Positions 1 to 64,000 of a DNA stretch of 64,000 nt are shown piece after piece (position 1 is the first letter of the stretch; the number at the start of each line of letters is the position of its first letter). Position numbers and translations under genes: made by a program. Under the pieces are notes generated by a model. The model was given only the letters and a program-made list of their open reading frames with translations, had not been told where the DNA came from and searched no databases. The DNA is from Sphingobacteriales bacterium (GTDB lineage: Bacteria > Bacteroidota > Bacteroidia > Chitinophagales > CAIOSU01). The stretch lies in contig JAIXUD010000022.1 of NCBI GenBank assembly GCA_027483645.1, positions 310,001-374,000 of the forward strand, written 5' to 3'.

Positions 1-2
1 AT

Positions 3-2018
3 AGTGTGGTGGTAACAGTGTTTAACCTTGGTGGAAACGTAATTGTAGACCCAGGCACCCTTTGTGTGTTCGATTCTACTTTGTTGGTAGCATTTGGTGG
101 CTTTGCTGATTACTTATGGAGTAATGGTGATACAACTGCCACCACCTTTGTATTTGGTGCAGGAAATTATTCCCTTACCATAACTGATGCCAACGGATGC
201 ACCGCGGCTGATACTATAACTATTAACCCAGCAGCCAGCCCACCGGTCAATCTAGGTAATGATACTAGTATCTGTGTTGGCGATAGCGTAATACTAAGCA
301 TTAATGATATCTACACCAGTTATGACTGGAACGTACCAATTACTGTTGATACTGGGTACACGGTGCTCGCTACTGGTAGTTTCCAAGTAACGGTTGTAGA
401 TGCTAACGGTTGCTTTAGTAGTGATACGGTATTGGTATTTGTTAACACGGTACCAACGGTTAATTTAGGTCGTGATACTGCCATTTGTGATAATGAAGTA
501 TTGAATTTATCCGCTGGTTTCCAACCGGGCTATAGCTACTTGTGGCAAGATTCAAGCACCAATAGTTTATATACCGTTGATACAACTGGTACCTATTATG
601 TAACCGTATCAGGCGGTGCAAACTGCTCGGCTAGCGATACCATTAATGTGGTGGTAAATCCGGCACCCGAAGTGTTCTTGGGCCCTGATGTTCAAAGTTG
701 TGTAGGCCAAGTGGTGATTTTGCGTGCTGGCCAAGGCTTTGATAGCTACGTATGGTCTAACACCTCTACTAGGGATAGTACCGTAGTAACCGTATCGGGC
801 ACTTACAGTGTAACCGTGGAAGATGCCATTGGTTGTAGCGATGTGGACAGCATCAATGTTACTTTCAACAATTCGCAAGTAGTAATAGTAGATACCATTA
901 TTTGCGAAGGCGAAACGGTGATTTTAGATGCTGGTATTTTCGCAAGCTATACTTGGAGCACTAGCGATACCACACGAACTATTGCTGTGGATACGGGTGG
1001 TACATATGCAGTAACTGTGGTAGATAACTTTGGTTGCACAGCAACTGATGCTGCTATTGTAACAGTATTGGCTACACCAACGGTAACCATTACCGCCAGT
1101 GCCGATAGCATCTGCCCGAATACTGCTATTACCCTAGATGCTGGGCCTGGTTTCACCACATATATTTGGTCAACCTTAGGAAATACCCAAACTATATCTG
1201 CACGTAATGAAGGTGCCTATGCCGTAACGGTAACCAATGCTGGCGGCTGTGAAGCATCTGATACCTTTAACTTGTTTGAGTATCAAAATGCTACGCTATT
1301 GTTGGAAAACTTAGTATTGTGTCCTAATGATACGTTAGTTTATAGCGCACCTGCTGGCTTTACAGTTTACAACTGGAGCAATGGCTCCCAAACTGCAAAT
1401 ACTACGTTTACAGCTACTGGCGACTATATATTGACAGTAACCAATGCCGAAGGTTGCCAAGCGATAGATACGCTAACCGTTACCGATGGCGGCTTTACCG
1501 CTACCGCATTGGTTGACCCTAGCCAAGTGAATATTGGCGAATCGGCATCTTTGCATGTAGATGTATTGGGTGGTACTGGAAACTACAGCTATAACTGGAG
1601 CCCAGCTAGCTATTTGGATAATGCCAACGTGGCCAACCCAACTACTAAGCCAGATTCTACCCTTACTTATACCGTATTGGTAACTGACGACAGCACTGGC
1701 TGTATCGCTACTGATACTATCTCAATTACAGTGTTCAATGAGTCGCGCTTTGCGTTTACTGATGCTTTCTCACCAAATGGCGACGGAAACAACGACGTGT
1801 TCTTCCCAGAGGTTGCTGGTAATATTGATGTTACTACTTTCCGCATCTACAATCGTTGGGGCGAGTTGGTACACGATGAGGCAACCCCTTGGAATGGTAC
1901 CATTGAAGGTGCTAACCAACCTATGGGCACCTATGTATACTATGCGGTAATAGAGATAACTTCGGCAACCGGTGTAGCTACCGAAACCGTACAGGGATCA
2001 TTTACACTTTTGAGATAA
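3..2018 (+). CDS. Repeat adhesin with T9SS type B (gliding-motility CHU_C) sorting domain, 5' truncated
   Basis: The reading frame is open to the left window edge, so the N-terminus and signal peptide lie outside. About 570 visible residues are eight tandem Ig/SprB-like repeats of roughly 75-85 residues. Each carries a YxW core, a GTYxVTV-like strand and a conserved GC followed by a D (for example WSNGDTT, GTYYVTV, GTYSVTVEDAIGC). The last 90 residues form the gliding-motility-associated C-terminal domain: FSPNGDGNNDVF, then IYNRWGELV and WNG, ending GSFTLLR. In this family that domain directs export through the type IX secretion system as a type B cargo, so the mature protein should sit on the cell surface or be secreted. 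It is followed 31 bp later by a PorP/SprF gene, the usual partner of type B cargo. The precise ligand is unknown. Confidence 0.9.
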   Translation, partial: SVVVTVFNLGGNVIVDPGTLCVFDSTLLVAFGGFADYLWSNGDTTATTFVFGAGNYSLTITDANGCTAADTITINPAASPPVNLGNDTSICVGDSVILSINDIYTSYDWNVPITVDTGYTVLATGSFQVTVVDANGCFSSDTVLVFVNTVPTVNLGRDTAICDNEVLNLSAGFQPGYSYLWQDSSTNSLYTVDTTGTYYVTVSGGANCSASDTINVVVNPAPEVFLGPDVQSCVGQVVILRAGQGFDSYVWSNTSTRDSTVVTVSGTYSVTVEDAIGCSDVDSINVTFNNSQVVIVDTIICEGETVILDAGIFASYTWSTSDTTRTIAVDTGGTYAVTVVDNFGCTATDAAIVTVLATPTVTITASADSICPNTAITLDAGPGFTTYIWSTLGNTQTISARNEGAYAVTVTNAGGCEASDTFNLFEYQNATLLLENLVLCPNDTLVYSAPAGFTVYNWSNGSQTANTTFTATGDYILTVTNAEGCQAIDTLTVTDGGFTATALVDPSQVNIGESASLHVDVLGGTGNYSYNWSPASYLDNANVANPTTKPDSTLTYTVLVTDDSTGCIATDTISITVFNESRFAFTDAFSPNGDGNNDVFFPEVAGNIDVTTFRIYNRWGELVHDEATPWNGTIEGANQPMGTYVYYAVIEITSATGVATETVQGSFTLLR

Positions 2019-2049
2019 TTTATAACACAAGAACTGAAACTATAAACCG

Positions 2050-3099
2050 ATGAACTGTTTGACTCGTATGAAGGTGCTCAGTATATTAATGTTGCTGTTT
2101 GGCTTGGCAATGATGCCAAAGTTTGTTGCTGCCCAAGACATTCACTTTTCACAATTCTATGCATCGCCGCTTACGCTGAACCCTGCCTTAACCGGTAAGG
2201 TGAACGGTAACTGGAGGGTAGCTGGAATTTTCCGCAGCCAATGGGGCGGAATACCAAATGGTAGTGGGCCAACTTTCGGTACGCCATCTGCTTCCTTTGA
2301 TATGCCAGTATTTGTAGGCAAAAACAAAAAAGATGCAATCGGCTTGGGAGCTGTATTCATAAATGACTATAGCAATGGTAGGTTGTACAAGCTTACTCGC
2401 GGCATGTTATCAGTATCTTACATCAAGTCGCTGGGTTCTAATGGCAGGCACCAGTTATCGCTGGGTGTGCAAGGTGGCATACAGCAGAACAAAGGTGGCT
2501 TCTTCCGTTTCTCTGATCAGTTTACCGACGCGGTTTACCAAGATGGTAGCACGAGCTTTGATGCAGCCTTGAACGACCAGTCTACTATTGTTCCCGATTT
2601 CAACGCTGGTTTGTTTTACAACGGTGCCTTGTCGAAAAAGTTGACTGTGTTCGGCGGTTTCAGCATGTTCCACTTGTTTGAGCCTAACGAGCAGTTTGGT
2701 AGTGGTGCGAAAAGCGAGTTGCCCCGCCGTTATGTTGGCCACGCAGGTTTGGAGTGGGACATTACCAACCGCTTCAGCCTTTACCCTGGCATCATCTACA
2801 TGAACCAAGCGCAGAACCAAGAATTGAACTTTGGTACAAACATTGGATTCCACCTAAAAAATACTGCTGACAAGCGTACCACCATCTATGCAGGTGGCTG
2901 GTATAGGAACCAAGATGCCTTTATTGCCATGATTGGCTTGGAAATTTATAGGATAAGGGCTGGATTTAGTTATGATGTTACTACTTCTACCCTTGAAAAC
3001 CCCAATACGAGAGGCTCTTTTGAAATTTCTTTAATTTATGTGGGCCGTTTTGCAAGTATAGCTGATAATAACGTATTTTTGTTCTGCCCTAGATTTTAA
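2050..3099 (+). CDS. PorP/SprF family T9SS outer-membrane protein
   Basis: 349 residues. An N-terminal signal peptide ends at a likely AAQ site, followed by the family signature QDIHFSQFYASPLTLNPALTG-like start of the mature protein (residues about 29-48). The rest is rich in alternating aromatic and glycine strands, as expected of an outer-membrane beta-barrel. In known systems PorP/SprF proteins bind the type B C-terminal domain of a cognate cargo and anchor or retain it at the surface. The position immediately after a type B adhesin and 53 bp before a PorE-like gene supports that role. The first Met is used here; Met7 (2068) would also give a good signal peptide. Confidence 0.9.
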   Translation: MNCLTRMKVLSILMLLFGLAMMPKFVAAQDIHFSQFYASPLTLNPALTGKVNGNWRVAGIFRSQWGGIPNGSGPTFGTPSASFDMPVFVGKNKKDAIGLGAVFINDYSNGRLYKLTRGMLSVSYIKSLGSNGRHQLSLGVQGGIQQNKGGFFRFSDQFTDAVYQDGSTSFDAALNDQSTIVPDFNAGLFYNGALSKKLTVFGGFSMFHLFEPNEQFGSGAKSELPRRYVGHAGLEWDITNRFSLYPGIIYMNQAQNQELNFGTNIGFHLKNTADKRTTIYAGGWYRNQDAFIAMIGLEIYRIRAGFSYDVTTSTLENPNTRGSFEISLIYVGRFASIADNNVFLFCPRF

Positions 3100-3152
3100 T
3101 AATAAACAACAACAACAACAAAACCATTACTCATAATCCGAAAACCACATCG

Positions 3153-5324
3153 ATGAAGAGAATTGTTATACTGACTATCGCAGCGCTTACTATGCTCCCT
3201 CTATTAATGATAGCGCAGGAAACTGATACTGATACTGGTCGCAGTCACATTGACGACTACCGTTCTGAGAAGCTAAAGAACCTTCCTTACAAGAAGAAGG
3301 TGAAGATAGCCAACAACCTTTACAACAACGGTAGCTATATAAATGCCTTGATGTACTACGAAGAGGCATATGCTGAGAAGCCAGAGAATGCCTGCATTGT
3401 ATCGCGCTTAGCTAAGTTGAACTACTTGGTAAGGGATTATGTGAAAGCTGAAACGTACTATCAAAAGTTCTATGAGCTTGACCCAGTGAAGTACTCAAAA
3501 GCGAAGTACATGCAAGCCCTTATGCAGAAGTATAACGGTAAGTATGATGAGGCCATCAAAAACTTTGAAGGCTTTATTGCTGAGTACGACAATGCCGACG
3601 AGGATAAGAGCGATTTTGAAAAGATCGTTAAGCGCCAAGTAGAAGGTGCAAAATTGGGTATCAAAACTACCAGCGACCCTGAGCGTGTCATTGTTACTTT
3701 GCTTGATGAGCAAGTTAACAATCCATTCAGCGATTTTGCCCCGATAGCTGGTGAAAACGGCGAATTGGTTTACTCTTCTTTGATTGCTGATAAAGCCATC
3801 ATTTTGCCAAACGAGGAAGAAGAAAATGCCGACTCGGTAGCTGCTGCCATCCCTTATGCCAAAATCTATACTACTAAACGTAGTGGCGATACTTGGTTGG
3901 ATAAGCAGTTGTTTCCTGGCCCTATTAATAAAGATCAATACCACGTGGGCAACGGCGCATTCTCTACTGACGGCAACCGTTTCTACTTTACCCAGTGTGT
4001 GGTGGGCGAGCAACTTAAAATGGAGTGCGAGATTTATGTTAGCCAAAAAGAAGGTGGCTCTTGGGGCGAACCTACAAAGCTTGATATAAATGCAGAAGGT
4101 ACTACCAATACACACCCGAGCATAGGAAAGATGAAAGACGGCAAGGAGTACATCTTCTTCACCTCTACCCGCACCGAAGATTCTAAAGACAACGACAAGA
4201 AGGATTTGGATACTCCAGGCAACAGCGACATTTTTTATGCCGAAATTACTGGCCCTGCTAAAACTGGTAAAGTATCTAACCTTGGTAACAAGATAAATAC
4301 TGACATGAACGAGGTTACCCCGTTCTATGATAATGCTACACACACGCTTTACTTCAGCTCAGAAGGTTATGTAAGCATCGGTGGCTTTGATGTGTATAGC
4401 GTAACCCACAACGGCAGCGATTGGGATACTGTTACCAACTTGTTGGCTCCAATCAACTCTAGCGTTGATGATTTGTACTACAACATATCTAAAGATGGAC
4501 GCAATGGTTTTATCGTATCCAACCGTGTAGGTGGTTACGGTTTGAAAAGCGCAACTTGCTGCGACGATATTTATAGTTTCCGCGTGGTGAAAGAAATCAA
4601 CATCCGAATTTTGGTTGCTGATAGGAAAAACCCTGAACAGCCTTTGGTTGGCGCTGATGTAAGTATCATCAAAGCAACCAACAACCAAAACACGCCAATC
4701 GGTAACTTTACCACTACTGCCGATGATGCTGTATTGTTTGCTTTGCAGCCTGACGAAGTTTACCAAATCAATGCCACTAAAACTGGCTACTGGGGTGCTG
4801 ATACCATCTTGGATGTAAACGCCCTTGCTGAGACTGTTGACCCTAAAGATACCCTTGACCTAGTATTGTTGTTGGATGAAATCCAACGCCAAAAAATTAA
4901 GCTGAAACGTGTTTATTACGATTTCGACCGTTACAACCTTACCAAGCAGTATAAAGTTGCTTTGGATACGTTGGCAGCATTGTTGGTTGCCAACCCAACT
5001 TGGACTATCGAAGTTTACGGACACACGGATAGCATTGGTAGCGATGCGTACAACATGGTACTTGCTAAGCGTCGCGCCCAGACTTGCGCCGACTACCTTG
5101 AGTCAAAGAAAATCGACATCGCCCGTATCAGTTTGATCGCTGTGGGTAAGAGCCAGCCGGCTGTGCCAAACAGCACTGAGAATGGAAAAGACGATCCTAA
5201 AGGTCGTGCTAAGAACCGTCGTGCTGAATTCAAGATTAACACCAACGACGTAAACAAGTTGGTTGAAATTGAATACACCGACCAAGGCCCTTACGTAAAG
5301 TATACTGACCAAACGAACAAGTAG
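3153..5324 (+). CDS. porE: PorE-like OmpA-family protein (TPR, beta-propeller, CRD, OmpA)
   Basis: 723 residues with the four-part layout described for PorE, the T9SS component that attaches the PorK/PorN ring to peptidoglycan. A signal peptide comes first. TPR-like helices follow (about 50-160), with NNLYNNGSYINALMYYEEAY visible. Next is a PD40/WD40-like propeller (about 170-490), with repeated PF/FTQ/YFTS strand motifs such as YIFFTSTR and LYFSSEG. A carboxypeptidase-regulatory-like domain covers about 505-590. The C-terminal OmpA domain (about 605-710) has YDFDRYNL, VYGHTDSIGS, LAKRRA and NRRAEF. The OmpA part should bind diaminopimelate-containing peptidoglycan in the periplasm. Similar four-domain proteins also accompany individual PorP/SprF genes as accessory paralogs, so the exact orthology is less sure than the domain call. 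Confidence 0.82.
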   Translation: MKRIVILTIAALTMLPLLMIAQETDTDTGRSHIDDYRSEKLKNLPYKKKVKIANNLYNNGSYINALMYYEEAYAEKPENACIVSRLAKLNYLVRDYVKAETYYQKFYELDPVKYSKAKYMQALMQKYNGKYDEAIKNFEGFIAEYDNADEDKSDFEKIVKRQVEGAKLGIKTTSDPERVIVTLLDEQVNNPFSDFAPIAGENGELVYSSLIADKAIILPNEEEENADSVAAAIPYAKIYTTKRSGDTWLDKQLFPGPINKDQYHVGNGAFSTDGNRFYFTQCVVGEQLKMECEIYVSQKEGGSWGEPTKLDINAEGTTNTHPSIGKMKDGKEYIFFTSTRTEDSKDNDKKDLDTPGNSDIFYAEITGPAKTGKVSNLGNKINTDMNEVTPFYDNATHTLYFSSEGYVSIGGFDVYSVTHNGSDWDTVTNLLAPINSSVDDLYYNISKDGRNGFIVSNRVGGYGLKSATCCDDIYSFRVVKEINIRILVADRKNPEQPLVGADVSIIKATNNQNTPIGNFTTTADDAVLFALQPDEVYQINATKTGYWGADTILDVNALAETVDPKDTLDLVLLLDEIQRQKIKLKRVYYDFDRYNLTKQYKVALDTLAALLVANPTWTIEVYGHTDSIGSDAYNMVLAKRRAQTCADYLESKKIDIARISLIAVGKSQPAVPNSTENGKDDPKGRAKNRRAEFKINTNDVNKLVEIEYTDQGPYVKYTDQTNK

Positions 5325-5343
5325 TTTTTAATGGTTAATCTAA

Positions 5344-5382
5344 TAAAGAAAGAAGGTTGGTTTCAACCTTCTTTCTTATTTT
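5344..5382 (+). terminator. Rho-independent terminator after the porE-like gene
   Basis: An inverted repeat AAGAAAGAAGGTTG / CAACCTTCTTTCTT with a short GTTT-type loop lies 20 bp after the stop codon and is followed by ATTTT. It separates the adhesin-PorP-PorE group from the next gene. Confidence 0.7.
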
Positions 5383-5438
5383 ACAGCAGTTTGAAACTGG
5401 TATGGTTTTAGCTTACACCAGCCATTAAGTATAAAAGG

Positions 5439-6530
5439 ATGAAGTACCTAGTTGCCTTTTTTGCCCTTAGCATGTTGAGTAGCGCGCAGTTGCGGGCGCA
5501 ATGCATTAGCGCCTTTATTGATCAGCGAAATTTCTTTTTTATTGTGGATGATGGCCAGGTCATTCAGCAAGAGCACAACCTGATTTACGAATATAAGGTT
5601 GGCCGTAATTACTTGGCTTATTTAAGCTTTAACAACGACTTTAAGATCTACCATAACGGACAAACACAAACCCTTCAAGGCTTTCCACCATTAAGCTATA
5701 CCCTTACGGATTATGTTATGGTAGTAGAAAACCCTGGCAGCCAGTTTTATGTGCTGTATGGAGATAAAATGGAAATGCTGTCAAGAGGTAGTGGGTTTAT
5801 CTACGGTGTTGGCGATAGCCTGGTAGCTTACCAAGATTACTTGGGCCAGTTTCAACTCTTTATGAACGGTAGGGTATATGAAATTGACCAGCGAGACCCT
5901 GCCATGGTAAAAGTGGAAGACAACATGATGGTGTACCTTGACCGTAACAACGAGCTGCGCACCTTTTGGCAAGGCGAGCTGGTAACGCTTGATTATGGCA
6001 ACCCACCTATCTCTCTACAGCTTAACCGCAACATTGTAGCTTTCGTTGATTACGTAGGCAACTTTAAAGTATTCTACGCTGGCGAACTGTATAGCGTGCT
6101 AAACTTCCAACCTATTAACTATAAAGCGGGACAAAACTTGGTAGCATATGCCGATAATAGGAGGGAGTTTAAAGTGTTCTATAAGGGTGAAACGTATGAC
6201 CTAATGTCGATAGAACCTAAGTGGTACGAAGTGAAAGAGAACTTTGTGGTGTGGGCAGACAACAACAATCACTTTTATGTTTTTTATGAAGGAAAAACTG
6301 AGCGATTGGAAGGATTTATACCGGCGAGCTACCAGATAAGCAACAACATACTGGTGTACCCCGACCTGGACAACTACCTTTGGGGCTACATCAACGGCCA
6401 AAAAGTGAAAGTATCAGATGAGGTAGTTACCTGGTACGAAATACAGAACATGGCCGTGAATTATTACAAAATCAAGAACTTCTTGAAGATATCCTGTGAC
6501 GGTAATATTACGAATGCCATAAATAGATAG
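5439..6530 (+). CDS. Secreted protein of nine ~35-residue repeats, unknown function
   Basis: 363 residues with a signal peptide (cleavage near RAQ, residue 21). Residues 22 to about 336 are nine tandem units of 35 residues. The unit reads roughly N(I/L)VAYxDxxxxFKVFYxGExYxL, then a variable P and aromatic Y, for example NIVAFVDYVGNFKVFYAGEL and NLVAYADNRREFKVFYKGET. Each unit predicts three or four short beta strands, which fits a beta-propeller or solenoid. No catalytic motif and no T9SS C-terminal domain is visible, so it is probably periplasmic or exported by another route. It follows the PorE-like gene but has a terminator between them, so it may have its own promoter. I do not recognise the family. 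Confidence 0.75.
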   Translation: MKYLVAFFALSMLSSAQLRAQCISAFIDQRNFFFIVDDGQVIQQEHNLIYEYKVGRNYLAYLSFNNDFKIYHNGQTQTLQGFPPLSYTLTDYVMVVENPGSQFYVLYGDKMEMLSRGSGFIYGVGDSLVAYQDYLGQFQLFMNGRVYEIDQRDPAMVKVEDNMMVYLDRNNELRTFWQGELVTLDYGNPPISLQLNRNIVAFVDYVGNFKVFYAGELYSVLNFQPINYKAGQNLVAYADNRREFKVFYKGETYDLMSIEPKWYEVKENFVVWADNNNHFYVFYEGKTERLEGFIPASYQISNNILVYPDLDNYLWGYINGQKVKVSDEVVTWYEIQNMAVNYYKIKNFLKISCDGNITNAINR

Positions 6531-6657
6531 TATCAAGTATCAAGTGATAATTGTTAGTTGTTAAAAAGTTCATTTTGTCTCTTTCTTTGAAGCAGTCTTG
6601 ATACTTGAGGATTTTATCCTGAGCTGTTGCCGAAGGACACTACTTGATACTATCAAC
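6529..6657. repeat. Intergenic degenerate repeats, TATCAAGTA family
   Basis: Copies of AGTATCAAGT / ACTTGATACT occur at 6529-6550, 6598-6608 and 6640-6656, starting at the stop codon of the upstream gene. Between them is TCCTGAGCTGTTGCCGAAGG (6617-6636), a short sequence resembling a widespread bacterial intergenic motif. The segment GAAGCAGTCTTGATACTTGA recurs at 35136 and 46991 in this window. Confidence 0.7.
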
Positions 6658-6675
6658 CCGCAACTGTTTTTGTGC

Positions 6676-6683
6676 TATCTTTG
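6676..6683 (+). promoter_or_regulatory. Putative -7 box TATCTTTG ahead of mrp
   Basis: Matches the Bacteroidota TAnnTTTG -7 consensus exactly. It lies 12 bp before the first possible start and 21 bp before the preferred ATG at 6705. No -33 TTTG with proper spacing was seen. Confidence 0.35.
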
Positions 6684-6704
6684 TTGAGAAGATAAATGCC
6701 TATA

Positions 6705-7799
6705 ATGTCCATTACAAGAGAGCAAGTTTTAGAGGCGTTAAGCCATGTGAACGATCCGGATTTGAGGAAGGATTTGGTTACCCTCAATATGATTGAGAAC
6801 ATTGTAATAGCTGATTACAATATCAGTTTTACGGTGGTACTAACCACACCGGCCTGCCCGTTAAAAGAGGTGATTGAGAAGGATTGCCGCAACGCCATCG
6901 CTCAATACATATCGCCAGATGTGATAGTTGAATTAGCCTTTGATTCAAAAGTTACCACCCGCCGATACGATAAAAAAGAGATACTGCCTGGGGTGAAGAA
7001 CATCATTGCCGTTTATTCAGGTAAGGGTGGTGTGGGCAAATCAACTATAGCTGTTAATTTAGCTCTGGCATTGCAACGTAATGGCTCGCGGGTAGGTTTG
7101 GTAGATGCTGATATTTACGGCCCATCAATACCACTAATGCTAGGTATTAAAGGTGTGCGCCCAACCGTACAGCAAATTGATGGCAAGCATTACATTGTGC
7201 CACTAGAGGCGCACGGGCTGAAGGTGCTTTCAATTGGTTTGTTGGTGGACGAGAAACAAGCGGTGGTGTGGCGTGGTCCGATGGTATCATCGGCATTGCG
7301 CCAATTCTTTACTGAGTGCATTTGGGGCGAGCTGGATTATATGGTACTCGACTTGCCTCCAGGCACGGGCGATGTACACCTTACCTTAGCCCAGCAAATA
7401 CCGATTACCGGTGCCGTAATTGTAACCACACCGCAGAAAGTGGCCATGGCAGATGCCCGTAAAGGCATCAATATGTTTCGGATGGAAGGTATGAACATCC
7501 CGATTATTGGGGTGGTTGAGAACATGTCGTGGTTTACACCTGCTGAATTACCCGAAAATAAGTACTATCTTTTCGGTCAGGGTGGCGGTGCAGCGTTGGC
7601 AGAAGAGTTTGACGTGCCGCTACTAGGGCAGATACCTTTGGTGCAAAGCATACGCGAAGGCGGGGATTATGGAAACCCGGCCGTGTTGCACGATGATGTA
7701 AGCGCACAAGCATTTATGGACCTTGCCACTACTACCGAGAGGCAAATTGCCATTGTAAACAATACCACAAACAAGCCTGTGGAGGCTACCGTAGCATGA
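6705..7799 (+). CDS. mrp: Mrp/NBP35-family P-loop Fe-S cluster carrier
   Basis: About 365 residues. The N-terminal MIP18/DUF59 domain (about 1-85; LSHVNDPDLRKDLV, TTPACPL) is followed by a ParA/MinD-type ATPase with the deviant Walker A SGKGGVGKS (from about residue 105), switch segment DADIYGPS and LDLPPGTGDVHLTL. Members of this family bind and transfer Fe-S clusters in the cytoplasm. The C-terminal CxxC that bridges the cluster in typical Mrp/ApbC proteins is absent; the site reads ENMSWFTPAELPENKYYLFG. I chose ATG 6705 (MSITREQV) because it matches the family N-terminus; ATG 6696 is possible. The gene overlaps the NifU gene by ATGA. Confidence 0.92.
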   Translation: MSITREQVLEALSHVNDPDLRKDLVTLNMIENIVIADYNISFTVVLTTPACPLKEVIEKDCRNAIAQYISPDVIVELAFDSKVTTRRYDKKEILPGVKNIIAVYSGKGGVGKSTIAVNLALALQRNGSRVGLVDADIYGPSIPLMLGIKGVRPTVQQIDGKHYIVPLEAHGLKVLSIGLLVDEKQAVVWRGPMVSSALRQFFTECIWGELDYMVLDLPPGTGDVHLTLAQQIPITGAVIVTTPQKVAMADARKGINMFRMEGMNIPIIGVVENMSWFTPAELPENKYYLFGQGGGAALAEEFDVPLLGQIPLVQSIREGGDYGNPAVLHDDVSAQAFMDLATTTERQIAIVNNTTNKPVEATVA

Positions 7800-8059
7800 T
7801 GATGAGCGCCGTAGAAACACATAAGGAACAGTTGATTGCCCGTGCGGAAACCGCGCTGAATACTATGCGACCCTATCTAGAGAAAGACGGCGGCAACGTG
7901 GAGGTTGTAGATTTTGATGAGGAAAGTACCCTTTGGGTGCGCCTGGTAGGTGCCTGCGAAACCTGCCCGCAAAGCTTTATGACCATGAAAGCTGGCATTG
8001 AACAAGCAGTAATAAATGCCGTACCAGAGATATTGGCGGTAAAGTCAGTTGCTAAATAG
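7796..8059 (+). CDS. NifU C-terminal-domain Fe-S scaffold protein
   Basis: 87 residues, a stand-alone NifU-like domain (Nfu type). It carries the cluster-binding motif CETCPQS (CxxCPxS) around residues 59-65, preceded by RPYLEKDGGNVEVVDF, the family's usual lead-in. The function is assembly or transfer of Fe-S clusters in the cytoplasm. Its first ATG overlaps the stop of mrp (ATGA), and two further ATGs follow in frame, so translational coupling to mrp is likely and the exact start is uncertain by six bases. The Mrp-Nfu pairing supports a joint cluster-delivery role. Confidence 0.92.
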   Translation: MMMSAVETHKEQLIARAETALNTMRPYLEKDGGNVEVVDFDEESTLWVRLVGACETCPQSFMTMKAGIEQAVINAVPEILAVKSVAK

Positions 8060-8119
8060 TTATTGGTTGATTGGTAAAAAACTATTACCAATAACTAATA
8101 ACAAGTAACTAGTAACCAA
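8060..8119. repeat. Intergenic degenerate repeats, ACCAATAACTAATAA family
   Basis: Begins one base after the NifU stop and runs almost to the def stop. It contains TTATTGGTTGATTGG and, in the opposite sense, ACCAATAACTAATAACAAG, TAACTAGTAACC. The two halves can pair. The same family appears at 18086, 43979, 53183, 54645 and 58684. Confidence 0.65.
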
Positions 8120-8121
8120 AC

Positions 8122-8742
8122 TTAACGTCCCTTCTTCATCAGCGGGAAATTCATCCTATAGGCCACCTCTACCTCGCCCTTGCTAACCCTTTCCAATTTC
8201 TTGCTGATGAGTTGCTTTTTTAGTGGCTTTAGTTTGTCGGTAAACAATACACCTTCAATATGGTCGTACTCGTGCTGTATTACACGGGCGGTTACACCAT
8301 CGTAAGTTTCGGTAATCAGTTCAAAGTTTTCGTTTTGGTATTCAATGGTCACTTTGCTGGGGCGCATTACTTCTTCTCGCACACCAGGTATACTTAAGCA
8401 GCCTTCTTCATAAGCCCACAGCGCACCCGTTTCTTCCAATATTATGGGGTTGATAAAGGTTTTGATTATGCCTACTTCATCATCTTTGGCACCTTTGCGC
8501 TTCTTTTTCTTCTGGGGTTTGCCGTCCTCGTCCTCTTCGTCTTCAAACATCTGCACCGTATCTACCACAAACAAACGGATAGAAAGACCCACTTGCGGCG
8601 CTGCCAAGCCCACGCCCGAGGCATGGTACATGGTCTCGTACATGTTGGCTATCAGCTCCTTCAATTTAGGGTAATCAACCTCAATCTCCTCGGTTTCGTC
8701 CCTCAGTACTGGGTCGCCATATGCTACTATAGGTAATATCAT
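8122..8742 (-). CDS. def: Peptide deformylase
   Basis: 206 residues. Removes the formyl group from nascent N-termini in the cytoplasm. All three metal-site motifs are present: GVGLAAPQVG (43-52), EGCLS with Cys115, and HEYDH with His157 and His161. An unusual charged insertion at about 67-89 (an acidic EDEEDEDG run followed by KKKKRKGAKDDE) falls in a loop between strands ahead of KTFINP; most deformylases are shorter here. The start codon overlaps the ruvX stop by 4 bp, so the two are translated from one message. Confidence 0.96.
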   Translation of the reverse strand: MILPIVAYGDPVLRDETEEIEVDYPKLKELIANMYETMYHASGVGLAAPQVGLSIRLFVVDTVQMFEDEEDEDGKPQKKKKRKGAKDDEVGIIKTFINPIILEETGALWAYEEGCLSIPGVREEVMRPSKVTIEYQNENFELITETYDGVTARVIQHEYDHIEGVLFTDKLKPLKKQLISKKLERVSKGEVEVAYRMNFPLMKKGR

Positions 8743-9155
8743 CTTTCCTTACTTTCCAAATAATCCTGCAAGATAATGGTAGCGCTCACTACATCCAAAT
8801 TTTCCTTCTTTTGGCGGTCTTTCTTCTTCATGCCGCTCTGCACCATACTTTGCACCGCCCGCTTGGTGCTGTAGGTTTCATCTACCAGCTCCACCGGTAT
8901 GTGCGGAAACGTGCGCTGCAAAAACTTCACGAAATTATACACCATTTCGGCGCTGGCAGAAGGGGTATCATCCAACCGCAAGGGCTCACCAATAATGAAG
9001 GTTTCCACTGGCTCTTTGCTTACATAATCTTTTATGAAAGGCATTAGTTCCTGAGTGGGGACGGTTTTGAGGCCCGTGGCGATAATCTGCATGGGGTCGG
9101 TTACGGCCACGCCGCAGCGCTTGCCGCCATAATCAATTGCGAGGATACGAGCCAT
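8739..9155 (-). CDS. ruvX: Putative Holliday junction resolvase RuvX (YqgF)
   Basis: 138 residues, the normal length. An RNase H-like fold is indicated by AIDYGGKRCGVAVTD (Asp8), the middle FIIGEPL and VDETYSTKRA motifs, and the C-terminal DVVSATIILQDYL aspartate. YqgF proteins process Holliday-junction-like structures and/or take part in 16S rRNA 5'-end maturation. It is first in a two-gene unit with def. A TATCTTTG box ends only four bases before the ATG, so its message may be nearly leaderless. Confidence 0.94.
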   Translation of the reverse strand: MARILAIDYGGKRCGVAVTDPMQIIATGLKTVPTQELMPFIKDYVSKEPVETFIIGEPLRLDDTPSASAEMVYNFVKFLQRTFPHIPVELVDETYSTKRAVQSMVQSGMKKKDRQKKENLDVVSATIILQDYLESKER

Positions 9156-9159
9156 GGTA

Positions 9160-9167
9160 CAAAGATA
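9160..9167 (-). promoter_or_regulatory. Putative -7 box TATCTTTG ahead of ruvX
   Basis: Exact TAnnTTTG match on the minus strand, four bases upstream of the ruvX ATG. If it is used, transcription would begin at or inside the first codons, so either the message is leaderless or the true start is slightly downstream. Confidence 0.3.
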
Positions 9168-9178
9168 GGGATTTGGTT

Positions 9179-9206
9179 GTTGGACTATGGACCATGGACG
9201 ATGGAG
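9179..9206. repeat. Intergenic degenerate repeats, GGACCATGGACGATGG family
   Basis: Consecutive units TGGACTA, TGGACCA, TGGACGA, TGG with period 7. The same family occurs at 33480, 35864 and 49153. Confidence 0.65.
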
Positions 9207-9269
9207 AAAAAGAAAAAGAGGCTATGACATACTGCGGTGGTCGGATGAGTACTTTGAACGGTTTATATT

Positions 9270-9830
9270 TCAGGCAGGCCTTTTAAAAACAGTTACCCTT
9301 TTTCCAGTTTTCCCAAAGTAAGAATGCTCTTTTTCCAAACGTCTAACGGAAGCCACTATATCTTCTTTTAAGTTTAACTTCTTGTTGAGTTGAGTTAATA
9401 ACTCGTTCCAGCCATCATTTTTGTCTTCCACCGTTACTACTTTGCCATTCATCAAAACAACATCCAGCAATACTAACAAGTACCTTTTTCGCTGGGTATA
9501 TGCATAAACCGACACTATATCATTGTAAGCAACGAACTCGTCAAGAACACCTGAGGTGAAACCATTGTGAAAAACTCGGGTTGGGCTTATGCTGCTAAAC
9601 ATGTACTTAGAAGATGGCTCATTAACATGTCTTTCCCAAAGATGAATGCCAATTAAGAGTAATGGACTACCAAGGATTAACCATATTAAGACTTGATGTA
9701 GGCCATAACCAGATAATGTATTACATAAATTTAATACCTCGAAATGGCAAATGAAATAAGCAATAATTAGTCCTGGTAAGCCAGCGACTATTAGGAGCAT
9801 AGATGCGGTAAATCCATCAATACTTCTCAT
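9270..9830 (-). CDS. Small inner-membrane protein, unknown function
   Basis: 186 residues. Two hydrophobic segments lie near the N-terminus (about 8-28 and 46-63), followed by a roughly 115-residue soluble part with beta-strand character (YLLVLLDVVLMNGKVVTVEDK) and a lysine-rich C-terminus. The layout suggests a membrane-anchored PH-like or small cytoplasmic domain, but I do not recognise a family. It stands alone, divergent from the penicillin-acylase gene. Confidence 0.65.
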   Translation of the reverse strand: MRSIDGFTASMLLIVAGLPGLIIAYFICHFEVLNLCNTLSGYGLHQVLIWLILGSPLLLIGIHLWERHVNEPSSKYMFSSISPTRVFHNGFTSGVLDEFVAYNDIVSVYAYTQRKRYLLVLLDVVLMNGKVVTVEDKNDGWNELLTQLNKKLNLKEDIVASVRRLEKEHSYFGKTGKRVTVFKRPA

Positions 9831-9941
9831 GTTGTACTTCTATCATTGAGCATATAAAGTTATCAAATTTATCTAATGAGTAGGCCCCTTTCCCCATTTT
9901 TCCCCTATCTTCATAGCTCCTCAAACATCCTCCTCCTCACA

Positions 9942-12017
9942 ATGAAGCCCTTACAAGTTCTTTTAGTACTGTTCCTATTTTGCAATGTTGCCATCCAAGC
10001 CCAAACCCGCGACTACGCCGCAAACGTAACCATTGCCCGCGATAAATGGGGCGTGCCGCATATCTATGGCAAAACTGACCCCGACGTGGCTTATGGCCTT
10101 GCTTGGGCACATGCGGAAGACGATTTTAAAACCATTGAGCAAACCTTGCTGATGAGCAAGGGCATGGCCGGGCTGGTAAATGGGAAAGACGGAGCGATTA
10201 CGGATTTCTTTGTGCATGCCATGGGTATAAAAAACATGGTAGATGCCAGGTATGAAACCGATGTGTCGCCGGAATTCAAACGCTATCTGGATGGCTATGC
10301 TGCAGGCCTAAACGCCTATGTAAAAGCGCACCCTAAAGAAGTACGCATCAAAAAGGTCTTTCCCGGATCCGGAAAGGATATTATACAAGGGTATGTGCTG
10401 CAAATGGTGCTCATATCTGCTGCTCATAAGTCGGTTGAGAAAGTTGTTAAGGGTAAATATGACTTGCCCGAAAACATGGGTTCCAACGCGTTTGCTTTCT
10501 CATCGGCCAAAACTGCCAACGGCAATACCATGCTGTGCGTAAACCCGCACGTGGCTTTCGAAGGGCTATTCTCCTGGTATGAGGCCCATTTGAAAAGCGA
10601 TGAAGGCATGGATATAATGGGGGCATTGTTTCCGGGTGGGGTTACCATTTTTCTGGGCACCAACCAGCACCTCGGCTGGGCGCATACCTGGAACGGCCTG
10701 CACCTTACCGATGTATACCGGTTGAAGATGAACCCTGACAAGAAGAACCAATATTGGTTTGATGGCAAATGGGAAGAGCTGGAAACTGGCAAAGCCAAAC
10801 TACGGGTGAAAATAAAGAAATGGCTACCGCGCATACCGGTGGGCAAAAAGCTGTATTGGAGCAAATTTGGGCCGACTTTTGAATCGGAGAACGGTCAATT
10901 TTACTCGATACGGGTAGCAGCAAATATGGATATAAAAACAGCAGAGCAATGGTACCGAATGGGCAAGGCCAATAATAAGGAAGAGTTTTGGGAAGCGGTA
11001 AAGATGAATTCCATCATACGTTTTACCATTACCTATGCCGATAAGATGGGAAATATCAGCCTGATCGACAATGGCATGATACCGCAGCGCCGCAACGACC
11101 TAGACTGGACGAACCCTTTGCGCGGCGATACTAGCCTGCACTTATGGCAAACTTGGTACCCTACCGACTCGCTGCCTCAAATACACAACCCGCAGTGCGG
11201 ATGGGTTTATAACACCAACAATACGCCTTTTGATGCCACCTGCGAAGGTTCCAACGCAACGGAAGCCAATTATCCGGAACATATGGGTTTCCGCAAGGGA
11301 AACAACAACCGCTCTACCCGCTTTAAAGAGTTGATGCAGCAGTATGGCAAGATATCGTTTGAAGAAATGCGGAAGATTAAATTCGACCACTCTTACCCCA
11401 CCAATAGTGAGTTTTTGGTTTCGGTTATGAAGCAGCTGGATTTTGAGTGTGCCAAGCCGGAACTAAACGCCTTGCGCCTGCGCATGATCAACTGGAACAG
11501 GCAGGCTAAGCCTGACAATGTGGATGCTACATTGTTTTTTGTGGGCATTGCCTACATTTTCAAAAAGAAAGGTTACGATGATAATGATTTTAGGGGTGCC
11601 GTAGTAATGGAGAAAGAGCTGGTGGAGGAGGCCTTGCAATACACGCACGACTACCTGATGCAGCACTTTGGCTCTACCGAGGTGCCGTTAAGCAAGGTGC
11701 AGTTGGTAAGGCGCGGAGCAGTGGAGCTGCCCATGCCAGGCTTCCCCGATGCACTGGCGGCCAACTATTGCAAGCAGGATAAGGAAAGCGGCAAGTATTA
11801 CGGCTATGTGGGTGATAGCTATACCTTGCTGGTAGAGTATGATGCCAAAGGACCGGTGCGCATTGAAACCCTACAAAACTATGGTAGCTCTGCTAGGCCT
11901 GATAGCCCGCATTATAATGACCAGATGAGGCTCTTCAGCAAGCAGCAAACCAAAACCATGACCATGGATTGGCCAACGATACTAAAAGATGCCGAGCGGG
12001 TGTACCAGCCGAAGTAG
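9942..12017 (+). CDS. Penicillin acylase family (Ntn) hydrolase, secreted
   Basis: 691 residues from the ATG at 9942, chosen because it gives a clean signal peptide (MKPLQVLLVLFLF to IQAQ). The substrate-pocket start IARDKWGVPHIYG, the A-chain DGYAAGLNAY region and the autoprocessing point GSNAFAFSS, with Ser181 as the expected N-terminal nucleophile of the B chain, identify the family. Members cleave amide bonds of penicillins, N-acyl-homoserine lactones or other N-acyl compounds after periplasmic self-cleavage into two chains. The substrate cannot be told from sequence. The last part (SGKYYGYVGDSY and PHYNDQM) matches the usual C-terminal pocket. Monocistronic. Confidence 0.9.
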   Translation: MKPLQVLLVLFLFCNVAIQAQTRDYAANVTIARDKWGVPHIYGKTDPDVAYGLAWAHAEDDFKTIEQTLLMSKGMAGLVNGKDGAITDFFVHAMGIKNMVDARYETDVSPEFKRYLDGYAAGLNAYVKAHPKEVRIKKVFPGSGKDIIQGYVLQMVLISAAHKSVEKVVKGKYDLPENMGSNAFAFSSAKTANGNTMLCVNPHVAFEGLFSWYEAHLKSDEGMDIMGALFPGGVTIFLGTNQHLGWAHTWNGLHLTDVYRLKMNPDKKNQYWFDGKWEELETGKAKLRVKIKKWLPRIPVGKKLYWSKFGPTFESENGQFYSIRVAANMDIKTAEQWYRMGKANNKEEFWEAVKMNSIIRFTITYADKMGNISLIDNGMIPQRRNDLDWTNPLRGDTSLHLWQTWYPTDSLPQIHNPQCGWVYNTNNTPFDATCEGSNATEANYPEHMGFRKGNNNRSTRFKELMQQYGKISFEEMRKIKFDHSYPTNSEFLVSVMKQLDFECAKPELNALRLRMINWNRQAKPDNVDATLFFVGIAYIFKKKGYDDNDFRGAVVMEKELVEEALQYTHDYLMQHFGSTEVPLSKVQLVRRGAVELPMPGFPDALAANYCKQDKESGKYYGYVGDSYTLLVEYDAKGPVRIETLQNYGSSARPDSPHYNDQMRLFSKQQTKTMTMDWPTILKDAERVYQPK

Positions 12018-12093
12018 GCAAAATATGGCGAACGCCAATTTCTGCTTAAATTTATATGGGTAGGGCTGTATGGTACCTTGATAAAGAAATAGC

Positions 12094-13251
12094 GTGAAAA
12101 CTAAAACCTGGAAGTTTAAGCTCTTATTTGTTTTGCTGCTATGCATCATTATTGAGCTTATCGGGTACGTGGGTATGAGGGTAGCATCGGCAAGGGTGCC
12201 TTATCTCAGTTTTGGCGATTACATGAAAATCCGGCGCAACTTGTTGGGGGAGGCAAGGGCCGATGACTTGCCCAGATATAGGCCAGTGGCCAACTTGAAC
12301 TATATGCCAACCCCAGGATATGTATATGCCGGCAAGGTACAGCATAACGATGCAGGCTACCGAGGTATTGAAGTACCACTTCAAAAATCGGATAAGTTGC
12401 GCATATTGTTTCTAGGGGGCTCTACAACCTATGGTAGTGGCGTAGGCGATGCTGATAGTACTTACCCCGCACAAGTTGGTCAAATACTGAAACGGATGCG
12501 CCTAGAAGGCTTGCATAACCGAGAAGTGGAAATTATAAACGGTGGGTTGGAATCAGCAACTTCGGCGGAGGAGCTTGCTTACTATCACTATAAGTTCCGC
12601 TATTATCAGCCTGATATTGTGGTGCTGCATACTGCGGGCAACGATGCCTTGTTCAATGCTACAGATGAAAACTATCAGCCTGATTATAGTCATCATCGAA
12701 ACGTAGATTTTAATTTGCCCGAATTGCCCGCTGCTGGCAAACTTGCTATGAGATCCTACTTTATCAGTTTTGTTTCGATTAGTTTGTATTACCAGCAAGT
12801 TGCGGGTACTGATCATCCGCTGGTACATCATCAATTCCCGGTTCCAAACTATGCGAAGTGGTTTGATAGGGCGGCTATTGATACTGCTTACATTTCGCCT
12901 GATGCTTTTTACAATAATATTGACTTGCTACTGTATGAAATTGGGAAAGATGGTGCAACGGCGATGGTACTGCCTTTCGTAATTAATGAGCAAAGGAAAT
13001 TTAGTGTGGAGCATCCTGAGTATGTAAGAAGAACCTACGAACTCAACGGATATCTAAAACAGCTAACCGCTCAACATGGTGCTATTTGGGTGCCATATGA
13101 GTTTGGCACTATAACCAATGAAACCTCATGGCAAGATGATTGTCATTTGGATGCGAAGGGGGAATATAATAAGGCAACGCTTGTGGGCAATACGATACGG
13201 GAGTTCATTATTACTAAACCACCCGTGCAACTGGATACTACTACCTTCTAA
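12094..13251 (+). CDS. SGNH/GDSL-type hydrolase, membrane-anchored
   Basis: 385 residues with a GTG start. An N-terminal hydrophobic segment (about 8-28) probably anchors it, with the catalytic domain outside. SGNH blocks are visible: FLGGSTTYGSG with the nucleophile Ser, TAGNDALF (GxND) and DDCHLDAKGE supplying the catalytic Asp/His. Such enzymes are esterases or O-acetyl hydrolases acting on lipids or polysaccharides. Substrate unknown. Confidence 0.8.
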   Translation: MKTKTWKFKLLFVLLLCIIIELIGYVGMRVASARVPYLSFGDYMKIRRNLLGEARADDLPRYRPVANLNYMPTPGYVYAGKVQHNDAGYRGIEVPLQKSDKLRILFLGGSTTYGSGVGDADSTYPAQVGQILKRMRLEGLHNREVEIINGGLESATSAEELAYYHYKFRYYQPDIVVLHTAGNDALFNATDENYQPDYSHHRNVDFNLPELPAAGKLAMRSYFISFVSISLYYQQVAGTDHPLVHHQFPVPNYAKWFDRAAIDTAYISPDAFYNNIDLLLYEIGKDGATAMVLPFVINEQRKFSVEHPEYVRRTYELNGYLKQLTAQHGAIWVPYEFGTITNETSWQDDCHLDAKGEYNKATLVGNTIREFIITKPPVQLDTTTF

Positions 13252-13444
13252 AACCCCCAAACAAACCGCCGCAGAATACCACGCATTGTGCGATAGCTAC
13301 AACCAACCAGGCTGCCACGGCAATAAACATCACCAATACCACTAAGCGGCTTGTTTGCTCGCGCTCATTTACCATTTCTCCTTGCAAAACTTGCCTTTCC
13401 ATATCAGTGTTTTTAGATTTCAATTGATATTGGTAAAAAGGCAA
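13241..13444 (-). CDS. Possible small single-pass membrane protein
   Basis: 67 codons, overlapping the 3' end of the SGNH gene by 11 bp on the opposite strand. A charged N-terminal half (KSKNTDMERQ) is followed by one strong hydrophobic helix (LVVLVMFIAVAAWLVVAIAQ) and a short Arg-ending tail. Translation may instead begin at the internal Met15 (13402). It fills an otherwise gene-free gap and looks like a real small protein, but nothing else supports it. Confidence 0.4.
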   Translation of the reverse strand: MPFYQYQLKSKNTDMERQVLQGEMVNEREQTSRLVVLVMFIAVAAWLVVAIAQCVVFCGGLFGGFRR

Positions 13445-13664
13445 ATGGTATGCCCCGAAAGGGAATAATTGAATACTATTGATAAAGATTGCGAACCGGT
13501 GTTGTGAATTGAGATAACTTGTTGGCTATTAATTCTTTGGCAATCTTCAATTTCACAACCTTATGGTGGTTACTGAAAGTACTGAATTGTGGATTGGTAA
13601 TCCAAGGGCAGAATTTCCCCGTTTGCTACGTCATAGCCACAGGGTATCGCCACAAAACAGGAGC

Positions 13665-14786
13665 CTATATCTCCAATACCTCTCCAGGGCGAGGCAATAA
13701 TAACTGGCCATTGATGTTGCCTAGCTCTTGCTGTTGAAGCATAGTTTGGTAGGGGTCGCTTAAGGCTTCATCACTAAGGTCGAAGGTACCGTAGTGCATG
13801 GGCATCAAGTGTTTTGCGCCTAGCTCGTTAAATCCCTTCACGGCATCTTGCGGGCTTATATGGTTGCTGCCCATAAACCATTCGGGCTTATAAGCCCCAA
13901 TGCCGATGATGGCGTGCGTAATATCAGGAAACAATTCGCCTGCCTGCTTAAAGTGCGAGCCATAGCCCGTGTCGCCACTAAAGTAAATGGTTTTGTTGCC
14001 GGAGCGGATAACAAAGGCACCCCAAAGGCGTACATTGGTATCAGTAATCAATCGCCTGCCCCAATGCCGGCTAGGCAGATAAAAAATCTCCAGCGGGCTA
14101 TCGGGCGTATGGAATTTCTGGAACCAACCAGCCGATTGTATCAATTTGCTTTGGGTAAACGATTGCAACAAGCCTTCAATTCCCAGCCCGGTAAGGTAAT
14201 GCGCTTTGGGGTTGTTTTTGGCGAGGGCTTTTACACTAGGCTCATCCAGGTGGTCACGGTGGTCGTGCGAGAGTAGGATGTAATCCAAGTTATTTAGCTT
14301 GCTAGGGTCCAAAGGAAACTTCACGAAGCGCTTCACCAAAAACGATAAATCGCCAAAAACCGGGTCAATCATTATCGTTTTACCATCGAGCCTAATAAAG
14401 AAACTACTGTGTCCCAGCCAAACGATACAATCCACATTGCTAGTAAGCCAGTCATTATAAGGTACAGGCTGCAACCGCCACCTGTCGAGCTTTTTGGCTG
14501 CCTTATCAGGATTGTTGCTCAATTGCCATTTAAACACGTCGGCGAAATCCATTTTCATCGGGTGCTCGTGGTTCACAAACCGCCCTTCGCTGGTTATGGG
14601 GGTTCCTTTCCATTCAGTGGGGGAGAGGATGGTTTCGAGTTTTGGGTTGGAGGTGAAAGACAATTGGAAGATTTGAAAATGGTTGATGGACGAAGGATTA
14701 GTATAAATATCGTATTTCCATCGCAAATATTGCTTCCTTATCTTTTCGAAATCTTGTTTGAGGTAATGGCGCGCTGCAGTGTGCAC
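13665..14786 (-). CDS. Metallo-beta-lactamase-fold hydrolase (NAPE-PLD/UlaG-like)
   Basis: 373 residues. Metal ligands are visible in LSHDHRDHLD (HxHxDH), FSGDTGYG (Asp) and MPMHYGTF (late His). HSSFFIRLDGKTIMIDPVFG is typical of the NAPE-PLD/UlaG branch, which hydrolyses phosphodiester or lactone bonds. The N-terminus overlaps the preceding TIGR03643-type gene by 49 bp. A shorter start (near the MKMDF methionine, about 14558) would remove the overlap but also remove sequence that looks conserved (WKGTPITSEGRFVN), so the long form is kept with some doubt. Confidence 0.87.
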   Translation of the reverse strand: MHTAARHYLKQDFEKIRKQYLRWKYDIYTNPSSINHFQIFQLSFTSNPKLETILSPTEWKGTPITSEGRFVNHEHPMKMDFADVFKWQLSNNPDKAAKKLDRWRLQPVPYNDWLTSNVDCIVWLGHSSFFIRLDGKTIMIDPVFGDLSFLVKRFVKFPLDPSKLNNLDYILLSHDHRDHLDEPSVKALAKNNPKAHYLTGLGIEGLLQSFTQSKLIQSAGWFQKFHTPDSPLEIFYLPSRHWGRRLITDTNVRLWGAFVIRSGNKTIYFSGDTGYGSHFKQAGELFPDITHAIIGIGAYKPEWFMGSNHISPQDAVKGFNELGAKHLMPMHYGTFDLSDEALSDPYQTMLQQQELGNINGQLLLPRPGEVLEI

Positions 14787-15013
14787 TTAAACCTATCTAC
14801 ATCGGTGGAGCGCTTTTGCAGGTGTTTGGTATCGCGGCCTTGCACTCGCTGGCGCCACATGCTGAAACTTTTGGACTTCATTTCCCGACGCATCAGTTTA
14901 ATTACCTCGGCTTCTGTAAGCGCAAATTGTGCTTGTATGGCTTCAAATGGCGTACGGTCTTCCCATGCCATTTCAACAATGCGGTCGATATCGGTTTGTG
15001 GTAGTTGGCTCAT
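14738..15013 (-). CDS. TIGR03643-type (DUF2805) small protein
   Basis: 91 residues. The order DIDRIVEMAWEDRTPFEAI, FALTEAEVIKLMRREM, WRQRVQGRDTKH is that of the TIGR03643 / DUF2805 family, small proteins with an HTH-like helical start and a basic tail. Their function is not established. It is translated just before, and overlapping, the metallo-hydrolase gene. Confidence 0.8.
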   Translation of the reverse strand: MSQLPQTDIDRIVEMAWEDRTPFEAIQAQFALTEAEVIKLMRREMKSKSFSMWRQRVQGRDTKHLQKRSTDVDRFKCTLQRAITSNKISKR

Positions 15014-15093
15014 GTAGCATTAACAGCCCTGGGTTGTTTTTGTTGAAATTACCAGTAGGCAGGTTGTATTTTTAATGAATTGAACCACATAAA

Positions 15094-16131
15094 TCAACTA
15101 ATAATCTCATCAAGTTTTTTTTGCCATTTCTTTAACCCTTTCTCAATGCTAAGCTGCTTGCCTGCGGCCAGTGCTTGGTCGGCTTTGTCGGTATCACCCG
15201 TAAGGCTATAAAGCTGGTGCAAATCTTGGTACGATTCGCAAGCCTCCGACCAATATCCTTTTTCTAGCCTAATGGCCAAAGATTTATTGATGTAGCTTTT
15301 TGCCACATCAAAACCGCCCCATGCTATATAAAGCTTGCCCAAGCCAGCCAGTATAAATGAATGTTCGGTAAACATCTGCTTGTTCTTAACTACTTTAAGG
15401 CCTTTCTGGAAATGGATTAATGCTTGCGCATACTCTTTTAGCTCTATATAGCTAAAGGCAATGTGGCAATACGCTTGCGATTGTGCCAACGCATTGTTGT
15501 TGGCTAAATATCCTTGTAAGCCATACTCGTAATTGGTAATGGCTTCCCTGTAGTTTCCTTTTTTGTACAGTATTAACCCTAGGTTGCTATTCATTAAGAA
15601 CATACTTTGCTTCCTATCAGAGTTTTCAAGCGTTTCTAAGGCCAGTCGGTAATATTTCTCTGCCTCGTCTAGCTGCTCCAAGTAGTTGTAAGAGTTGGCT
15701 ATGTTATTATAAGCCAATCCAATAGCACCATTATGGGCATTTGTTTTTTTATAAATCTCTAGTGCCTGCATGGCCATTTGCAGTGCTTGTTCATGGTTGC
15801 CTTGCCTGTTGGAGATAAAGCCGTATGATTCCAGGCACTGCGCCCTTCCTCCTTCATGGTTTATCTCTAAAGCCATGTTTTCGGCCTTTTTGAAAAACTC
15901 AAGAGATTCATGCAGTTCTCCAGCCCTATACTTTACGCGCCCCATTACAATATTATGATGCATAATGGCGGCAGGTATATTATGTTCTTGCCCAAGCAAA
16001 AGCAGTTGCATAGCCACATCCTCGCAACGCGCCAAGTCATTGTTCAAGTAGCCGACGCTCAATTGAAGAAGCAACAGCATTTTTGCGCTGGGGTCTTGCT
16101 CAAGTTCTAGTTGCTTATAAATGCTTTTCAT
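15094..16131 (-). CDS. Tetratricopeptide-repeat protein
   Basis: 345 residues, almost entirely TPR units. Canonical AxxxGxxxxxxGxxxxAxxxxxxAL helix pairs occur at roughly 75-110, 115-150, 155-190, 195-230 and 240-275 (for example NLGLILYKKGNYREAITNYEYGL). No signal peptide, membrane span or output domain is seen, so it is a cytoplasmic scaffold or sensor-type TPR like those fused to regulators elsewhere. It lies 52 bp downstream of parE and may be co-transcribed with it. Confidence 0.83.
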   Translation of the reverse strand: MKSIYKQLELEQDPSAKMLLLLQLSVGYLNNDLARCEDVAMQLLLLGQEHNIPAAIMHHNIVMGRVKYRAGELHESLEFFKKAENMALEINHEGGRAQCLESYGFISNRQGNHEQALQMAMQALEIYKKTNAHNGAIGLAYNNIANSYNYLEQLDEAEKYYRLALETLENSDRKQSMFLMNSNLGLILYKKGNYREAITNYEYGLQGYLANNNALAQSQAYCHIAFSYIELKEYAQALIHFQKGLKVVKNKQMFTEHSFILAGLGKLYIAWGGFDVAKSYINKSLAIRLEKGYWSEACESYQDLHQLYSLTGDTDKADQALAAGKQLSIEKGLKKWQKKLDEIIS

Positions 16132-16183
16132 CTACTATCGGTATTTCGATCCAGCCATTCAATTCTGAGTTCGAAATTTTGAA

Positions 16184-18079
16184 TTATTCCTCCACCGCTG
16201 CAACGGCCATGGCGGCTGGTTCCGTCAGAATGTCCTTCTCAATCTTCAAGTTATCGATGATAAAGAGTTGGCGCTCGGGTGTGTTTTTGCCCATGTAATA
16301 GTTTAGCAGATTTTGTATGCTGGTATCTTTGGTGAGTAGGATAGGGGAGAGGCGGATGTCTTCGCCAATAAACTGCCCAAACTCATCGGGCGAAATCTCT
16401 CCCAAACCCTTAAATCGCGTAATCTCTGGCTTTACTCCCAACTTGGCAATAGCCCTTTGGCGCTCCTCATCGGTATAGCAATAGATGGTTTCCTTCTTGT
16501 TTCGCACCCTAAAGAGCGGTGTCTCCAATATATACACGTGCCCGCTCCTTACCAAATCGGGGAAGAACTGCAGGAAGAATGTGAGCAACAGCAAGCGTAT
16601 GTGCATACCGTCCACGTCGGCATCGGTGGCTATTACCACGCGGTTGTAGCGCAGGTATTCTATACCGTCCTCAATATTAAGGGCGTGTTGCAGTAGGTTA
16701 AACTCTTCGTTTTCATACACTACTTTCTTCGTCAAGCCAAAGCAGTTTAGCGGCTTACCACGTAAGCTGAACACCGCTTGGGTCTGCACATCGCGGGCTT
16801 TGGTAATGCTTCCGCTTGCCGAGTCTCCTTCGGTAATGAAGAGGGTACTGTTGTATCTTTCCTCCAACCTGCCATCATCCAGGTGCATGCGGCAGTCGCG
16901 CAGCTTCTTGTTGTGTAGGTTGGCTTTCTTTGCCCGTTGGTTGGCCAGTTTTTTAATGCCCGCTATCTCTTTGCGCTCCCTCTCGCTTTGGGTAATGCGG
17001 CGCTGCAAGGCATCGGCCACGTTGGGGTGCTTGTGCAGGTAGTCGTCCAGTTCTTTTTTGAGGAAGTCCATTACAAAGCCGCGTACCGTCGGCCCTTCTT
17101 GCGCCATGTTGATGGAGCCCAGCTTGGTTTTGGTTTGGCTTTCGAACACCGGCTCCTGCACCCGTACGCTGATGGCACCTATAATTGCCGTGCGAACATC
17201 CGCCGCATCAAAGTCTTTCTTAAAGAACTCACGAACGGTCTTCACCACTGCCTCTCTGAAGGCCGCCAAGTGTGTGCCGCCCTGGGTAGTGTACTGGCCA
17301 TTTACGAAGCTGTAATACTCCTCACCATAGCTGTTGCCGTGGGTTAGGGCAATTTCAATATCTTCCCCTTTTAGGTGGATGATTGGGTATCGCAGGCTAT
17401 CGGCATCGGTTTTGTTTTGCAGCAAATCCAATAGACCATTCTCTGAATAGAACTTTTGCCCATTGAAATACAGTGCCAACTTGGCGTTTAGGTAGGCGTA
17501 GTTCCAAATCTGGTTTTCCAGGAACTCCGGTATAAAATGGTAGTTTTTGAAGATGGTATCATCGGGCACAAAGGTCATGGTGGTGCCATCGCGCTCATCG
17601 GTATTTATTACCGCTTGATCATTTATCAACTCCCCCTTTTCAAACTCTGCTACCTTCATCTTACCATCGCGCACCGATTGCACCACGAAGTTGTAGCTCA
17701 AAGCGTTCACCGCCTTGGTACCCACACCGTTCAATCCTACCGATTTTTGGAAGGCTTTGCTATCATATTTGCCACCGGTGTTTATTTTGCTTACGCAATC
17801 AATTACCTTACCCAGTGGAATGCCCCGGCCATAGTCGCGCACCACTACTTTCTTGTCGCTAATCTTAATGTCGATGCGCTTGCCGTAGCCCATTACGTGC
17901 TCATCGATGGAGTTGTCGATTACCTCTTTTACTAGCACGTATATGCCATCGTCATAAGCTGAGCCATCACCCAGCTTACCGATGTACATACCGGGGCGCA
18001 TGCGTATATGCTCCTTCCAGTCCAGCGACCGGATGTTGTCTTCGTTATAGTTATGCGGTATTTTTTCTTCTTCTGCCAT
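16184..18079 (-). CDS. parE: DNA topoisomerase IV subunit B
   Basis: 631 residues. The GHKL ATPase start ([51 protein letters not shown]) is followed by the transducer domain and the TOPRIM region with EGDSASGS and [12 protein letters not shown], then the C-terminal RFKGLGE motif. The N-terminal text and the moderate length fit the Bacteroidota ParE branch rather than GyrB. With ParC it decatenates chromosomes. No parC lies next to it in this window; its downstream neighbour is the TPR gene. Confidence 0.92.
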
Positions 18080-18085
18080 GGGGGA

Positions 18086-18187
18086 GGTTATTGGTATACT
18101 GGTTATTAGCTATTGGTTGATCGGGGTGTTGGGATATCACTTTTAACGAAAAGCAACTAATAACCAATAACTAATAACCATTAACCC
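18086..18187. repeat. Intergenic repeats of the ACCAATAACTAATAA family around the parE upstream region
   Basis: Units in one sense (GGTTATTGGTATACTGGTTATTAGCTATTGG) occupy 18086-18118, and units in the other sense (CTAATAACCAATAACTAATAACC) occupy 18156-18179. They form an imperfect inverted pair about 40 bp apart just upstream of the parE start. Confidence 0.6.
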
Positions 18188-18280
18188 AAAATTAACCAAA
18201 CGTCCGCACATATAGTTTCGTATATGAGGATGGGTTATTAACAAGCACTGTGTAATTGTTGGCTGCATAGCCTAATACAA

Positions 18281-18314
18281 AAAAGCGGCCGTGGTCTTTA
18301 CCACGGCCGCTTGC
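18281..18314 (-). terminator. Strong hairpin terminator downstream of the 18351 gene
   Basis: Perfect 12-bp inverted repeat AAGCGGCCGTGG / CCACGGCCGCTT around a TCTTTA loop. On the minus strand it is followed by a T-rich run (complement of ACAAAAAAG), as expected for the end of the secreted-protein gene transcribed leftward. The remaining 18188-18280 stretch shows nothing else. Confidence 0.8.
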
Positions 18315-18350
18315 TACATAAAACAGCTTGTTAATCTCCTAATCTCAATA

Positions 18351-19988
18351 TCAATCCATAGCTACCCTGCAGAACCACAGTACGCGGCCGCCTTTATCGC
18401 TGCCGAAAAAGGTAAGCTTGTTGCCATCTTTGCTAGGTAGTATCGGGAAACTGTTTTCCAAATAGTATTTGTCGCCTTTGGCTTGGCCCAGAGCCATAAA
18501 GTCGTTAACTGTGGCACCTGCCAAATCTATCTTGCCTATGCGGGCATAGTTTAGCTGGCGGGGTTTGTTGCCACCTTTCATACCGGCTACTTCAAAAATA
18601 ATCCAGTTCATGCCTTTATTGTCGCCCGATGGTACAAAAAGGCTTTCGGAGAAGCTTGCCTTGGCATACTTATTACCCTCCAGCACATCCAACCCGTATT
18701 GGGCCATAAGCTTACCTTGGTTGCTAAAGTGGAACACGATGATATCCGTAAACTCCCAGCCCTCTTCTTTCGGTTTGTAATTTTGGCCGTAGATGAGTAG
18801 GTCGCCATTCGGAGCCTGCTCCATACCACCGATATAGAATTTTTTACCTTTATATGCTGGTGCTTTTTTCTGTGATGGCGGCGCTTGTAGCTTACCCTCA
18901 AAGTCATCTAGATTGGTATTGGTTACCCAAGCCAGTTTACCGCCAGCAACTTTCAAAATCATAAAGTCGCTAAATTTTTCAGCACCTATTTGCTCGTTCC
19001 AGTACTTATCGTTGTTTTTAGAGTTGGCAGCACCATAGATAAACACGTTGCCATCGTCATCCATTGCTATGTCTGATACGGCCCAGTAGCTGTTCAACGA
19101 TTTAAACGAAATGCGGTCCTTTATCTTACAATCAACAGACGAAATCTTCACATAGGTAAAGTTCAATGGGTCTGGGTCTGATACTTTTTTGCCAGCATTT
19201 ACTGGTGAAAAAACGATCACGAAATCACCATCGGGTGTTTGCCTAGTAGCTACAATATTTTGTGGGGTGGCAAATTCAAATTTCTGCTCAGCTTTTATGG
19301 TCAAGTCGCTCGCAGATATTCGCATGGTTACATACTCATACTTAATGTTGCCGGCTTTGGCATCTTTCATAGAGTTGCCCACGGCGCACACCACGGTTAC
19401 ATCGCCCGTAGCGGCGCTATAGTCTTTGGTTTTTACGCCTAGCCATCCCCAGCCACCGTAGGTGGTTATTTGGTCGCTTGGGGCATCGGTAGCATAAGTT
19501 ACCAGGGTCAATTTGCGGCCTTCTGGGTCTTTAGGTTTTACCTTCTCGGTAAGTATATAGTCCACGTCGTAGCCGCCATAAAACCAATCCCACTTGCGCA
19601 CAAAGCGGCCTTTTTTAAGTACCAACTGGCCTACCATGTTGTTTTCAACAGTTAGCAATTCGCCAGAGCTTTCCTCACCAGCAAAGGTGAACCATCTCCA
19701 TTTGGTGCGGGCTTTTTCAAACTCTACTTCTTCCTCCACCAATTCTATAAAATTGAAGTCCTTATCAAACTTATAGGTTTCGAACCGCCCAATTTTGGCG
19801 GTACTTTTGGTTACGTAGGTAAGCGAGTATATTTGCTTTGCCTCGTCGTACTCCACGCCGCCTAGGTAGCCGCGCTTAGCCTTGCCCGATATTTCATAGG
19901 TTTTTTCAACTTCTACCTTCTGGGCATAGGTAGCGGTAGCCAGCATTATGCAGGCTATCATCATCATTACTCGGGTTAGTGTTTTCAT
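18351..19988 (-). CDS. Large secreted protein, unknown function
   Basis: 545 residues with a clear signal peptide (cleavage near TYAQ, residue 22). The body is rich in beta strands with recurrent WD/kelch-like phrases (GNVFIYGAANSK, GDLLIYGQNYKP, GDFVIVFSP), which fits a beta-propeller of about 6-7 blades. No T9SS sorting domain is seen at the C-terminus (ends GGRVLWFCRVAMD). It begins 30 bp after the end of the small LuxR-type gene, in the same direction, suggesting one transcript. Family not recognised. Confidence 0.7.
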   Translation of the reverse strand: MKTLTRVMMMIACIMLATATYAQKVEVEKTYEISGKAKRGYLGGVEYDEAKQIYSLTYVTKSTAKIGRFETYKFDKDFNFIELVEEEVEFEKARTKWRWFTFAGEESSGELLTVENNMVGQLVLKKGRFVRKWDWFYGGYDVDYILTEKVKPKDPEGRKLTLVTYATDAPSDQITTYGGWGWLGVKTKDYSAATGDVTVVCAVGNSMKDAKAGNIKYEYVTMRISASDLTIKAEQKFEFATPQNIVATRQTPDGDFVIVFSPVNAGKKVSDPDPLNFTYVKISSVDCKIKDRISFKSLNSYWAVSDIAMDDDGNVFIYGAANSKNNDKYWNEQIGAEKFSDFMILKVAGGKLAWVTNTNLDDFEGKLQAPPSQKKAPAYKGKKFYIGGMEQAPNGDLLIYGQNYKPKEEGWEFTDIIVFHFSNQGKLMAQYGLDVLEGNKYAKASFSESLFVPSGDNKGMNWIIFEVAGMKGGNKPRQLNYARIGKIDLAGATVNDFMALGQAKGDKYYLENSFPILPSKDGNKLTFFGSDKGGRVLWFCRVAMD

Positions 19989-20018
19989 ATGAGGCTCTGT
20001 GTTTTGTTTAGGGGTGTA

Positions 20019-20261
20019 TTATACAAGTTGGGGCCTTTTTATACGATAAACATAACCATCAATAAAACCTGATTGAATGGCAAACTTCACCAACCCGATG
20101 GGGTTGCGCACGTTGGTTTTGTGAGATATATTTTTGCGGTGTGTCTCAACCGTTCGAACGCTTATACCCAAGTCAATGGCTATCTCGGTAGATGTTTTTT
20201 CTTCTACAATTAGCTTCAATACTTCAATTTCTCGGCGGGTAAGTATCTTTTTTGAGGACAT
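20019..20261 (-). CDS. Stand-alone LuxR/NarL-type HTH DNA-binding protein
   Basis: 80 residues consisting only of the GerE-type helix-turn-helix: LTRREIEVLKLIVEEKTSTE, then IAIDLGISVRTVETHRKNI and a C-terminal dimerisation helix. There is no receiver domain, and upstream in-frame sequence does not supply one. It probably binds DNA directly, and being the first gene of a pair, might regulate its own transcript and the downstream secreted protein. It could also be the remnant of a larger response regulator. Confidence 0.82.
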   Translation of the reverse strand: MSSKKILTRREIEVLKLIVEEKTSTEIAIDLGISVRTVETHRKNISHKTNVRNPIGLVKFAIQSGFIDGYVYRIKRPQLV

Positions 20262-20524
20262 GGATTCCTTTTTTTGGAACGTGTTTTGTAGTTTGTGCGC
20301 ATTATTGGATGAATTTTTTTAAAATTGCGAGCCTTTTTTTGCTGCTAGCCCTGCCTGTCCAATAATTATGGTGAAGCTATATATTAGGCATGTGCTCGCT
20401 TATACAAGCTGTTGGGTATTTTGTATACCCATTGCTAGGTAGTGCTAAAGTGGAAAACCGCGTATAGCAATTTCATAATCTATTACCAATAATGTTTTAT
20501 AATCTATAAAGTAGGCCTGATAAA

Positions 20525-21400
20525 ATGGATAAGGAAAGATGGAAACTTGGCTACGACCGTGCAATTGAGCTAATTGTAACCAAAGGCCCCGAAGTGCTGC
20601 TGGCCATTTTTTTCCTAATTGTAGGTTGGTGGTTTATTAACCAAGCTACTAGGGTAGCGCGCAGGCACATGATAAAGCGCAGTGTGGACCCATCGCTAAT
20701 AAGCTTCATCAGTAGCTTGGTTAGCATTATCTTTAAAGTGCTCCTTATTATAAGCGTGGCGGGGATGATAGGTATAGAAACCACCTCGTTTGTAGCGGCT
20801 ATTGGTGCCGCGGGTTTGGCTATTGGCTTGGCTTTGCAAGGCAGCTTATCCAATTTTGCCGGTGGGGTGCTTATACTGTTTTTTAAGCCTTTTAAAGTAG
20901 GTGATGATATTGAAGGCGAAGGGGGTGCTGGGGTTGTAGAGCGTATTGATATATTGCATACTACGCTTTCCACAGCCAATAATGAGAAAATTATCATCCC
21001 CAACGGTCAGTTGAGCAATAATGAGATTACCAATTTTACCCGTAGCGACGAACGCCGGGTTGTATTTACCATAGGCATTGGCTACAACGATAGCATACAA
21101 ACAGCTAGAAACGTAATGTTGAAGGCGTTGAACCAAGATAAGCGTACGCTAGAGATTCCTGAACCGTTGGTTCATGTAACCAAACTTGGTGATAGCTCGG
21201 TAGAACTGCAAGTAAAGGCTTGGGTAAAAACTGCTGATTATGTGGGATATAAGTTTGACAACTTGGAGCAACTAAAATTGGCATTGGATAATGCAGGCGT
21301 TTCCATTCCATACCCGCAGCGAGATATACACCACTACCAACATGTAGTGTCGGGGCCGCTAGGGCCACAAGCCCCTCAGCAGCAGAATAACGATAATTAA
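20525..21400 (+). CDS. Small-conductance mechanosensitive channel (MscS family)
   Basis: 291 residues. Three N-terminal membrane helices (about 18-38, 60-82, 88-112) lead to the TM3 and beta-domain hallmark AIGLALQGSLSNFAGGVLILFFKPFKVGDDIE. NNEKIIIPNGQLSNNEITNF and the C-terminal alpha/beta domain complete the fold. It opens under membrane tension to release osmolytes on hypo-osmotic shock. The last 20 residues are proline/glutamine rich. The gene converges with the FG-GAP gene, leaving only 2 bp between stop codons. Confidence 0.93.
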   Translation: MDKERWKLGYDRAIELIVTKGPEVLLAIFFLIVGWWFINQATRVARRHMIKRSVDPSLISFISSLVSIIFKVLLIISVAGMIGIETTSFVAAIGAAGLAIGLALQGSLSNFAGGVLILFFKPFKVGDDIEGEGGAGVVERIDILHTTLSTANNEKIIIPNGQLSNNEITNFTRSDERRVVFTIGIGYNDSIQTARNVMLKALNQDKRTLEIPEPLVHVTKLGDSSVELQVKAWVKTADYVGYKFDNLEQLKLALDNAGVSIPYPQRDIHHYQHVVSGPLGPQAPQQQNNDN

Positions 21401-21402
21401 TA

Positions 21403-23661
21403 TTAATGTGCCAGCAGCCTAAATACGGTGCTGCTAGCCCCTTGCTGTACCCGGCAAAAGTAGATGCTACTGCCCACTTGCAATTGTATTGGGAAGCTAG
21501 TTTTAGTATCAACCGGTGTGTGGGTGGAGGTGTAAACCTCTTTGCCCAGTACATCAACAATTGATATCACCATAGGTGCATTTGGGGTAAGCTCACCCAA
21601 GGCTATCTGCCAATTGCCATCCGACGGGTTGGGGTATGCTCTTGCAGAAATTACTGGAACCGCTGCATCGTTAATACCTACATAGTCAGTCTCTTGGTAA
21701 AAGTTAATGCCGCCACGTTTGCTGCCCACGGCCATTTCCCACTTGCCGTCGTTGTCAATATCTGCCACAGCTAAGCTAGCCGATTCGCCGATATCAATAC
21801 CGCTAAAAAAGCCATTCACCCGCTTAAACCTACCGCTATATCTTTGGCTGGCATTTAGCTCATACAACTCAATGTATCCTGCAAGATTGGATACCATCAA
21901 ATAGGGTTGGGTGTTGTGTGCCAAATAAACCACCCGTGGCGCACTTAGCCCATCTAGGCTGTTCACTTTTACCAATACCTCACCAAAGGCATAGTTGGAA
22001 GGTATAGAGTTAAAATTGGGGTTGGTAGTAGTGCCAATATTTTCGTAATAATATAATGAGCCAGGTGCACGGCCTACAATCAAATCAGGCAGGTTGTCTC
22101 CGTTTACATCAAATATTTCTGGCTTGGCAAAGTTACCTACATCAATGTCTTTGTATTGGTATCCACCCGTAGGTTCAATTACCAGTTCCATGCTATCGCC
22201 AGCGGCTGCTTGGTTGGGGAAATAGTGCAAAGACCCAAGCTGATCACCAACAATCATATCAATGGCGCCATCACCGTTCATATCGCCAAAAGCGGGCACA
22301 ATGGAGCGTATTTTTTGCACGCCGGTGGTGAAATTACTGAAGCCCATATAGTCTGTATCAATGAGCTTGTATGCTGGGGCTGAAGCGGTGCCTACATTAA
22401 TAAGCAATGCTAGACCTGAAATAAAGGAGGTGGTGTTTTCATAGTATCCGCTATTGCCCACTACCATATCCATTAAGCCATCACCATTGATATCGGCAAA
22501 TGCAGGGTAAGCACCTTCGCCAAAATCAAGCATATCATTGGTCATAAAACTATCGGTTTGAAACTCGAATACCACGTTGGCATTACTGCTGGTATCTTTA
22601 TACCACCAAGCACAGTTGTGGTTTAAGCCTCTATTGGGGGTATTGGGTGCTACTAACAAGTCTTCCTTCCCATCATTATTTACATCGGTGTAAAAGCAAG
22701 CTGGGAAAACTGGCAAATCAATAGAGCGGTTGTAAGATGGGAAAACGCTATCCTGAGCGATAGCCACCGCCGAATCTAGTCTACCGCCATTAAGCAATTT
22801 CACTACATTTTGAAAGGTGATATCCCCCAGCAATACTTCTTTAAGGCCATCGCCATTTTCGTCGAATGCCATTACCGATGAACCGGCATGTCGAGCAGAG
22901 CCTTCTACTTCGCCATCAGTTTTAGGCGCTCCACAGGGTAAAAACAAATTAACCGCTTTGGTAATACCAGTTTCCTCAAACTCATCCCAGCAATAGCTCC
23001 TAATCTCAAATCCAATAGTATCGCCACATCCATTACCTGTTTCCACCGATAGGTTTTCATAATACTCTAGTTTAAAACCAGAGAAATCGAACGTAAGCAC
23101 ATCAACATCGCCATCATCGTTTACATCTATCATGGCCGGTATGTCTACTGGCGAAACGAATATGTTGGTGCCGGTGGTACCTGTTTGGGTGGTGTAATTC
23201 AGAAACCCTTGTTGGGCATACTGCAACCGCCCATTGGGCAAGCGGGTGCCTGTATACAGCATCATTACCGCTGGTGCCGCTGAGGTTATAAAATCGGGTA
23301 CCCCATCGCAATTGAAATCATTGCTTAGCATCCAGTGCTCAAGTGGGGGTAGGTTGAAGGTATACTCGGGCGCATAGGTGTAATCTACTTGGTTGGGGGT
23401 TCCACCATTTATAAAGGTAAGCACATATTGCCCACCTGCTATGGCACCACGGTTAAGCACTACCAAATCATCCGTGCCATCACCATCCAAATCGGCAGCG
23501 GCAAATTGGGGGTTGTTGAGCCCGCCTGCCCAAGGGTACTTCAGTTGCTTTGTGCCGTTGGAAACAGGTATGGTATTATCCTGTGCAAAGAAGTTTTGGG
23601 CATTGGTAGTGTAATACGCTGCTAATAGTAAAAATAGGCTAATAATAAATTTCATAACCAA
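21403..23661 (-). CDS. FG-GAP/VCBS-repeat secreted protein with T9SS type A sorting domain
   Basis: 752 residues with a signal peptide. Repeated calcium-binding blades of form DxDGDGxxDL are present (DLDGDGTDDLVV, DVNDDGDVDVLT, DINGDGLMDMVV, DVNGDNLPDLIV, DIDNDGKWEMAV), which fold as an integrin-like beta-propeller. The last 85 residues are a type A sorting domain (AYPNPSDGNWQI, VDVLGKEVY, SSIYFCRVQQG, VFRLLAH). It is therefore exported through T9SS and attached or released at the surface. It lies 7 bp downstream of a paralog of the same length and domain order. Confidence 0.9.
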   Translation of the reverse strand: MVMKFIISLFLLLAAYYTTNAQNFFAQDNTIPVSNGTKQLKYPWAGGLNNPQFAAADLDGDGTDDLVVLNRGAIAGGQYVLTFINGGTPNQVDYTYAPEYTFNLPPLEHWMLSNDFNCDGVPDFITSAAPAVMMLYTGTRLPNGRLQYAQQGFLNYTTQTGTTGTNIFVSPVDIPAMIDVNDDGDVDVLTFDFSGFKLEYYENLSVETGNGCGDTIGFEIRSYCWDEFEETGITKAVNLFLPCGAPKTDGEVEGSARHAGSSVMAFDENGDGLKEVLLGDITFQNVVKLLNGGRLDSAVAIAQDSVFPSYNRSIDLPVFPACFYTDVNNDGKEDLLVAPNTPNRGLNHNCAWWYKDTSSNANVVFEFQTDSFMTNDMLDFGEGAYPAFADINGDGLMDMVVGNSGYYENTTSFISGLALLINVGTASAPAYKLIDTDYMGFSNFTTGVQKIRSIVPAFGDMNGDGAIDMIVGDQLGSLHYFPNQAAAGDSMELVIEPTGGYQYKDIDVGNFAKPEIFDVNGDNLPDLIVGRAPGSLYYYENIGTTTNPNFNSIPSNYAFGEVLVKVNSLDGLSAPRVVYLAHNTQPYLMVSNLAGYIELYELNASQRYSGRFKRVNGFFSGIDIGESASLAVADIDNDGKWEMAVGSKRGGINFYQETDYVGINDAAVPVISARAYPNPSDGNWQIALGELTPNAPMVISIVDVLGKEVYTSTHTPVDTKTSFPIQLQVGSSIYFCRVQQGASSTVFRLLAH

Positions 23662-23668
23662 TCGGGTG

Positions 23669-25936
23669 TTAGTGCTTTATTAGTTTAATAGTGCGTGAGT
23701 GCGCCCCTTGCGATATGCGTACAAAATACAAACCTGCTGGGTATTGGGCAATGGATACTGCCCCCGTCCAGGTATCGCCGGTAGTAGCTACATTTTGGTT
23801 GAGCACTACATCGCCCAACAAACCAATAATGGAATAGTTTAAAGGCACCCCTTGGGCAATGCCCGAGACACTTATAAACACCTCTTCATCGGTGGGGTTG
23901 GGCGCTACGGTAATGTTTATGGGGTTGGCGGCCAAGCTTGGCACAGCTATAATATTCTCAATGGTATCGCTAAGGGTAAAAAACTCTAGGCCGCCGCGGT
24001 GGTTGCCCACTATCATCTCTAGTTTGCCATCGTTGGTAAGGTCGGCCAGGGTAATGTTGGTGCGCTCCCCTGCGTCAATGTTAGAGTATTGGTTAAACAC
24101 CTGCCTCAGCGAGCCGGTGTAGATACTATCCAAATCAAACAAATAACCGTAAATATTACCTTCTTCGTTGCCACTTAGCAGGTACAACTGGCCAGTGGTA
24201 TCCAGCGTAGTAATCACCGGCCGCGAGTAGCCATCTAGGCTGAAAGCCGTACTTACATCTATAAGCCCCAACAACGGATTAGTAGGCAAGGCATCAAAGA
24301 CGGGTGCCGTGCTGGTGCCGCGGTTTTCGTAGTAGGCAATGGTGCCACGGCGCGAGCCCAATAGCAAATCGGGTAGGCTATCTCCGTTTGCATCATACAC
24401 ATAAGGGGCGCTATACTTTCCGGCATCTATCGCTGCAAACTGCCTTACTGGTGCAGCAAAAGCCATAGTAGTATTAGCACCCGCGGTGTTTTCGAAAAAC
24501 GAGATATAGCCACTGCTATCGCCCACAAACAAATCTAAATCGTCATCGCCGTCAATATCCCCAAAAGTGGGTGTAAAGGCCATCAAGGTTTCGGCAGGGT
24601 ACCAAGCCGATAAGTTGAGCCAATCATCATCCAACAGCTCAAAAATGGGTACTTCGGGCGTGCCGATGTTTAGGAACAGCGCCAACTGGGCGGCGGTAAC
24701 GGTGCTATCTTTATAATAACCATAGTTGCCCACTACCAAATCCAGCAGCGAATCGGCATTATAATCAACCAGTACGGGGAAGGCACCCAGGCCGAGGTCT
24801 ACCATTTCACCTTCCAAAAAGTCGTTTTGCGCCAAGCGCACCCTTATTGAATCGTTGGGGCTAATGTTCTCGAAAAGAAAAACCGAATTTTTGCTTGATG
24901 AGCTTAAGGCATCACTGGGCGCCGCTACAATGTCTTTCTTTCCGTCATTATTTACATCCAATCCAAAAGCGAGGGGATAGTAGGTAATGGCTGGTGATAC
25001 ATCATAAGCTGGGTACGCTTCATCCACCGAATCGATAAATGGAATAGCTGTGGTGCCGCCATTGTACAAGCCGTACAAATATTTTTTGTCCGTATCGCCC
25101 ATTATTAAGTCATCATCGCCATCCCCATCCAAATCGATAACCAAAACCGAGGCATTGTTATGCCTATTAGATCCTTCGCCACCACCACCTGGGCCGCCCT
25201 TTGCTGGGCAAATAATATTGGTTTGAACGCCGCTTGCGGTAAGATAAAACTGCCCGAAGCAGTACTCCGTTGGTTCATGGCCCATGGTATCGGCGCAGGT
25301 GCTACCAGCTTCAACGGCTGTATTGCTGTATAAAGAGAATGAGCTAAAAAGACTGTTGAAATTCACAAAATCAATATCGCCGTCGCGGTCTACATCGCCT
25401 ACACCTGGGTAGTCAGCGCGTTGAAGCTCTACAGGGGCAAATTGGTTGGATGTGTTCAACGTATCCCGATATTCAAAGTACAGCATTCCATCATTATCCC
25501 TAAGTCCTTCGTACCAATTGTAAAACGACAATTGTTGTTGGTATGCCGATAACATATCAGGTATGCTATCGCAGTTCAAATCATCCAATTTCATCCAAAA
25601 CACCAAAGGCGGAAAGATGGATTCCCACTCGGGTTTATAGTGGTAGTCAATTTGATTGGGGGTACCGTTGTTGCGGAAAGTAAGCACCTTAAAACCACTG
25701 GAGCTAGGGTTGGATGCTAAAAAAGCCCTATTGAAAATCACCAAATCCTTGTAGCCGTCGCCATCAATATCGGCCTCGCTAAACTGTGGGGTGTGTAGGC
25801 CGCCCGCCCAAGCATTACGCAAGGTATCGCCATCTATTACCACTTTTATTTTACCCTCGCGGCGCATGGCATTTTGGGCATCGGCAGGCAACGCTAAGCC
25901 CACCAAAACAATACACAGAAGGTAAATTTGTTTCAT
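23669..25936 (-). CDS. FG-GAP/VCBS-repeat secreted protein with T9SS type A sorting domain (paralog)
   Basis: 755 residues with the same plan as its downstream neighbour: signal peptide; AWAGGLHTPQFSEADIDGDG opening (compare PWAGGLNNPQFAAADLDGDG in the other); about seven DxDGDGxxDL blades; central EYCFGQF cysteine region; and a type A sorting domain (APNPTDEEVFIS, GLYFVRISQGAHSRTIKLIKH). The pair arose by tandem duplication and has since diverged strongly. Both should be calcium-stabilised surface or extracellular proteins. Ligand unknown. Confidence 0.9.
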   Translation of the reverse strand: MKQIYLLCIVLVGLALPADAQNAMRREGKIKVVIDGDTLRNAWAGGLHTPQFSEADIDGDGYKDLVIFNRAFLASNPSSSGFKVLTFRNNGTPNQIDYHYKPEWESIFPPLVFWMKLDDLNCDSIPDMLSAYQQQLSFYNWYEGLRDNDGMLYFEYRDTLNTSNQFAPVELQRADYPGVGDVDRDGDIDFVNFNSLFSSFSLYSNTAVEAGSTCADTMGHEPTEYCFGQFYLTASGVQTNIICPAKGGPGGGGEGSNRHNNASVLVIDLDGDGDDDLIMGDTDKKYLYGLYNGGTTAIPFIDSVDEAYPAYDVSPAITYYPLAFGLDVNNDGKKDIVAAPSDALSSSSKNSVFLFENISPNDSIRVRLAQNDFLEGEMVDLGLGAFPVLVDYNADSLLDLVVGNYGYYKDSTVTAAQLALFLNIGTPEVPIFELLDDDWLNLSAWYPAETLMAFTPTFGDIDGDDDLDLFVGDSSGYISFFENTAGANTTMAFAAPVRQFAAIDAGKYSAPYVYDANGDSLPDLLLGSRRGTIAYYENRGTSTAPVFDALPTNPLLGLIDVSTAFSLDGYSRPVITTLDTTGQLYLLSGNEEGNIYGYLFDLDSIYTGSLRQVFNQYSNIDAGERTNITLADLTNDGKLEMIVGNHRGGLEFFTLSDTIENIIAVPSLAANPINITVAPNPTDEEVFISVSGIAQGVPLNYSIIGLLGDVVLNQNVATTGDTWTGAVSIAQYPAGLYFVRISQGAHSRTIKLIKH

Positions 25937-26138
25937 ACTACTGGGTTAATGGCCTTTTTAGCTATTGCATGTGGCAACAATTGGCAATTTAAATTTACGC
26001 ATAATAATCAATCTAGCCATGGATAGCCTAATCGAAAAATTTAGCATACCTACTAAAGAATGCTTTAGGGGTAGGGATAGTTGCAAGGCTACTGCAAATT
26101 ACCTGTTACCAAACGGGGTTAACCGTTAAAAGCATGGT

Positions 26139-27377
26139 ATGAAAAGTCTGTACATAGTGATACTCTTGTTATCCAGTCACTTGATAATAGCCCAAGTAGA
26201 TGTTGAAGGGGTGGTGCTTGATGCCAAAAAGCAGCCGGTACCTTATGCGTTTGTGGGTTACAACAATCAATTCTTTACCAGTGCAGGAGAAAATGGCGAG
26301 TTTAGCCTTAAAATACCTGATGCCAAAGAAACTGATACCATTACGGTAACCGCGCTCGGCTTTGTGCCTTATGAAACCACACTGGCGCAGCTAGGCAGCG
26401 CCAAGCCTTTCATTATCACTTTGCAGCCCTATACCTTTGAGCTAGATGGGGTAACAGTAACTTATAGCGAGGCACGAAACCATTGGTTAAAGGCGCTGCA
26501 AAAGTTGCAGCAAGCCCTGCCCGGTATGGCCTATACTTACCCCGCCTACTTCCGCCAAGTACATCAAGAAAACGGTACCTATGTGCGCCTCATTGAAGCA
26601 GGGATGACGGTGTACGACGTGGCCGTTACTTACCAAGCAGGCATTTTGCAAGAGCGGTTTAGCCTACAACAGGTGCGGCGCAGCAACGTGTATGAGCGCA
26701 ATGGCGATGAGCACGGCGACCACTTAGTGGATATGTTTATGGAAAACTGTGTGCGCTATCCTAGCCGCACTGTAATGGATGCGAAGGCCGTAATGCGCTA
26801 TGAGGTAAACTTTGCCGACTGCCACTGCACTATTTGCGGAGATAGCTTGGAGATGCTAACCTACCATTACCGGCAGCCCAACGACCCCAAAATATTGGAT
26901 GGTAAAATATGGCTATACAAAGGTACGATGAAGCTGTTTGGCTTGGAAGAAACCGCTAGCCGCAATCCGAATTTTAGGCAGGGTGGCATTAGCCTGGGCG
27001 GCGGCGACCACCACTGGATGTTTCAGGAAAGCAGAAAGGAACTCAGGTTTGAATATGCTGAAGGCAAAGTATACCTAAGCAGCTTGCACTTTGAGTACCT
27101 GCACCATATACAAGACCGTGCCGTGGGCATGATACGGTATGAGGTTGCGGAAAGCTTCTCCTTCTTTTGTGGTGCCCCAACGCTGCGGCCTGATGGCTTT
27201 CTGCCTGATAGAACTTTTGCCCGAAGCGGAAACCTATACAGCCGCAAATACCAATACCAGCCAGCCTTTTGGGAGCAGTATCACCTAGCTATTGAGAATC
27301 CATTGCCCATAGAAGTGGCGCAGCCCTTTAGCGGGAAGGTACCGCTGGATGAGCAGTTTAAGAGGAACGGGGAATAG
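26139..27377 (+). CDS. Secreted protein with N-terminal CarboxypepD_reg-like domain
   Basis: 412 residues. A signal peptide is followed by a carboxypeptidase-regulatory-like domain (about 20-105: VEGVVLDAKKQPVPYAFVGY, GEFSLKIPD, TVTALGFVPYETTL). After it comes a roughly 300-residue region seen in many Bacteroidota proteins of unknown function (HWLKALQKLQQALPG, SYPAYFRQ-like YPAYFRQVHQENG). The mature part contains a CHC-x-x-C motif (DCHCTICGD) near residue 228 that could bind a metal or form disulfides. No T9SS or TonB-barrel domain follows. It ends 1 bp before the convergent patatin gene. Confidence 0.75.
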   Translation: MKSLYIVILLLSSHLIIAQVDVEGVVLDAKKQPVPYAFVGYNNQFFTSAGENGEFSLKIPDAKETDTITVTALGFVPYETTLAQLGSAKPFIITLQPYTFELDGVTVTYSEARNHWLKALQKLQQALPGMAYTYPAYFRQVHQENGTYVRLIEAGMTVYDVAVTYQAGILQERFSLQQVRRSNVYERNGDEHGDHLVDMFMENCVRYPSRTVMDAKAVMRYEVNFADCHCTICGDSLEMLTYHYRQPNDPKILDGKIWLYKGTMKLFGLEETASRNPNFRQGGISLGGGDHHWMFQESRKELRFEYAEGKVYLSSLHFEYLHHIQDRAVGMIRYEVAESFSFFCGAPTLRPDGFLPDRTFARSGNLYSRKYQYQPAFWEQYHLAIENPLPIEVAQPFSGKVPLDEQFKRNGE

Positions 27378-29348
27378 CTAAGCCAAAGGTTTTGCTTTTC
27401 CAGTTGTTTCCAATTTTACTATGCGCTTCCCCGAGTTGCCTAGCAGACCTTTAGCGTGAAAATCCTTTACGATAGTTTTTACCGCCATTTTACTTAATGC
27501 ACTGGCAGCTATTTTTTTACCTAAAAAGAAGGCAGGCCTCTCAAAGATTTTCCACCCCAATTTTGATAACACTTGGCTGGTGAAAGATTGCGGATACAGG
27601 GCATTAAGCAATGCGGCCAGTTCTGCTTTGTCCTCTTGCTGTGTGGGCGTTAACTCGGCAACATTGTCTGCGGGTTTATGCAAAAGGTACTGTACCTCCT
27701 CTACCAATTTTTCTATCCGCTTAGCTATTAAGGGTTGCAATGCATCAAGACGCTTAAGGTTGTAAGCAGGAAAAGGTTTGTAAGTATAATCGTACGGATT
27801 TAGATTGGTGGTATCGGTAAGCAAAGTCATGTCGGGTATGATTTGCAAATACGAAACACCATTCTTTGTGGTTTGGAATATTTGTCGCATTTCATCGGTC
27901 CAGTAGCGGTGTATGGGCTCCGATGTCTCCCCATCTGCAGTGTGTTTCAGGGTAAAATACCTCCTAAGAAAGTTACGGCAATTGTTGCGCCCCAAAAAGA
28001 AATCGTGCTTGCGGAACTCTTTATCAAAAAAACCGCCAAACGCTCCTAGCGATGCGCAACAAATAGGGTGCTGGTATGCAACATGTTTTTCCTGCCATTT
28101 AAATGGAACTATCATCCACCGCGCATACTTCTTGGTAAACACACTGCTATCCTTTACCATTGCTTCGTTTCGCAAGCTGCCATATAGCTCGGCGGGCAGT
28201 TCTGGCACGCTAGATTTAAACTTATAATCTTCCTTATCGGCATAGTTGGGAAAAGGGTCGATCATGATAATGCCATGGCAAACGTTCCCTGGAGCTGCAG
28301 CACAGGTGTTTTTAGCCCGCTCGTGCAATACGTTATATACTTCTGAGAAAGGCTCATTGTTCATAGTACCGCCATCTACGGCAATAAATTCAAAGTCTTT
28401 GTCCCATTCAAAACCTTCATAAGTGGCATCGTAGCTCACCGAGCGCCTAAGGGCTGCATGTATATAATGGTGGCTAAATCCTATAATGCGCCTAGACTTG
28501 AGCCCGAAAGGAAAAGCACCAGTAGCTATGGAACATTCCTTTAAAACGTCCGACTTCATATCTAGGTAGTCCCATTTTTCCGTTTTATCCAGCTTATCAT
28601 GGTCTATTGCAAAATGTGCTACTAGGGTATGAGTGTACATATTGTGTTTCAGCTTGGCATCCAAGGCTGCCGATTGCAAGTCATCACTTGCGGAGAAATC
28701 CACCGAAAGCTGGATACCCCGCAAGGAGGTTAAGGTAAGCAGAAGCTCTATTTGCTTGGAGAAATAGGGCTTTAAGTTGTTGCTTTCTAGCCTACCGATA
28801 TTTTTAAAAGCTACTTCGGCCAGTTTATCTATAATATCCACATTAAGCAACGAAAAGATACCTTTCCCGCCCAAGTCGGTATGTTTCAGCATTAGGTCCA
28901 TCGCCTTTTCCTTCTCGGTCTCCAGTAGGCGCACCCAGCTTTCGTAAAAAATGTTATTGGCGGTTTGTGCAACATCGTTGGCCTGTGCTAAAGTTTCTAC
29001 CGGAACATAATTGTCATCTACCGCCGCCATCATAGCCATTGTAGATGTCATACCACCGGCCGATGCGCCGCCGATGGCCTCAATGATTACTTGGTGCATG
29101 GGTATTCTAAAATCGTATCCCAATGCGGCAAGGTTGTCTTCAGTGAGCTTCCCGGTATCCTCAGCTTGCTTCCATATCTTATTGTTTTCGTCTTTCCGCT
29201 GCTGCCACTTCTCCAGCGATTGCATAAGATAATCCATTACCCCACCTGTATAAGCACCTGCCGATACGGCACCTGCCATGGTAAGGCCCAAGTGAAAAAT
29301 TTGTTGTTTTTGTTCGGTTATGAGGTCGATAATATTGGGAGTAGTCAT
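27378..29348 (-). CDS. Patatin-like phospholipase family protein
   Basis: 656 residues, long for the family. The catalytic Ser lies in GGASAGGM (GxSxG) and the dyad Asp in VDGGTMNNEPFSEV. The usual glycine-rich oxyanion loop is replaced by MAGAVSAGAYTGGV near residues 23-36. Patatins hydrolyse acyl esters of phospholipids in the cytoplasm or at the membrane. No signal peptide is seen. The C-terminal 150 residues are helical and basic, ending in a lysine-rich tail. Alternative role: a non-classical acyl hydrolase. The family call rests on the dyad motifs. Confidence 0.82.
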   Translation of the reverse strand: MTTPNIIDLITEQKQQIFHLGLTMAGAVSAGAYTGGVMDYLMQSLEKWQQRKDENNKIWKQAEDTGKLTEDNLAALGYDFRIPMHQVIIEAIGGASAGGMTSTMAMMAAVDDNYVPVETLAQANDVAQTANNIFYESWVRLLETEKEKAMDLMLKHTDLGGKGIFSLLNVDIIDKLAEVAFKNIGRLESNNLKPYFSKQIELLLTLTSLRGIQLSVDFSASDDLQSAALDAKLKHNMYTHTLVAHFAIDHDKLDKTEKWDYLDMKSDVLKECSIATGAFPFGLKSRRIIGFSHHYIHAALRRSVSYDATYEGFEWDKDFEFIAVDGGTMNNEPFSEVYNVLHERAKNTCAAAPGNVCHGIIMIDPFPNYADKEDYKFKSSVPELPAELYGSLRNEAMVKDSSVFTKKYARWMIVPFKWQEKHVAYQHPICCASLGAFGGFFDKEFRKHDFFLGRNNCRNFLRRYFTLKHTADGETSEPIHRYWTDEMRQIFQTTKNGVSYLQIIPDMTLLTDTTNLNPYDYTYKPFPAYNLKRLDALQPLIAKRIEKLVEEVQYLLHKPADNVAELTPTQQEDKAELAALLNALYPQSFTSQVLSKLGWKIFERPAFFLGKKIAASALSKMAVKTIVKDFHAKGLLGNSGKRIVKLETTGKAKPLA

Positions 29349-29424
29349 GGAAGTTAGAGTCTATTACTAAAATAGTAATACTTCAACTACATTGTACATT
29401 TTCATTACAATATATTCAATACCG

Positions 29425-31317
29425 TTACTGCTCCACCACAAATCTGCCAGTTGCTACATTGCCCATAACAGTATTTAGGTGGTATAAGTACACCCCGCTT
29501 TGCAGCTTACTAATGTCCACCTCGGTATGGGCGGCGGTAAGGGTGGCTGCATCCACCTGCTGGCCTAGGGTGTTGTATATGGTAATTACCGGCTGCCGTG
29601 TAAGTACTTCGCCATCAATTTTGAATGTAACCTTGCTAGACGCTGGCACGGGGTAAACGCCGATGCTGATGTTGGCAGCGTTTAAGTCGATAACCGAGTT
29701 CCAATTATCATTTTTCAAGGCCAAACCGCCTAGGTTTGCCACTTGGTTAGGATTTCCACCAACACCGCTACCAAAAATAGCAGTATCAAAAACGCCCCCT
29801 ACTATCAACTCGCTGTTATAAAGATTGATGGAATACACGGCATCATCAAAAGTGGTTACGCCCTGCATGCCCCCATATCCACCGCTACGGTAATATTTCG
29901 CTAAATTGGACCCATAGTAGGCAATAACGCCATCGCAACAGCTAAACTTACCGCCCACGTACAAGTAATCGTCGTTGACTAGGAAATCATGTATTACATA
30001 GTTGTTGCTGGCTATGCCACGCACCAGCGTGCTCTCGTCCACCCATGTGGTATCGTTCCAGTAAGCCAGGCCCATAACGGTATCGCCGTTATTGTCAAAA
30101 AAGCGCCCGCCAATGTATAAATCATCTTGATAGCTTGCCAAGGCCAATACCGTAGTATTTACCCCATTGCCAATAGCTACAACGTTGCCTAGGTTGTCAA
30201 GTTTGGCCACATTGCTCAGTACAACCCCGTTAAAGGTGGTGGTAAACTCCCCGCCAAATATCAGTTCCCCATCGTGTACGGCCAAGCTGTGCACAGGCCC
30301 CATCGGGAAATCGGGTAGTATCTCTCCGATTGTATCATCAACAGCCATCAAAAATCCACGCAGGGCACCGGTAGGGAACTCAAAATCACCGCCTACATAC
30401 AATTTGTTGTTAAATACTTGCAACGCAAATACATCTCCATAAATGCCCAGGGTGTTAACTGCTTCCCACTCGGTACCATTCCATTTAATCAACCCTTCTG
30501 ATCCTACGCCACTCTCTGAGCCCATGAAGTTTCCGCCTACATACAGCTCATCGTTATATACGGCCATGGCATATACTTCGCCATCCAATCCACCATCCAA
30601 ATCGGCCCAAGTGCCGCCATCAAGGTAAGCAATATTGCCAAATCCAGTGGTACCGCCTACGCCAGTAAAGTCGCCAGCAATGTATATCGCTCCATTTACG
30701 GTCACTACATCATTTACATGTCCATTGGTGCCGCTGTTGCCAGCTACAAAGGAGAACGGGGTTGTTGCCAAATAGCCTGGCTGTATAAGCGCCAACTCTT
30801 GCGCCGTAAAGCCAGAGCCAGCCACCCAAGTGCTTAACTCGGGGTATTGCATGTCTAGCAAGTACTGGTAGTTGTTGTTGTTGAGTATCATTTCGGCCAG
30901 GGCTTTGTGGCCATCGGCAATTATCAAGTAGCCCACCGCGCAAGCGGTGTTGTGGGCATCAATAAAATAGGGGATGCGGTAGCTGAAGTCATAGTTCTGC
31001 GGGAACACTGCTGCTTCGGCGTAGCCATTCAGCACATCCAACAAGTGGGCGCGCTTTTGTTGCAACTCAGCCGACAAATGGGCTACTAGTTGGCTGCGCA
31101 AATACTGCTCGGTATTAAACAAATGCGCCTGTATGCGGCGGGTATCGTTTTCAAAAGAAACCGGTAGAAGCTGCGCCGCCGTGGGCTCGATTTTCTCCCA
31201 CTGGGCGTTTACATCCTTCAGGTGGTCGTAAAGGCTAACCTTTGCACTCGGGTTTAAGGCCAATGCCCAAAGCGGGGCTATTGCCAATAACAAAACGGTG
31301 AGTAAATGCTTTTTCAT
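29425..31317 (-). CDS. Secreted propeller protein with T9SS type A sorting domain
   Basis: 630 residues. Signal peptide; N-terminal helical region (about 25-190), with a lone cysteine in NTACAVGYLI. A repeated ELYVGGxF beta-propeller follows (for example DELYVGGNFMG, NKLYVGGDFEF, DDLYIGGRFFD, DYLYVGGKFSC, SELIVGGVFD). The C-terminus is a type A sorting domain (VYPVPASSKVTFKIDG, YNTLGQQV, SGVYLYHLNTV, GRFVVEQ). Exported by T9SS. Function otherwise unknown. Confidence 0.87.
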   Translation of the reverse strand: MKKHLLTVLLLAIAPLWALALNPSAKVSLYDHLKDVNAQWEKIEPTAAQLLPVSFENDTRRIQAHLFNTEQYLRSQLVAHLSAELQQKRAHLLDVLNGYAEAAVFPQNYDFSYRIPYFIDAHNTACAVGYLIIADGHKALAEMILNNNNYQYLLDMQYPELSTWVAGSGFTAQELALIQPGYLATTPFSFVAGNSGTNGHVNDVVTVNGAIYIAGDFTGVGGTTGFGNIAYLDGGTWADLDGGLDGEVYAMAVYNDELYVGGNFMGSESGVGSEGLIKWNGTEWEAVNTLGIYGDVFALQVFNNKLYVGGDFEFPTGALRGFLMAVDDTIGEILPDFPMGPVHSLAVHDGELIFGGEFTTTFNGVVLSNVAKLDNLGNVVAIGNGVNTTVLALASYQDDLYIGGRFFDNNGDTVMGLAYWNDTTWVDESTLVRGIASNNYVIHDFLVNDDYLYVGGKFSCCDGVIAYYGSNLAKYYRSGGYGGMQGVTTFDDAVYSINLYNSELIVGGVFDTAIFGSGVGGNPNQVANLGGLALKNDNWNSVIDLNAANISIGVYPVPASSKVTFKIDGEVLTRQPVITIYNTLGQQVDAATLTAAHTEVDISKLQSGVYLYHLNTVMGNVATGRFVVEQ

Positions 31318-31403
31318 GGCGAGTTAGTTTTGAGGTAAGGCTAAATAAATATCGCATTTTGAACGCACTAATACAATAACGAAAAATGTTAGGGAGGGGT
31401 TGC

Positions 31404-31431
31404 TTTGGATTTTGGGGTAATGTATAACTTT
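31404..31431 (+). promoter_or_regulatory. Putative Bacteroidota promoter TTTG-N16-TAACTTTA
   Basis: A -33-like TTTG (31404-31407) and a -7-like TAACTTTA (31424-31431) sit 20 bp ahead of the DUF2314 lipoprotein start. Spacing is one base short of the usual range. Confidence 0.4.
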
Positions 31432-31451
31432 ACAAACACAAGTTACCTTCT

Positions 31452-31973
31452 ATGAAATTTATCACCCCCAGCCTTGCATTGGTCCTTTCCCTTGTTTTAG
31501 CTTCCTGCAACAACACCAGCAATAAGCCTGGCGTAGGCGAATATGATGCGGAGCATGATATTATTTCTTTTGCCCAACAGGATAGTATGATGAATGCGGC
31601 TACCGAGATGGCAAATGCAACTTTCCCAATGTTCATGCTGGCGTTTAAAAACCCTACGCCGCAGATGAGCCAGTTTTATGTAAAAATGGCTTTCGATTAT
31701 GATGTTGATGGCTCTACTGAGCATATTTGGTTTGCCGAGCCGCACTATAGGAGCGATAGTGCCCTATATGCCATAGTGAGCAATGAAGTGGCGCATATTG
31801 ATGGCTTGGAATTTGGCGACACCATGCCAGTTAACATGGCCCAACTAAGCGACTGGATGTACGTGGAAAACGATACTTTGCGCGGCGGCTACACCACCCG
31901 CGTTATCTGGGCCAACATGACCGAGGATGAAAAGGCCGACTTAGTAAAGCAGCTTGGGTATAAAATTGAGTAG
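31452..31973 (+). CDS. DUF2314 lipoprotein
   Basis: 173 residues. A lipoprotein signal ends in the lipobox LASC (Cys19), so the mature protein is probably membrane-anchored. The body matches the DUF2314 (YegJ-like) pattern: paired AxxxAxxTFPxF near the start, MAFDYDVDGSTEHIWF in the middle, and a closing DWMYVEND and GGYTTRVIWANMTEDEK. The function of the family is not established. Confidence 0.83.
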   Translation: MKFITPSLALVLSLVLASCNNTSNKPGVGEYDAEHDIISFAQQDSMMNAATEMANATFPMFMLAFKNPTPQMSQFYVKMAFDYDVDGSTEHIWFAEPHYRSDSALYAIVSNEVAHIDGLEFGDTMPVNMAQLSDWMYVENDTLRGGYTTRVIWANMTEDEKADLVKQLGYKIE

Positions 31974-31995
31974 CGTTTTCCTTAGTAAATATTAA

Positions 31996-32036
31996 ACCAC
32001 GGAGAGCACGGAAAAAAGCACGGAGAAACACGGAAT
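31996..32036. repeat. Intergenic degenerate repeats, CCACGGAGAAACACGG family
   Basis: Successive units CCACGGAGAG, CACGGAAAAAAG, CACGGAGAAA, CACGGA. A related accacaaagaacacaaag-type tract is present in the opposite sense at 38037-38080. Confidence 0.6.
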
Positions 32037-32040
32037 ACAT

Positions 32041-32070
32041 AACTCGCAACCCGTAACTCGAAACTCGCAA
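32041..32070. repeat. Intergenic degenerate repeats, AACTCGCAACTCG family
   Basis: Units AACTCGC, AACCCGT, AACTCGA, AACTCGC with period 7, ending exactly at the dipeptidase stop codon. A similar tract in the other sense lies at 63316-63340. Confidence 0.6.
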
Positions 32071-33444
32071 CTACTTTTTACTCAACTCCGTGTACTCTCC
32101 ATAAAACGCCGTAATAGTCTCAATCCCCCTGTAAAAGTTGAACAAACCGTAGTGCTCATTGGGCGAGTGGATGGCATCAGAATCGAGGCCGAAGCCCATC
32201 AATAGCGATTTCAATCCCAACACCTCTTCAAACAAAGCAACAATAGGGATGCTGCCACCGCTGCGTTGCGGTATCGGCGTTTTGCCGAAGGTTTTGGTGT
32301 AGGCATTTTCCGCTGCCTTGTAAGCGATGGAATCGGTAGGTGTTACTACCGGTTTGCCGCCATGGTGGGGCATCACCGTTACCTTTACAGAAGGTGGCGC
32401 AATGCGCAGGAAGTGCTCGGTAAAGAGTTGGGTTATTTTGTCATCATCTTGGTTAGGCACCAGGCGCATGCTTATTTTAGCCTTGGCCTTGCTTGGCAAT
32501 ACGGTTTTGGCGCCTTCGCCAATGTAGCCGCCCCACATGCCATTTACGTCCAGCGTGGGGCGTATGCTAGTGCGCTCCAGCGTGCTGTAAGTAGCCTCGC
32601 CGTGGATGTCGTTAATATCGAGGTGCTTTTTGTAGTGCTCTAGTTCAAACGGGGCACGAGCCATGTTGGCGCGCTCTTCAGCGCTTAGCTCTACCACATC
32701 GTCATAAAAACCGGGTATGGTAATATGGTTGTTCTCATCGGTAAGTGAAGCAATCATTTTAGCGAGAATGTTGATGGGGTTTGCCACCGCACCACCGTAC
32801 ACGCCACTGTGCAGGTCGCGGTTCGGGCCCACTACTTCCACTTCCAAATAGGCCAAGCCACGCAGGCCGGTTGTAATGGACGGGGTATCATTGGCAATCA
32901 TCGAGGTATCCGAAATCAAAATGATATCGCCAGCTAAGCGCTCTTTATTTTCACGAATGAAAGGCCCAAGGTTCGGCGAGCCTACTTCCTCTTCGCCCTC
33001 TATCATAAACTTTACGTTGCAGGGTAGCGCGTTGTTTTTATGTAAGGTCTCAAAAGCCTTAATGTGCATGTACATTTGGCCTTTATCGTCGCAAGCGCCA
33101 CGGGCGTATATTTTGCCGTCTTTCACAATCGGGTCAAATGGCGGGCTGTCCCACAGTTCGTATGGGTCGGCAGGCTGCACGTCGTAGTGGCCATATACCA
33201 CCACGGTAGGCAGCTTTGGGTCGATTATCTTCTCACCATATACAATAGGGAAACCATCGGTAGGGCACACTTCCACGTTATCGGCACCAGCTTCAATCAA
33301 ACGCTCTTTTACATACTCGGCAGCTTCAAACACATCGTCGGCAAAATCCGGGTCGGCACTTACTGACGGAATCCGGAGCAGCTCCATCAATTCTTCCAGA
33401 AAACGGTCTTTATTCTTAAGGATGTAGGCGTTTAAGTCAGCCAT
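32071..33444 (-). CDS. M20 family dipeptidase
   Basis: 457 residues. Zinc-ligand and catalytic motifs are in place: GHYDVQPAD (His, Asp base), ACDDKGQ (bridging Asp), IEGEEEVGSP (catalytic Glu and ligand Glu), ISDTS (Asp) and SPNEHYGL (late His). The middle lid/dimerisation domain starts at GLRGLAYLEVEVVGPNRDLHSG. Cytoplasmic hydrolysis of di- and short peptides, as in the CNDP/PepV-type branch. Monocistronic; a TATCTTTG box lies 20 bp upstream (33465-33472). Confidence 0.94.
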   Translation of the reverse strand: MADLNAYILKNKDRFLEELMELLRIPSVSADPDFADDVFEAAEYVKERLIEAGADNVEVCPTDGFPIVYGEKIIDPKLPTVVVYGHYDVQPADPYELWDSPPFDPIVKDGKIYARGACDDKGQMYMHIKAFETLHKNNALPCNVKFMIEGEEEVGSPNLGPFIRENKERLAGDIILISDTSMIANDTPSITTGLRGLAYLEVEVVGPNRDLHSGVYGGAVANPINILAKMIASLTDENNHITIPGFYDDVVELSAEERANMARAPFELEHYKKHLDINDIHGEATYSTLERTSIRPTLDVNGMWGGYIGEGAKTVLPSKAKAKISMRLVPNQDDDKITQLFTEHFLRIAPPSVKVTVMPHHGGKPVVTPTDSIAYKAAENAYTKTFGKTPIPQRSGGSIPIVALFEEVLGLKSLLMGFGLDSDAIHSPNEHYGLFNFYRGIETITAFYGEYTELSKK

Positions 33445-33464
33445 GGGTACTGTAAGTTTGTGGG

Positions 33465-33472
33465 CAAAGATA
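33465..33472 (-). promoter_or_regulatory. Putative -7 box TATCTTTG for the dipeptidase gene
   Basis: Exact TAnnTTTG match on the minus strand, 20 bp before the ATG. The expected -33 position falls inside the degenerate repeat at 33480-33512 and shows no TTTG. Confidence 0.35.
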
Positions 33473-33479
33473 ATAAATA

Positions 33480-33512
33480 GTCGATGGACGATAGACGATG
33501 GACGATGGTAGA
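33480..33512. repeat. Intergenic degenerate repeats, GGACCATGGACGATGG family
   Basis: Units CGATGGA, CGATAGA, CGATGGA, CGATGGT with period 7, between the divergent dipeptidase and membrane-protein genes. Confidence 0.65.
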
Positions 33513-33608
33513 TATTTTTTTGGTAGAGCGTAATAATGGCTTTAAGTACAACAGCAAGTCAGTTTCCATCGTTTAATTAAATCCTATCTTTATTCCACTT
33601 ATCAGCTC

Positions 33609-34415
33609 ATGAAAAAACAACTCCAAATCCTTTCCACTCCCGGTTTTATTGTTGGGTTAATATTGCTGTTGTTGAACGATTGGATGCTGAAAGACCTCTT
33701 TCACAACTGGGCAACTGGCAAACTGTCAGATTTTGCGGGGATGTTTGTGTTCCCGATGTTTTGGGTGGCGTTGTTTCCAAAGCTGGGTAAGCATTCCTTT
33801 TGGGCGAGTGTGGTGTGGTTTATCTATTGGAAATCGCCCTACAGCCAACCACTGATTGATGGATGGAACAGCCTTGGGTTATATTCTATTGATAGGGTAG
33901 TGGACTTAACGGATTTAATGGCGCTGGTGATGGTGCCGCTGGCTTATCGCTACTGGAGGCGTGAGCCCAAACCGGTGCCATTTAGGCTGCACCCAGTGGT
34001 GCCGCTGGGGGTGGCGGCTTTTGCGTTTATGGCAACTAGTAAATCTGGTCATACCGTTAATCCAAAGGATACCTATTTACTAGCATTTCCAAAAGATAGC
34101 CTGATTCAATGGATGCCTGTGCTGGATAGTATTGTTGATGTTGGTGGCTGGGATAACAAAAATCCAGATACCATCTTTGCGCAGTTGCGCAGTAATCTAG
34201 ATGTTCGTTGTTATAGTGATGCATACCAATTAGTGTTAGTGGTATCAGAGTTGTCAAATAAACAGACGCTCTTAATGCTACATGAAGCGGAAATTAGAAG
34301 CAATAATAATGATAGCACGCTCTATTGGGTGTCGAATGATTTTAAAGATTTTGTCATCAACCCCCTCCTAGAAAAACACCGCACCACTCAAGATTCCCTC
34401 CCCAATATTCCCTAA
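33609..34415 (+). CDS. Conserved multi-pass membrane protein, unknown function
   Basis: 268 residues. Four hydrophobic segments lie in the first 150 residues, then a soluble C-terminal part of about 120 residues with an NTF2- or lipoprotein-like look. The N-terminus carries LLNDWMLKDLFHNWATGKLSDFAGMFVFPMFW; a TGKLSDFAG motif of this kind is recurrent in bacterial membrane proteins of unknown function. It is followed 9 bp later by the HD-domain gene, so they are probably co-transcribed. A TATCTTTA box lies at 33585-33592. Confidence 0.72.
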   Translation: MKKQLQILSTPGFIVGLILLLLNDWMLKDLFHNWATGKLSDFAGMFVFPMFWVALFPKLGKHSFWASVVWFIYWKSPYSQPLIDGWNSLGLYSIDRVVDLTDLMALVMVPLAYRYWRREPKPVPFRLHPVVPLGVAAFAFMATSKSGHTVNPKDTYLLAFPKDSLIQWMPVLDSIVDVGGWDNKNPDTIFAQLRSNLDVRCYSDAYQLVLVVSELSNKQTLLMLHEAEIRSNNNDSTLYWVSNDFKDFVINPLLEKHRTTQDSLPNIP

Positions 34416-34424
34416 TATTGCCGC

Positions 34425-35087
34425 ATGGATTTGGAACAACTTAACGATTGGGAACGGCGCTTCACAGCATGGTGGCAACAGCGGCCAGTAGATGACGGCG
34501 CACACGATTTAGCACATTTCCGTCGCGTGTGGAACAGCGCCAAACACATTGCCGAGCACGAAACCGAATCAGCCGATTTATTGACGCTGCTTACGGCTGC
34601 ATATTTCCATGATTTGGTATCGTTGCCGAAGAACCACCCAGAGCGCAGCCAGTCTTCCTGGCTCAGCGCCGAGCAAACAGAGGAGATTTTGAAAAGGGAC
34701 TTTCCAGATTTCCCGATGGGCAAGCTGCCCCGCGTAAGGCATGCTATACATGCGCACAGCTTTTCGGCCCAAGTAACGCCGACTACCATCGAGGCCAAAA
34801 TATTACAAGATGCCGACCGTATGGAAGCACTGGGTGCCATCGGCATTGCCCGCACGTTCTATGTATCGGGCCAAATGAACCGCGCCATGTTCCACCCCGA
34901 CGACCCGCTGGCCGAAAACCGCCCGCTGGATGATTTGGTATATGCACTCGACCATTTCCAAGTAAAACTTTTCAAACTACCCGACTTGATGAATACGATA
35001 GCGGGCAAGCAAATGGCTGCTGATAAAGTAGCCTTTGTGAGGGAGTTTATGGTAAGGATGGATGCCGAGGCAAGGGGCGAGGTTTGA
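34425..35087 (+). CDS. HD-domain phosphohydrolase
   Basis: 220 residues. The metal-binding HD signature is spread over HDLAHFRRVW (about 26-35), AAYFHDLVSLPKNHPERS (HD doublet) and the downstream LQDADRMEALGAIGIAR (Asp). It closely resembles bacterial HD hydrolases of the YedJ type, acting on nucleotides or other phosphate esters in the cytoplasm. Substrate unknown. It lies directly after the membrane-protein gene. Confidence 0.88.
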   Translation: MDLEQLNDWERRFTAWWQQRPVDDGAHDLAHFRRVWNSAKHIAEHETESADLLTLLTAAYFHDLVSLPKNHPERSQSSWLSAEQTEEILKRDFPDFPMGKLPRVRHAIHAHSFSAQVTPTTIEAKILQDADRMEALGAIGIARTFYVSGQMNRAMFHPDDPLAENRPLDDLVYALDHFQVKLFKLPDLMNTIAGKQMAADKVAFVREFMVRMDAEARGEV

Positions 35088-35134
35088 AAGTGATGCTAAA
35101 TATACTCGCTGTGAGCAAAGCCGAGGTAACATTA

Positions 35135-35200
35135 TGAAGCAGTCTTGATACTTGATACTCACTACTTGGTACTTACTGCTCACTACTTGATACTGGTATC
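35135..35200. repeat. Intergenic degenerate repeats, TATCAAGTA family
   Basis: GAAGCAGTCTTGATACTTGA followed by TACTCACTACTTGGTACTTACTGCTCACTACTTGATACT in degenerate 8-9-base units. Confidence 0.65.
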
Positions 35201-35202
35201 GT

Positions 35203-35210
35203 TATCTTTG
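35203..35210 (+). promoter_or_regulatory. Putative -7 box TATCTTTG for the response-regulator gene
   Basis: Exact TAnnTTTG match, 18 bp upstream of the ATG at 35229. It directly abuts the repeat tract at 35135-35200, so the -33 region would lie within repeats. Confidence 0.35.
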
Positions 35211-35228
35211 TAAACAAATTCCCCGCTC

Positions 35229-35864
35229 ATGGCTTTGCTTAAACCTATCAAGCTTATTATTGCTGATGGCAATTACCTCATCAGGCAAGGGTTGCGATTG
35301 ATTTTTCAAGGAAATAAGCAATTTGAGATACTGGGTGAAACCGGTTCGTTTGAGTCTATTTTCGACCTAGTGCGCCAGCAAGAGCCGGATGTGATTATCA
35401 TTGGCCTTAACACGCCCGGTGCCAGCGCCATGGATGTAATTGACCGCCTGCTGCACACCTTCCCCAAGAAGAAAATATTGGTGATTGATACGATAGAGGA
35501 TAGGCAAGAAACCATACAGATATTGCAGATGGGGGTGCATGGCTATATACTACGCCAGTGCGATGGCGAAGAGATAATAGAAGCCATCCGTGCTATTACC
35601 GCCAACAAAATGTTTTTTTGTAGCAATGTACTCCAGTTTAATAAGGATCTGGCTGGCAGCGCAGCAAGTAAGCTGAGCATGCGCGAGGTGGAGATACTAA
35701 AATTGATTGCGGAAGGCTTTACCAATAACGAGATTGCCGATAAGATATTCCTGAGCTCTCACACGGTGGCTACGCACCGCAAAAACCTCATGAAGAAATT
35801 TCAAGCCAAGAATAACGTGGACTTGGTAATCAGCGCCATTAAGGAGAGTATCATTGTGCCATAG
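35229..35864 (+). CDS. NarL/FixJ-family response regulator
   Basis: 211 residues. Receiver domain (about 7-125) with the acidic pocket at the end of strand 1 reading IIADGN (a single Asp where DD or DE is usual). The phosphoacceptor position falls in DVIIIGLNTPG, where no aspartate is visible at the usual site (Gly-Leu-Asn instead). The C-terminal GerE HTH reads LSMREVEILKLIAEGFTNNE, ADKIFLSSHTVATHRKNL. The DNA-binding half is intact, but the receiver may be phosphorylation-independent. No histidine kinase is adjacent; the nearest is at 45763. Confidence 0.88.
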   Translation: MALLKPIKLIIADGNYLIRQGLRLIFQGNKQFEILGETGSFESIFDLVRQQEPDVIIIGLNTPGASAMDVIDRLLHTFPKKKILVIDTIEDRQETIQILQMGVHGYILRQCDGEEIIEAIRAITANKMFFCSNVLQFNKDLAGSAASKLSMREVEILKLIAEGFTNNEIADKIFLSSHTVATHRKNLMKKFQAKNNVDLVISAIKESIIVP

Positions 35865-35894
35865 TCGACGGTCCACAGCCTATCGTCCACGGTT
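35864..35894. repeat. Intergenic degenerate repeats, GGACCATGGACGATGG family
   Basis: TCGACGGTCCACAGCCTATCGTCCACGG, the complementary sense of the TGGACGATAG-type units, starting at the response-regulator stop codon. Confidence 0.55.
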
Positions 35895-35975
35895 GAAAAA
35901 TGGATTGTTCGCAATTAAAACAATACTATTTGCGTTATAAACCCACACCACCATTTTTGGCATAACTTTGGCTAT

Positions 35976-37349
35976 ATGCGCAATATGAAGAATTTATGGG
36001 TGTTGATGCTGGTTATGCTGCCCGGGCTACTGTTTGCGCAGAAGCTTGACAAAAAGGCCCATGACTTTGGCAGCGTGGAGTATTGGGACAACCCGCTCGC
36101 TACCTTTACGGTAACCAACAACACCAAGGCCGATATGTTGTTTTTGCCTACCTTCCCCGCTAAGGATGTGCTGGTGCAGTTGCCATCAGGTGCCATGAAA
36201 CCAGGCGAAAGCACCACTATTACCGTTCAATATTTTACCGAGAAAAAAGGCACTTTCAACCGTACGGTGAGCCTTTATACCAGTAATACCGGCACGCCGC
36301 TCGATTTGGTGTTGAAGGGCGACATTCGCTCATTTGCATCGGGTGCGCTAACTACCTGCCCAACGGTAGGCCCAAAAGATGTGCAGGACAAAATGTACAG
36401 CCAAGAGTTTCAAGTAATTGATTCGCTTACGCGCCAGCCTATTGTGGATGCCAGCATCAAGCTAAGCGCGCCTGATATTAGCACCATTAATGGCCGCACT
36501 GGCAAAGATGGGGTTGCAGTTACCAAGGTATTTGTAGGCTTTTATGAAGTGGAAGTAACTGCAAGAGATTATGCGCCTTATCAAGTGCGCGGTAACTTGG
36601 CTCCGCACCAAGGGCGGGTGGTATTTGAGTTGGTAAGGGTAGCACCCGAAGAACCCGTGGTAGCAACTATCGATGAGCCGTGGATAGATGAACCAGTGGA
36701 AGAGCCAGACCCGGCGCCTACCGTCAAGCCCGTACCTGCGATAGTGCCCGATGAAATTACTGCCGACGGAACCCTGAGTACCAGCCTGTTTAAGCCTAAC
36801 AACATTGTTTTTGTGCTCGATGTGTCGTCATCTATGCGCACACCTGATAAGTTGCCTAAGCTAAAAGAAAGCATGAAGGAATTGGTGGCCGTGCTGCGCG
36901 ATATTGATTATGTAACCATCGTGACCTTCAACAAAACCGCCCAAGTACACATACCTACTACCAAAGCTAACAACAAGCAGTACTTGTACGACATGATTGA
37001 CAGTTTGGTGGCCGCTAGTTTTACTAATGGTACTAAAGGGGTATCGATGGGTTATGAGTTGGCGCTGCAGAACTTTTTGCCCAAGGGCAACAACCAAGTA
37101 ATCATCTCTACCGATGGCGATTTTAATAACTCCACCGACGAGCAATCCAACATGCTGAGTGATATTAGAGGCCACACCCGCCAAGGTATAATACTCTCGG
37201 TAGTTGGTTTTGGCGAAGACCCCGCCGGCAAGCGCCTAATGCGCCGCATGGCCAACAACGGCAGTGGCAACTACATACACTTCAACGAGGGCGATACCCG
37301 CCGCGCCCTACTAGATGAGATAAGGACGCAGAGCCTGGTTATGGAGTAG
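35976..37349 (+). CDS. Exported DUF1573 - CarboxypepD_reg - VWA protein
   Basis: 457 residues. A signal peptide (cleavage near FAQ, residue 22) leads to a DUF1573/ASH-like beta domain (about 23-115: HDFGSVEYWDNPLATFTVTN, PGESTTITVQY). A carboxypeptidase-regulatory-like domain follows (about 145-215), then a proline-rich linker (about 220-260). Last comes a von Willebrand A domain (about 272-455) with a MIDAS-type DVSSSM (DxSxS), TNGTKGVSMGYELAL and STDGDFNNS. Metal-dependent adhesion or protein binding outside the cytoplasm is likely. No T9SS tail. Met4 (35985) is an alternative start. A TAACTTTG box ends 5 bp before the first ATG. Confidence 0.87.
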   Translation: MRNMKNLWVLMLVMLPGLLFAQKLDKKAHDFGSVEYWDNPLATFTVTNNTKADMLFLPTFPAKDVLVQLPSGAMKPGESTTITVQYFTEKKGTFNRTVSLYTSNTGTPLDLVLKGDIRSFASGALTTCPTVGPKDVQDKMYSQEFQVIDSLTRQPIVDASIKLSAPDISTINGRTGKDGVAVTKVFVGFYEVEVTARDYAPYQVRGNLAPHQGRVVFELVRVAPEEPVVATIDEPWIDEPVEEPDPAPTVKPVPAIVPDEITADGTLSTSLFKPNNIVFVLDVSSSMRTPDKLPKLKESMKELVAVLRDIDYVTIVTFNKTAQVHIPTTKANNKQYLYDMIDSLVAASFTNGTKGVSMGYELALQNFLPKGNNQVIISTDGDFNNSTDEQSNMLSDIRGHTRQGIILSVVGFGEDPAGKRLMRRMANNGSGNYIHFNEGDTRRALLDEIRTQSLVME

Positions 37350-37395
37350 GCATTGTAGGCTATGGGTAATATCTATTGATTTCAAGTTCTGTACG

Positions 37396-38025
37396 ATGAA
37401 AGGGTTGGTAACATTATTAATATGGTTGTTGGTATCCACTACTGCCTGCACGCAATACAACAAAGATGTGGTAGTGGCCATACAGCCGCTAGGTACCATA
37501 CCCCAAACGCAGATAGACCTTGTAAAAGCCGCCATCGATAGTGTTTACGGCTTGCCTGTAAAGGTATTACCTACAAAACCCCCTTTCGAAGCAGCTTATA
37601 CACCGCTAAAAGGCAACCGCTACCGCGCCGATTCCACCATAGCCATTCTAAAGCGCACCCGCCCTGATAGCGTGGACTACATCATCGGCCTTACCAATTT
37701 CGATATTTGCATCACCAAGTATGCGGCTGATGGAAGTATTAAAAAGCCCGAGCACAAGTATACTGATTTCGGCATTTTCGGTCTTGGTTATCGGCCAGGG
37801 CCTAGTTGCGTAGTGTCCACCTTTCGCTTTGGCAGTTTTGATACGGAGGTTGCCAAAAGCAGGCTTGCAAAAGTATGCGTGCACGAGCTGGGGCACAACT
37901 TCGGGCTACCCCATTGCCCCGATAAAAAGTGCGTAATGACCGACGCTGTAGAAACCATTGCTACAGTTGATAATGCCGAGCTGCGCTTGTGCGATAAGTG
38001 CAGGGCGAAGCTGGACATGGACTAG
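37396..38025 (+). CDS. Archaemetzincin-like zinc metalloprotease, putative lipoprotein
   Basis: 209 residues. The complete archaemetzincin signature is present: HELGHNFGLPHC (His163, Glu164, His167, His173), then C-x4-C-x-M, 17 residues and CDKC. This matches HExxHxxGxxH-C-x4-C-x-M-x17-CxxC of the family, with the Met-turn and a second four-cysteine zinc site. The N-terminus looks like a lipoprotein signal (LVSTTAC, Cys17), whereas archaeal members are usually cytoplasmic. Aminopeptidase-type activity is known for some members; the substrate here is unknown. It follows the VWA gene by 46 bp in the same direction. Confidence 0.88.
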   Translation: MKGLVTLLIWLLVSTTACTQYNKDVVVAIQPLGTIPQTQIDLVKAAIDSVYGLPVKVLPTKPPFEAAYTPLKGNRYRADSTIAILKRTRPDSVDYIIGLTNFDICITKYAADGSIKKPEHKYTDFGIFGLGYRPGPSCVVSTFRFGSFDTEVAKSRLAKVCVHELGHNFGLPHCPDKKCVMTDAVETIATVDNAELRLCDKCRAKLDMD

Positions 38026-38036
38026 CGATTTATTAT

Positions 38037-38080
38037 TCCTCAGTGTTCTTAGTGTAATCTTTGTGTTCTTTGTGGTTAAC
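38037..38080. repeat. Intergenic degenerate repeats, CTTTGTGTTCTTTGTGG family
   Basis: Degenerate units CAGTGTTCTT, AGTGTAATCTT, TGTGTTCTT, TGTGGTTAA between the archaemetzincin stop and the GreA-like start. Confidence 0.55.
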
Positions 38081-38091
38081 TTCACCATACA

Positions 38092-38541
38092 ATGTCGAAG
38101 CAAACCCTCCACCAATACTGCCTACACCTAGCCCAAGAGCAGGTGGACAACCTCAATGCCATACAAGCCGAGCTGAAAGACGCCCTAGGCAGCGAGAGCA
38201 AGAGTACCGCGGGCGACAAACATGAAACTGGCCGCGCCATGATACAACTGGAGCAGGAGCGTGCCGGGCATCAACTAAGGCAGGCGGAAGAATTGTTACT
38301 GGCACTGCAATCCATCAATGTATTGCTACCACCAGCTGATAGTGTGCAATTGGGCAGCCTGGCCATTACTAGCAAAGGGCAATTTTATATTTCGGTTGGG
38401 CTGGGCAAAGTGGTGCTTGAGGGGGTGCAGTACTTTGTGGTATCCCCTACCGCCCCAGTGGCGGCAGCCCTAATAGGAAAGAGGTTAGGGGATGAGGCTC
38501 AGTTTAATGGGCAGGCATTAACGGTTACCAGTATAGAGTAA
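38092..38541 (+). CDS. GreA/GreB-like protein (transcription-factor fold)
   Basis: 149 residues. An N-terminal coiled-coil region (about 10-75) includes the acidic tip-like segment ESKSTAGDKHETGRAM. A FKBP-like beta C-terminal domain follows (VQLGSLAITSKGQFYISVGLG, and ISPTAPVAAALIGKRLGDEA as VSPTAPVAAAL). This is the layout of GreA/Gfh proteins, which insert a coiled coil into the RNA polymerase secondary channel. Close relatives are often mislabelled as 3-oxoacyl-ACP synthases. Whether this one acts on RNA polymerase is not known. Confidence 0.72.
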   Translation: MSKQTLHQYCLHLAQEQVDNLNAIQAELKDALGSESKSTAGDKHETGRAMIQLEQERAGHQLRQAEELLLALQSINVLLPPADSVQLGSLAITSKGQFYISVGLGKVVLEGVQYFVVSPTAPVAAALIGKRLGDEAQFNGQALTVTSIE

Positions 38542-38608
38542 GTAGTTTACTTTCATTTTACCAGTGGTAAATGTAATTTGTAATTTCGCTCCAAGAAAAA
38601 CCACCCCA

Positions 38609-39415
38609 ATGAAAACCACCCCCAACGGAAAAGTTGCCCTTATTTCAGGTGCCGCACATGGGCAAGGCCGGGCTACCGCTATGGCGTTAGCCACCGAAGG
38701 CTACCACATTGCCGCGCTGGATATTGGTAAAAACGTGGGATACCCTACTTATGCCATGGGGAGCAACGATGACCTGCTTACCTTGGGTGCTTTTTGCGAA
38801 TCGCAAGGGGTACAGTACCTACCGCTAATGGCAGATGTAAGCCAAGCCATAGAGGTGGAGGCTGCCATAAATAAGCTTATCGCTAGATTTGGTAGGGTGG
38901 ATGTGCTCTTCAACAATGCGGGTATTTGCGCCTATGGCTTTACCCACGAAATTACCGAAGCCGAATTTGACCGAATGATAGATGTGAATCTGAAAGGCCC
39001 CTGGCTAGTGGCGAAATATGTTATCCCCCAAATGATTAAGCAAAACAGCGGCGTAATCATCAACAACTCATCCGTAGGCGGGTTGCGTGGTATGCGCCGC
39101 CTAAGCCATTATGCGGCTACCAAGTGGGCACTAACGGGCATGACGAAGAGCTGGGCGCTGGAGCTGGCACCCTACAACATACGCGTAATAAGCATACACC
39201 CCACTGGCGTAAATACCCCAATGAACGATGGCCTTGCCGAAATGGAGGGAAAAACCCCGCAGGAGATTGCCGAGGCCAGTGCAGGAAATTTATTGCCAAT
39301 TCCGTGGATAGAACCTGAAGATGTTGCGCAAGCCGTCGTATATTTGGCATCGGATAAGGCAAGGTTTATAACTGGCAGCCAATTTGTATTGGATGCAGGT
39401 CTCCTTACCCGCTAA
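38609..39415 (+). CDS. Short-chain dehydrogenase/reductase, mycofactocin-coupled-like
   Basis: 268 residues from ATG 38609, chosen because it puts the Rossmann strand at the normal distance (KVALISGAAHGQGRA, about 8-22). NNAGI and the catalytic Tyr168-x3-Lys172 (YAATK) follow, with HPTGVNTPM after strand 6 and the usual VDAG-like end. The GAAHGQGR motif, a 15-20 residue insertion after strand 2, and HPTGVNTPM are features of the TIGR03971-type SDRs that use tightly bound nicotinamide and mycofactocin in actinobacteria. No mycofactocin biosynthesis genes lie in this window. The substrate is unknown. Confidence 0.85.
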   Translation: MKTTPNGKVALISGAAHGQGRATAMALATEGYHIAALDIGKNVGYPTYAMGSNDDLLTLGAFCESQGVQYLPLMADVSQAIEVEAAINKLIARFGRVDVLFNNAGICAYGFTHEITEAEFDRMIDVNLKGPWLVAKYVIPQMIKQNSGVIINNSSVGGLRGMRRLSHYAATKWALTGMTKSWALELAPYNIRVISIHPTGVNTPMNDGLAEMEGKTPQEIAEASAGNLLPIPWIEPEDVAQAVVYLASDKARFITGSQFVLDAGLLTR

Positions 39416-39429
39416 AACTATCATAAACT

Positions 39430-40224
39430 ATGGACTTTCATCTGTTCGGAACGATATTCGATTTCTCAATATTCCTTACTGGCGAGGCGTGGATAGCATT
39501 GGCTACGCTTACACTATTGGAGATTGTGTTAGGCGTGGATAACATCATCTTTATTTCCATCCTTTCCAATAAATTGCCAGAACATCAAGCCGAAAAGTCG
39601 CGTAAAATAGGATTGATACTGGCACTGTTTTTCCGTGTAGCCCTATTGCTTACCATCAGTTGGCTTACAAAAAGCCTCAACGACCCATTGTTTACGGTTT
39701 TTGGTAATGGTATCAGTGGCCGTGATTTGATTTTAATAGCGGGTGGCCTATTCCTTTTGGCCAAGAGCACAACCGAGATACACCACAAACTAGAAGGTGC
39801 CGAAGAGCAGGCCAAATCGGGCAAAGCAGGAACCACTATGAGGAGCGTAATCCTTCAAGTGATTGCGATGGATATCATCTTCTCTTTCGACTCCATACTT
39901 ACCGCTATAGGTTTGGCCAAAGAGGTGCTTATAATGATTATAGCAGTGGTGCTCTCCTTGATTGTAATGATTACCTTCGCTGGTAAAGTGGCAGTTTTTA
40001 TCAAAAAGCATCCAACCATCGAGATATTAGCCCTGTCGTTCCTCATATTGATTGGCTTTATGCTGGTAGTGGAAGGCCTTGATTTCCACGTGCCAAAAGG
40101 CTACATCTACTTCGCCCTTTTCTTCTCATTAATAATAGAGGTGCTCAATATACGCCTTCGTAAGAAAACCACACCCGTGGACTTGCGCGATACGTATCAG
40201 GAGGAGGATGAAGAGGCTAAATAA
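39430..40224 (+). CDS. TerC family membrane protein
   Basis: 264 residues with seven predicted membrane helices. The family signature LLEIVLGVDNIIFISIL (about 26-42) and the second GRDLILIAGGLFLLAKST block are present, with IAMDIIFSFDSILTAIGLA carrying the second conserved Asp. TerC proteins are implicated in metal (Mn2+) export or tellurite resistance; in related bacteria they help load exported metalloenzymes. It starts 14 bp after the SDR stop, so they probably share a transcript. Confidence 0.92.
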   Translation: MDFHLFGTIFDFSIFLTGEAWIALATLTLLEIVLGVDNIIFISILSNKLPEHQAEKSRKIGLILALFFRVALLLTISWLTKSLNDPLFTVFGNGISGRDLILIAGGLFLLAKSTTEIHHKLEGAEEQAKSGKAGTTMRSVILQVIAMDIIFSFDSILTAIGLAKEVLIMIIAVVLSLIVMITFAGKVAVFIKKHPTIEILALSFLILIGFMLVVEGLDFHVPKGYIYFALFFSLIIEVLNIRLRKKTTPVDLRDTYQEEDEEAK

Positions 40225-40246
40225 AGGATAGCTAAAAGAAAAGATC

Positions 40247-40275
40247 CGTAATGAGTGGTCCGACCACTCATTACG
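40247..40275. repeat. 14-bp perfect inverted repeat after terC
   Basis: CGTAATGAGTGGTC and its reverse complement GACCACTCATTACG, separated by a single C. It lies 22 bp after the terC stop. It is not followed by a T-run on the + strand, so it is not a textbook terminator. Confidence 0.7.
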
Positions 40276-40284
40276 CCAAAAAAC

Positions 40285-40312
40285 AAAAGACCCCGCCGAA
40301 GCAGGGTCTTAA
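40285..40312 (-). terminator. Rho-independent terminator for the DUF3276 gene (possibly bidirectional)
   Basis: AAGACCCCGC / GCAGGGTCTT stem with a CGAA loop. On the minus strand it is followed by TTTTGTTTTTTGG, the poly-T tail expected for termination of the leftward DUF3276 message. Confidence 0.75.
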
Positions 40313-40337
40313 TATTATTATCGGTACTTAAATCTTT

Positions 40338-40376
40338 GTACTTGATACTTGATACTCAGTACTTGATACTATCAAA
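40338..40376. repeat. Intergenic degenerate repeats, TATCAAGTA family
   Basis: GTACTTGATACTTGATACTC and AGTACTTGATACTATCAA, ending at the DUF3276 stop codon. Confidence 0.65.
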
Positions 40377-40874
40377 TCAATCCCACTTCATATCATCATC
40401 ATTAATGGGTGCTTCAGGCTTTGATTCTGCAGCTACTTTGGTTTCCACTTCGGCAGCAGGCTCAGTCACAGGGGCAGGGCGAGATGCTACGTGCGGTGGG
40501 CGGTCTTCGCGCTTTTTGAAAGTACGCTCCTCATCAAAATCATCCTCGCCACGGTCATCGTAGTCGCCGTCTTCGTCGTAGTTGTTGCTAAACTCATCAA
40601 AGTCGTACTCCGGCAACAAATCCTGTTTTACGTGGTTTACGGTTTCGTTAAGCGCCTCAATAAATTTATTGAAATCCTCCTTATACAAGAAGATTTTGTG
40701 CCTATCATAGCCATCGTCGTTGAACTTCTTTTTACTCTCCGTGAGGGTAATATAAAAGTCGTTGGATTTGGTGGTCCTCACGTCAAAAAAATACGTTCTC
40801 CTCTTGCCGGCTCGGATGGTCTTTGAATACACTGCCGCCGATTTCTTGAACCGGTTATCGCGCTCGTTCTCCAC
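40377..40874 (-). CDS. DUF3276 (PUR-alpha-like) nucleic-acid-binding protein
   Basis: 165 residues. The PUR repeat occupies about 13-75 (SKTIRAGKRRTYFFDVRTTK, DFYITLTESKK, IFLYKEDFNKFIEALNETV). The C-terminal half is an intrinsically disordered acidic tail rich in Asp/Glu/Tyr (YDFDEFSNNYDEDGDYDD, GEDDFDEE), then a Pro/Ala part. The family, restricted largely to Bacteroidota and spirochaetes, binds single-stranded DNA or RNA. The stop codon is embedded in the repeat tract at 40338. Confidence 0.85.
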   Translation of the reverse strand: MENERDNRFKKSAAVYSKTIRAGKRRTYFFDVRTTKSNDFYITLTESKKKFNDDGYDRHKIFLYKEDFNKFIEALNETVNHVKQDLLPEYDFDEFSNNYDEDGDYDDRGEDDFDEERTFKKREDRPPHVASRPAPVTEPAAEVETKVAAESKPEAPINDDDMKWD

Positions 40875-40965
40875 GTGTGGTACTGCTTTATAGGTTAGTC
40901 AATGTGTACGTTTCTATACAAAGGTAATATTTTTATAAAAGCTATAGGGGTATTATTTCCTCAAA

Positions 40966-42753
40966 TTAGTTTATAGTGGTCTCTTCTTGCTGCTGGCGTT
41001 CAAACATTTCTAAATATAAGCCTTTTTTCTCCATTAGCTCCTCATGCGTTCCCTGCTCTGCTATTTGCCCATCATCTAGTACCAGTATCTTGTCAAACTC
41101 TAACAACGACGAAATACGGTGGGTGATGATAATAGCTGTTTTCGCTTCTAATATAGTTTTTAAATTTTTAAGTATCAACTTTTCGGTTCTTGCATCCACC
41201 GCTGAAAGACAATCATCAAGGATTAAAATGCGCGGATCTTTCACAAAGGCGCGGGCTATGGATATACGCTGTTTCTGCCCACCCGAAAGGGTCACACCGC
41301 GCTCTCCCACAAGGGTTTCATAGCCTTGGGGTAGTGCCGCAATGTCAGTATGTATGGCTGCATTCCGAGCCGCATCTTCAATATTATGCCGTTCAAAATT
41401 GGCAGAACCGAAGGCAATATTTTCTGCAACGGTATCCGAAAAAAGAAAAACATCTTGTGGTACATAGCCCGTTTGAGCCCGTACCTCGCCCAAATTAACC
41501 TCGTTTATCGGCTTACCATCTAGCAATACCTGGCCAGTGGTAGTGTCGTACATGCGCACCAGTAAGTCGGCAATAGTGGTTTTTCCGGTACCAGTTCGGC
41601 CCACAATGGCCATTTTTTGCCCTGCGCCTAAGCTGAAATTAATATTTTTAAGCGCCACAATGCCCGTGTCAGGATAAGTGAAACTTACATTCCGGAACTC
41701 GATATTGCCCTTCAAATCCAGTGGCTCGGTAGTTGGGCTGGCCACCGAAGGAGCTGTTTCTAATAAGTAGTTGATGCGCTTTTGCGATGCGGCGGCGCGC
41801 TGGGTCATACTGGCTACCCAACCGATGGCCATTACCGGCCAGGTGAGCATGTTCACATAAATCACGAATTCGGCCACGTTACCTGTGGTTAAACTACCGG
41901 CTATGATGCCCTGCCCACCTACGTAAATGGTCAAGATGGTGCTAATGCCAATCAGCAACAGCATCAACGGGAAGAAGTACGCCTCAACTTTGGCCAGCTT
42001 TAGTGAGGTATCTTTGTAGGTATCACTCTCGCGCTCAAAGAAGCGCAGCATCTGTTTTTCCTGCACAAATGACTTGATTACACGTATGCCTGAGTACGTT
42101 TCTTGCGCACTAGTAGTAAGCCACGAAAGCTGCTCCTGTATCTTTTCGCTGCGGCGGTTGATGATGCTGTTGATGTAATACACGGAGAACGATAGAATAG
42201 GCAGTGGCGTAAGTACCCAAAACGTAAGCATGGGGCTCACGTTCACCATCGCATATATTACCATGATAAACAGCACCACTAGGTTGATACCGTACATAAA
42301 AGCCGGGCCTAGATAATCCCGCACGCGCGAAACATCTTCGCTAATACGCGACATCAGGTCGCCTGTGTTGTTTCGCTTATAAAAGGCAAGGTCGAGCTGC
42401 TGGTAGTGGCTATATATTTCGTTTTTGAGGTCAAACTCAATCATGCGCGACATAACGATGATGGTTTGCCGCATAAAAAAGAGGAAAATTCCTTTCAAGA
42501 TGGCCAATAGCAGCACCACAATGCCCGTAAACAAAAGGCCAGAGCTAAATACGGTGCGGAAATCTTCTTGCAGTGCAAAGCCATCGAACATTTGGTAATA
42601 GGCTATATTCTCCTGTACCAAATCGAACGAATAGCGGATAACCAGCGGTGATAATACGTTGAAATAGTTGGAAATAATAACAAAAAGGATACCTAAGGAT
42701 AGTCGGTAACGGTACTTCCAGAGGTACTTATTAAGGTAGGATAAATGCTTCAT
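40966..42753 (-). CDS. ABC exporter half-transporter (MsbA/MdlB type)
   Basis: 595 residues from the ATG at 42753 (MKHLSYLNKYLW), which begins at the normal elbow-helix position; an upstream in-frame ATG would run through the intergenic region. Six membrane helices come first. The nucleotide-binding domain has Walker A GRTGTGKTT, Q-loop YVPQDVFLF, signature LSGGQKQR and Walker B ILILDDCLSAVDAR. The Walker B end reads DDCLS, so Asp replaces the usual catalytic Glu after the aspartate, which suggests a degenerate site and perhaps an asymmetric dimer with another subunit. Exports lipids or drugs; substrate unknown. Confidence 0.87.
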   Translation of the reverse strand: MKHLSYLNKYLWKYRYRLSLGILFVIISNYFNVLSPLVIRYSFDLVQENIAYYQMFDGFALQEDFRTVFSSGLLFTGIVVLLLAILKGIFLFFMRQTIIVMSRMIEFDLKNEIYSHYQQLDLAFYKRNNTGDLMSRISEDVSRVRDYLGPAFMYGINLVVLFIMVIYAMVNVSPMLTFWVLTPLPILSFSVYYINSIINRRSEKIQEQLSWLTTSAQETYSGIRVIKSFVQEKQMLRFFERESDTYKDTSLKLAKVEAYFFPLMLLLIGISTILTIYVGGQGIIAGSLTTGNVAEFVIYVNMLTWPVMAIGWVASMTQRAAASQKRINYLLETAPSVASPTTEPLDLKGNIEFRNVSFTYPDTGIVALKNINFSLGAGQKMAIVGRTGTGKTTIADLLVRMYDTTTGQVLLDGKPINEVNLGEVRAQTGYVPQDVFLFSDTVAENIAFGSANFERHNIEDAARNAAIHTDIAALPQGYETLVGERGVTLSGGQKQRISIARAFVKDPRILILDDCLSAVDARTEKLILKNLKTILEAKTAIIITHRISSLLEFDKILVLDDGQIAEQGTHEELMEKKGLYLEMFERQQQEETTIN

Positions 42754-42871
42754 CGTGCGCTGTCTGCTCCAGCATATTAATCCAAAAAGGCTTACTTTCG
42801 TTTCCACTGAAGCCGGTAATTTGAACCAAATAGTGCCAAAGGCTATTTGCAATAATAACTAAAAGAACTGA

Positions 42872-43978
42872 ATGTTGACGCTGAAAGAGACCGCAAAAGA
42901 GACCGCTAGCGAAGCTGGCGTCTTCCAACAGATTGATAACCTTGGCCACGAGCAGATTGTTTTCTGCCAAGACAAGGAGACGGGATTGAAGTCCATCATT
43001 GCCATTCACAATACCACGCTGGGCCCAGCCCTTGGCGGTACCCGCTTTTACAACTACAAAAATGAGGCTGATGCCTTGCACGATGTGTTGCGCCTTTCGC
43101 GTGGTATGACGTATAAAAACTCCATTAGTGGCATCCACCTTGGTGGTGGCAAGGCCGTAATTATTGGCGACCCCGCTAAATTAAGCTCCGAAGCCTTCTG
43201 GCGCCGCTACGGTAAGTTTGTAAACAGCCTAAATGGCAAATACTACACTGCCGAAGATGTGGGCACCGGCACCGCAGATATGGAATATGTATCGCTGGAA
43301 ACGAAATTCGTAGCCGGTAAGCCTGATTACTTGGGCGGTGGGGGAGACCCTTCGCCGTTCACGGCATACGGTGTGTATTTGGGTATGAAAGCCGCCGCTA
43401 AAAAAGCATACGGCAGCGATAGCCTAGTGCGCAAGAAAGTATTGGTAGAGGGCGTAGGCCATGTAGGTACGCACTTGGTGGAGCATTTGGTGAAAGAAGG
43501 TGCGGTAGTATACATTACCGACCTTAATGCCGTAAAACTAAATGCCCTTGCCGACCGTCTGCCTGTAAGCATAGTGCCATCCAACGGCACGGCTTACGAT
43601 TTGGATATCGACATCTACGCCCCATGTGCTATGGGTGCCACGCTCAATACCCAGAATATTGATCGCCTGAAGTGCCAGGTAATTGCAGGTGCTGCTAACA
43701 ACCAGTTGGAGGACGAGCAAGTACACGGAAAAATGCTGATTGAAAAAAGCATTGTGTACGCTCCCGACTTTTTGATTAATGCTGGTGGTGTTATCAATTG
43801 CTATATGGAGCTGGCCGGTTACAACCGAGAGCGCGCCATGGCTGGTACCGAGCGCATCTACGACCGTACCTTGGAGATTTTCGCTAAAGCTGATGCCGAG
43901 GGCCTTACTACCCAGTTTGCCGCCATTAAGCTTGCCGAGGAGCGTATTGCTTCTATTGGGAAGTTGAAGGCACGTTAA
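42872..43978 (+). CDS. Leucine (Glu/Leu/Phe/Val) dehydrogenase
   Basis: 368 residues. NAD-dependent oxidative deamination of branched-chain amino acids in the cytoplasm. Substrate-binding region LGPALGGTRFYNYKNEADAL, catalytic Lys in SGIHLGGGKAVIIGDP, and the Rossmann motif VEGVGHVGTHLVEHLVKEG at about 190-208 (GxGxxG). The length fits leucine dehydrogenase better than glutamate dehydrogenase. It is divergent from the ABC exporter gene with a 118-bp gap. Confidence 0.92.
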   Translation: MLTLKETAKETASEAGVFQQIDNLGHEQIVFCQDKETGLKSIIAIHNTTLGPALGGTRFYNYKNEADALHDVLRLSRGMTYKNSISGIHLGGGKAVIIGDPAKLSSEAFWRRYGKFVNSLNGKYYTAEDVGTGTADMEYVSLETKFVAGKPDYLGGGGDPSPFTAYGVYLGMKAAAKKAYGSDSLVRKKVLVEGVGHVGTHLVEHLVKEGAVVYITDLNAVKLNALADRLPVSIVPSNGTAYDLDIDIYAPCAMGATLNTQNIDRLKCQVIAGAANNQLEDEQVHGKMLIEKSIVYAPDFLINAGGVINCYMELAGYNRERAMAGTERIYDRTLEIFAKADAEGLTTQFAAIKLAEERIASIGKLKAR

Positions 43979-44026
43979 TTGGTTATTGGTTATTGGTTTG
44001 CCCGTATTTTGTAGTCGGACGACTAC
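43979..44026. repeat. Repeat tract (ACCAATAAC family) and small hairpin after leucine dehydrogenase
   Basis: Two TTGGTTATTGG units follow the stop codon, then GTAGTC-GGAC-GACTAC (44011-44026), a 6-bp hairpin. The rest of the gap to 44270 shows no recognisable gene or terminator. Confidence 0.5.
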
Positions 44027-44270
44027 CTTGGTGTGAGCCTACTTTTGCCAAAATAAGAAGGGGTGTCCATTCATTGCTGTCTTCTGCACCACTAAACGTG
44101 CTGCTTGCATTTCCGTGGGCTTTCAAGGTCATCTTTCGTAACACCTTTCCGCACTTAGCTGCGCAGCTTATTGTAAAATGAATGTAAATAAAACGCTTAA
44201 ATAGCTTCTTTTCAATAGAAATATTTGAAATTTAAGGTACAATTATTTCTAACCTCAAAATCACGGCGGT

Positions 44271-45725
44271 ATGAAAAGGCTTTTCATTGTTTTTACCATG
44301 CTGGCGCTTTGCTGTGCATTACAGGCACAAACATTCTCACTTACCGTAGATAATGGATATGGTAGCGGAAACTATAATGCAGGTGATACGGTGCATATTT
44401 GGGCAAAAGAGTTCCCCGCAAACAGCGTGTATGATAAATGGACCGGCAATGTAAGCACCGTACAGAGGCCCGAAGAATGGCATACCACATTAGTTATGCC
44501 TTCGGCCGATGTAAGTGTTACCGCCAATTTTAGAAGTGTGCCTACATACAATATTGTTTTAGATACCATCCAAGGGCAGGTAATTCCCAAACCTGTTTAC
44601 TACTATTTCCCGACAAGTTATTATGGCGTTATTTACTTTTTCCATGGCACAGGCGGAAGTGCCAAAGGATGGATTAATAATGTGGAAAACAGGCAGATGG
44701 TAAACCAAGCCATTGGCGACAGCTTTGCTGTTATCATTACAGAGGCCGATGAGGCCACCACGGGCGTGGACGCCAATAGCGACGGAAAACTGCGCTGGTT
44801 GGCTTACCCGTTGGATAGTGTGGGCAATGTTGATTATGCCAACATCAAAGCTATTACCGATACCTTTATTAACCGTGGCCTTATGACCCATAGCACCAAA
44901 CGATATTCCATAGGTATGAGCAATGGCGGTGGTTTTTCAAGCACCTGTTCTGCTCTTCTTGGTTTTGATGCGGGGGTTAGTTACTGCGCATCGGGTGCAA
45001 GTGCCCTGTTTTCGGTTTCTACGGTTCCATTTTTGTTTTGTATGGCTAATTATGATTCAAACCAAGAGGTGGGCTCCGCAGGCAATGCCGACGCTTTTGC
45101 CAATTCCAATCAACTCATTTCTAGGAACGTTTGTAGCAAGTATTATTTGCACGACCGCAGCCCTGTATATCCCGAACGTTTTGTTCGTATCCCCGGCGTT
45201 ACGCTTACGCAATCTCAAGACTTGTTGACCGATTTAAGCAGCAATAATTTGGTTGACGCCAATAACTATGTAATTGTGCCATTGGATACCATTGTACAGC
45301 GGTATACTACCAACCCCTCTTTCTTCCCAGGATTAAACGCGCTAACAGGTAACCAAAAATCGGAAGCACTAAACCAGATAGCCTCTTGCTATGCCGATCA
45401 TCAGTTCTACAGCGATTACAATGCACTTTCATTGAATTTTTTGAAAAATTACTGCGACACGGTTACTACTACGCCAAGTGCTGTTGCAAACGTTTTTGCA
45501 CAAGATCGGATTGCTATCTTCCCTAATCCCACTTCCTCAACCATTACACTTAGTTTGCCAATCGATTCGGATTTTGAAATCGAAATTATGGACGTAACTG
45601 GCGCTGTGGTAATGAAAACAAGAAATGAGAAAATCGTTGATATTTTAAAGCTTGATAAGGGCATCTATTTGGTACAAGTAAAAAGTGCTGGAGATGTTTA
45701 CGTCCAAAAGGTAATCAAAGAGTAA
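44271..45725 (+). CDS. Secreted esterase-like alpha/beta hydrolase with InlB-type repeat and T9SS type A domain
   Basis: 484 residues. After a signal peptide comes a divergent InlB B-repeat-like module (about 22-90: GYGSGNYNAGDTVHIWA, DKWTGNV, MPSADVSVTANF). A PHB-depolymerase/feruloyl-esterase-type alpha/beta hydrolase follows (about 100-400), with the oxyanion HGTGGSA and nucleophile GMSNGGGF. An aspartate and YADHQF supply candidates for the rest of the triad. The last 75 residues are a type A sorting domain (IFPNPTSSTITLSL, MDVTGAVV, KGIYLVQVKSAG, KVIKE). It should be exported to the surface or medium to hydrolyse an ester or polyester. Confidence 0.83.
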   Translation: MKRLFIVFTMLALCCALQAQTFSLTVDNGYGSGNYNAGDTVHIWAKEFPANSVYDKWTGNVSTVQRPEEWHTTLVMPSADVSVTANFRSVPTYNIVLDTIQGQVIPKPVYYYFPTSYYGVIYFFHGTGGSAKGWINNVENRQMVNQAIGDSFAVIITEADEATTGVDANSDGKLRWLAYPLDSVGNVDYANIKAITDTFINRGLMTHSTKRYSIGMSNGGGFSSTCSALLGFDAGVSYCASGASALFSVSTVPFLFCMANYDSNQEVGSAGNADAFANSNQLISRNVCSKYYLHDRSPVYPERFVRIPGVTLTQSQDLLTDLSSNNLVDANNYVIVPLDTIVQRYTTNPSFFPGLNALTGNQKSEALNQIASCYADHQFYSDYNALSLNFLKNYCDTVTTTPSAVANVFAQDRIAIFPNPTSSTITLSLPIDSDFEIEIMDVTGAVVMKTRNEKIVDILKLDKGIYLVQVKSAGDVYVQKVIKE

Positions 45726-45762
45726 AGTAAAATTTTCAAATTGAAAAGCCCTATTTTTCGGC

Positions 45763-46917
45763 ATGAATCTTTACGAAAGCCAGTCGAGGATAAAAATCGG
45801 GTTCTTTGTAGCCGCCTTTTTAATTGTGGTGGCTTCGTTGGGCTACACCAATTGGCTGGCAGGCGACCTGGCTGAGCAGGAGCGAAATAAAGTGACCCTG
45901 TGGGCCGATGCCTACCGAAACCTGAACTTGGCCGACGAGAATACTGATATCGGTTTCCTTTTTGAAGTGATACGCAACAACAATACCGTGCCCATGATAC
46001 TCACCGATGGGGACGATAATATTATCGATTCGCGCAACTTGGATACGGCTAAGGTGAGCCGAAACCCTGATTACCTACCCAAGCAGTTGGAGGAGATGAA
46101 GCAGGGCATGCCGCCTATCACTATCGAAATTGCACCCGGCGATTTTAACTACATCTATTATACCGATTCGTTTCAACTGGTGCAATTGCGCTACTTTCCG
46201 TGGATACAATTGGGTGTAATAACCCTGTTTGTGGTAATTGGCTACATTACCCTAAGCACCACCCGCGTAAGCGAGCAAAACCGCCTATGGGTAGGCATGG
46301 CCAAGGAAACGGCACACCAACTCGGTACGCCCATCTCTTCGCTAATGGCGTGGGTGGACTACCTGCGCGAGACCGCACCAGATCAGGAGCACATTACAGT
46401 GGAGTTAGAGAAAGACGTAAACCGCCTGGAACTGATTGCCGACCGCTTCTCCAAAATAGGCTCGAAGCCAGACTTGGAAGCACATGACATCAAATTGATT
46501 TTAAGTGGAATATCCAATTATATCGAAAGCCGTGTATCCAAGCATGTAAATTTTAACTTGCACCTGCCCGAAAACGTGATGGTAATGCTCAACCCACCGC
46601 TGTTTGAGTGGGTAATGGAAAACTTGTTAAAGAATGCGCTCGACTCAATGGAAGGCGGTCGCGGCACCATCACCATTACTGCTCAAGTGGAAGGTAGCAA
46701 CATCCATATCGATATTGCCGACACGGGCAAAGGCATCCCTAAATCGAAATTTAAGACTGTTTTCCAGCCCGGTTATAGCACCAAGAAACGTGGCTGGGGT
46801 CTAGGGCTAGCATTGGCAAAGCGCATAGTGGAGCAATACCACAGCGGCAAAATCTTCATTAAAGACTCGGTAGAAGGGAAGGGTACTACTTTTAGAATAG
46901 TGCTAGCGCTTAGCTAA
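45763..46917 (+). CDS. Sensor histidine kinase without HAMP domain
   Basis: 384 residues. One membrane helix near the N-terminus (about 10-30), a periplasmic region of about 115 residues, and a second helix (about 147-168). The dimerisation helix carries His185 in AKETAHQLGTPISSLMAW. An HATPase domain follows with NLLKNALDSMEGG (N box), DTGKGIPK (G1) and GWGLGLALAKRIVE (G2). It detects an unknown envelope signal and phosphorylates a partner; no response regulator is adjacent. The next gene lies on the other strand. Confidence 0.9.
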   Translation: MNLYESQSRIKIGFFVAAFLIVVASLGYTNWLAGDLAEQERNKVTLWADAYRNLNLADENTDIGFLFEVIRNNNTVPMILTDGDDNIIDSRNLDTAKVSRNPDYLPKQLEEMKQGMPPITIEIAPGDFNYIYYTDSFQLVQLRYFPWIQLGVITLFVVIGYITLSTTRVSEQNRLWVGMAKETAHQLGTPISSLMAWVDYLRETAPDQEHITVELEKDVNRLELIADRFSKIGSKPDLEAHDIKLILSGISNYIESRVSKHVNFNLHLPENVMVMLNPPLFEWVMENLLKNALDSMEGGRGTITITAQVEGSNIHIDIADTGKGIPKSKFKTVFQPGYSTKKRGWGLGLALAKRIVEQYHSGKIFIKDSVEGKGTTFRIVLALS

Positions 46918-47027
46918 GTATCAAGTAGTCAGTAGCAAGTATCAAGTACTCAATACGTCCAAAAGAATTTAAAGTATTTATTTTGCTTTTGAAGCAGTCT
47001 TGATACTTGATACTCATTACTTGCTAC
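46918..47027. repeat. Two tracts of TATCAAGTA-family repeats between kinase and dps
   Basis: AGTATCAAGTAGTCAGTAGC with AAGTATCAAGTACTCAATAC (46918-46956), and in the opposite sense GAAGCAGTCTTGATACTTGA with TACTCATTACTTGCTACTTA (46991-47030). The two are partial inverted repeats of each other, and the second runs into the dps stop codon. Confidence 0.65.
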
Positions 47028-47657
47028 TTATTTTCCCAAGTAGGCACTATACATCCATACCAGCTTTTCTTGCTCACGAATGTAGTCGCTCATTTGGGCG
47101 TTAGTGCCTTCATCGTTAGCATCGCCGCTAAGGTCTAGCAATACCCTCTGCCTGGCCAGCAAGGTGGCAAAAGAGTTCAATATCTCGCTCACGGCCTCTT
47201 TTGGGCTGGTCACGTTCTGCTTCTCTTTAATGTCCGAAATCTTCAGGTAGCCGCTGTAGGCGTGTATTGGGGTTTCGCCCAAGGTAAGCACGCGCTCCGC
47301 AATTTCGTCTGCTTTCAGTATCAAGTTGCTGTATAACTCTTCAAACTTTAGGTGCAGTTCAAAAAACTTCTCGCCACGTATGTTGTAGTGGTAGCCACGG
47401 GCATTCATATAAAACACCTGGTAGTTGGCTAGTAGCTCGTTCAGCTTTTTGGCAAGCTCTTTGGTTTTTTCGGCATCAAGGCCAATATGATTCAACTTAG
47501 GTGCTTTGGGCTCCTTAGCAGCTTTTTCTTCTTTCACAGGGGGCTGCACTTTAGCAGGTTTCGCTTCTTTGGTAGCTTTAGGGGCTGCAGCTTCTTTCTT
47601 CAATTTACTTTCCTTGCTAGGTTTAGCCTCTTTGGCGGGCTTACTTACTTTTGCCAT
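47028..47657 (-). CDS. dps: Dps ferritin-like DNA-protection protein with Lys-rich N-terminal tail
   Basis: 209 residues. The C-terminal 150 are a Dps/ferritin four-helix bundle with the ferroxidase pattern (YHYNIRGEKFFELHLKFEEL, ADEIAERVLTLGETP). Dps dodecamers oxidise and store iron and coat DNA. The first 55 residues are an extra tail of Lys, Ala, Pro and Glu built from loose KEAKPxK units (AKEAKPSKES, KEAKPAKVQPP), much like a histone H1 tail. It probably adds DNA affinity. A TTG-N23-TAACTTTG promoter lies upstream. Confidence 0.92.
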   Translation of the reverse strand: MAKVSKPAKEAKPSKESKLKKEAAAPKATKEAKPAKVQPPVKEEKAAKEPKAPKLNHIGLDAEKTKELAKKLNELLANYQVFYMNARGYHYNIRGEKFFELHLKFEELYSNLILKADEIAERVLTLGETPIHAYSGYLKISDIKEKQNVTSPKEAVSEILNSFATLLARQRVLLDLSGDANDEGTNAQMSDYIREQEKLVWMYSAYLGK

Positions 47658-47684
47658 AATACTTTATTATGTTTTTTGTAGCGG

Positions 47685-47718
47685 CAAAGTTACGCAATTG
47701 CTCAGCCATCTGCATCAA
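47685..47718 (-). promoter_or_regulatory. Putative dps promoter
   Basis: On the minus strand, TTG (47716-47718), 23 bases and TAACTTTG (47685-47692), 27 bp ahead of the dps ATG. This fits the Bacteroidota -33/-7 consensus at the long end of its spacing. Confidence 0.4.
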
Positions 47719-47768
47719 TATTAACCTTAGGTTATTAAAAACTTAACATTGAAAGGTTGTTAATATTG

Positions 47769-47805
47769 AAAAAGCCCTTTCCCGCATTGCAGGAAAGGGC
47801 TTTCT
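47769..47805 (-). terminator. Rho-independent terminator of yceI
   Basis: AAGCCCTTTCC / GGAAAGGGCTT stem with a CGCATTGCA-type loop. On the minus strand it runs into TTTTTCAATATT. It lies between the yceI stop and the dps promoter. Confidence 0.75.
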
Positions 47806-47829
47806 ACCAACTAACTAATCGTTCTAAAA

Positions 47830-48414
47830 TTACTTCGCAGAAGTAAGGTATAGGTTGAATTCAACATCATCATAAATAGCATTGTCGCCCAAGCCTGAGC
47901 CATACTTCACATCCCACTTGGTGCGGTCGATGGTGAATTTGGCAGCGGCAATAAAGCCAGCTTTGGTCAAGGTTACCTTAGCAGGGAAGGTGATGCTGTT
48001 GGTAATACCTTTTATGGTAAGGTCGCCAGTAATTTCATGGGTAGCGCCGTCTTTACCTGCTTTTGCAACAGACTTGGTTATTTTAAAGGTGGCCTCTTTA
48101 TGGCTAGCTACCGAAAAGAAGTCATCAGAGTTTAGGTGACCTAACAATTGGCCATTGGTTTCGGCATCCTTAATGTCCAATACCTTGATGGTGGTCATAT
48201 CCAGCACAAAGTTACCGCCTGTAATTTGGTCGCCGTTTACGGTAAGGCTACCGCTCTTAATGTTTACCGAGCCATCGTGTTGGCCAGTTACTTTTTTAGC
48301 CAACCAGTTAAGGGTGCTTTTGCTGGTGTTTACGGTGTGCGTAGTTTGGGCGGCAAGTGTGCCAGCCGAAAGCACAACTAATAGGGTAAATGCAAGTGTT
48401 TTGATCGTTTTCAT
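47830..48414 (-). CDS. YceI family periplasmic protein
   Basis: 194 residues with a signal peptide. The family lipocalin-like barrel is shown by NTSKSTLNWLAKKVTGQHDG, GSVNIKSGSLTV, LDMTTIKVLD, FFSVASHKEATFKI, and the closing IDRTKWDVKYGS. YceI proteins bind isoprenoid-type amphiphiles in the periplasm. Monocistronic with its own terminator. Confidence 0.94.
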   Translation of the reverse strand: MKTIKTLAFTLLVVLSAGTLAAQTTHTVNTSKSTLNWLAKKVTGQHDGSVNIKSGSLTVNGDQITGGNFVLDMTTIKVLDIKDAETNGQLLGHLNSDDFFSVASHKEATFKITKSVAKAGKDGATHEITGDLTIKGITNSITFPAKVTLTKAGFIAAAKFTIDRTKWDVKYGSGLGDNAIYDDVEFNLYLTSAK

Positions 48415-48710
48415 GATGTTACTGTTTAAGTGTTTTAAGTTTTGTGATTGCTAAGTTACGCAAAGTTTACAATCAATGTTACAACATTAATTATAGAAAA
48501 GTTCATGCTTGTCAAGGAGGTTGGCGTTAAGTGCTTGAAAATGAACGAGTAAAATTTTGAAATAGGCTAGAGAGCATAATGTTAATGGTTGTTAAACTTT
48601 GGATATACCCCCGCCACAACTGCCAAAACCGCCGAACTAATCATAGATTTGTGTAATTATAAGTTGAGTAGGAAAAAACTTACTTTTACGGTAGTATAAA
48701 AAACAGCATT

Positions 48711-49151
48711 ATGAAAGCTTTGGTACTTAGTTTAATGATGGTTGCTGGGTTTGTTTTTGGCGCTGAGGCACAAAACGATCAGGCACCAATAATTACTTTC
48801 GCTAGCGAAACCCACGATTTTGGTAACATTCCGCAGGGCAAGCCAATTACGGTCGAGTTTAAATTTACCAACACCGGCAAAACCGATTTGTTATTGGCCA
48901 ATGTAAAGCCATCATGCGGCTGTACCACCCCTGAGTGGAGCAAAGAGCCCATTGCCCCGGGAGAAACTGGCATCATTAAAGCTACTTTCAATGCTGCCAA
49001 CGCTGGCCCTTTCAATAAGGCCATTACCATTACCAGCAATGCCACGGTTGGCACTGCCCGCATCTTTATCAAAGGCTCGGTAACAGCGGCACCGGTTGCC
49101 CCTGCCAACGATGGCGTGCCTGCCAAGAAGCCAAGTATCGTAAACCAATAA
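48711..49151 (+). CDS. Secreted DUF1573 protein
   Basis: 146 residues. A signal peptide is followed by a single DUF1573 (ASH-like) beta domain, HDFGNIPQGKPITVEFKFTN, SCGCTTPEWSK, APGETGIIKATFN, and a short alanine/proline tail. Such proteins are common and periplasmic in Bacteroidota, with no established role. The preceding 296 bp (48415-48710) carry yceI upstream sequence and a TAGATTTG box (48644-48651). Confidence 0.86.
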   Translation: MKALVLSLMMVAGFVFGAEAQNDQAPIITFASETHDFGNIPQGKPITVEFKFTNTGKTDLLLANVKPSCGCTTPEWSKEPIAPGETGIIKATFNAANAGPFNKAITITSNATVGTARIFIKGSVTAAPVAPANDGVPAKKPSIVNQ

Positions 49152-49152
49152 G

Positions 49153-49190
49153 TTGGACGAAGGACCATGGACGATAGACCATGGACCACA
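49153..49190. repeat. Intergenic degenerate repeats, GGACCATGGACGATGG family
   Basis: TTGGACGAAGGACCATGG and ACGATAGACCATGGACCAC, starting 2 bp after the DUF1573 stop codon. Confidence 0.65.
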
Positions 49191-49221
49191 CTAATTTTCA
49201 AAATAAAGAAAGACATTCCCG

Positions 49222-49260
49222 AAACTCCGTGGTAACTTTACCACGGAGTTTTTTGTTTTA
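49222..49260 (+). terminator. Rho-independent terminator after DUF1573
   Basis: AACTCCGTGG / CCACGGAGTT stem with a TAACTTTA loop, then TTTTGTTTTA. Confidence 0.85.
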
Positions 49261-49383
49261 ATAACATTGTTGAAACTAGAATTGAAGAATTGGAGGTGTC
49301 TACAAGAAAACTCCCTTGGATTAACCTCAATTCTATAATACTTCAATTCTGTAAATTCTGATTCAGAAAAAAGTACATCACTC

Positions 49384-50610
49384 ATGCCTGCTATATCAAA
49401 CAAAGGAAAGAACATGCCCGCTTCACCCATTAGGAAGCTGGTACCGTATGCGGAGAAGGCTAAAGCAGCCGGCGTAAAAATTTATCACCTTAACATCGGC
49501 CAACCCGATATTGCTACCCCGCACGAAATGCTGGATGCGGTGCACAATTTCGACCATAAAGTGCTGGAGTACAGCCACTCCGCTGGTAATGAGAGCTACC
49601 GCCGGAAGCTGGCCACCTATTACCAAAAGAACGGCATCAACGTTGATTTTACCGAGTTGATGATAACTACCGGTGGCTCGGAGGCAATTACTTTCGGCAT
49701 GTTCAGTTGTTTGGATGCGGGTGATGAGATTATTATCCCTGAGCCCTTTTATGCCAACTACAATGGTTTCGCCACGGCGGGCAACATTGTGGTAAAGCCC
49801 ATCACTGCCCATATCGAGAATGGCTTTGCCCTGCCTGCCGCCAGCGAGTTTGAGAAGCTAATTACCCCGAAAACCAAGGCTATCCTTATCTGCAACCCAA
49901 ACAACCCTACAGGCTATTTGTATAGCAAAGAGGAGCTGCTTGCTTTGCGCGATTTGGTGTTGAAGCACGATTTATTCCTATTTGCCGACGAGGTTTACCG
50001 AGAGTTCTGCTATGATGGGTTGAAACATACCAGCATCCTAACCTTGGATGGCATCGACCAGAACGCCATAGTGATTGATAGCGTGAGCAAGCGCTACAGC
50101 GCCTGTGGTGCCCGCATAGGGGCCTTGGTAACTCGTAATAAAGAGGTAATGGCCACGGCACTGAAGTTTGCCCAAGCACGCCTAAGCCCGCCAACAATTG
50201 AGCAAGTAGCTGCCGAAGCAGCGGTGGATGTGCCGCAAAGCTATTTTGACGAAGTACTGGAAGAATACACCCGCCGCCGCGATCTGCTGATTGAAGGATT
50301 GAACCGCATACCCGGCGTATACTGCCCCAACCCAGGCGGTGCCTTCTATGCCATGGCGCAATTACCTATTGATAATAGCGACGTGTTCTGCCAATGGATG
50401 TTGGAATCTTTCAACCATGAAGGCCGCACCGTAATGATGGCCCCAGCCACCGGTTTCTATGCCACGCTGGGCCTAGGCTTGCATGAGGTGCGCATAGCCT
50501 ATGTGCTGAAGCTGGAAGACCTCGCCGGTGCATTGTCCGTTTTGGAAAAGGCGCTGGAGGTTTATCCGGGTAGGGTAGAGGAGATGGTGGGGGAGTTGAA
50601 GGCGAAGTAG
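49384..50610 (+). CDS. PLP-dependent class I aminotransferase
   Basis: 408 residues. A fold-type I aminotransferase with YHLNIGQPDIATP near the N-terminus, GGSEAITFGMF, CNPNNPTGYLYSKEEL, FADEVYREF and the PLP lysine in DSVSKRYSACGARIG. It is close to the aspartate/aromatic aminotransferase group (AspC/YbdL-like); the substrate cannot be fixed. Met11 (49414) is an alternative start because the first ten residues look unconserved. Confidence 0.92.
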   Translation: MPAISNKGKNMPASPIRKLVPYAEKAKAAGVKIYHLNIGQPDIATPHEMLDAVHNFDHKVLEYSHSAGNESYRRKLATYYQKNGINVDFTELMITTGGSEAITFGMFSCLDAGDEIIIPEPFYANYNGFATAGNIVVKPITAHIENGFALPAASEFEKLITPKTKAILICNPNNPTGYLYSKEELLALRDLVLKHDLFLFADEVYREFCYDGLKHTSILTLDGIDQNAIVIDSVSKRYSACGARIGALVTRNKEVMATALKFAQARLSPPTIEQVAAEAAVDVPQSYFDEVLEEYTRRRDLLIEGLNRIPGVYCPNPGGAFYAMAQLPIDNSDVFCQWMLESFNHEGRTVMMAPATGFYATLGLGLHEVRIAYVLKLEDLAGALSVLEKALEVYPGRVEEMVGELKAK

Positions 50611-50629
50611 AATTGTCTTAACTTAATAC

Positions 50630-51400
50630 TTATGGTGTTTCTTTAAAGATAAGGAGCAGTTCTCCCTCAATAGCCTTTCTAAATACGTAGTCTAGAAACA
50701 GCAAATCTTTTGTCAGGATTGGAATTTTGTTTAGCACCTCTCTTTTGCTGGCAAGATTATATCGTAAGATTTCTACCATTTCCGGAAAGAGTATGAAGTA
50801 GTATAACTTGTTATTACCCTCTGGGTCCTCCAAAAATGGCGCATAAGGATTTACCATTTCAATTCTGTTTGAGAATGAAGTTGTTTCCTCCCATATAGGA
50901 TAAAACAGACCAGCCATCTCAAACGGTGGGGAGTATGTGGCAAAGTCGCGATAAAAATAGCTGGTAAAGAATGCCCCGGCATTATAAATCAACATTTTTT
51001 CAGAAAATGCCCATAGCTCATCTTCATTTAGAGCGCTTTTATTATTTTGTCGGCAGCTGTCGATAAGCTCAAAAAATATTTGACGCTGCAAATTTGTCAA
51101 TCCCTCTACTACTTCCGTGTCATACAGTTCGTTAAAAGTAAAAGGCGTATTATCTATTTCAATGGTATCGCTTACAGCTTTTGAATCTTTCAAAGATTGC
51201 TCCATAGCAAACAACATCTCCAGAAGTGAAGTTTGAGTAAGAGTTTCCATAAATGGCCTAAACTCGTTTTCATACCGAGCTTTATCAAGTATCAATAGCT
51301 CGATATCTGTATTCCGGTAGATTTTATTTTGTGCCAACATTACAAAGGGGTTACTCAGTAAAATTGTAAAATATATTAGTGTTACTAAAATATTTTTCAT
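50630..51400 (-). CDS. Secreted helical protein, unknown function
   Basis: 256 residues with a signal peptide (MKNILVTLIYFTILL to MLAQ). The rest is largely helical with several Phe/Tyr-rich stretches (FFTSYFYRDFATYSPPFEMA). No family recognised. It begins 18 bp after the dehydrogenase-like gene in the same direction, so it is probably in the same transcript. Confidence 0.65.
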   Translation of the reverse strand: MKNILVTLIYFTILLSNPFVMLAQNKIYRNTDIELLILDKARYENEFRPFMETLTQTSLLEMLFAMEQSLKDSKAVSDTIEIDNTPFTFNELYDTEVVEGLTNLQRQIFFELIDSCRQNNKSALNEDELWAFSEKMLIYNAGAFFTSYFYRDFATYSPPFEMAGLFYPIWEETTSFSNRIEMVNPYAPFLEDPEGNNKLYYFILFPEMVEILRYNLASKREVLNKIPILTKDLLFLDYVFRKAIEGELLLIFKETP

Positions 51401-51418
51401 TGACAGTGCTTATCCAAT

Positions 51419-52633
51419 TTATGCCTCATCTACCCACTCCCTCAAATACCCAAAATCCCTGCCCAACTGCCCATTTTCGCAAATCGTAGCGCGGGTAATC
51501 ATATCGCCGTGTTTAATGCCAACAAGTTCTTCCAATACATGCCCGATAAACTGCTCGCCAAAGGCTTGTGATGCATCGCGGGGCAACTCGTTGGGCAAGT
51601 TGTCGATGCTCATAATATCGATGCTGTTCGGCTGGAAAGGTTCGGTCTCCTGTTGGGTAACCGGGTCGTAGCCCATGAACGGCTCTGCAATGGTGGTGGC
51701 GCGAAGGGTGGCCGGTACGCTGCCGCCAATATCGCAAGTAATGTCGGCAATGGTACGAATGCGGAAATCGGGTTGGGCCATTTCGTCCAACGTAAAGTAG
51801 CGTGGCGCTTTAGGGTCCCAATAGATGGCATTAATCATCAAATCGCTACTGCGATAAAACGGCGCGAACGCACTGCCATAATCTTGTGGATTGTGCACAA
51901 AGTGCTCCATGGAGAAAGGCTTTCCACCCAAATGCTGATAAATGTCGTGCGTATTGACTTGCACATATACCGCTTGGGTCGGCTCATCAATTTGCAGGTA
52001 TTCTTCTTTGGTTACTTCTTTAATACGCAGCAGGTCCAGTATTTCTTTGGCGCCGCTGGCTACGCGGCCACTACCGGTAAGCACTATTTTTACAGGGGGT
52101 ATGGTGATGGTTTTGTAGTCCTCCTTCTTCTCAGCGAAGTCGGCGTAGTCTTTTACTCGCTTTAGGTTGAGTTTACCAGTGCGTTTACCCCAAGTAAGCA
52201 AGCCATTGTGCGCGCCCACCAGCCCGGCAAAGTATCCAAAAGCAATCACCCTTATTCCTTCGTCATTGGTAAGCAGCTCATAATCTACCAATTTCACGTC
52301 CTTTTCAATAAAGGCTTTCAACAAGGGGCGGTTGTATAGCTGTTGCTTATGGGTATGAGAGAAGCAGAGGTAGGAGCGGTTTGGAATGATTGAGGCTATC
52401 GGAATCTCCTTTACACCTATCAGTATCTCGCGGTCGGTCATGTCTTCCACCACACGTATGCCAGCAGCAGTATATTCGGCATCGGTGTAGCAGCGGCCAG
52501 GGCTGCTCTGCAAAGTTATATCCAGTTGGGGGTATTTTTTCAGTAGCTGCGCGCACTGTGCCGGGGTAAGCACCACTCGACTATCAGGCGGGTTTTTCAT
52601 TTCTCTTATCAACCCAATTTTAATATGGCTCAT
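51419..52633 (-). CDS. Alanine dehydrogenase/saccharopine dehydrogenase-like NAD(P) oxidoreductase
   Basis: 404 residues from the ATG at 52633 (MSHIKIGLIREMKNPPDSRV), chosen because IGLIRE followed by RVVLTP is the conserved start; upstream codons are unconserved. N-terminal substrate domain (QSSPGRCYTDAEYTAAG) and Rossmann motif VLTGSGRVASGAKEIL (about 200-215). Later SVPATLRATTIAEPFMGYDP resembles the lysine-forming saccharopine dehydrogenase (Lys1) branch more than classic alanine dehydrogenase. The reaction is probably NAD(P)-linked oxidation of an amino-acid or its adduct. Confidence 0.82.
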   Translation of the reverse strand: MSHIKIGLIREMKNPPDSRVVLTPAQCAQLLKKYPQLDITLQSSPGRCYTDAEYTAAGIRVVEDMTDREILIGVKEIPIASIIPNRSYLCFSHTHKQQLYNRPLLKAFIEKDVKLVDYELLTNDEGIRVIAFGYFAGLVGAHNGLLTWGKRTGKLNLKRVKDYADFAEKKEDYKTITIPPVKIVLTGSGRVASGAKEILDLLRIKEVTKEEYLQIDEPTQAVYVQVNTHDIYQHLGGKPFSMEHFVHNPQDYGSAFAPFYRSSDLMINAIYWDPKAPRYFTLDEMAQPDFRIRTIADITCDIGGSVPATLRATTIAEPFMGYDPVTQQETEPFQPNSIDIMSIDNLPNELPRDASQAFGEQFIGHVLEELVGIKHGDMITRATICENGQLGRDFGYLREWVDEA

Positions 52634-52708
52634 AGCTACCGGTTTCAATGCTGGTAAAGTTATGCAATTTGCCGACGATGCTGATAGCACACGCATCGCA
52701 AAATCCAT

Positions 52709-52716
52709 TACCTTTG
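52709..52716 (+). promoter_or_regulatory. Putative -7 box TACCTTTG upstream of tmRNA
   Basis: Exact TAnnTTTG match, about 95 bp before the mature tmRNA 5' end, leaving a leader to be removed by RNase P. Confidence 0.35.
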
Positions 52717-52810
52717 CACCCGCGGAACTTTTCTAACCGTATTTACCTTATTACTGTGCTTCTGGATCACAATCTGCGGGCATAATCAAAAAATGTTCTT
52801 TACAATTATT

Positions 52811-53178
52811 GGGGCTGTATGGATTTGACAGCGGGACTTGTAGTTATACTGGCATGCCGAGAGAGGTGTGTTGACTCGTAAATCCCGGCACACAAACACT
52901 TTTATACGGCGAGAACAACTACGCCATGGCCGCCTAATTCTAGGAATTAGATAGCCTTTGTCCCGGGTAGACTTGGCACGTTCAGTACGCCATTGGGGCA
53001 TCGAGAAGATCGTGCTGGCTGCTGCGCCTCACCTGACGCAGCAGTAAGATAAAAGGTGTAAGGAAGCAATTGGTGGGTTACCTGACCGGCTGCTCTCCCC
53101 ACAATTAACAGGCAACTAAGCGTGTAGAAGGTATAGCCGCAACTTGACTGGACGAGGGTTCGAAACCCTCCAGCTCCA
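52811..53178 (+). ncRNA. ssrA: tmRNA (ssrA), tag GENNYAMAA
   Basis: The 5' end GGGGCTGTATGGATTTGACAG and the 3' end GGGTTCGAAACCCTCCAGCTCCA form the tRNA-like domain; GGGGCTG pairs with CAGCTCC and the T arm is intact. The tag reading frame is GGC-GAG-AAC-AAC-TAC-GCC-ATG-GCC-GCC-TAA at 52908-52937, encoding GENNYAMAA. It rescues stalled ribosomes and tags the product for ClpXP-type proteolysis. CCA is not encoded (the genome has ACT), so it must be added. Pseudoknots are expected in 52940-53130 but were not drawn in detail. Confidence 0.95.
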
Positions 53179-53182
53179 CTTT

Positions 53183-53227
53183 GGTTATTGGTTGATTGGT
53201 TAATTAGTTAATCGGTTGATTAGTAGC
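53183..53227. repeat. Intergenic repeats, TTATTGGTTGATTGGTTA family, downstream of tmRNA
   Basis: GGTTATTGGTTGATTGGTTA and AATTAGTTAATCGGTTGATT in degenerate 8-base units immediately after the mature tmRNA. A second copy occurs in the duplicated tail at 53370-53406. Confidence 0.6.
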
Positions 53228-53242
53228 CCGTAAGAACGTTTT

Positions 53243-53280
53243 AAACCCTGCTTCAGTAATGAGGCAGGGTTTTTTGTTTT
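53243..53280 (+). terminator. tmRNA terminator
   Basis: AACCCTGC / GCAGGGTT stem with a TTCAGTAATGAG loop, followed by TTTTTGTTTT. Confidence 0.8.
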
Positions 53281-53283
53281 ATC

Positions 53284-53463
53284 CCACAGCCACAACTTGA
53301 CTTGACGCGGGTTCGAACGGCGCAGCCCTCGGGCGCTTTTCGCGCCCAACCCCTCCAGCTCCACCCATTTTAGTTACTAGTTAATTGGTTATTGGCTGAT
53401 TAGTAACTTGTAGAACGTTTTTTAGAAACCCTGCTTCAGAGATGAGGTAAGGTTTTTTGTTTT
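53284..53463 (+). pseudogene. Degenerate tandem copy of the tmRNA 3' end and terminator
   Basis: About 150 bp resembling 53132-53280: CCACAACTTGACTTGACGC GGGTTCGAA matches the tmRNA T-arm region, CCCTCCAGCTCCAC repeats the acceptor strand, and AACCCTGCTTCAGAGATGAGG repeats the terminator. Differences: an insertion of about 30 bp inside the T arm (53319-53348), containing GGGCGC-TTTTC-GCGCCC (53331-53347), and two changes that weaken the terminator stem (GCAGGG to GTAAGG). The 5' part of tmRNA is not present. It could be a tandem duplication, or the scar of an integrated element using the tmRNA 3' end as attachment site. Confidence 0.75.
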
Positions 53464-53636
53464 AACATACTTCTCATCCCAAGTTTTAAGAGCCTGTCCT
53501 GACGAATGGAAGGGAGGGACATTCTCGCATTAATCAATTTTTACTCCCCAACCCCACACATTTCCCTTTCCCACATAAATAATTAAAAATTTCAAAAGTA
53601 CCCGTACCTTTACGCTACTAACCAAAACCACCACCT

Positions 53637-54644
53637 ATGAAAGCCTTGAAAATTATTGGAGCCCTGCTACTGGTAGTAGTAGTTGCCTTTGTTATTGCCA
53701 TGTTCATTTTCCCCACCGAACTAGTGGTGGAGCGCAGTGTAGAAATCAATGCCCCCAAAAGTGTAGTGCACAAACATGTAAGCAGCCTAGCGCTAATGCA
53801 TGACTGGTCGCCGTGGGCGAAAACAGATTCGACCATAAAATGGGAGATAGTAGGCGAGGACGGAACGGTAGGTGCCATTTATAAATGGAGCGGTGAAAAA
53901 GTAGGTATTGGCGAACAGGAGTTTATAGCTATTGGCGATGATACAGTCAAAATGCAAGTGCGCTTTACCACCCCGTTTGAATCAATAGCCGATGCTTACA
54001 TTATTCTGAAAGAATTAGCTCCTACCTCTACCCAGGTAACTTGGGGCTTTGCCAGCAATGCGGGCCGCCCTGGCAACGTATTTATGGGATTGATGGGCGC
54101 TGAAGAAACGGTGGGCGCCGATTATCAAAAGGGCTTGGACTCTTTGAAAGTAATTGCAGAGAAAGCAGCCGCCAATATTACTTACGGCGGTTTTAAGATA
54201 GAGGAAACCACCTTCCCAGAAACGCACTTTGCCTTTGTAAGGGATACCGTAAAGTGGACGGAGATGGACACCTTTTACAGCAACAACCTGCCTAAGATAT
54301 ACGAAACGCTAGGCAAAGGTGGCAAAACACCTGGCTATGCAACTGGCCTATATCACACTTGGGATGAGGCAAACCAGCAAACCGATTTGGCAGCTGCTGT
54401 GGCCTATAGCCCTGTAGGCGAAGTAGTGGGCTACCAAACCAGCACCTTGAGCGGCAAAGCAATAAAGATTGACTACTATGGCTCTTACGAAGGGGTAGGC
54501 CCTGCCCACGAGGCCTTGGAGGCATATCTGAAGGAAAAGAATTTAACCTTCAAAGCCCCAGCTATTGAGCAATACGTTACCGACCCAATGACCGAAGCCG
54601 ACACCAGCAAATGGCTTACCCAGATTTATTATTTGGTTGAATGA
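53637..54644 (+). CDS. SRPBCC domain fused to GyrI-like effector-binding domain
   Basis: 335 residues. An N-terminal hydrophobic helix (about 6-25) probably anchors it in the membrane. An SRPBCC/START-like domain follows (about 30-175: VVERSVEINAPKSVVHKHV, DWSPWAKTD, WGFASNAGRPG). The C-terminal half (about 185-335) is a GyrI-like/AraC-effector-binding domain (HFAFVRDTVKWTEMD, GLYHTWDEAN, IKIDYYGSYEG). Both halves bind small hydrophobic ligands in other proteins, but no DNA-binding domain is present. The ligand is unknown. Confidence 0.85.
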   Translation: MKALKIIGALLLVVVVAFVIAMFIFPTELVVERSVEINAPKSVVHKHVSSLALMHDWSPWAKTDSTIKWEIVGEDGTVGAIYKWSGEKVGIGEQEFIAIGDDTVKMQVRFTTPFESIADAYIILKELAPTSTQVTWGFASNAGRPGNVFMGLMGAEETVGADYQKGLDSLKVIAEKAAANITYGGFKIEETTFPETHFAFVRDTVKWTEMDTFYSNNLPKIYETLGKGGKTPGYATGLYHTWDEANQQTDLAAAVAYSPVGEVVGYQTSTLSGKAIKIDYYGSYEGVGPAHEALEAYLKEKNLTFKAPAIEQYVTDPMTEADTSKWLTQIYYLVE

Positions 54645-54680
54645 TTGGTTGATAGTTAGTGGCTATTAGTTATTGGAAAC
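54645..54680. repeat. Intergenic degenerate repeats, TTATTGGTTGATTGG family
   Basis: TGATTGGTTGATAGTTAGTGGCTATTAGTTATTGG directly after the stop codon. Confidence 0.6.
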
Positions 54681-54686
54681 TTAAAC

Positions 54687-54717
54687 AAAGGCCAGGGAAC
54701 CCTCCCGGCCTTTGTTT
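54687..54717 (+). terminator. Rho-independent terminator after the SRPBCC gene
   Basis: AAAGGCC-AGGG / CTCC-CGGCCTTT stem with an AAC loop, then TGTTTGTTT. Confidence 0.75.
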
Positions 54718-54796
54718 GTTTAAATTCATGTTGCAACAGTAATCGGCACAGTCTTTTCAATACACCGCTACCTTGTAACTATTAAAGCTACTTACT

Positions 54797-57085
54797 ATGA
54801 GCGTGCAGCGCCTTACCACCACAGCCAATATTACCCATGCCTTTTGGCCAATACTATATTTGGTATGGGAAGACCAGATACTTACCCAAGCCGAGCACCA
54901 AGCTATTAGCAACTTTCTGAGTAAGCAAAATTGGATAAGTGTAGATGAGCGAAACTACATATTGGGCAAATTAGACCCCACTGCCCCGCCTAGCCCGGCA
55001 GAGATGCGCAAATGGAAGCAGGCGATTGTGGAAGCTGCAAAAGACAGTGCAACCCTCACCGAGGCATCGATACAACTTGCCAAAGGCGATGAAACGATAA
55101 AGGACAACCGGTTAGCGCAGTTGCAAGTGGGGCTGCCTCAACTGGAAACTGCCCTGGGCATCATCGGCAAAGAAGCTATTTACAACTTTAAACTGGGCCA
55201 CAGTACCCTTACCCAACAGTATGATACGACCGATAACTTTGATATTGCTAAACTAACTGAACTTTTGGATGGTGACCAAGCAGATACTATCAATAAAGTG
55301 AAGTCGTTGCTATCGGAGCCTGAGTTTGAATATATAGACCCTAGCAACATAGAGGAGTACCGCGAACAGGTGTTGAGGTGGTGCCACACCCTGGCCGACA
55401 ATGGCTTGGGCAATGCTGCATTTCCCAAAGAATTTGGCGGTGGCGGCGATATGAAGGGCTACTTTGCCATTATGGAAACGCTGAGCTACCATGACTTGAG
55501 CTTGGTTATTAAGTTTGGGGTGCAGTTTGGGCTATGGGGCATGAGCGTGCACTCACTTGGTACCGAGAGGCATCACCGCAAGTATTTACAAGACATCGGC
55601 ACCTTGCAATTGCCAGGCTGCTTTGCGATGACCGAAACAGGCCACGGCTCGAATGTAAAAGGCATCGAAACCACTGCCACTTACAACCATGCAGAGAAAA
55701 CCTTTACCATACACACCCCTAACGAAAATGCTCGCAAAGAGTACATAGGCAATGCAGCAGTGCACGGCGAGGCGGCCACGGTATTTGCGAAGCTGGTAAT
55801 TAATGGGCACGATTACGGGGTGAATGCCTTTGTGGTGCCACTTCGTAATAAAGCCAAGGAGCTGCTACCTGGCATTACTATTAAAGACTGTGGTCGTAAA
55901 ATGGGTCTAAATGGGGTGGACAATGGAGTTATATACTTTGACAATGTTGTAATACCCAAAGAAAACATGCTGGACAGGTTTGCCAGCGTAAACGAGGCGG
56001 GTGAGTTTGAAAGCCCCATAGGCAGCGATAATCGCCGCTTCTTTACCATGCTTGGTACCTTGGTGGGCGGGCGTATAGGTATACCACGCTCGGCATTGGC
56101 AGCATCCAAGTCAGGCTTGGCCATTGCCATTCGCTATGGCAACCAGCGCAAGCAGTTTGGCCCCGAGGGCAGTGTAGAAGTGCCCATCCTCAACTATCGC
56201 ATGCACCAGCGCAGGTTGATGCCGCTATTGGCCAAAAGCTACGCAATGCACTTTGCCTTACAATACCTTACCCAGCGTTTCCTTGACCGAAAAGAAGAAG
56301 AAATGCAAGAAATTGAAGCTCTTGCAGCAGGCCTTAAAGCCTATACCACCTGGCACACCACTGCTACTTTGCAGGAGTGCAGAGAGGCTTGTGGTGGCAA
56401 GGGTTACCTCTCGGAAAATAGGATAGATGCCCTAAAGAATGATACCGATGTGTACACCACCTTTGAGGGAGACAATACGGTACTTACACAACTGGTAGCC
56501 AAGAGCCGCTTAGCCGAATTTAAAAAGAGTTTTAGCGGGATGAATTTGATAGGAGGGATCAGCTACTTAGCTGGGCAGGCGCGCACCTCAATCACTGAAA
56601 AAAATCCACTCATAAAGCGTCGCACTGATGACGAACATTTGCTGGACCCGCAGTTCCAACTCAATGCTTTGCGCTACCGAGAGGAGGAAATATTGAGCTC
56701 GGCAGGCCGGCGCATCAAGCGGCTGGTGGATGAGGGTATGGACTCTTTTGATGCGGTTAACGTAGCTCAGCATCATTTGGTGAATGTTGGCCTAGCTTAT
56801 ATTGAGCGCATAGTGTTGGAACAATTTATACAGCAGGTTGAGCGTACAACCGATGAAGGCTGCCGCAACACGCTCAAAAAGCTGTGCGACCTATATGCCC
56901 TTATCACCATCGAACAAAACCAAGGCTGGTACTTGGAAGAAGACTACATGGATGGTGTAAAAACCAAAGCCATCCGCAAATTGGTGAACCAGCTGTGTTG
57001 GGACATCCGCCAAGATGCCGTGCTGCTGGTAAATGCGTTCAACATTCCCGGTAGTTGCTTGGCCGCGCCTATTGCGTTTTTGTAA
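54797..57085 (+). CDS. Acyl-CoA dehydrogenase/oxidase-like flavoprotein
   Basis: 762 residues, considerably longer than ordinary acyl-CoA dehydrogenases (about 380) and similar in size to peroxisomal-type acyl-CoA oxidases. The FAD/acyl-CoA region is clear: LPGCFAMTETGHGSNVKGIE (around 274-293), NGVDNGVIYFDNV, GGRIGIPRSALAASKSGLAIA, RKQFGP, then ACGGKGYLSENRIDALKND and TFEGDNTVLTQLV. An N-terminal helical region of about 190 residues and a C-terminal helical domain of about 150 are extra. Function: first step of fatty-acyl-CoA beta-oxidation; whether O2 or an electron-transfer flavoprotein is acceptor is unresolved. Confidence 0.9.
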   Translation: MSVQRLTTTANITHAFWPILYLVWEDQILTQAEHQAISNFLSKQNWISVDERNYILGKLDPTAPPSPAEMRKWKQAIVEAAKDSATLTEASIQLAKGDETIKDNRLAQLQVGLPQLETALGIIGKEAIYNFKLGHSTLTQQYDTTDNFDIAKLTELLDGDQADTINKVKSLLSEPEFEYIDPSNIEEYREQVLRWCHTLADNGLGNAAFPKEFGGGGDMKGYFAIMETLSYHDLSLVIKFGVQFGLWGMSVHSLGTERHHRKYLQDIGTLQLPGCFAMTETGHGSNVKGIETTATYNHAEKTFTIHTPNENARKEYIGNAAVHGEAATVFAKLVINGHDYGVNAFVVPLRNKAKELLPGITIKDCGRKMGLNGVDNGVIYFDNVVIPKENMLDRFASVNEAGEFESPIGSDNRRFFTMLGTLVGGRIGIPRSALAASKSGLAIAIRYGNQRKQFGPEGSVEVPILNYRMHQRRLMPLLAKSYAMHFALQYLTQRFLDRKEEEMQEIEALAAGLKAYTTWHTTATLQECREACGGKGYLSENRIDALKNDTDVYTTFEGDNTVLTQLVAKSRLAEFKKSFSGMNLIGGISYLAGQARTSITEKNPLIKRRTDDEHLLDPQFQLNALRYREEEILSSAGRRIKRLVDEGMDSFDAVNVAQHHLVNVGLAYIERIVLEQFIQQVERTTDEGCRNTLKKLCDLYALITIEQNQGWYLEEDYMDGVKTKAIRKLVNQLCWDIRQDAVLLVNAFNIPGSCLAAPIAFL

Positions 57086-57113
57086 GTGTTTATCTATTTA
57101 AGGAAGCATAAAC

Positions 57114-57262
57114 CAAGCCCACGGTTTTAACCGTGGGTTGTTAGCCATATACCACTAACCGTTTTAACGGTTTCCACTATAATATGTATTCCATGAAGTT
57201 TAAACCGTTAAAACGGTTGGGTATTTCGCCCGTATATACCCACGGTTGAAACCGTGGGCTAG
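57114..57262. repeat. REP/BIME-like palindromic element
   Basis: Four hairpins occupy 149 bp: CCCACGGTT-TT-AACCGTGGG (57118-57137), AACCGTT-TT-AACGGTT (57157-57172), AACCGTT-AA-AACGGTT (57203-57218) and CCCACGGTT-GA-AACCGTGGG (57239-57258). The outer pair and the inner pair are each near-identical, and the spacers on either side are roughly mirror images, so the whole is a large inverted repeat. It lies between the converging acyl-CoA dehydrogenase and tyrS genes. It resembles elements mobilised by REP-associated tyrosine transposases, though none lies in the window. Confidence 0.8.
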
Positions 57263-57291
57263 GTTCCGAATAATTCTTGGGCAATATTGTT

Positions 57292-58572
57292 TCACCCCAC
57301 CAACACCAAATAGTTATTCTTCTTCCCATTTTGCACCCAAACTAAGCTGCCATTAATAAGGTCGGTGGTGGATATGGTGGCATTTTCGTCGGTTATTTTC
57401 TCGCTGTTTACGGCAAGGGCATTGCCTTTTATGGCGCGCCTTACATCGCTTTTGCTGGCGAAAATACCCGTGGTGTCGCTTAAGAAGTCAATCAGGTTTA
57501 GGTTGTCACTTACCTGTTCTTTACCAACATTAAACTGCGGCACGCCTTCAAATACGCTCAATAAATCGCGGTTCGAGAGGGATTGCAATGTTTCGCGGGT
57601 TCCTTTACCAAAAAGGATGCTGGAAGCCTTGATAGCGGTTTCCAAATCCTCTTTGCTGTGTACCATCACCGTTACTTCTTCGGCTAGACGCTTTTGCAGT
57701 ACGCGGCGACCTGGGTCTTGCTGATGCTCTGCAATCAAAGCTTCAATAGTTGGCCTATCCAAGAAGGTGAAAATCTTGATAAACTTCTCCGCATCTTCGT
57801 CGCTCACGTTCAACCAAAACTGGTAGAAACTGTATGGCGAGGTCATTTCAGCAGAAAGAAACACGTTGCCCTTCTCGGTTTTGCCGAATTTGGTGCCGTC
57901 GGTTTTGGTAACTAGGGGGCTGGTCACTGCATATACTTCGCCGCCTTCCATGCGGCGTATCAGTTCCACGCCACTTACTAGGTTGCCCCATTGGTCGCTA
58001 CCGCCCATTTGCAGTAGGCAGTTCTGTTGCTTGTACAGTTGCACAAAATCGTATGCCTGAAGCAATTGGTAAGAAAACTCTGTGTAGCTGATGCCCGTTT
58101 CCATGCGGCTCTTCACCGCATCCTTGGCAATCATATAGTTTACAGTAAGGTGCTTACCCACGTCGCGTAGGAAGGTAAGCACGTTCATATCTTTGTAGAA
58201 GTCGTAATTATCAACCAGTATGGCTGGGTTTTTACCCGCACCGAAATCTAGGAAACGGCGCAACTGACCTTCCACGTTCTTTTTGTTGATGTTCAACTGC
58301 TCTACCGACTGCAAGTTACGCTCATCCGATTTGCCCGATGGGTCGCCAACCATACCCGTAGCACCTCCCAACACCGCAATAGGCTGGTGCCCGGCACGTT
58401 GAAAGTGCATAAGGATAATGATTTGCACCATGTTGCCAATACCCAAAGACGGGGCAGTTGGGTCAAAACCAATATATCCCTTTACCACGTTACCTTTCTG
58501 CAATAAGTCTTCCGTACCGGGAATTTCTTGGTGGTACAGTCCGCGCCATTTCAGCTCTTCTATGAAGTTCAT
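57292..58572 (-). CDS. tyrS: Tyrosyl-tRNA synthetase
   Basis: 426 residues from ATG 58572 (MNFIEELKWRG), the conserved start; the in-frame extension upstream is unconserved. Class I Rossmann core with a HIGH-like PSLGIGN (41-47), the tyrosine pocket (LQAYDFVQLYKQQ, MGGSDQWGN) and a KMSKS-like KFGKTEKGN. The C-terminal S4 RNA-binding domain (about 355-425) begins near SDVRRAIKGNALAVN. Charges tRNA-Tyr in the cytoplasm. A TTG-N18-TATTTTTG promoter is seen upstream. Confidence 0.96.
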   Translation of the reverse strand: MNFIEELKWRGLYHQEIPGTEDLLQKGNVVKGYIGFDPTAPSLGIGNMVQIIILMHFQRAGHQPIAVLGGATGMVGDPSGKSDERNLQSVEQLNINKKNVEGQLRRFLDFGAGKNPAILVDNYDFYKDMNVLTFLRDVGKHLTVNYMIAKDAVKSRMETGISYTEFSYQLLQAYDFVQLYKQQNCLLQMGGSDQWGNLVSGVELIRRMEGGEVYAVTSPLVTKTDGTKFGKTEKGNVFLSAEMTSPYSFYQFWLNVSDEDAEKFIKIFTFLDRPTIEALIAEHQQDPGRRVLQKRLAEEVTVMVHSKEDLETAIKASSILFGKGTRETLQSLSNRDLLSVFEGVPQFNVGKEQVSDNLNLIDFLSDTTGIFASKSDVRRAIKGNALAVNSEKITDENATISTTDLINGSLVWVQNGKKNNYLVLVG

Positions 58573-58594
58573 GGTTATTGGTTTATTTGGAGCG

Positions 58595-58623
58595 CAAAAA
58601 TACCACTTAATTGCTAGAACCAA
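58595..58623 (-). promoter_or_regulatory. Putative tyrS promoter
   Basis: On the minus strand, TTG (58621-58623), 18 bases and TATTTTTG (58595-58602), with the ATG 22 bp further on. Confidence 0.45.
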
Positions 58624-58683
58624 TTAAGGTTGAAGCCCATTTATACGCAGTAAAATTGGATATTTTGATGGAAATAGAAACAC

Positions 58684-58744
58684 TGGTTACTTGGATAGAT
58701 CCATAACAGATGCACTAATAAGCAATAACCAGTAACCAATCAAC
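58684..58744. repeat. Intergenic degenerate repeats, ACCAATAACTAATAA family
   Basis: GGTTACTTGGATAG and, after a short gap, CACTAATAAGCAATAACC and AGTAACCAATCAAC, ending 1 bp before the stop codon of the Glu-rich gene. Confidence 0.6.
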
Positions 58745-58745
58745 C

Positions 58746-60197
58746 CTACGCAAATCGTCTTTCCACGATCTTAGTAAACTGCTTCTCCACCTGCTCTTTG
58801 CCTGCCCAGTTATATTTCGGCCGCAAATCATTGTTAAGGTAGGTTTGGGCTTCGGCCAAGGTTTCAAACTGGTTCAGTTGGCGTATAGCGCGATCATAAT
58901 AGTCGGCATCGCCTGCAAAAAGCTCTTTGGTAAACACATATCGCTCGCTAAGGTCAATCATCTCGCGTAGGTTGCGGCGTTGCTGAAACTGGAACCTTGA
59001 GCCTAAGTCTGCCGGCTCGCTGCGGTGAAACAGGTCGTTCAGTGAGCGTTTCACAGGTTCTTCGTTGGTTTCAGCCGCTTCCTGCTTTACCGGCTCGGCA
59101 AAAAAGCTAGGGGCTGTGGCAGGCTCTGCGGTTGGTATTTCTGCTATTGGTGCTTCTTCAATTGGCTCTATAAAGGCTATTGCTTCCTCTTCCAGCTGGG
59201 CTTCAGGTTCGGCGGTTGGCTCTGCAGCCCAAATAGGGTAGTGGGGTGCCAGTGGCTCAGGGGTTGTTTCCGCAACTGATTCAGGTGTGGTTTCTTCCCC
59301 TGTCTCAGGGGTAGCTTCTGTAACTAGCTCAGGCTCCGCAGGGGCAGCATGGTACGTTGGCCTTTCCCACTTAAATTCTTCCTCTTCGGGTTCTTCGTCC
59401 GCTATCGTTGGCTCAGGTGCTGTTTTGGCAACAAGCTCAGGTTCAGCTTCTGTAAAGGGTTCAGGCTCGGTAAAGGTCCTTTCCAAGGCAGGCTCTTCTA
59501 TTTTCTCAGTCTCTTGCAGCGTTCCCCATACAATTACTTCCTCATCAGGTTCTGGCTCTGTTTCTTCCTGTTCGGCTTCTGGTTGCGTTGGCCCTTCCTC
59601 AAAAGTTGAAAAATCTTCTTCCGGATCGGTCAATTCCTCATATTCTTCTGCTTCTGGTGTTACCTCTTCTTCTTTAGCCTCGCTAGGATCGCTTTCCCAA
59701 GAGAAAGTATGTTTGGGTTCTTCTTCAATTGCTGGTACCGGTTCTTCTATACCTACGGCTTCTACTGGCTGGGTTTCAGCAATCGGGGCATTTTCGGGCT
59801 CCGTGGCACTCACCGTTTCCTCAGGCCGGCTTTCAACTGCCGGCTCTCTTTCATACTCCTTGTTTATAGGGTGTGGCTGCCAAGTAGGCGCAGGGTAAGC
59901 TTTTGCCTGTGCTATAGGTTCTTGTATTGGGGGCACAGGGGCTTGTGTTTCTTTAGGGGTATTGAAACCACCCAAGCTACTGGTTTGCGTCACGGGTTGT
60001 TGCGGCGGGAACGTAGGCTTTGGCAGTTGCAAAAGCGGCAGGCTTTCCCCCAGTTTCTCTATCTCGCGCAGGTACGATTTTAGCAAATCCAATTCCACGG
60101 GGTGCATCTTGTCTGCACCCGCCAGCTTTATGTTCAGGTGGGCTATCTTTTCTAGCAACTCGGCTATATCGTAATGTATCTGGTCTTTCGGGTTCAT
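58746..60197 (-). CDS. Glu/Pro-rich linker protein with conserved ends, unknown function
   Basis: 483 residues in three parts. An N-terminal helical region (1-60: HYDIAELLEKIAHLNIKLAG) comes first. A central disordered stretch of about 310 residues (about 65-370) is dominated by Glu, Pro, Ala and Thr in loose PEPxxE/EEEPxx repeats. The C-terminus is a compact charged helical region (about 380-483: RSLNDLFHRSEPADLGSRFQ, LREMIDLSERYVFTKELFAG, DADYYDRAIRQLNQFETLAE). The two ends look conserved and structured, while the middle looks like a flexible spacer. Cytoplasmic; no known family recognised. Confidence 0.72.
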   Translation of the reverse strand: MNPKDQIHYDIAELLEKIAHLNIKLAGADKMHPVELDLLKSYLREIEKLGESLPLLQLPKPTFPPQQPVTQTSSLGGFNTPKETQAPVPPIQEPIAQAKAYPAPTWQPHPINKEYEREPAVESRPEETVSATEPENAPIAETQPVEAVGIEEPVPAIEEEPKHTFSWESDPSEAKEEEVTPEAEEYEELTDPEEDFSTFEEGPTQPEAEQEETEPEPDEEVIVWGTLQETEKIEEPALERTFTEPEPFTEAEPELVAKTAPEPTIADEEPEEEEFKWERPTYHAAPAEPELVTEATPETGEETTPESVAETTPEPLAPHYPIWAAEPTAEPEAQLEEEAIAFIEPIEEAPIAEIPTAEPATAPSFFAEPVKQEAAETNEEPVKRSLNDLFHRSEPADLGSRFQFQQRRNLREMIDLSERYVFTKELFAGDADYYDRAIRQLNQFETLAEAQTYLNNDLRPKYNWAGKEQVEKQFTKIVERRFA

Positions 60198-60273
60198 CTT
60201 TCGCTAGTTGTTTCCTATTACGGCTTGAAATTATAAATTTGATGTTTCCTTACCAATTTTAATAATCAACACC

Positions 60274-60879
60274 ATGTTTACCGAGCCGTACAGCACCCAA
60301 GAACGAAAAGGATGGATTGAGGTGATTTGCGGCTCCATGTTCTCGGGTAAAACGGAGGAACTCATCCGCCGATTGCGCAGGGCAGAGATTGCCCAGCGCA
60401 AAATCAACATTTTTAAGCCTCGTATGGATGTTAGGTACCATGCTACCAACATTGTTTCGCACAATGCCAACAATGTGGCCTCCATCCCTATAAGCCACTC
60501 TTCCGAAATATTGCTAATGATAAGCGATGTAGACGTGGTGGCTATTGATGAGGCCCAGTTTTTCGATGAGGGTTTGGTGGAAGTAGTGCAAGCCCTTGCG
60601 GCAAAGGGGATACGGGTAATTGTAGCTGGGCTTGATATGGATTACCTGGGCCAACCATTTGGCCCTATGCCACTATTGTTGGCAGCTGCCGAGTACGTAA
60701 CCAAGTTGCACGCTATCTGTATGGTGTGTGGCGATAATGCATCGCACTCTTTCCGAACAGTAGCCGACCCTAAACAGCTATTGCTTGGCGAAACCGAGGC
60801 ATACCAAGCACGTTGTAGGAAGTGTTTTGTACTGGGCATGGCACGTGCAACCACTACCGATCCTTTTCCATCTCTATAA
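60274..60879 (+). CDS. tdk: Thymidine kinase (TK1/type II)
   Basis: 201 residues. P-loop GSMFSGKT (20-27), the conserved KPRMDVRY, catalytic region VVAIDEAQFFDEGLVEV, lasso loop GLDMDYLGQPFGPMP, and a zinc ribbon CMVCGDNASHSF with the later CRKCF. Phosphorylates thymidine in nucleotide salvage. Divergent from the Glu-rich protein gene, with 76 bp between them. Confidence 0.96.
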   Translation: MFTEPYSTQERKGWIEVICGSMFSGKTEELIRRLRRAEIAQRKINIFKPRMDVRYHATNIVSHNANNVASIPISHSSEILLMISDVDVVAIDEAQFFDEGLVEVVQALAAKGIRVIVAGLDMDYLGQPFGPMPLLLAAAEYVTKLHAICMVCGDNASHSFRTVADPKQLLLGETEAYQARCRKCFVLGMARATTTDPFPSL

Positions 60880-61050
60880 TGGAAGCGTTTACTAATTAAT
60901 CAGTATCCGCCAACGCATTTTAAATGTTTTTGTTACCCTATTTGGAATACGATAATTTAATACTAGTTTTACATTTCGTACCAAAAGCGATTTTGGCTTT
61001 CTTTTTTTTAGTTGTTGAATCTCAAAAACCTTTAACCTAATTCATCGCCC

Positions 61051-63018
61051 ATGAAAAGTTTAATTTTTACTCTTTGCTTTGCTATGGTTGTTACCGTTTC
61101 TTTCGGTCAATTGCCTGCTAGTTACTTAAACAAGAGGCCCATTCCATTTGTAGATGTTCCCTCTAAGCCGGCTGTGCAAGGTGCGCAACGTGGTATTTCT
61201 ACTTTTGAAGTGAGCTACCATGACATGGAAAGCAACTATTCAGATCTAAACGGTTTTGACTTTGGTTACTTCGGTTGGGATTTGAATAAAAACTTTGATG
61301 TGTCTTGTACCCCACTGGATACCTTGGATGACAACACCGTATCTTGGGCTGCCGTTGTGTTTGATAGCATTTACGACTATACAAACGAAATCGCTTACCA
61401 AAAAGCTACTTTCAATAGCATGACTGTTGATACTATTTTTTGGTTGTACAGCCATGAAAATCTTTCAAACTTGAATGATACTTTGATAGTATCAATATAT
61501 GCAGTAGCACCAAGTGCTTCAGGTCTTTCATTTACCAACGCTACCCAGAAAGTATTCTCTAATACGCTTTTGTGGTCTGATACTACTATCACCGATTCTT
61601 CACTTACCCCTACCGCCGGAACTGACCTTTATTTTGGCTTTGTTCCCACTGGTGGTGTTACCATTCCAGCAGGTCAAGGCTTTGTAGTTCGTTTGGATTA
61701 TGCCGGCCCTAAGCAAGATAAGTTTAGCCTTGCTGACGGTAACAGGTTAGAGTGCGGTAGCGCAGGCGCTGCTTCTGTATCTACCGTTCCAGGAAACACT
61801 TTCCGTTACTACAACGGCGGAATCTATACCCCAACATGTACTGATTTGAGCGGTGTTGGTGATTTGGTGTTCCCATCATTGCCTGCCAATTGCAACCAAT
61901 TTTATTTCCAAAACTGGGCCATATCTGCCGTAGTTACTGTTGATGCGCCACTTGCAGTAGCTGCCACTGCTGATACAACTGTTGGCTGCCCAGGTCAATC
62001 TGTAAATCTTGCTGCCAACGCTAGCGGTGGTTCAGGTACTCCAAGTAACTATTCTTATTCTTGGACTGGTCCTGGTGCTATCACCAGTCCGTTCTCAGCT
62101 AATACTGATGTAACATTGGCTCCCGGCAACGGCATCCAGACTTATACCGTTACTGTAATTGATGGAACTGATACTCTTACGAGCTCAGTAACCGTTAACG
62201 TACGTGGTATTACCGTGAATTTAGGCAACGATACTACTATCGCTTGTGGTGATAGCATTTTAGGCAGCGCCATAGTTGGTGGTTTCCCGAATGGCGCTAC
62301 TTTTAATTGGAGCACCGGTGCAGTTACTTCTACCGATTCTTTGGCCAATGGTACCTTCAGTGTTACTGTTACCAACAATGCTGGTTGCAGTGCAACTGAT
62401 AGCAAAGTGGTAAGCTTGAATGTAAGCCAAACGGTTTCATTCACCTCTTCTACCTTCTACAACGGAAACGAAGAAGATACTTTGCCACTTTCTCAAAACC
62501 GTGCTTGCTTAGGCGAGACCGTATTGTTTACCAATACCTCATCAGATCTTTCAAATGCATGGGCTTTTGAATGGAGCTATGGCGACGGCAACGGTAGCAT
62601 CAACACCAATGGTGTAAGGGCTTACACTGCTGAAGGTGCTTACACTGTGAGCTTAACTGCTAGCAACAGCGCAGGTTGTGTTATCACTTCTGCGCCAGTT
62701 ACCGTGAATATTTTGGCAGCCAACCACCCACTTTGTATTGTAGGTATCGCTGAAATTGAGTTGTTGTCTAACATCAGCTTGTTCCCTAACCCTAACACTG
62801 GTACCTTCACTGTTGACCTATCTAAGGTTAATGCTGATGACGCTACTGTAATGGTAGTTAACATGTTGGGCCAAGTAGTATACAACAGCAACACCTTCTC
62901 AACTGCTGTAGCCCCAGTACAAACTATCGCTATGGAAAATGCCTCTAACGGTATCTACTTCGTTCGCATCACTGCCAACGGTGTAACCGCTACTAGCAAA
63001 ATCAGCGTAGCTAAGTAA
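61051..63018 (+). CDS. Secreted protein with Ig/PKD-like domains and T9SS type A sorting domain
   Basis: 655 residues. Signal peptide; an N-terminal region of about 280 residues with beta character and four cysteines. Ig/SprB-like repeats follow (about 305-480), one reading VNLGNDTTIACGD and FNWSTGAVTSTDS, similar to the adhesin at the start of the window. A PKD-like domain (about 490-565; WAFEWSYGDGNG) precedes the type A sorting domain (about 570-655; LFPNPNTGTFTVDLS, VNMLGQVVY, NGIYFVRITANG, KISVAK). Exported by T9SS, probably surface bound. Confidence 0.9.
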   Translation: MKSLIFTLCFAMVVTVSFGQLPASYLNKRPIPFVDVPSKPAVQGAQRGISTFEVSYHDMESNYSDLNGFDFGYFGWDLNKNFDVSCTPLDTLDDNTVSWAAVVFDSIYDYTNEIAYQKATFNSMTVDTIFWLYSHENLSNLNDTLIVSIYAVAPSASGLSFTNATQKVFSNTLLWSDTTITDSSLTPTAGTDLYFGFVPTGGVTIPAGQGFVVRLDYAGPKQDKFSLADGNRLECGSAGAASVSTVPGNTFRYYNGGIYTPTCTDLSGVGDLVFPSLPANCNQFYFQNWAISAVVTVDAPLAVAATADTTVGCPGQSVNLAANASGGSGTPSNYSYSWTGPGAITSPFSANTDVTLAPGNGIQTYTVTVIDGTDTLTSSVTVNVRGITVNLGNDTTIACGDSILGSAIVGGFPNGATFNWSTGAVTSTDSLANGTFSVTVTNNAGCSATDSKVVSLNVSQTVSFTSSTFYNGNEEDTLPLSQNRACLGETVLFTNTSSDLSNAWAFEWSYGDGNGSINTNGVRAYTAEGAYTVSLTASNSAGCVITSAPVTVNILAANHPLCIVGIAEIELLSNISLFPNPNTGTFTVDLSKVNADDATVMVVNMLGQVVYNSNTFSTAVAPVQTIAMENASNGIYFVRITANGVTATSKISVAK

Positions 63019-63039
63019 TAAGAGCTTACAACACTTATA

Positions 63040-63082
63040 TAAGCGCCCTCCCCAGACAATGGGGAGGGCGCTTTGTTTTTGG
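63040..63082 (+). terminator. Rho-independent terminator after the PKD/T9SS gene
   Basis: AGCGCCCTCCCCA / TGGGGAGGGCGCT stem with a GACAA loop, then TTGTTTTTGG. Confidence 0.9.
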
Positions 63083-63189
63083 TATGACGCCAAGGCAATG
63101 CATATCCATTGAAATGGCAGGAAGGTTTAGGTGTTTGCCCCCCATCAGCTAACAAGGCCTCCTATGGACGCTATATGCGCTACCCATAG

Positions 63190-63315
63190 GCTAGACCAGG
63201 CAAGCTCCGAGCCATCCATTGCTACCAGAAAAAGCGCTTAGTGGCTTCCCGCAAACACGTCTTCAAACTCGACCACGACGAGCAAAGGGATGAGATGATG
63301 CGGAGGGAGGTTTAG
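63190..63315 (+). pseudogene. Possible gene remnant (short coding-like tail)
   Basis: A short open stretch between two in-frame TAGs. Its last 35 codons read like coding sequence rich in Lys, Arg, Asp and Glu (AIHCYQKKRLVASRKHVF, then KLDHDEQRDEMMRREV). There is no start codon in a suitable place. It could be a fragment left by a transposed or degraded gene. The rest of the gap (63083-63670) holds repeats only. Confidence 0.25.
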
Positions 63316-63340
63316 TTACGGGGTGCGAGTTACGAGTTGG
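63314..63340. repeat. Intergenic degenerate repeats, AACTCG family
   Basis: AGTTACGGGGTGCGAGTTACG with AGTTGG, complementary in sense to the tract at 32041. Confidence 0.5.
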
Positions 63341-63450
63341 ATATAAAAGCCCAGCATATCACATTGAGCCGAGTAATGTACAAGTGAAAAACAATTTTAG
63401 GGAAAAATCCTAAAACTGAAAGAGAGCATGACATTGATGTTGTAACCCGC

Positions 63451-63650
63451 GTGTCACATTGAGCGTAGTCGAAATGCGCGAGCGATTGCTTAGCGAGCCG
63501 AAGTTTTTCACGAAGGCGAGCCCCATACGGGCATTGCCTTTGCGATAAGTCCACTCATGCCCCGAGGTGGAAACCTTTGCTGCGAATCATTTACAATATT
63601 CTGTCATAGTGAGCAGAGCCAACTACAACATGCGCGAGCGATTGCTATGC
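63451..63650. repeat. Intergenic element with a 17-bp direct repeat
   Basis: ATGCGCGAGCGATTGCT occurs at 63474-63490 and again at 63630-63646. Each is preceded by a TCACATTGAGCG / TCATAGTGAGCA segment (63454 and 63604). TCACATTGAGC also occurs at 63359. The unit TCACATTGAGCGTAGTCGAAATG is a typical dispersed intergenic sequence. Confidence 0.6.
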
Positions 63651-63671
63651 ATAATTACCCTAAATAGAGCA

Positions 63672-64000
63672 TTACCGTTTCAGTAGTGTTCTTACCAACT
63701 GATGGGTACCGCCTTCCAGCCTTAAATAGTAGGTGCCCGCTGGCCAAGCACTGGCATCAATGGTGAGCATATAGTTGCCAGCTGGCTGCATACCTTGGTA
63801 TATTTTATCCATCCGTTTGCCTTCGGAGTTGTATATGCCAACAGTCACTTTTTGGGTAGCCGGCAGCACATAGTTTAGGTAACTGAAGTTTTCCACCGGG
63901 TTGGGGTACAGGCTCATCAGCACCGGTTGGGTGCTGGTAACCACTGGCCGAATGTAGGAGATCACCGATGTATCAACAATGCCAACGCTATCGCCGGGGC
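63672..64000 (-). CDS. T9SS type A sorting-domain protein, 3' end only
   Basis: Minus-strand reading frame open to the right window edge; the N-terminal part lies outside. The visible C-terminus is a type A sorting domain (SLYPNPVENFSYLNYVLP, VGIYNSEGKRM, AGTYYLRLEGG, LVRTLLKR). The cargo's function cannot be told. Confidence 0.85.
   Translation of the reverse strand, partial: PGDSVGIVDTSVISYIRPVVTSTQPVLMSLYPNPVENFSYLNYVLPATQKVTVGIYNSEGKRMDKIYQGMQPAGNYMLTIDASAWPAGTYYLRLEGGTHQLVRTLLKR

Follow-up and report, generated by a model that had tools for sequence, protein, structure and literature searches.

The window, a 64,000-nt stretch of contig JAIXUD010000022.1 from a Sphingobacteriales bacterium, contains an intact tmRNA gene (ssrA) on the forward strand at 52811–53179. 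ARAGORN made a single tmRNA call in the window, at these coordinates and with the tag GENNYAMAA, and the Rfam tmRNA model matched 52811–53181 with 124 bits. Downstream of the gene, the last ∼45 nt of the tmRNA, its tail and its terminator reappear at 53288–53464, split in the T loop by 32 nt. A preliminary description had read the region as an intact tmRNA gene followed by a recurring tail and terminator. This reading is borne out by direct repeats that occur in the same order (53135–53164/53288–53317 with 90% identity, 53163–53179/53348–53364 with 94% and, for the terminator, 53243–53281/53426–53464 with 90%) and by a gapped local alignment of 53135–53284 with 53284–53480, which scored 158.5, against a maximum of 42 when the second stretch was shuffled 500 times by single bases.

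All parts of the repeated region are on the forward strand. The proximal terminator (53243–53272) is formed by arms 53243–53255 and 53260–53272, which are 92% complementary. It is followed by a truncated copy of the 3′ part of the tmRNA (53288–53317), which ends at GGTTCGAA. The tail is thus repeated as had been described, but not the tail only, because the copy also takes in 30 nt upstream of the end of the T loop. The T-loop insert (53318–53349) starts directly 3′ of GGGTTCGAA in the second copy and consists of CGGCGCAGCCCTC (with GGC-GCA-GCC), the stem GGGCGC/GCGCCC and a final AA; its match to the covariance model described below (model R1) is weak (17.9 bits, E 0.12). The stem had been noted correctly, within an insertion given as 30 rather than 32 nt. 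The remaining part (53350–53464) comprises a displaced 3′ end, its tail and a terminator which, as previously stated, is weakened, with two changes in its stem; under the model favored below this would be the original 3′ end of the gene. The TTATTGGTTGATT-type repeats that had been listed among the recurring elements are present in both tails but have no specificity for them: the second copy has 52 matches in the genome, and 44 of these are confined to these AT-rich repeats. AT-rich TTGGTTATT-type repeats of the tail (53365–53422, corresponding to query positions 86–143, and also 53181–53221) are dispersed in the genome. Under the same model, the inserted element would span 185 bp (53165–53349), with boundaries deduced from those of the repeats and by analogy with a 397-bp T-loop difference in a tRNA-Pro gene, and would be composed of a new tmRNA 3′ end, a new tail and terminator, the truncated tmRNA copy and the T-loop insert. 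No ORF was found in this unit.

The locus was compared with other tmRNA loci with flanks of up to 1.5 kb, 30 in total from the 52 above the Rfam cut-off. A second tail was found in two of the 30, the window and the locus of the same-genus genome G002 (the genome of the window is G000, and G001–G004 belong to its genus). The second copy is thus not conserved without decay in distant relatives, as would have been expected for a functional element, and a conserved functional second tail was rejected as an explanation. In G002, one full and one truncated extra copy lie downstream of the tmRNA gene. Directly behind the truncated one, which is the third copy, 28 bp match the end of a unit at another G000 locus (L058), which suggests recombination between units. 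The distal tails are more similar than the proximal ones to the single tail of G003 (0.86 vs 0.79 for G000 and 0.91 vs 0.85 for G002), a modest difference over ∼90–116 aligned bases of repetitive sequence, and displacement of the old end would predict this order. The tmRNA tails of G001 and G004 are unlike the others. The alanine dehydrogenase side of the locus is common to the window, G001, G002 and G003; on the opposite side, no similarity was found beyond the tails in the compared stretches. Five proteins flanking the tmRNA in the window were analyzed with Pfam, and these were an alanine dehydrogenase, a polyketide cyclase/GyrI-like protein, an acyl-CoA oxidase, a tyrosyl-tRNA synthetase and one protein with no match, with no integrase among them. 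No GIY-YIG gene was found within 1.5 kb of any of the 30 tmRNA genes.

Copies of the T-loop insert are also present elsewhere in the genome and the genus. G000, G001–G004 (G004 is 78% complete) and two genomes of the same family were scanned with a 20-mer composed of GGGTTCGAA and the first bases of the insert, and three mismatches or fewer were accepted. Matches were found at seven places in G000, one in G001, seven in G002, four in G003 and none in G004 or the two same-family genomes, and the reversed 20-mer used as a control gave 0 places in all seven genomes. A tRNA or tmRNA was called in the loci of 15 of the 19 places in the genus, and no tRNA was called in the other four (L057, L058, L063 and L065). 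In G000, tRNA-Arg(acg) is followed by two partial copies in tandem; the other copies are one behind tRNA-Pro(tgg), two full-length tRNA-like genes of a tRNA array that are split in the T loop, the copy at L058 and that at the tmRNA. The two array genes (L064/L068, G000:C21:26.5–27.1k) have anticodons TTT and TAG, as read by eye, and carry the T-loop insert with no second copy. When the core of the insert was searched without GGTTCGAA, again with up to three mismatches, seven places were found in the same seven genomes: two at tRNA-Arg, two at L058, and single ones in G001, in a tmRNA-like tail of G003 (L057/L111) and, in degenerate form, behind a tRNA-Val (L101). The tmRNA-like tail copy of G003 (G003:C13:69.5k) is located on a different contig from the tmRNA gene of this genome. 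The kinship of the window insert with these copies rests on the exact common sequence GGTTCGAACGGCGCAGCCCTC, on its position, and on the tmRNA copy of G002, which shares GCTTTTCGCG.

A wider scan of species genomes with a degenerate 21-mer returned 24 stretches in 18 assemblies, and 23 of the 24 records are named as Bacteroidota groups. The 21-mer had 0 matches in the viral_contigs set, and a viral carrier of the insert was rejected on this basis. At the level of the order, with up to two mismatches, 14 of 396 genomes gave matches, four of which belong to this genus; in the other ten there was a single match per genome, always in a locus that lacks a tRNA, and these represent background because the reversed control gave a similar number (10 matches in 9 genomes). 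Among 34 insert copies, 23 have a tRNA or tmRNA on the same strand no more than 1.5 kb upstream, and in 19 the final 14 nt of that RNA recur with up to two mismatches. The first tRNA-Arg copy of L055 escaped the pattern used in this test, and several loci end too early for a tRNA to be seen. A diverged module that lacks the exact 21-mer was observed in G566 (L156, 1501–1700), in tandem and behind a tRNA whose 3′ end recurs, so scans with exact patterns undercount the family.

In nine distant copies chosen for structural analysis, the insert module can be folded into four helices with 96.7% of cells paired. The covariation score was 0.248 (the mean of shuffled alignments was 0.078, and 0 of 500 shuffles scored as high), but 63 of the 500 shuffles reached the observed number of pairs changed on both sides and 203 reached that of further pair types, so that neither was unusual in these copies. 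The comparison points to some compensatory change in the distant copies. The covariance model of the module matched 2 of 395 genomes of the phylum, one of them G000, and 4 of 7 near genomes, G000 included. Neither the insert nor the tail copy had an Rfam match above the gathering score, and a known RNA family was thereby rejected. A hammerhead-like layout (GATGAG and CGAA) in the distant copies was likewise discarded, since CGAA is T-loop sequence and Rfam returned nothing.

In sister species, some related units contain a nuclease gene. Of the 24 loci found with the 21-mer, 5 have a GIY-YIG gene next to a copy that bears the insert, four in G002 and G003 and one in a Salinivirgaceae genome (L113), and the small gene of these units belongs to PF01541 (Pfam). 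The complete unit at tRNA-Pro and tRNA-Arg in the sister species has the GIY-YIG gene located between a new terminator and a 5′-truncated tRNA copy. At tRNA-Pro, G002 holds 397 bp more than G000, placed between T-loop positions 59 and 60 (the flanks are 96% and 93% identical), and the additional sequence consists, in this order, of a new 3′ end, a new terminator, the GIY-YIG gene, a truncated copy and the insert. Beyond it, the sequence that follows position 59 in G000 resumes in G002 with 93% identity over 173 bp. The difference may represent either an insertion in G002 or a loss in G000. At tRNA-Arg, flanks that are 90% and 94% identical enclose 48 nt in G002 but 376 nt, including a GIY-YIG gene, in G003.

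The G002 protein had matches in 184 of 295 genomes of the class, including G000. From these, 47 loci were analyzed, which do not constitute a census: 29 of the best 30 (G000 was omitted) and 18 of 20 picked by hand from the hit list, with tandem arrays favored and two left out as repeats of others. In this sample of best-scoring or hand-picked loci, a tRNA lies within 200 bp of the domain in 40 of 47; it ends within 200 bp upstream on the same strand in 30, begins within 200 bp downstream in 10 more, and does neither in 7. The tRNA 3′ end is repeated in 20 of the 47 loci (up to 2 mismatches in 16). In G000, G002 and G003 together, 8 of 27 GIY-YIG matches are adjacent to a tRNA, with long UvrC-like proteins counted in. 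Tandem units include a tRNA-Pro 3′ end repeated five times at 322 bp and a tRNA-Leu 3′ end repeated four times at 345 bp. Four class-level loci (L194, L195, L196 and L198) combine tandem GIY-YIG genes with repeated tRNA 3′ ends at periods of 322–404 bp. A mirror form also exists, in which a 5′ tRNA fragment is followed by the gene and the intact tRNA; 12-mers of the tRNA recur upstream in 8 of the 10 loci with a downstream tRNA and were not found there in the other 2. Residues Y5, Y16, G18, R26 and H30 are conserved in 49 of 49 domains and E62 in 48 of 49 (the domains were chosen from tRNA-adjacent loci), and we take these six to be the GIY-YIG active-site residues. Units in relatives thus encode a GIY-YIG catalytic domain with conserved active-site residues.

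Hairpins are found in the copies of GIY-YIG units at differing places, as read by eye. The insert covariance model had no match with E ≤0.01 in 49 class-level GIY-YIG loci, so the insert and the nuclease are not generally linked; judged from the sequences, the coupling between hairpin and nuclease is only loose. Hairpins specific to the nuclease were considered and rejected, as the one common to L171 and L183 is a dispersed palindrome, which occurs five times in 2 of 295 genomes and in two of these cases is not near a tRNA. A palindrome (CGCGAGGC..GCTCGCGATGGCGAG..CTCGCC) was seen both in tRNA fragments of G895 and G889 (L214–L218) and at places without tRNAs. Two unrelated tRNA units (L174, His, and L177, Ala) have a further hairpin type (CCGAAAAATAGAAA..ATTTTTCGAG) in common, located before TTCGA.

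The second copy in the window is probably the original 3′ end of the tmRNA gene, moved downstream when a tRNA-targeting element entered the T loop and provided a replacement; the inserted unit, which has no ORF, would be a relic of that element. A small element would have entered just after GGTTCGAA, carrying its own 3′ end and terminator. Because the element supplies both, the tmRNA would stay intact, and the old 3′ end would be left downstream, marked by the stem-loop insert. The unit may have arisen with a GIY-YIG nuclease of the type found in the sister species, and the missing gene would make it a relic or a non-autonomous form. The nuclease itself would cut tRNA genes, and repair from a homologous copy would spread and amplify the unit, i.e. 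homing; cutting and repair, and also the immunity of the units, are steps that we infer. Several results weigh against this reading. None of the 30 tmRNA genes has a GIY-YIG gene close by and only two have a second tail; the insert model had no match with E ≤0.01 in the class-level nuclease loci and matched the window copy only at E 0.12; 4 of the 19 insert places in the genus are in loci where no tRNA was called; the tails were compared over short repetitive stretches; the 397-bp difference may have arisen in either direction; and one hairpin type of the tRNA fragments is a dispersed palindrome. A broader proposal, to which we give an even chance of being right, is that Bacteroidota carry a widespread and undescribed class of tiny selfish elements. 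Such an element would interrupt a tRNA or, in rare cases, a tmRNA gene, restore an intact tRNA with sequence of its own, and depend on a GIY-YIG nuclease for its spread and amplification. The T-loop stem-loop module would move between tRNA families as a non-autonomous form, and the window would be the tmRNA case. Among the matches listed in openly licensed papers, which by title mostly concerned fungal mitochondria, phages and viruses, there was no account of such units in bacterial tRNA genes.

In the main rival explanation, slippage or unequal recombination simply duplicated the tmRNA tail in tandem, the insert was acquired later by gene conversion from a tRNA locus via the common GGTTCGAA, and no nuclease acted. 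This explanation would readily account for two adjacent tails that are 90% similar and for tmRNA genes that have no GIY-YIG gene beside them, and the two full-length tRNA-like genes of the array, with the insert but no second copy, imply that the insert can arrive alone. We nevertheless consider it rather unlikely, since it leaves unexplained the T-loop-exact 397-bp difference at tRNA-Pro and the tRNA 3′ ends repeated around GIY-YIG genes, although it may still hold for the tmRNA alone. A T-arm insert common to tRNA copies is also not predicted by tandem duplication alone. The same insert in tmRNA and tRNA copies instead favors a tRNA-targeting element.

That the tail copy and its insert give rise to a functional RNA with a conserved structure is highly improbable. 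The nearly complete pairing of the distant copies and their covariation score argue for such a role, but changes on both sides of pairs and further pair types did not exceed those of the shuffles, the closing stem may simply follow the abutting tRNA arm, and the module is absent from Rfam and rare among the genomes of the phylum. The least probable explanation is an att scar, left by an island that a tyrosine integrase had placed at the tmRNA 3′ end and that was subsequently lost. In naming the scar of an excised element as one possibility, the preliminary description pointed in the right direction as far as a mobile element is concerned, but an integrase-island att scar was rejected because the five flanking proteins include no integrase and the insert is common to tRNA copies, which an att scar alone does not predict. 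Moreover, two full tails are present, whereas an excised island leaves one att copy. The explanation would agree with the different sequences downstream of the tmRNA in sister species and with the frequent use of tmRNA genes as island sites, as stated in the available part of one report (PMC11915505). An element that brought its own 3′ end into the T loop is the reading that we prefer, and it can be compared with four known systems.

Islands of tyrosine integrases are located at tmRNA and tRNA 3′ ends, and the element restores the 3′ end. The units described here would resemble them in targeting the 3′ portion of a tRNA-like gene and restoring its 3′ end, and they differ in that no integrase was found, the units are only 0.15–0.4 kb long, and the T-loop insert is conserved. 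REP-type dispersed palindromes are small stem-loops like the insert, and one palindrome of the G895 tRNA fragments also occurs elsewhere. REP sequences, however, have many copies unrelated to tRNA genes, and none of the seven places of the insert core in the seven genomes is clearly away from tRNA-like sequence.

A closer parallel is provided by the mORFs of fungal mitochondrial atp6, atp9, cox2 and nad3, in which, as far as the available text of the report goes, a nuclease ORF has inserted into an essential gene together with a substitute for its 3′ part, and the native 3′ part, which is displaced, lies downstream and is nearer to relatives than the inserted one (PMC3630166). Under our model the same would hold for the bacterial units, with the replacement upstream and the native part downstream. 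The anatomy at tRNA-Pro fits this layout, and the difference between the tails at the tmRNA is modest. In the account available for mORFs, the targets are mitochondrial protein genes and the nucleases are LAGLIDADG or, for atp9, GIY-YIG enzymes, whereas here the genes are those of bacterial tRNA and tmRNA, and the window unit has no ORF (PMC3630166). SegB of phages T4 and T6 is described in the accessible part of its report as a free-standing GIY-YIG homing endonuclease whose activity drives tandem amplification of a tRNA segment (PMC13096335). It shares with our units a GIY-YIG gene beside tRNA genes, and their tandem arrays are comparable to this amplification; it differs in being a phage system in which full tRNA genes are amplified, and that part of the report does not mention a T-loop insert or displaced tRNA 3′ ends (PMC13096335). 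If our proposal is true, the fragments of tRNA 3′ ends and the small GIY-YIG genes found next to tRNAs, in some cases as tandem arrays, belong to one mobile-element strategy of Bacteroidota, in which an essential RNA gene is invaded harmlessly by bringing a replacement part. The nuclease and its target would then be directly testable, and the logic of the fungal mitochondrial elements would reach bacterial tRNA genes, with a tie to the tRNA amplification of SegB.
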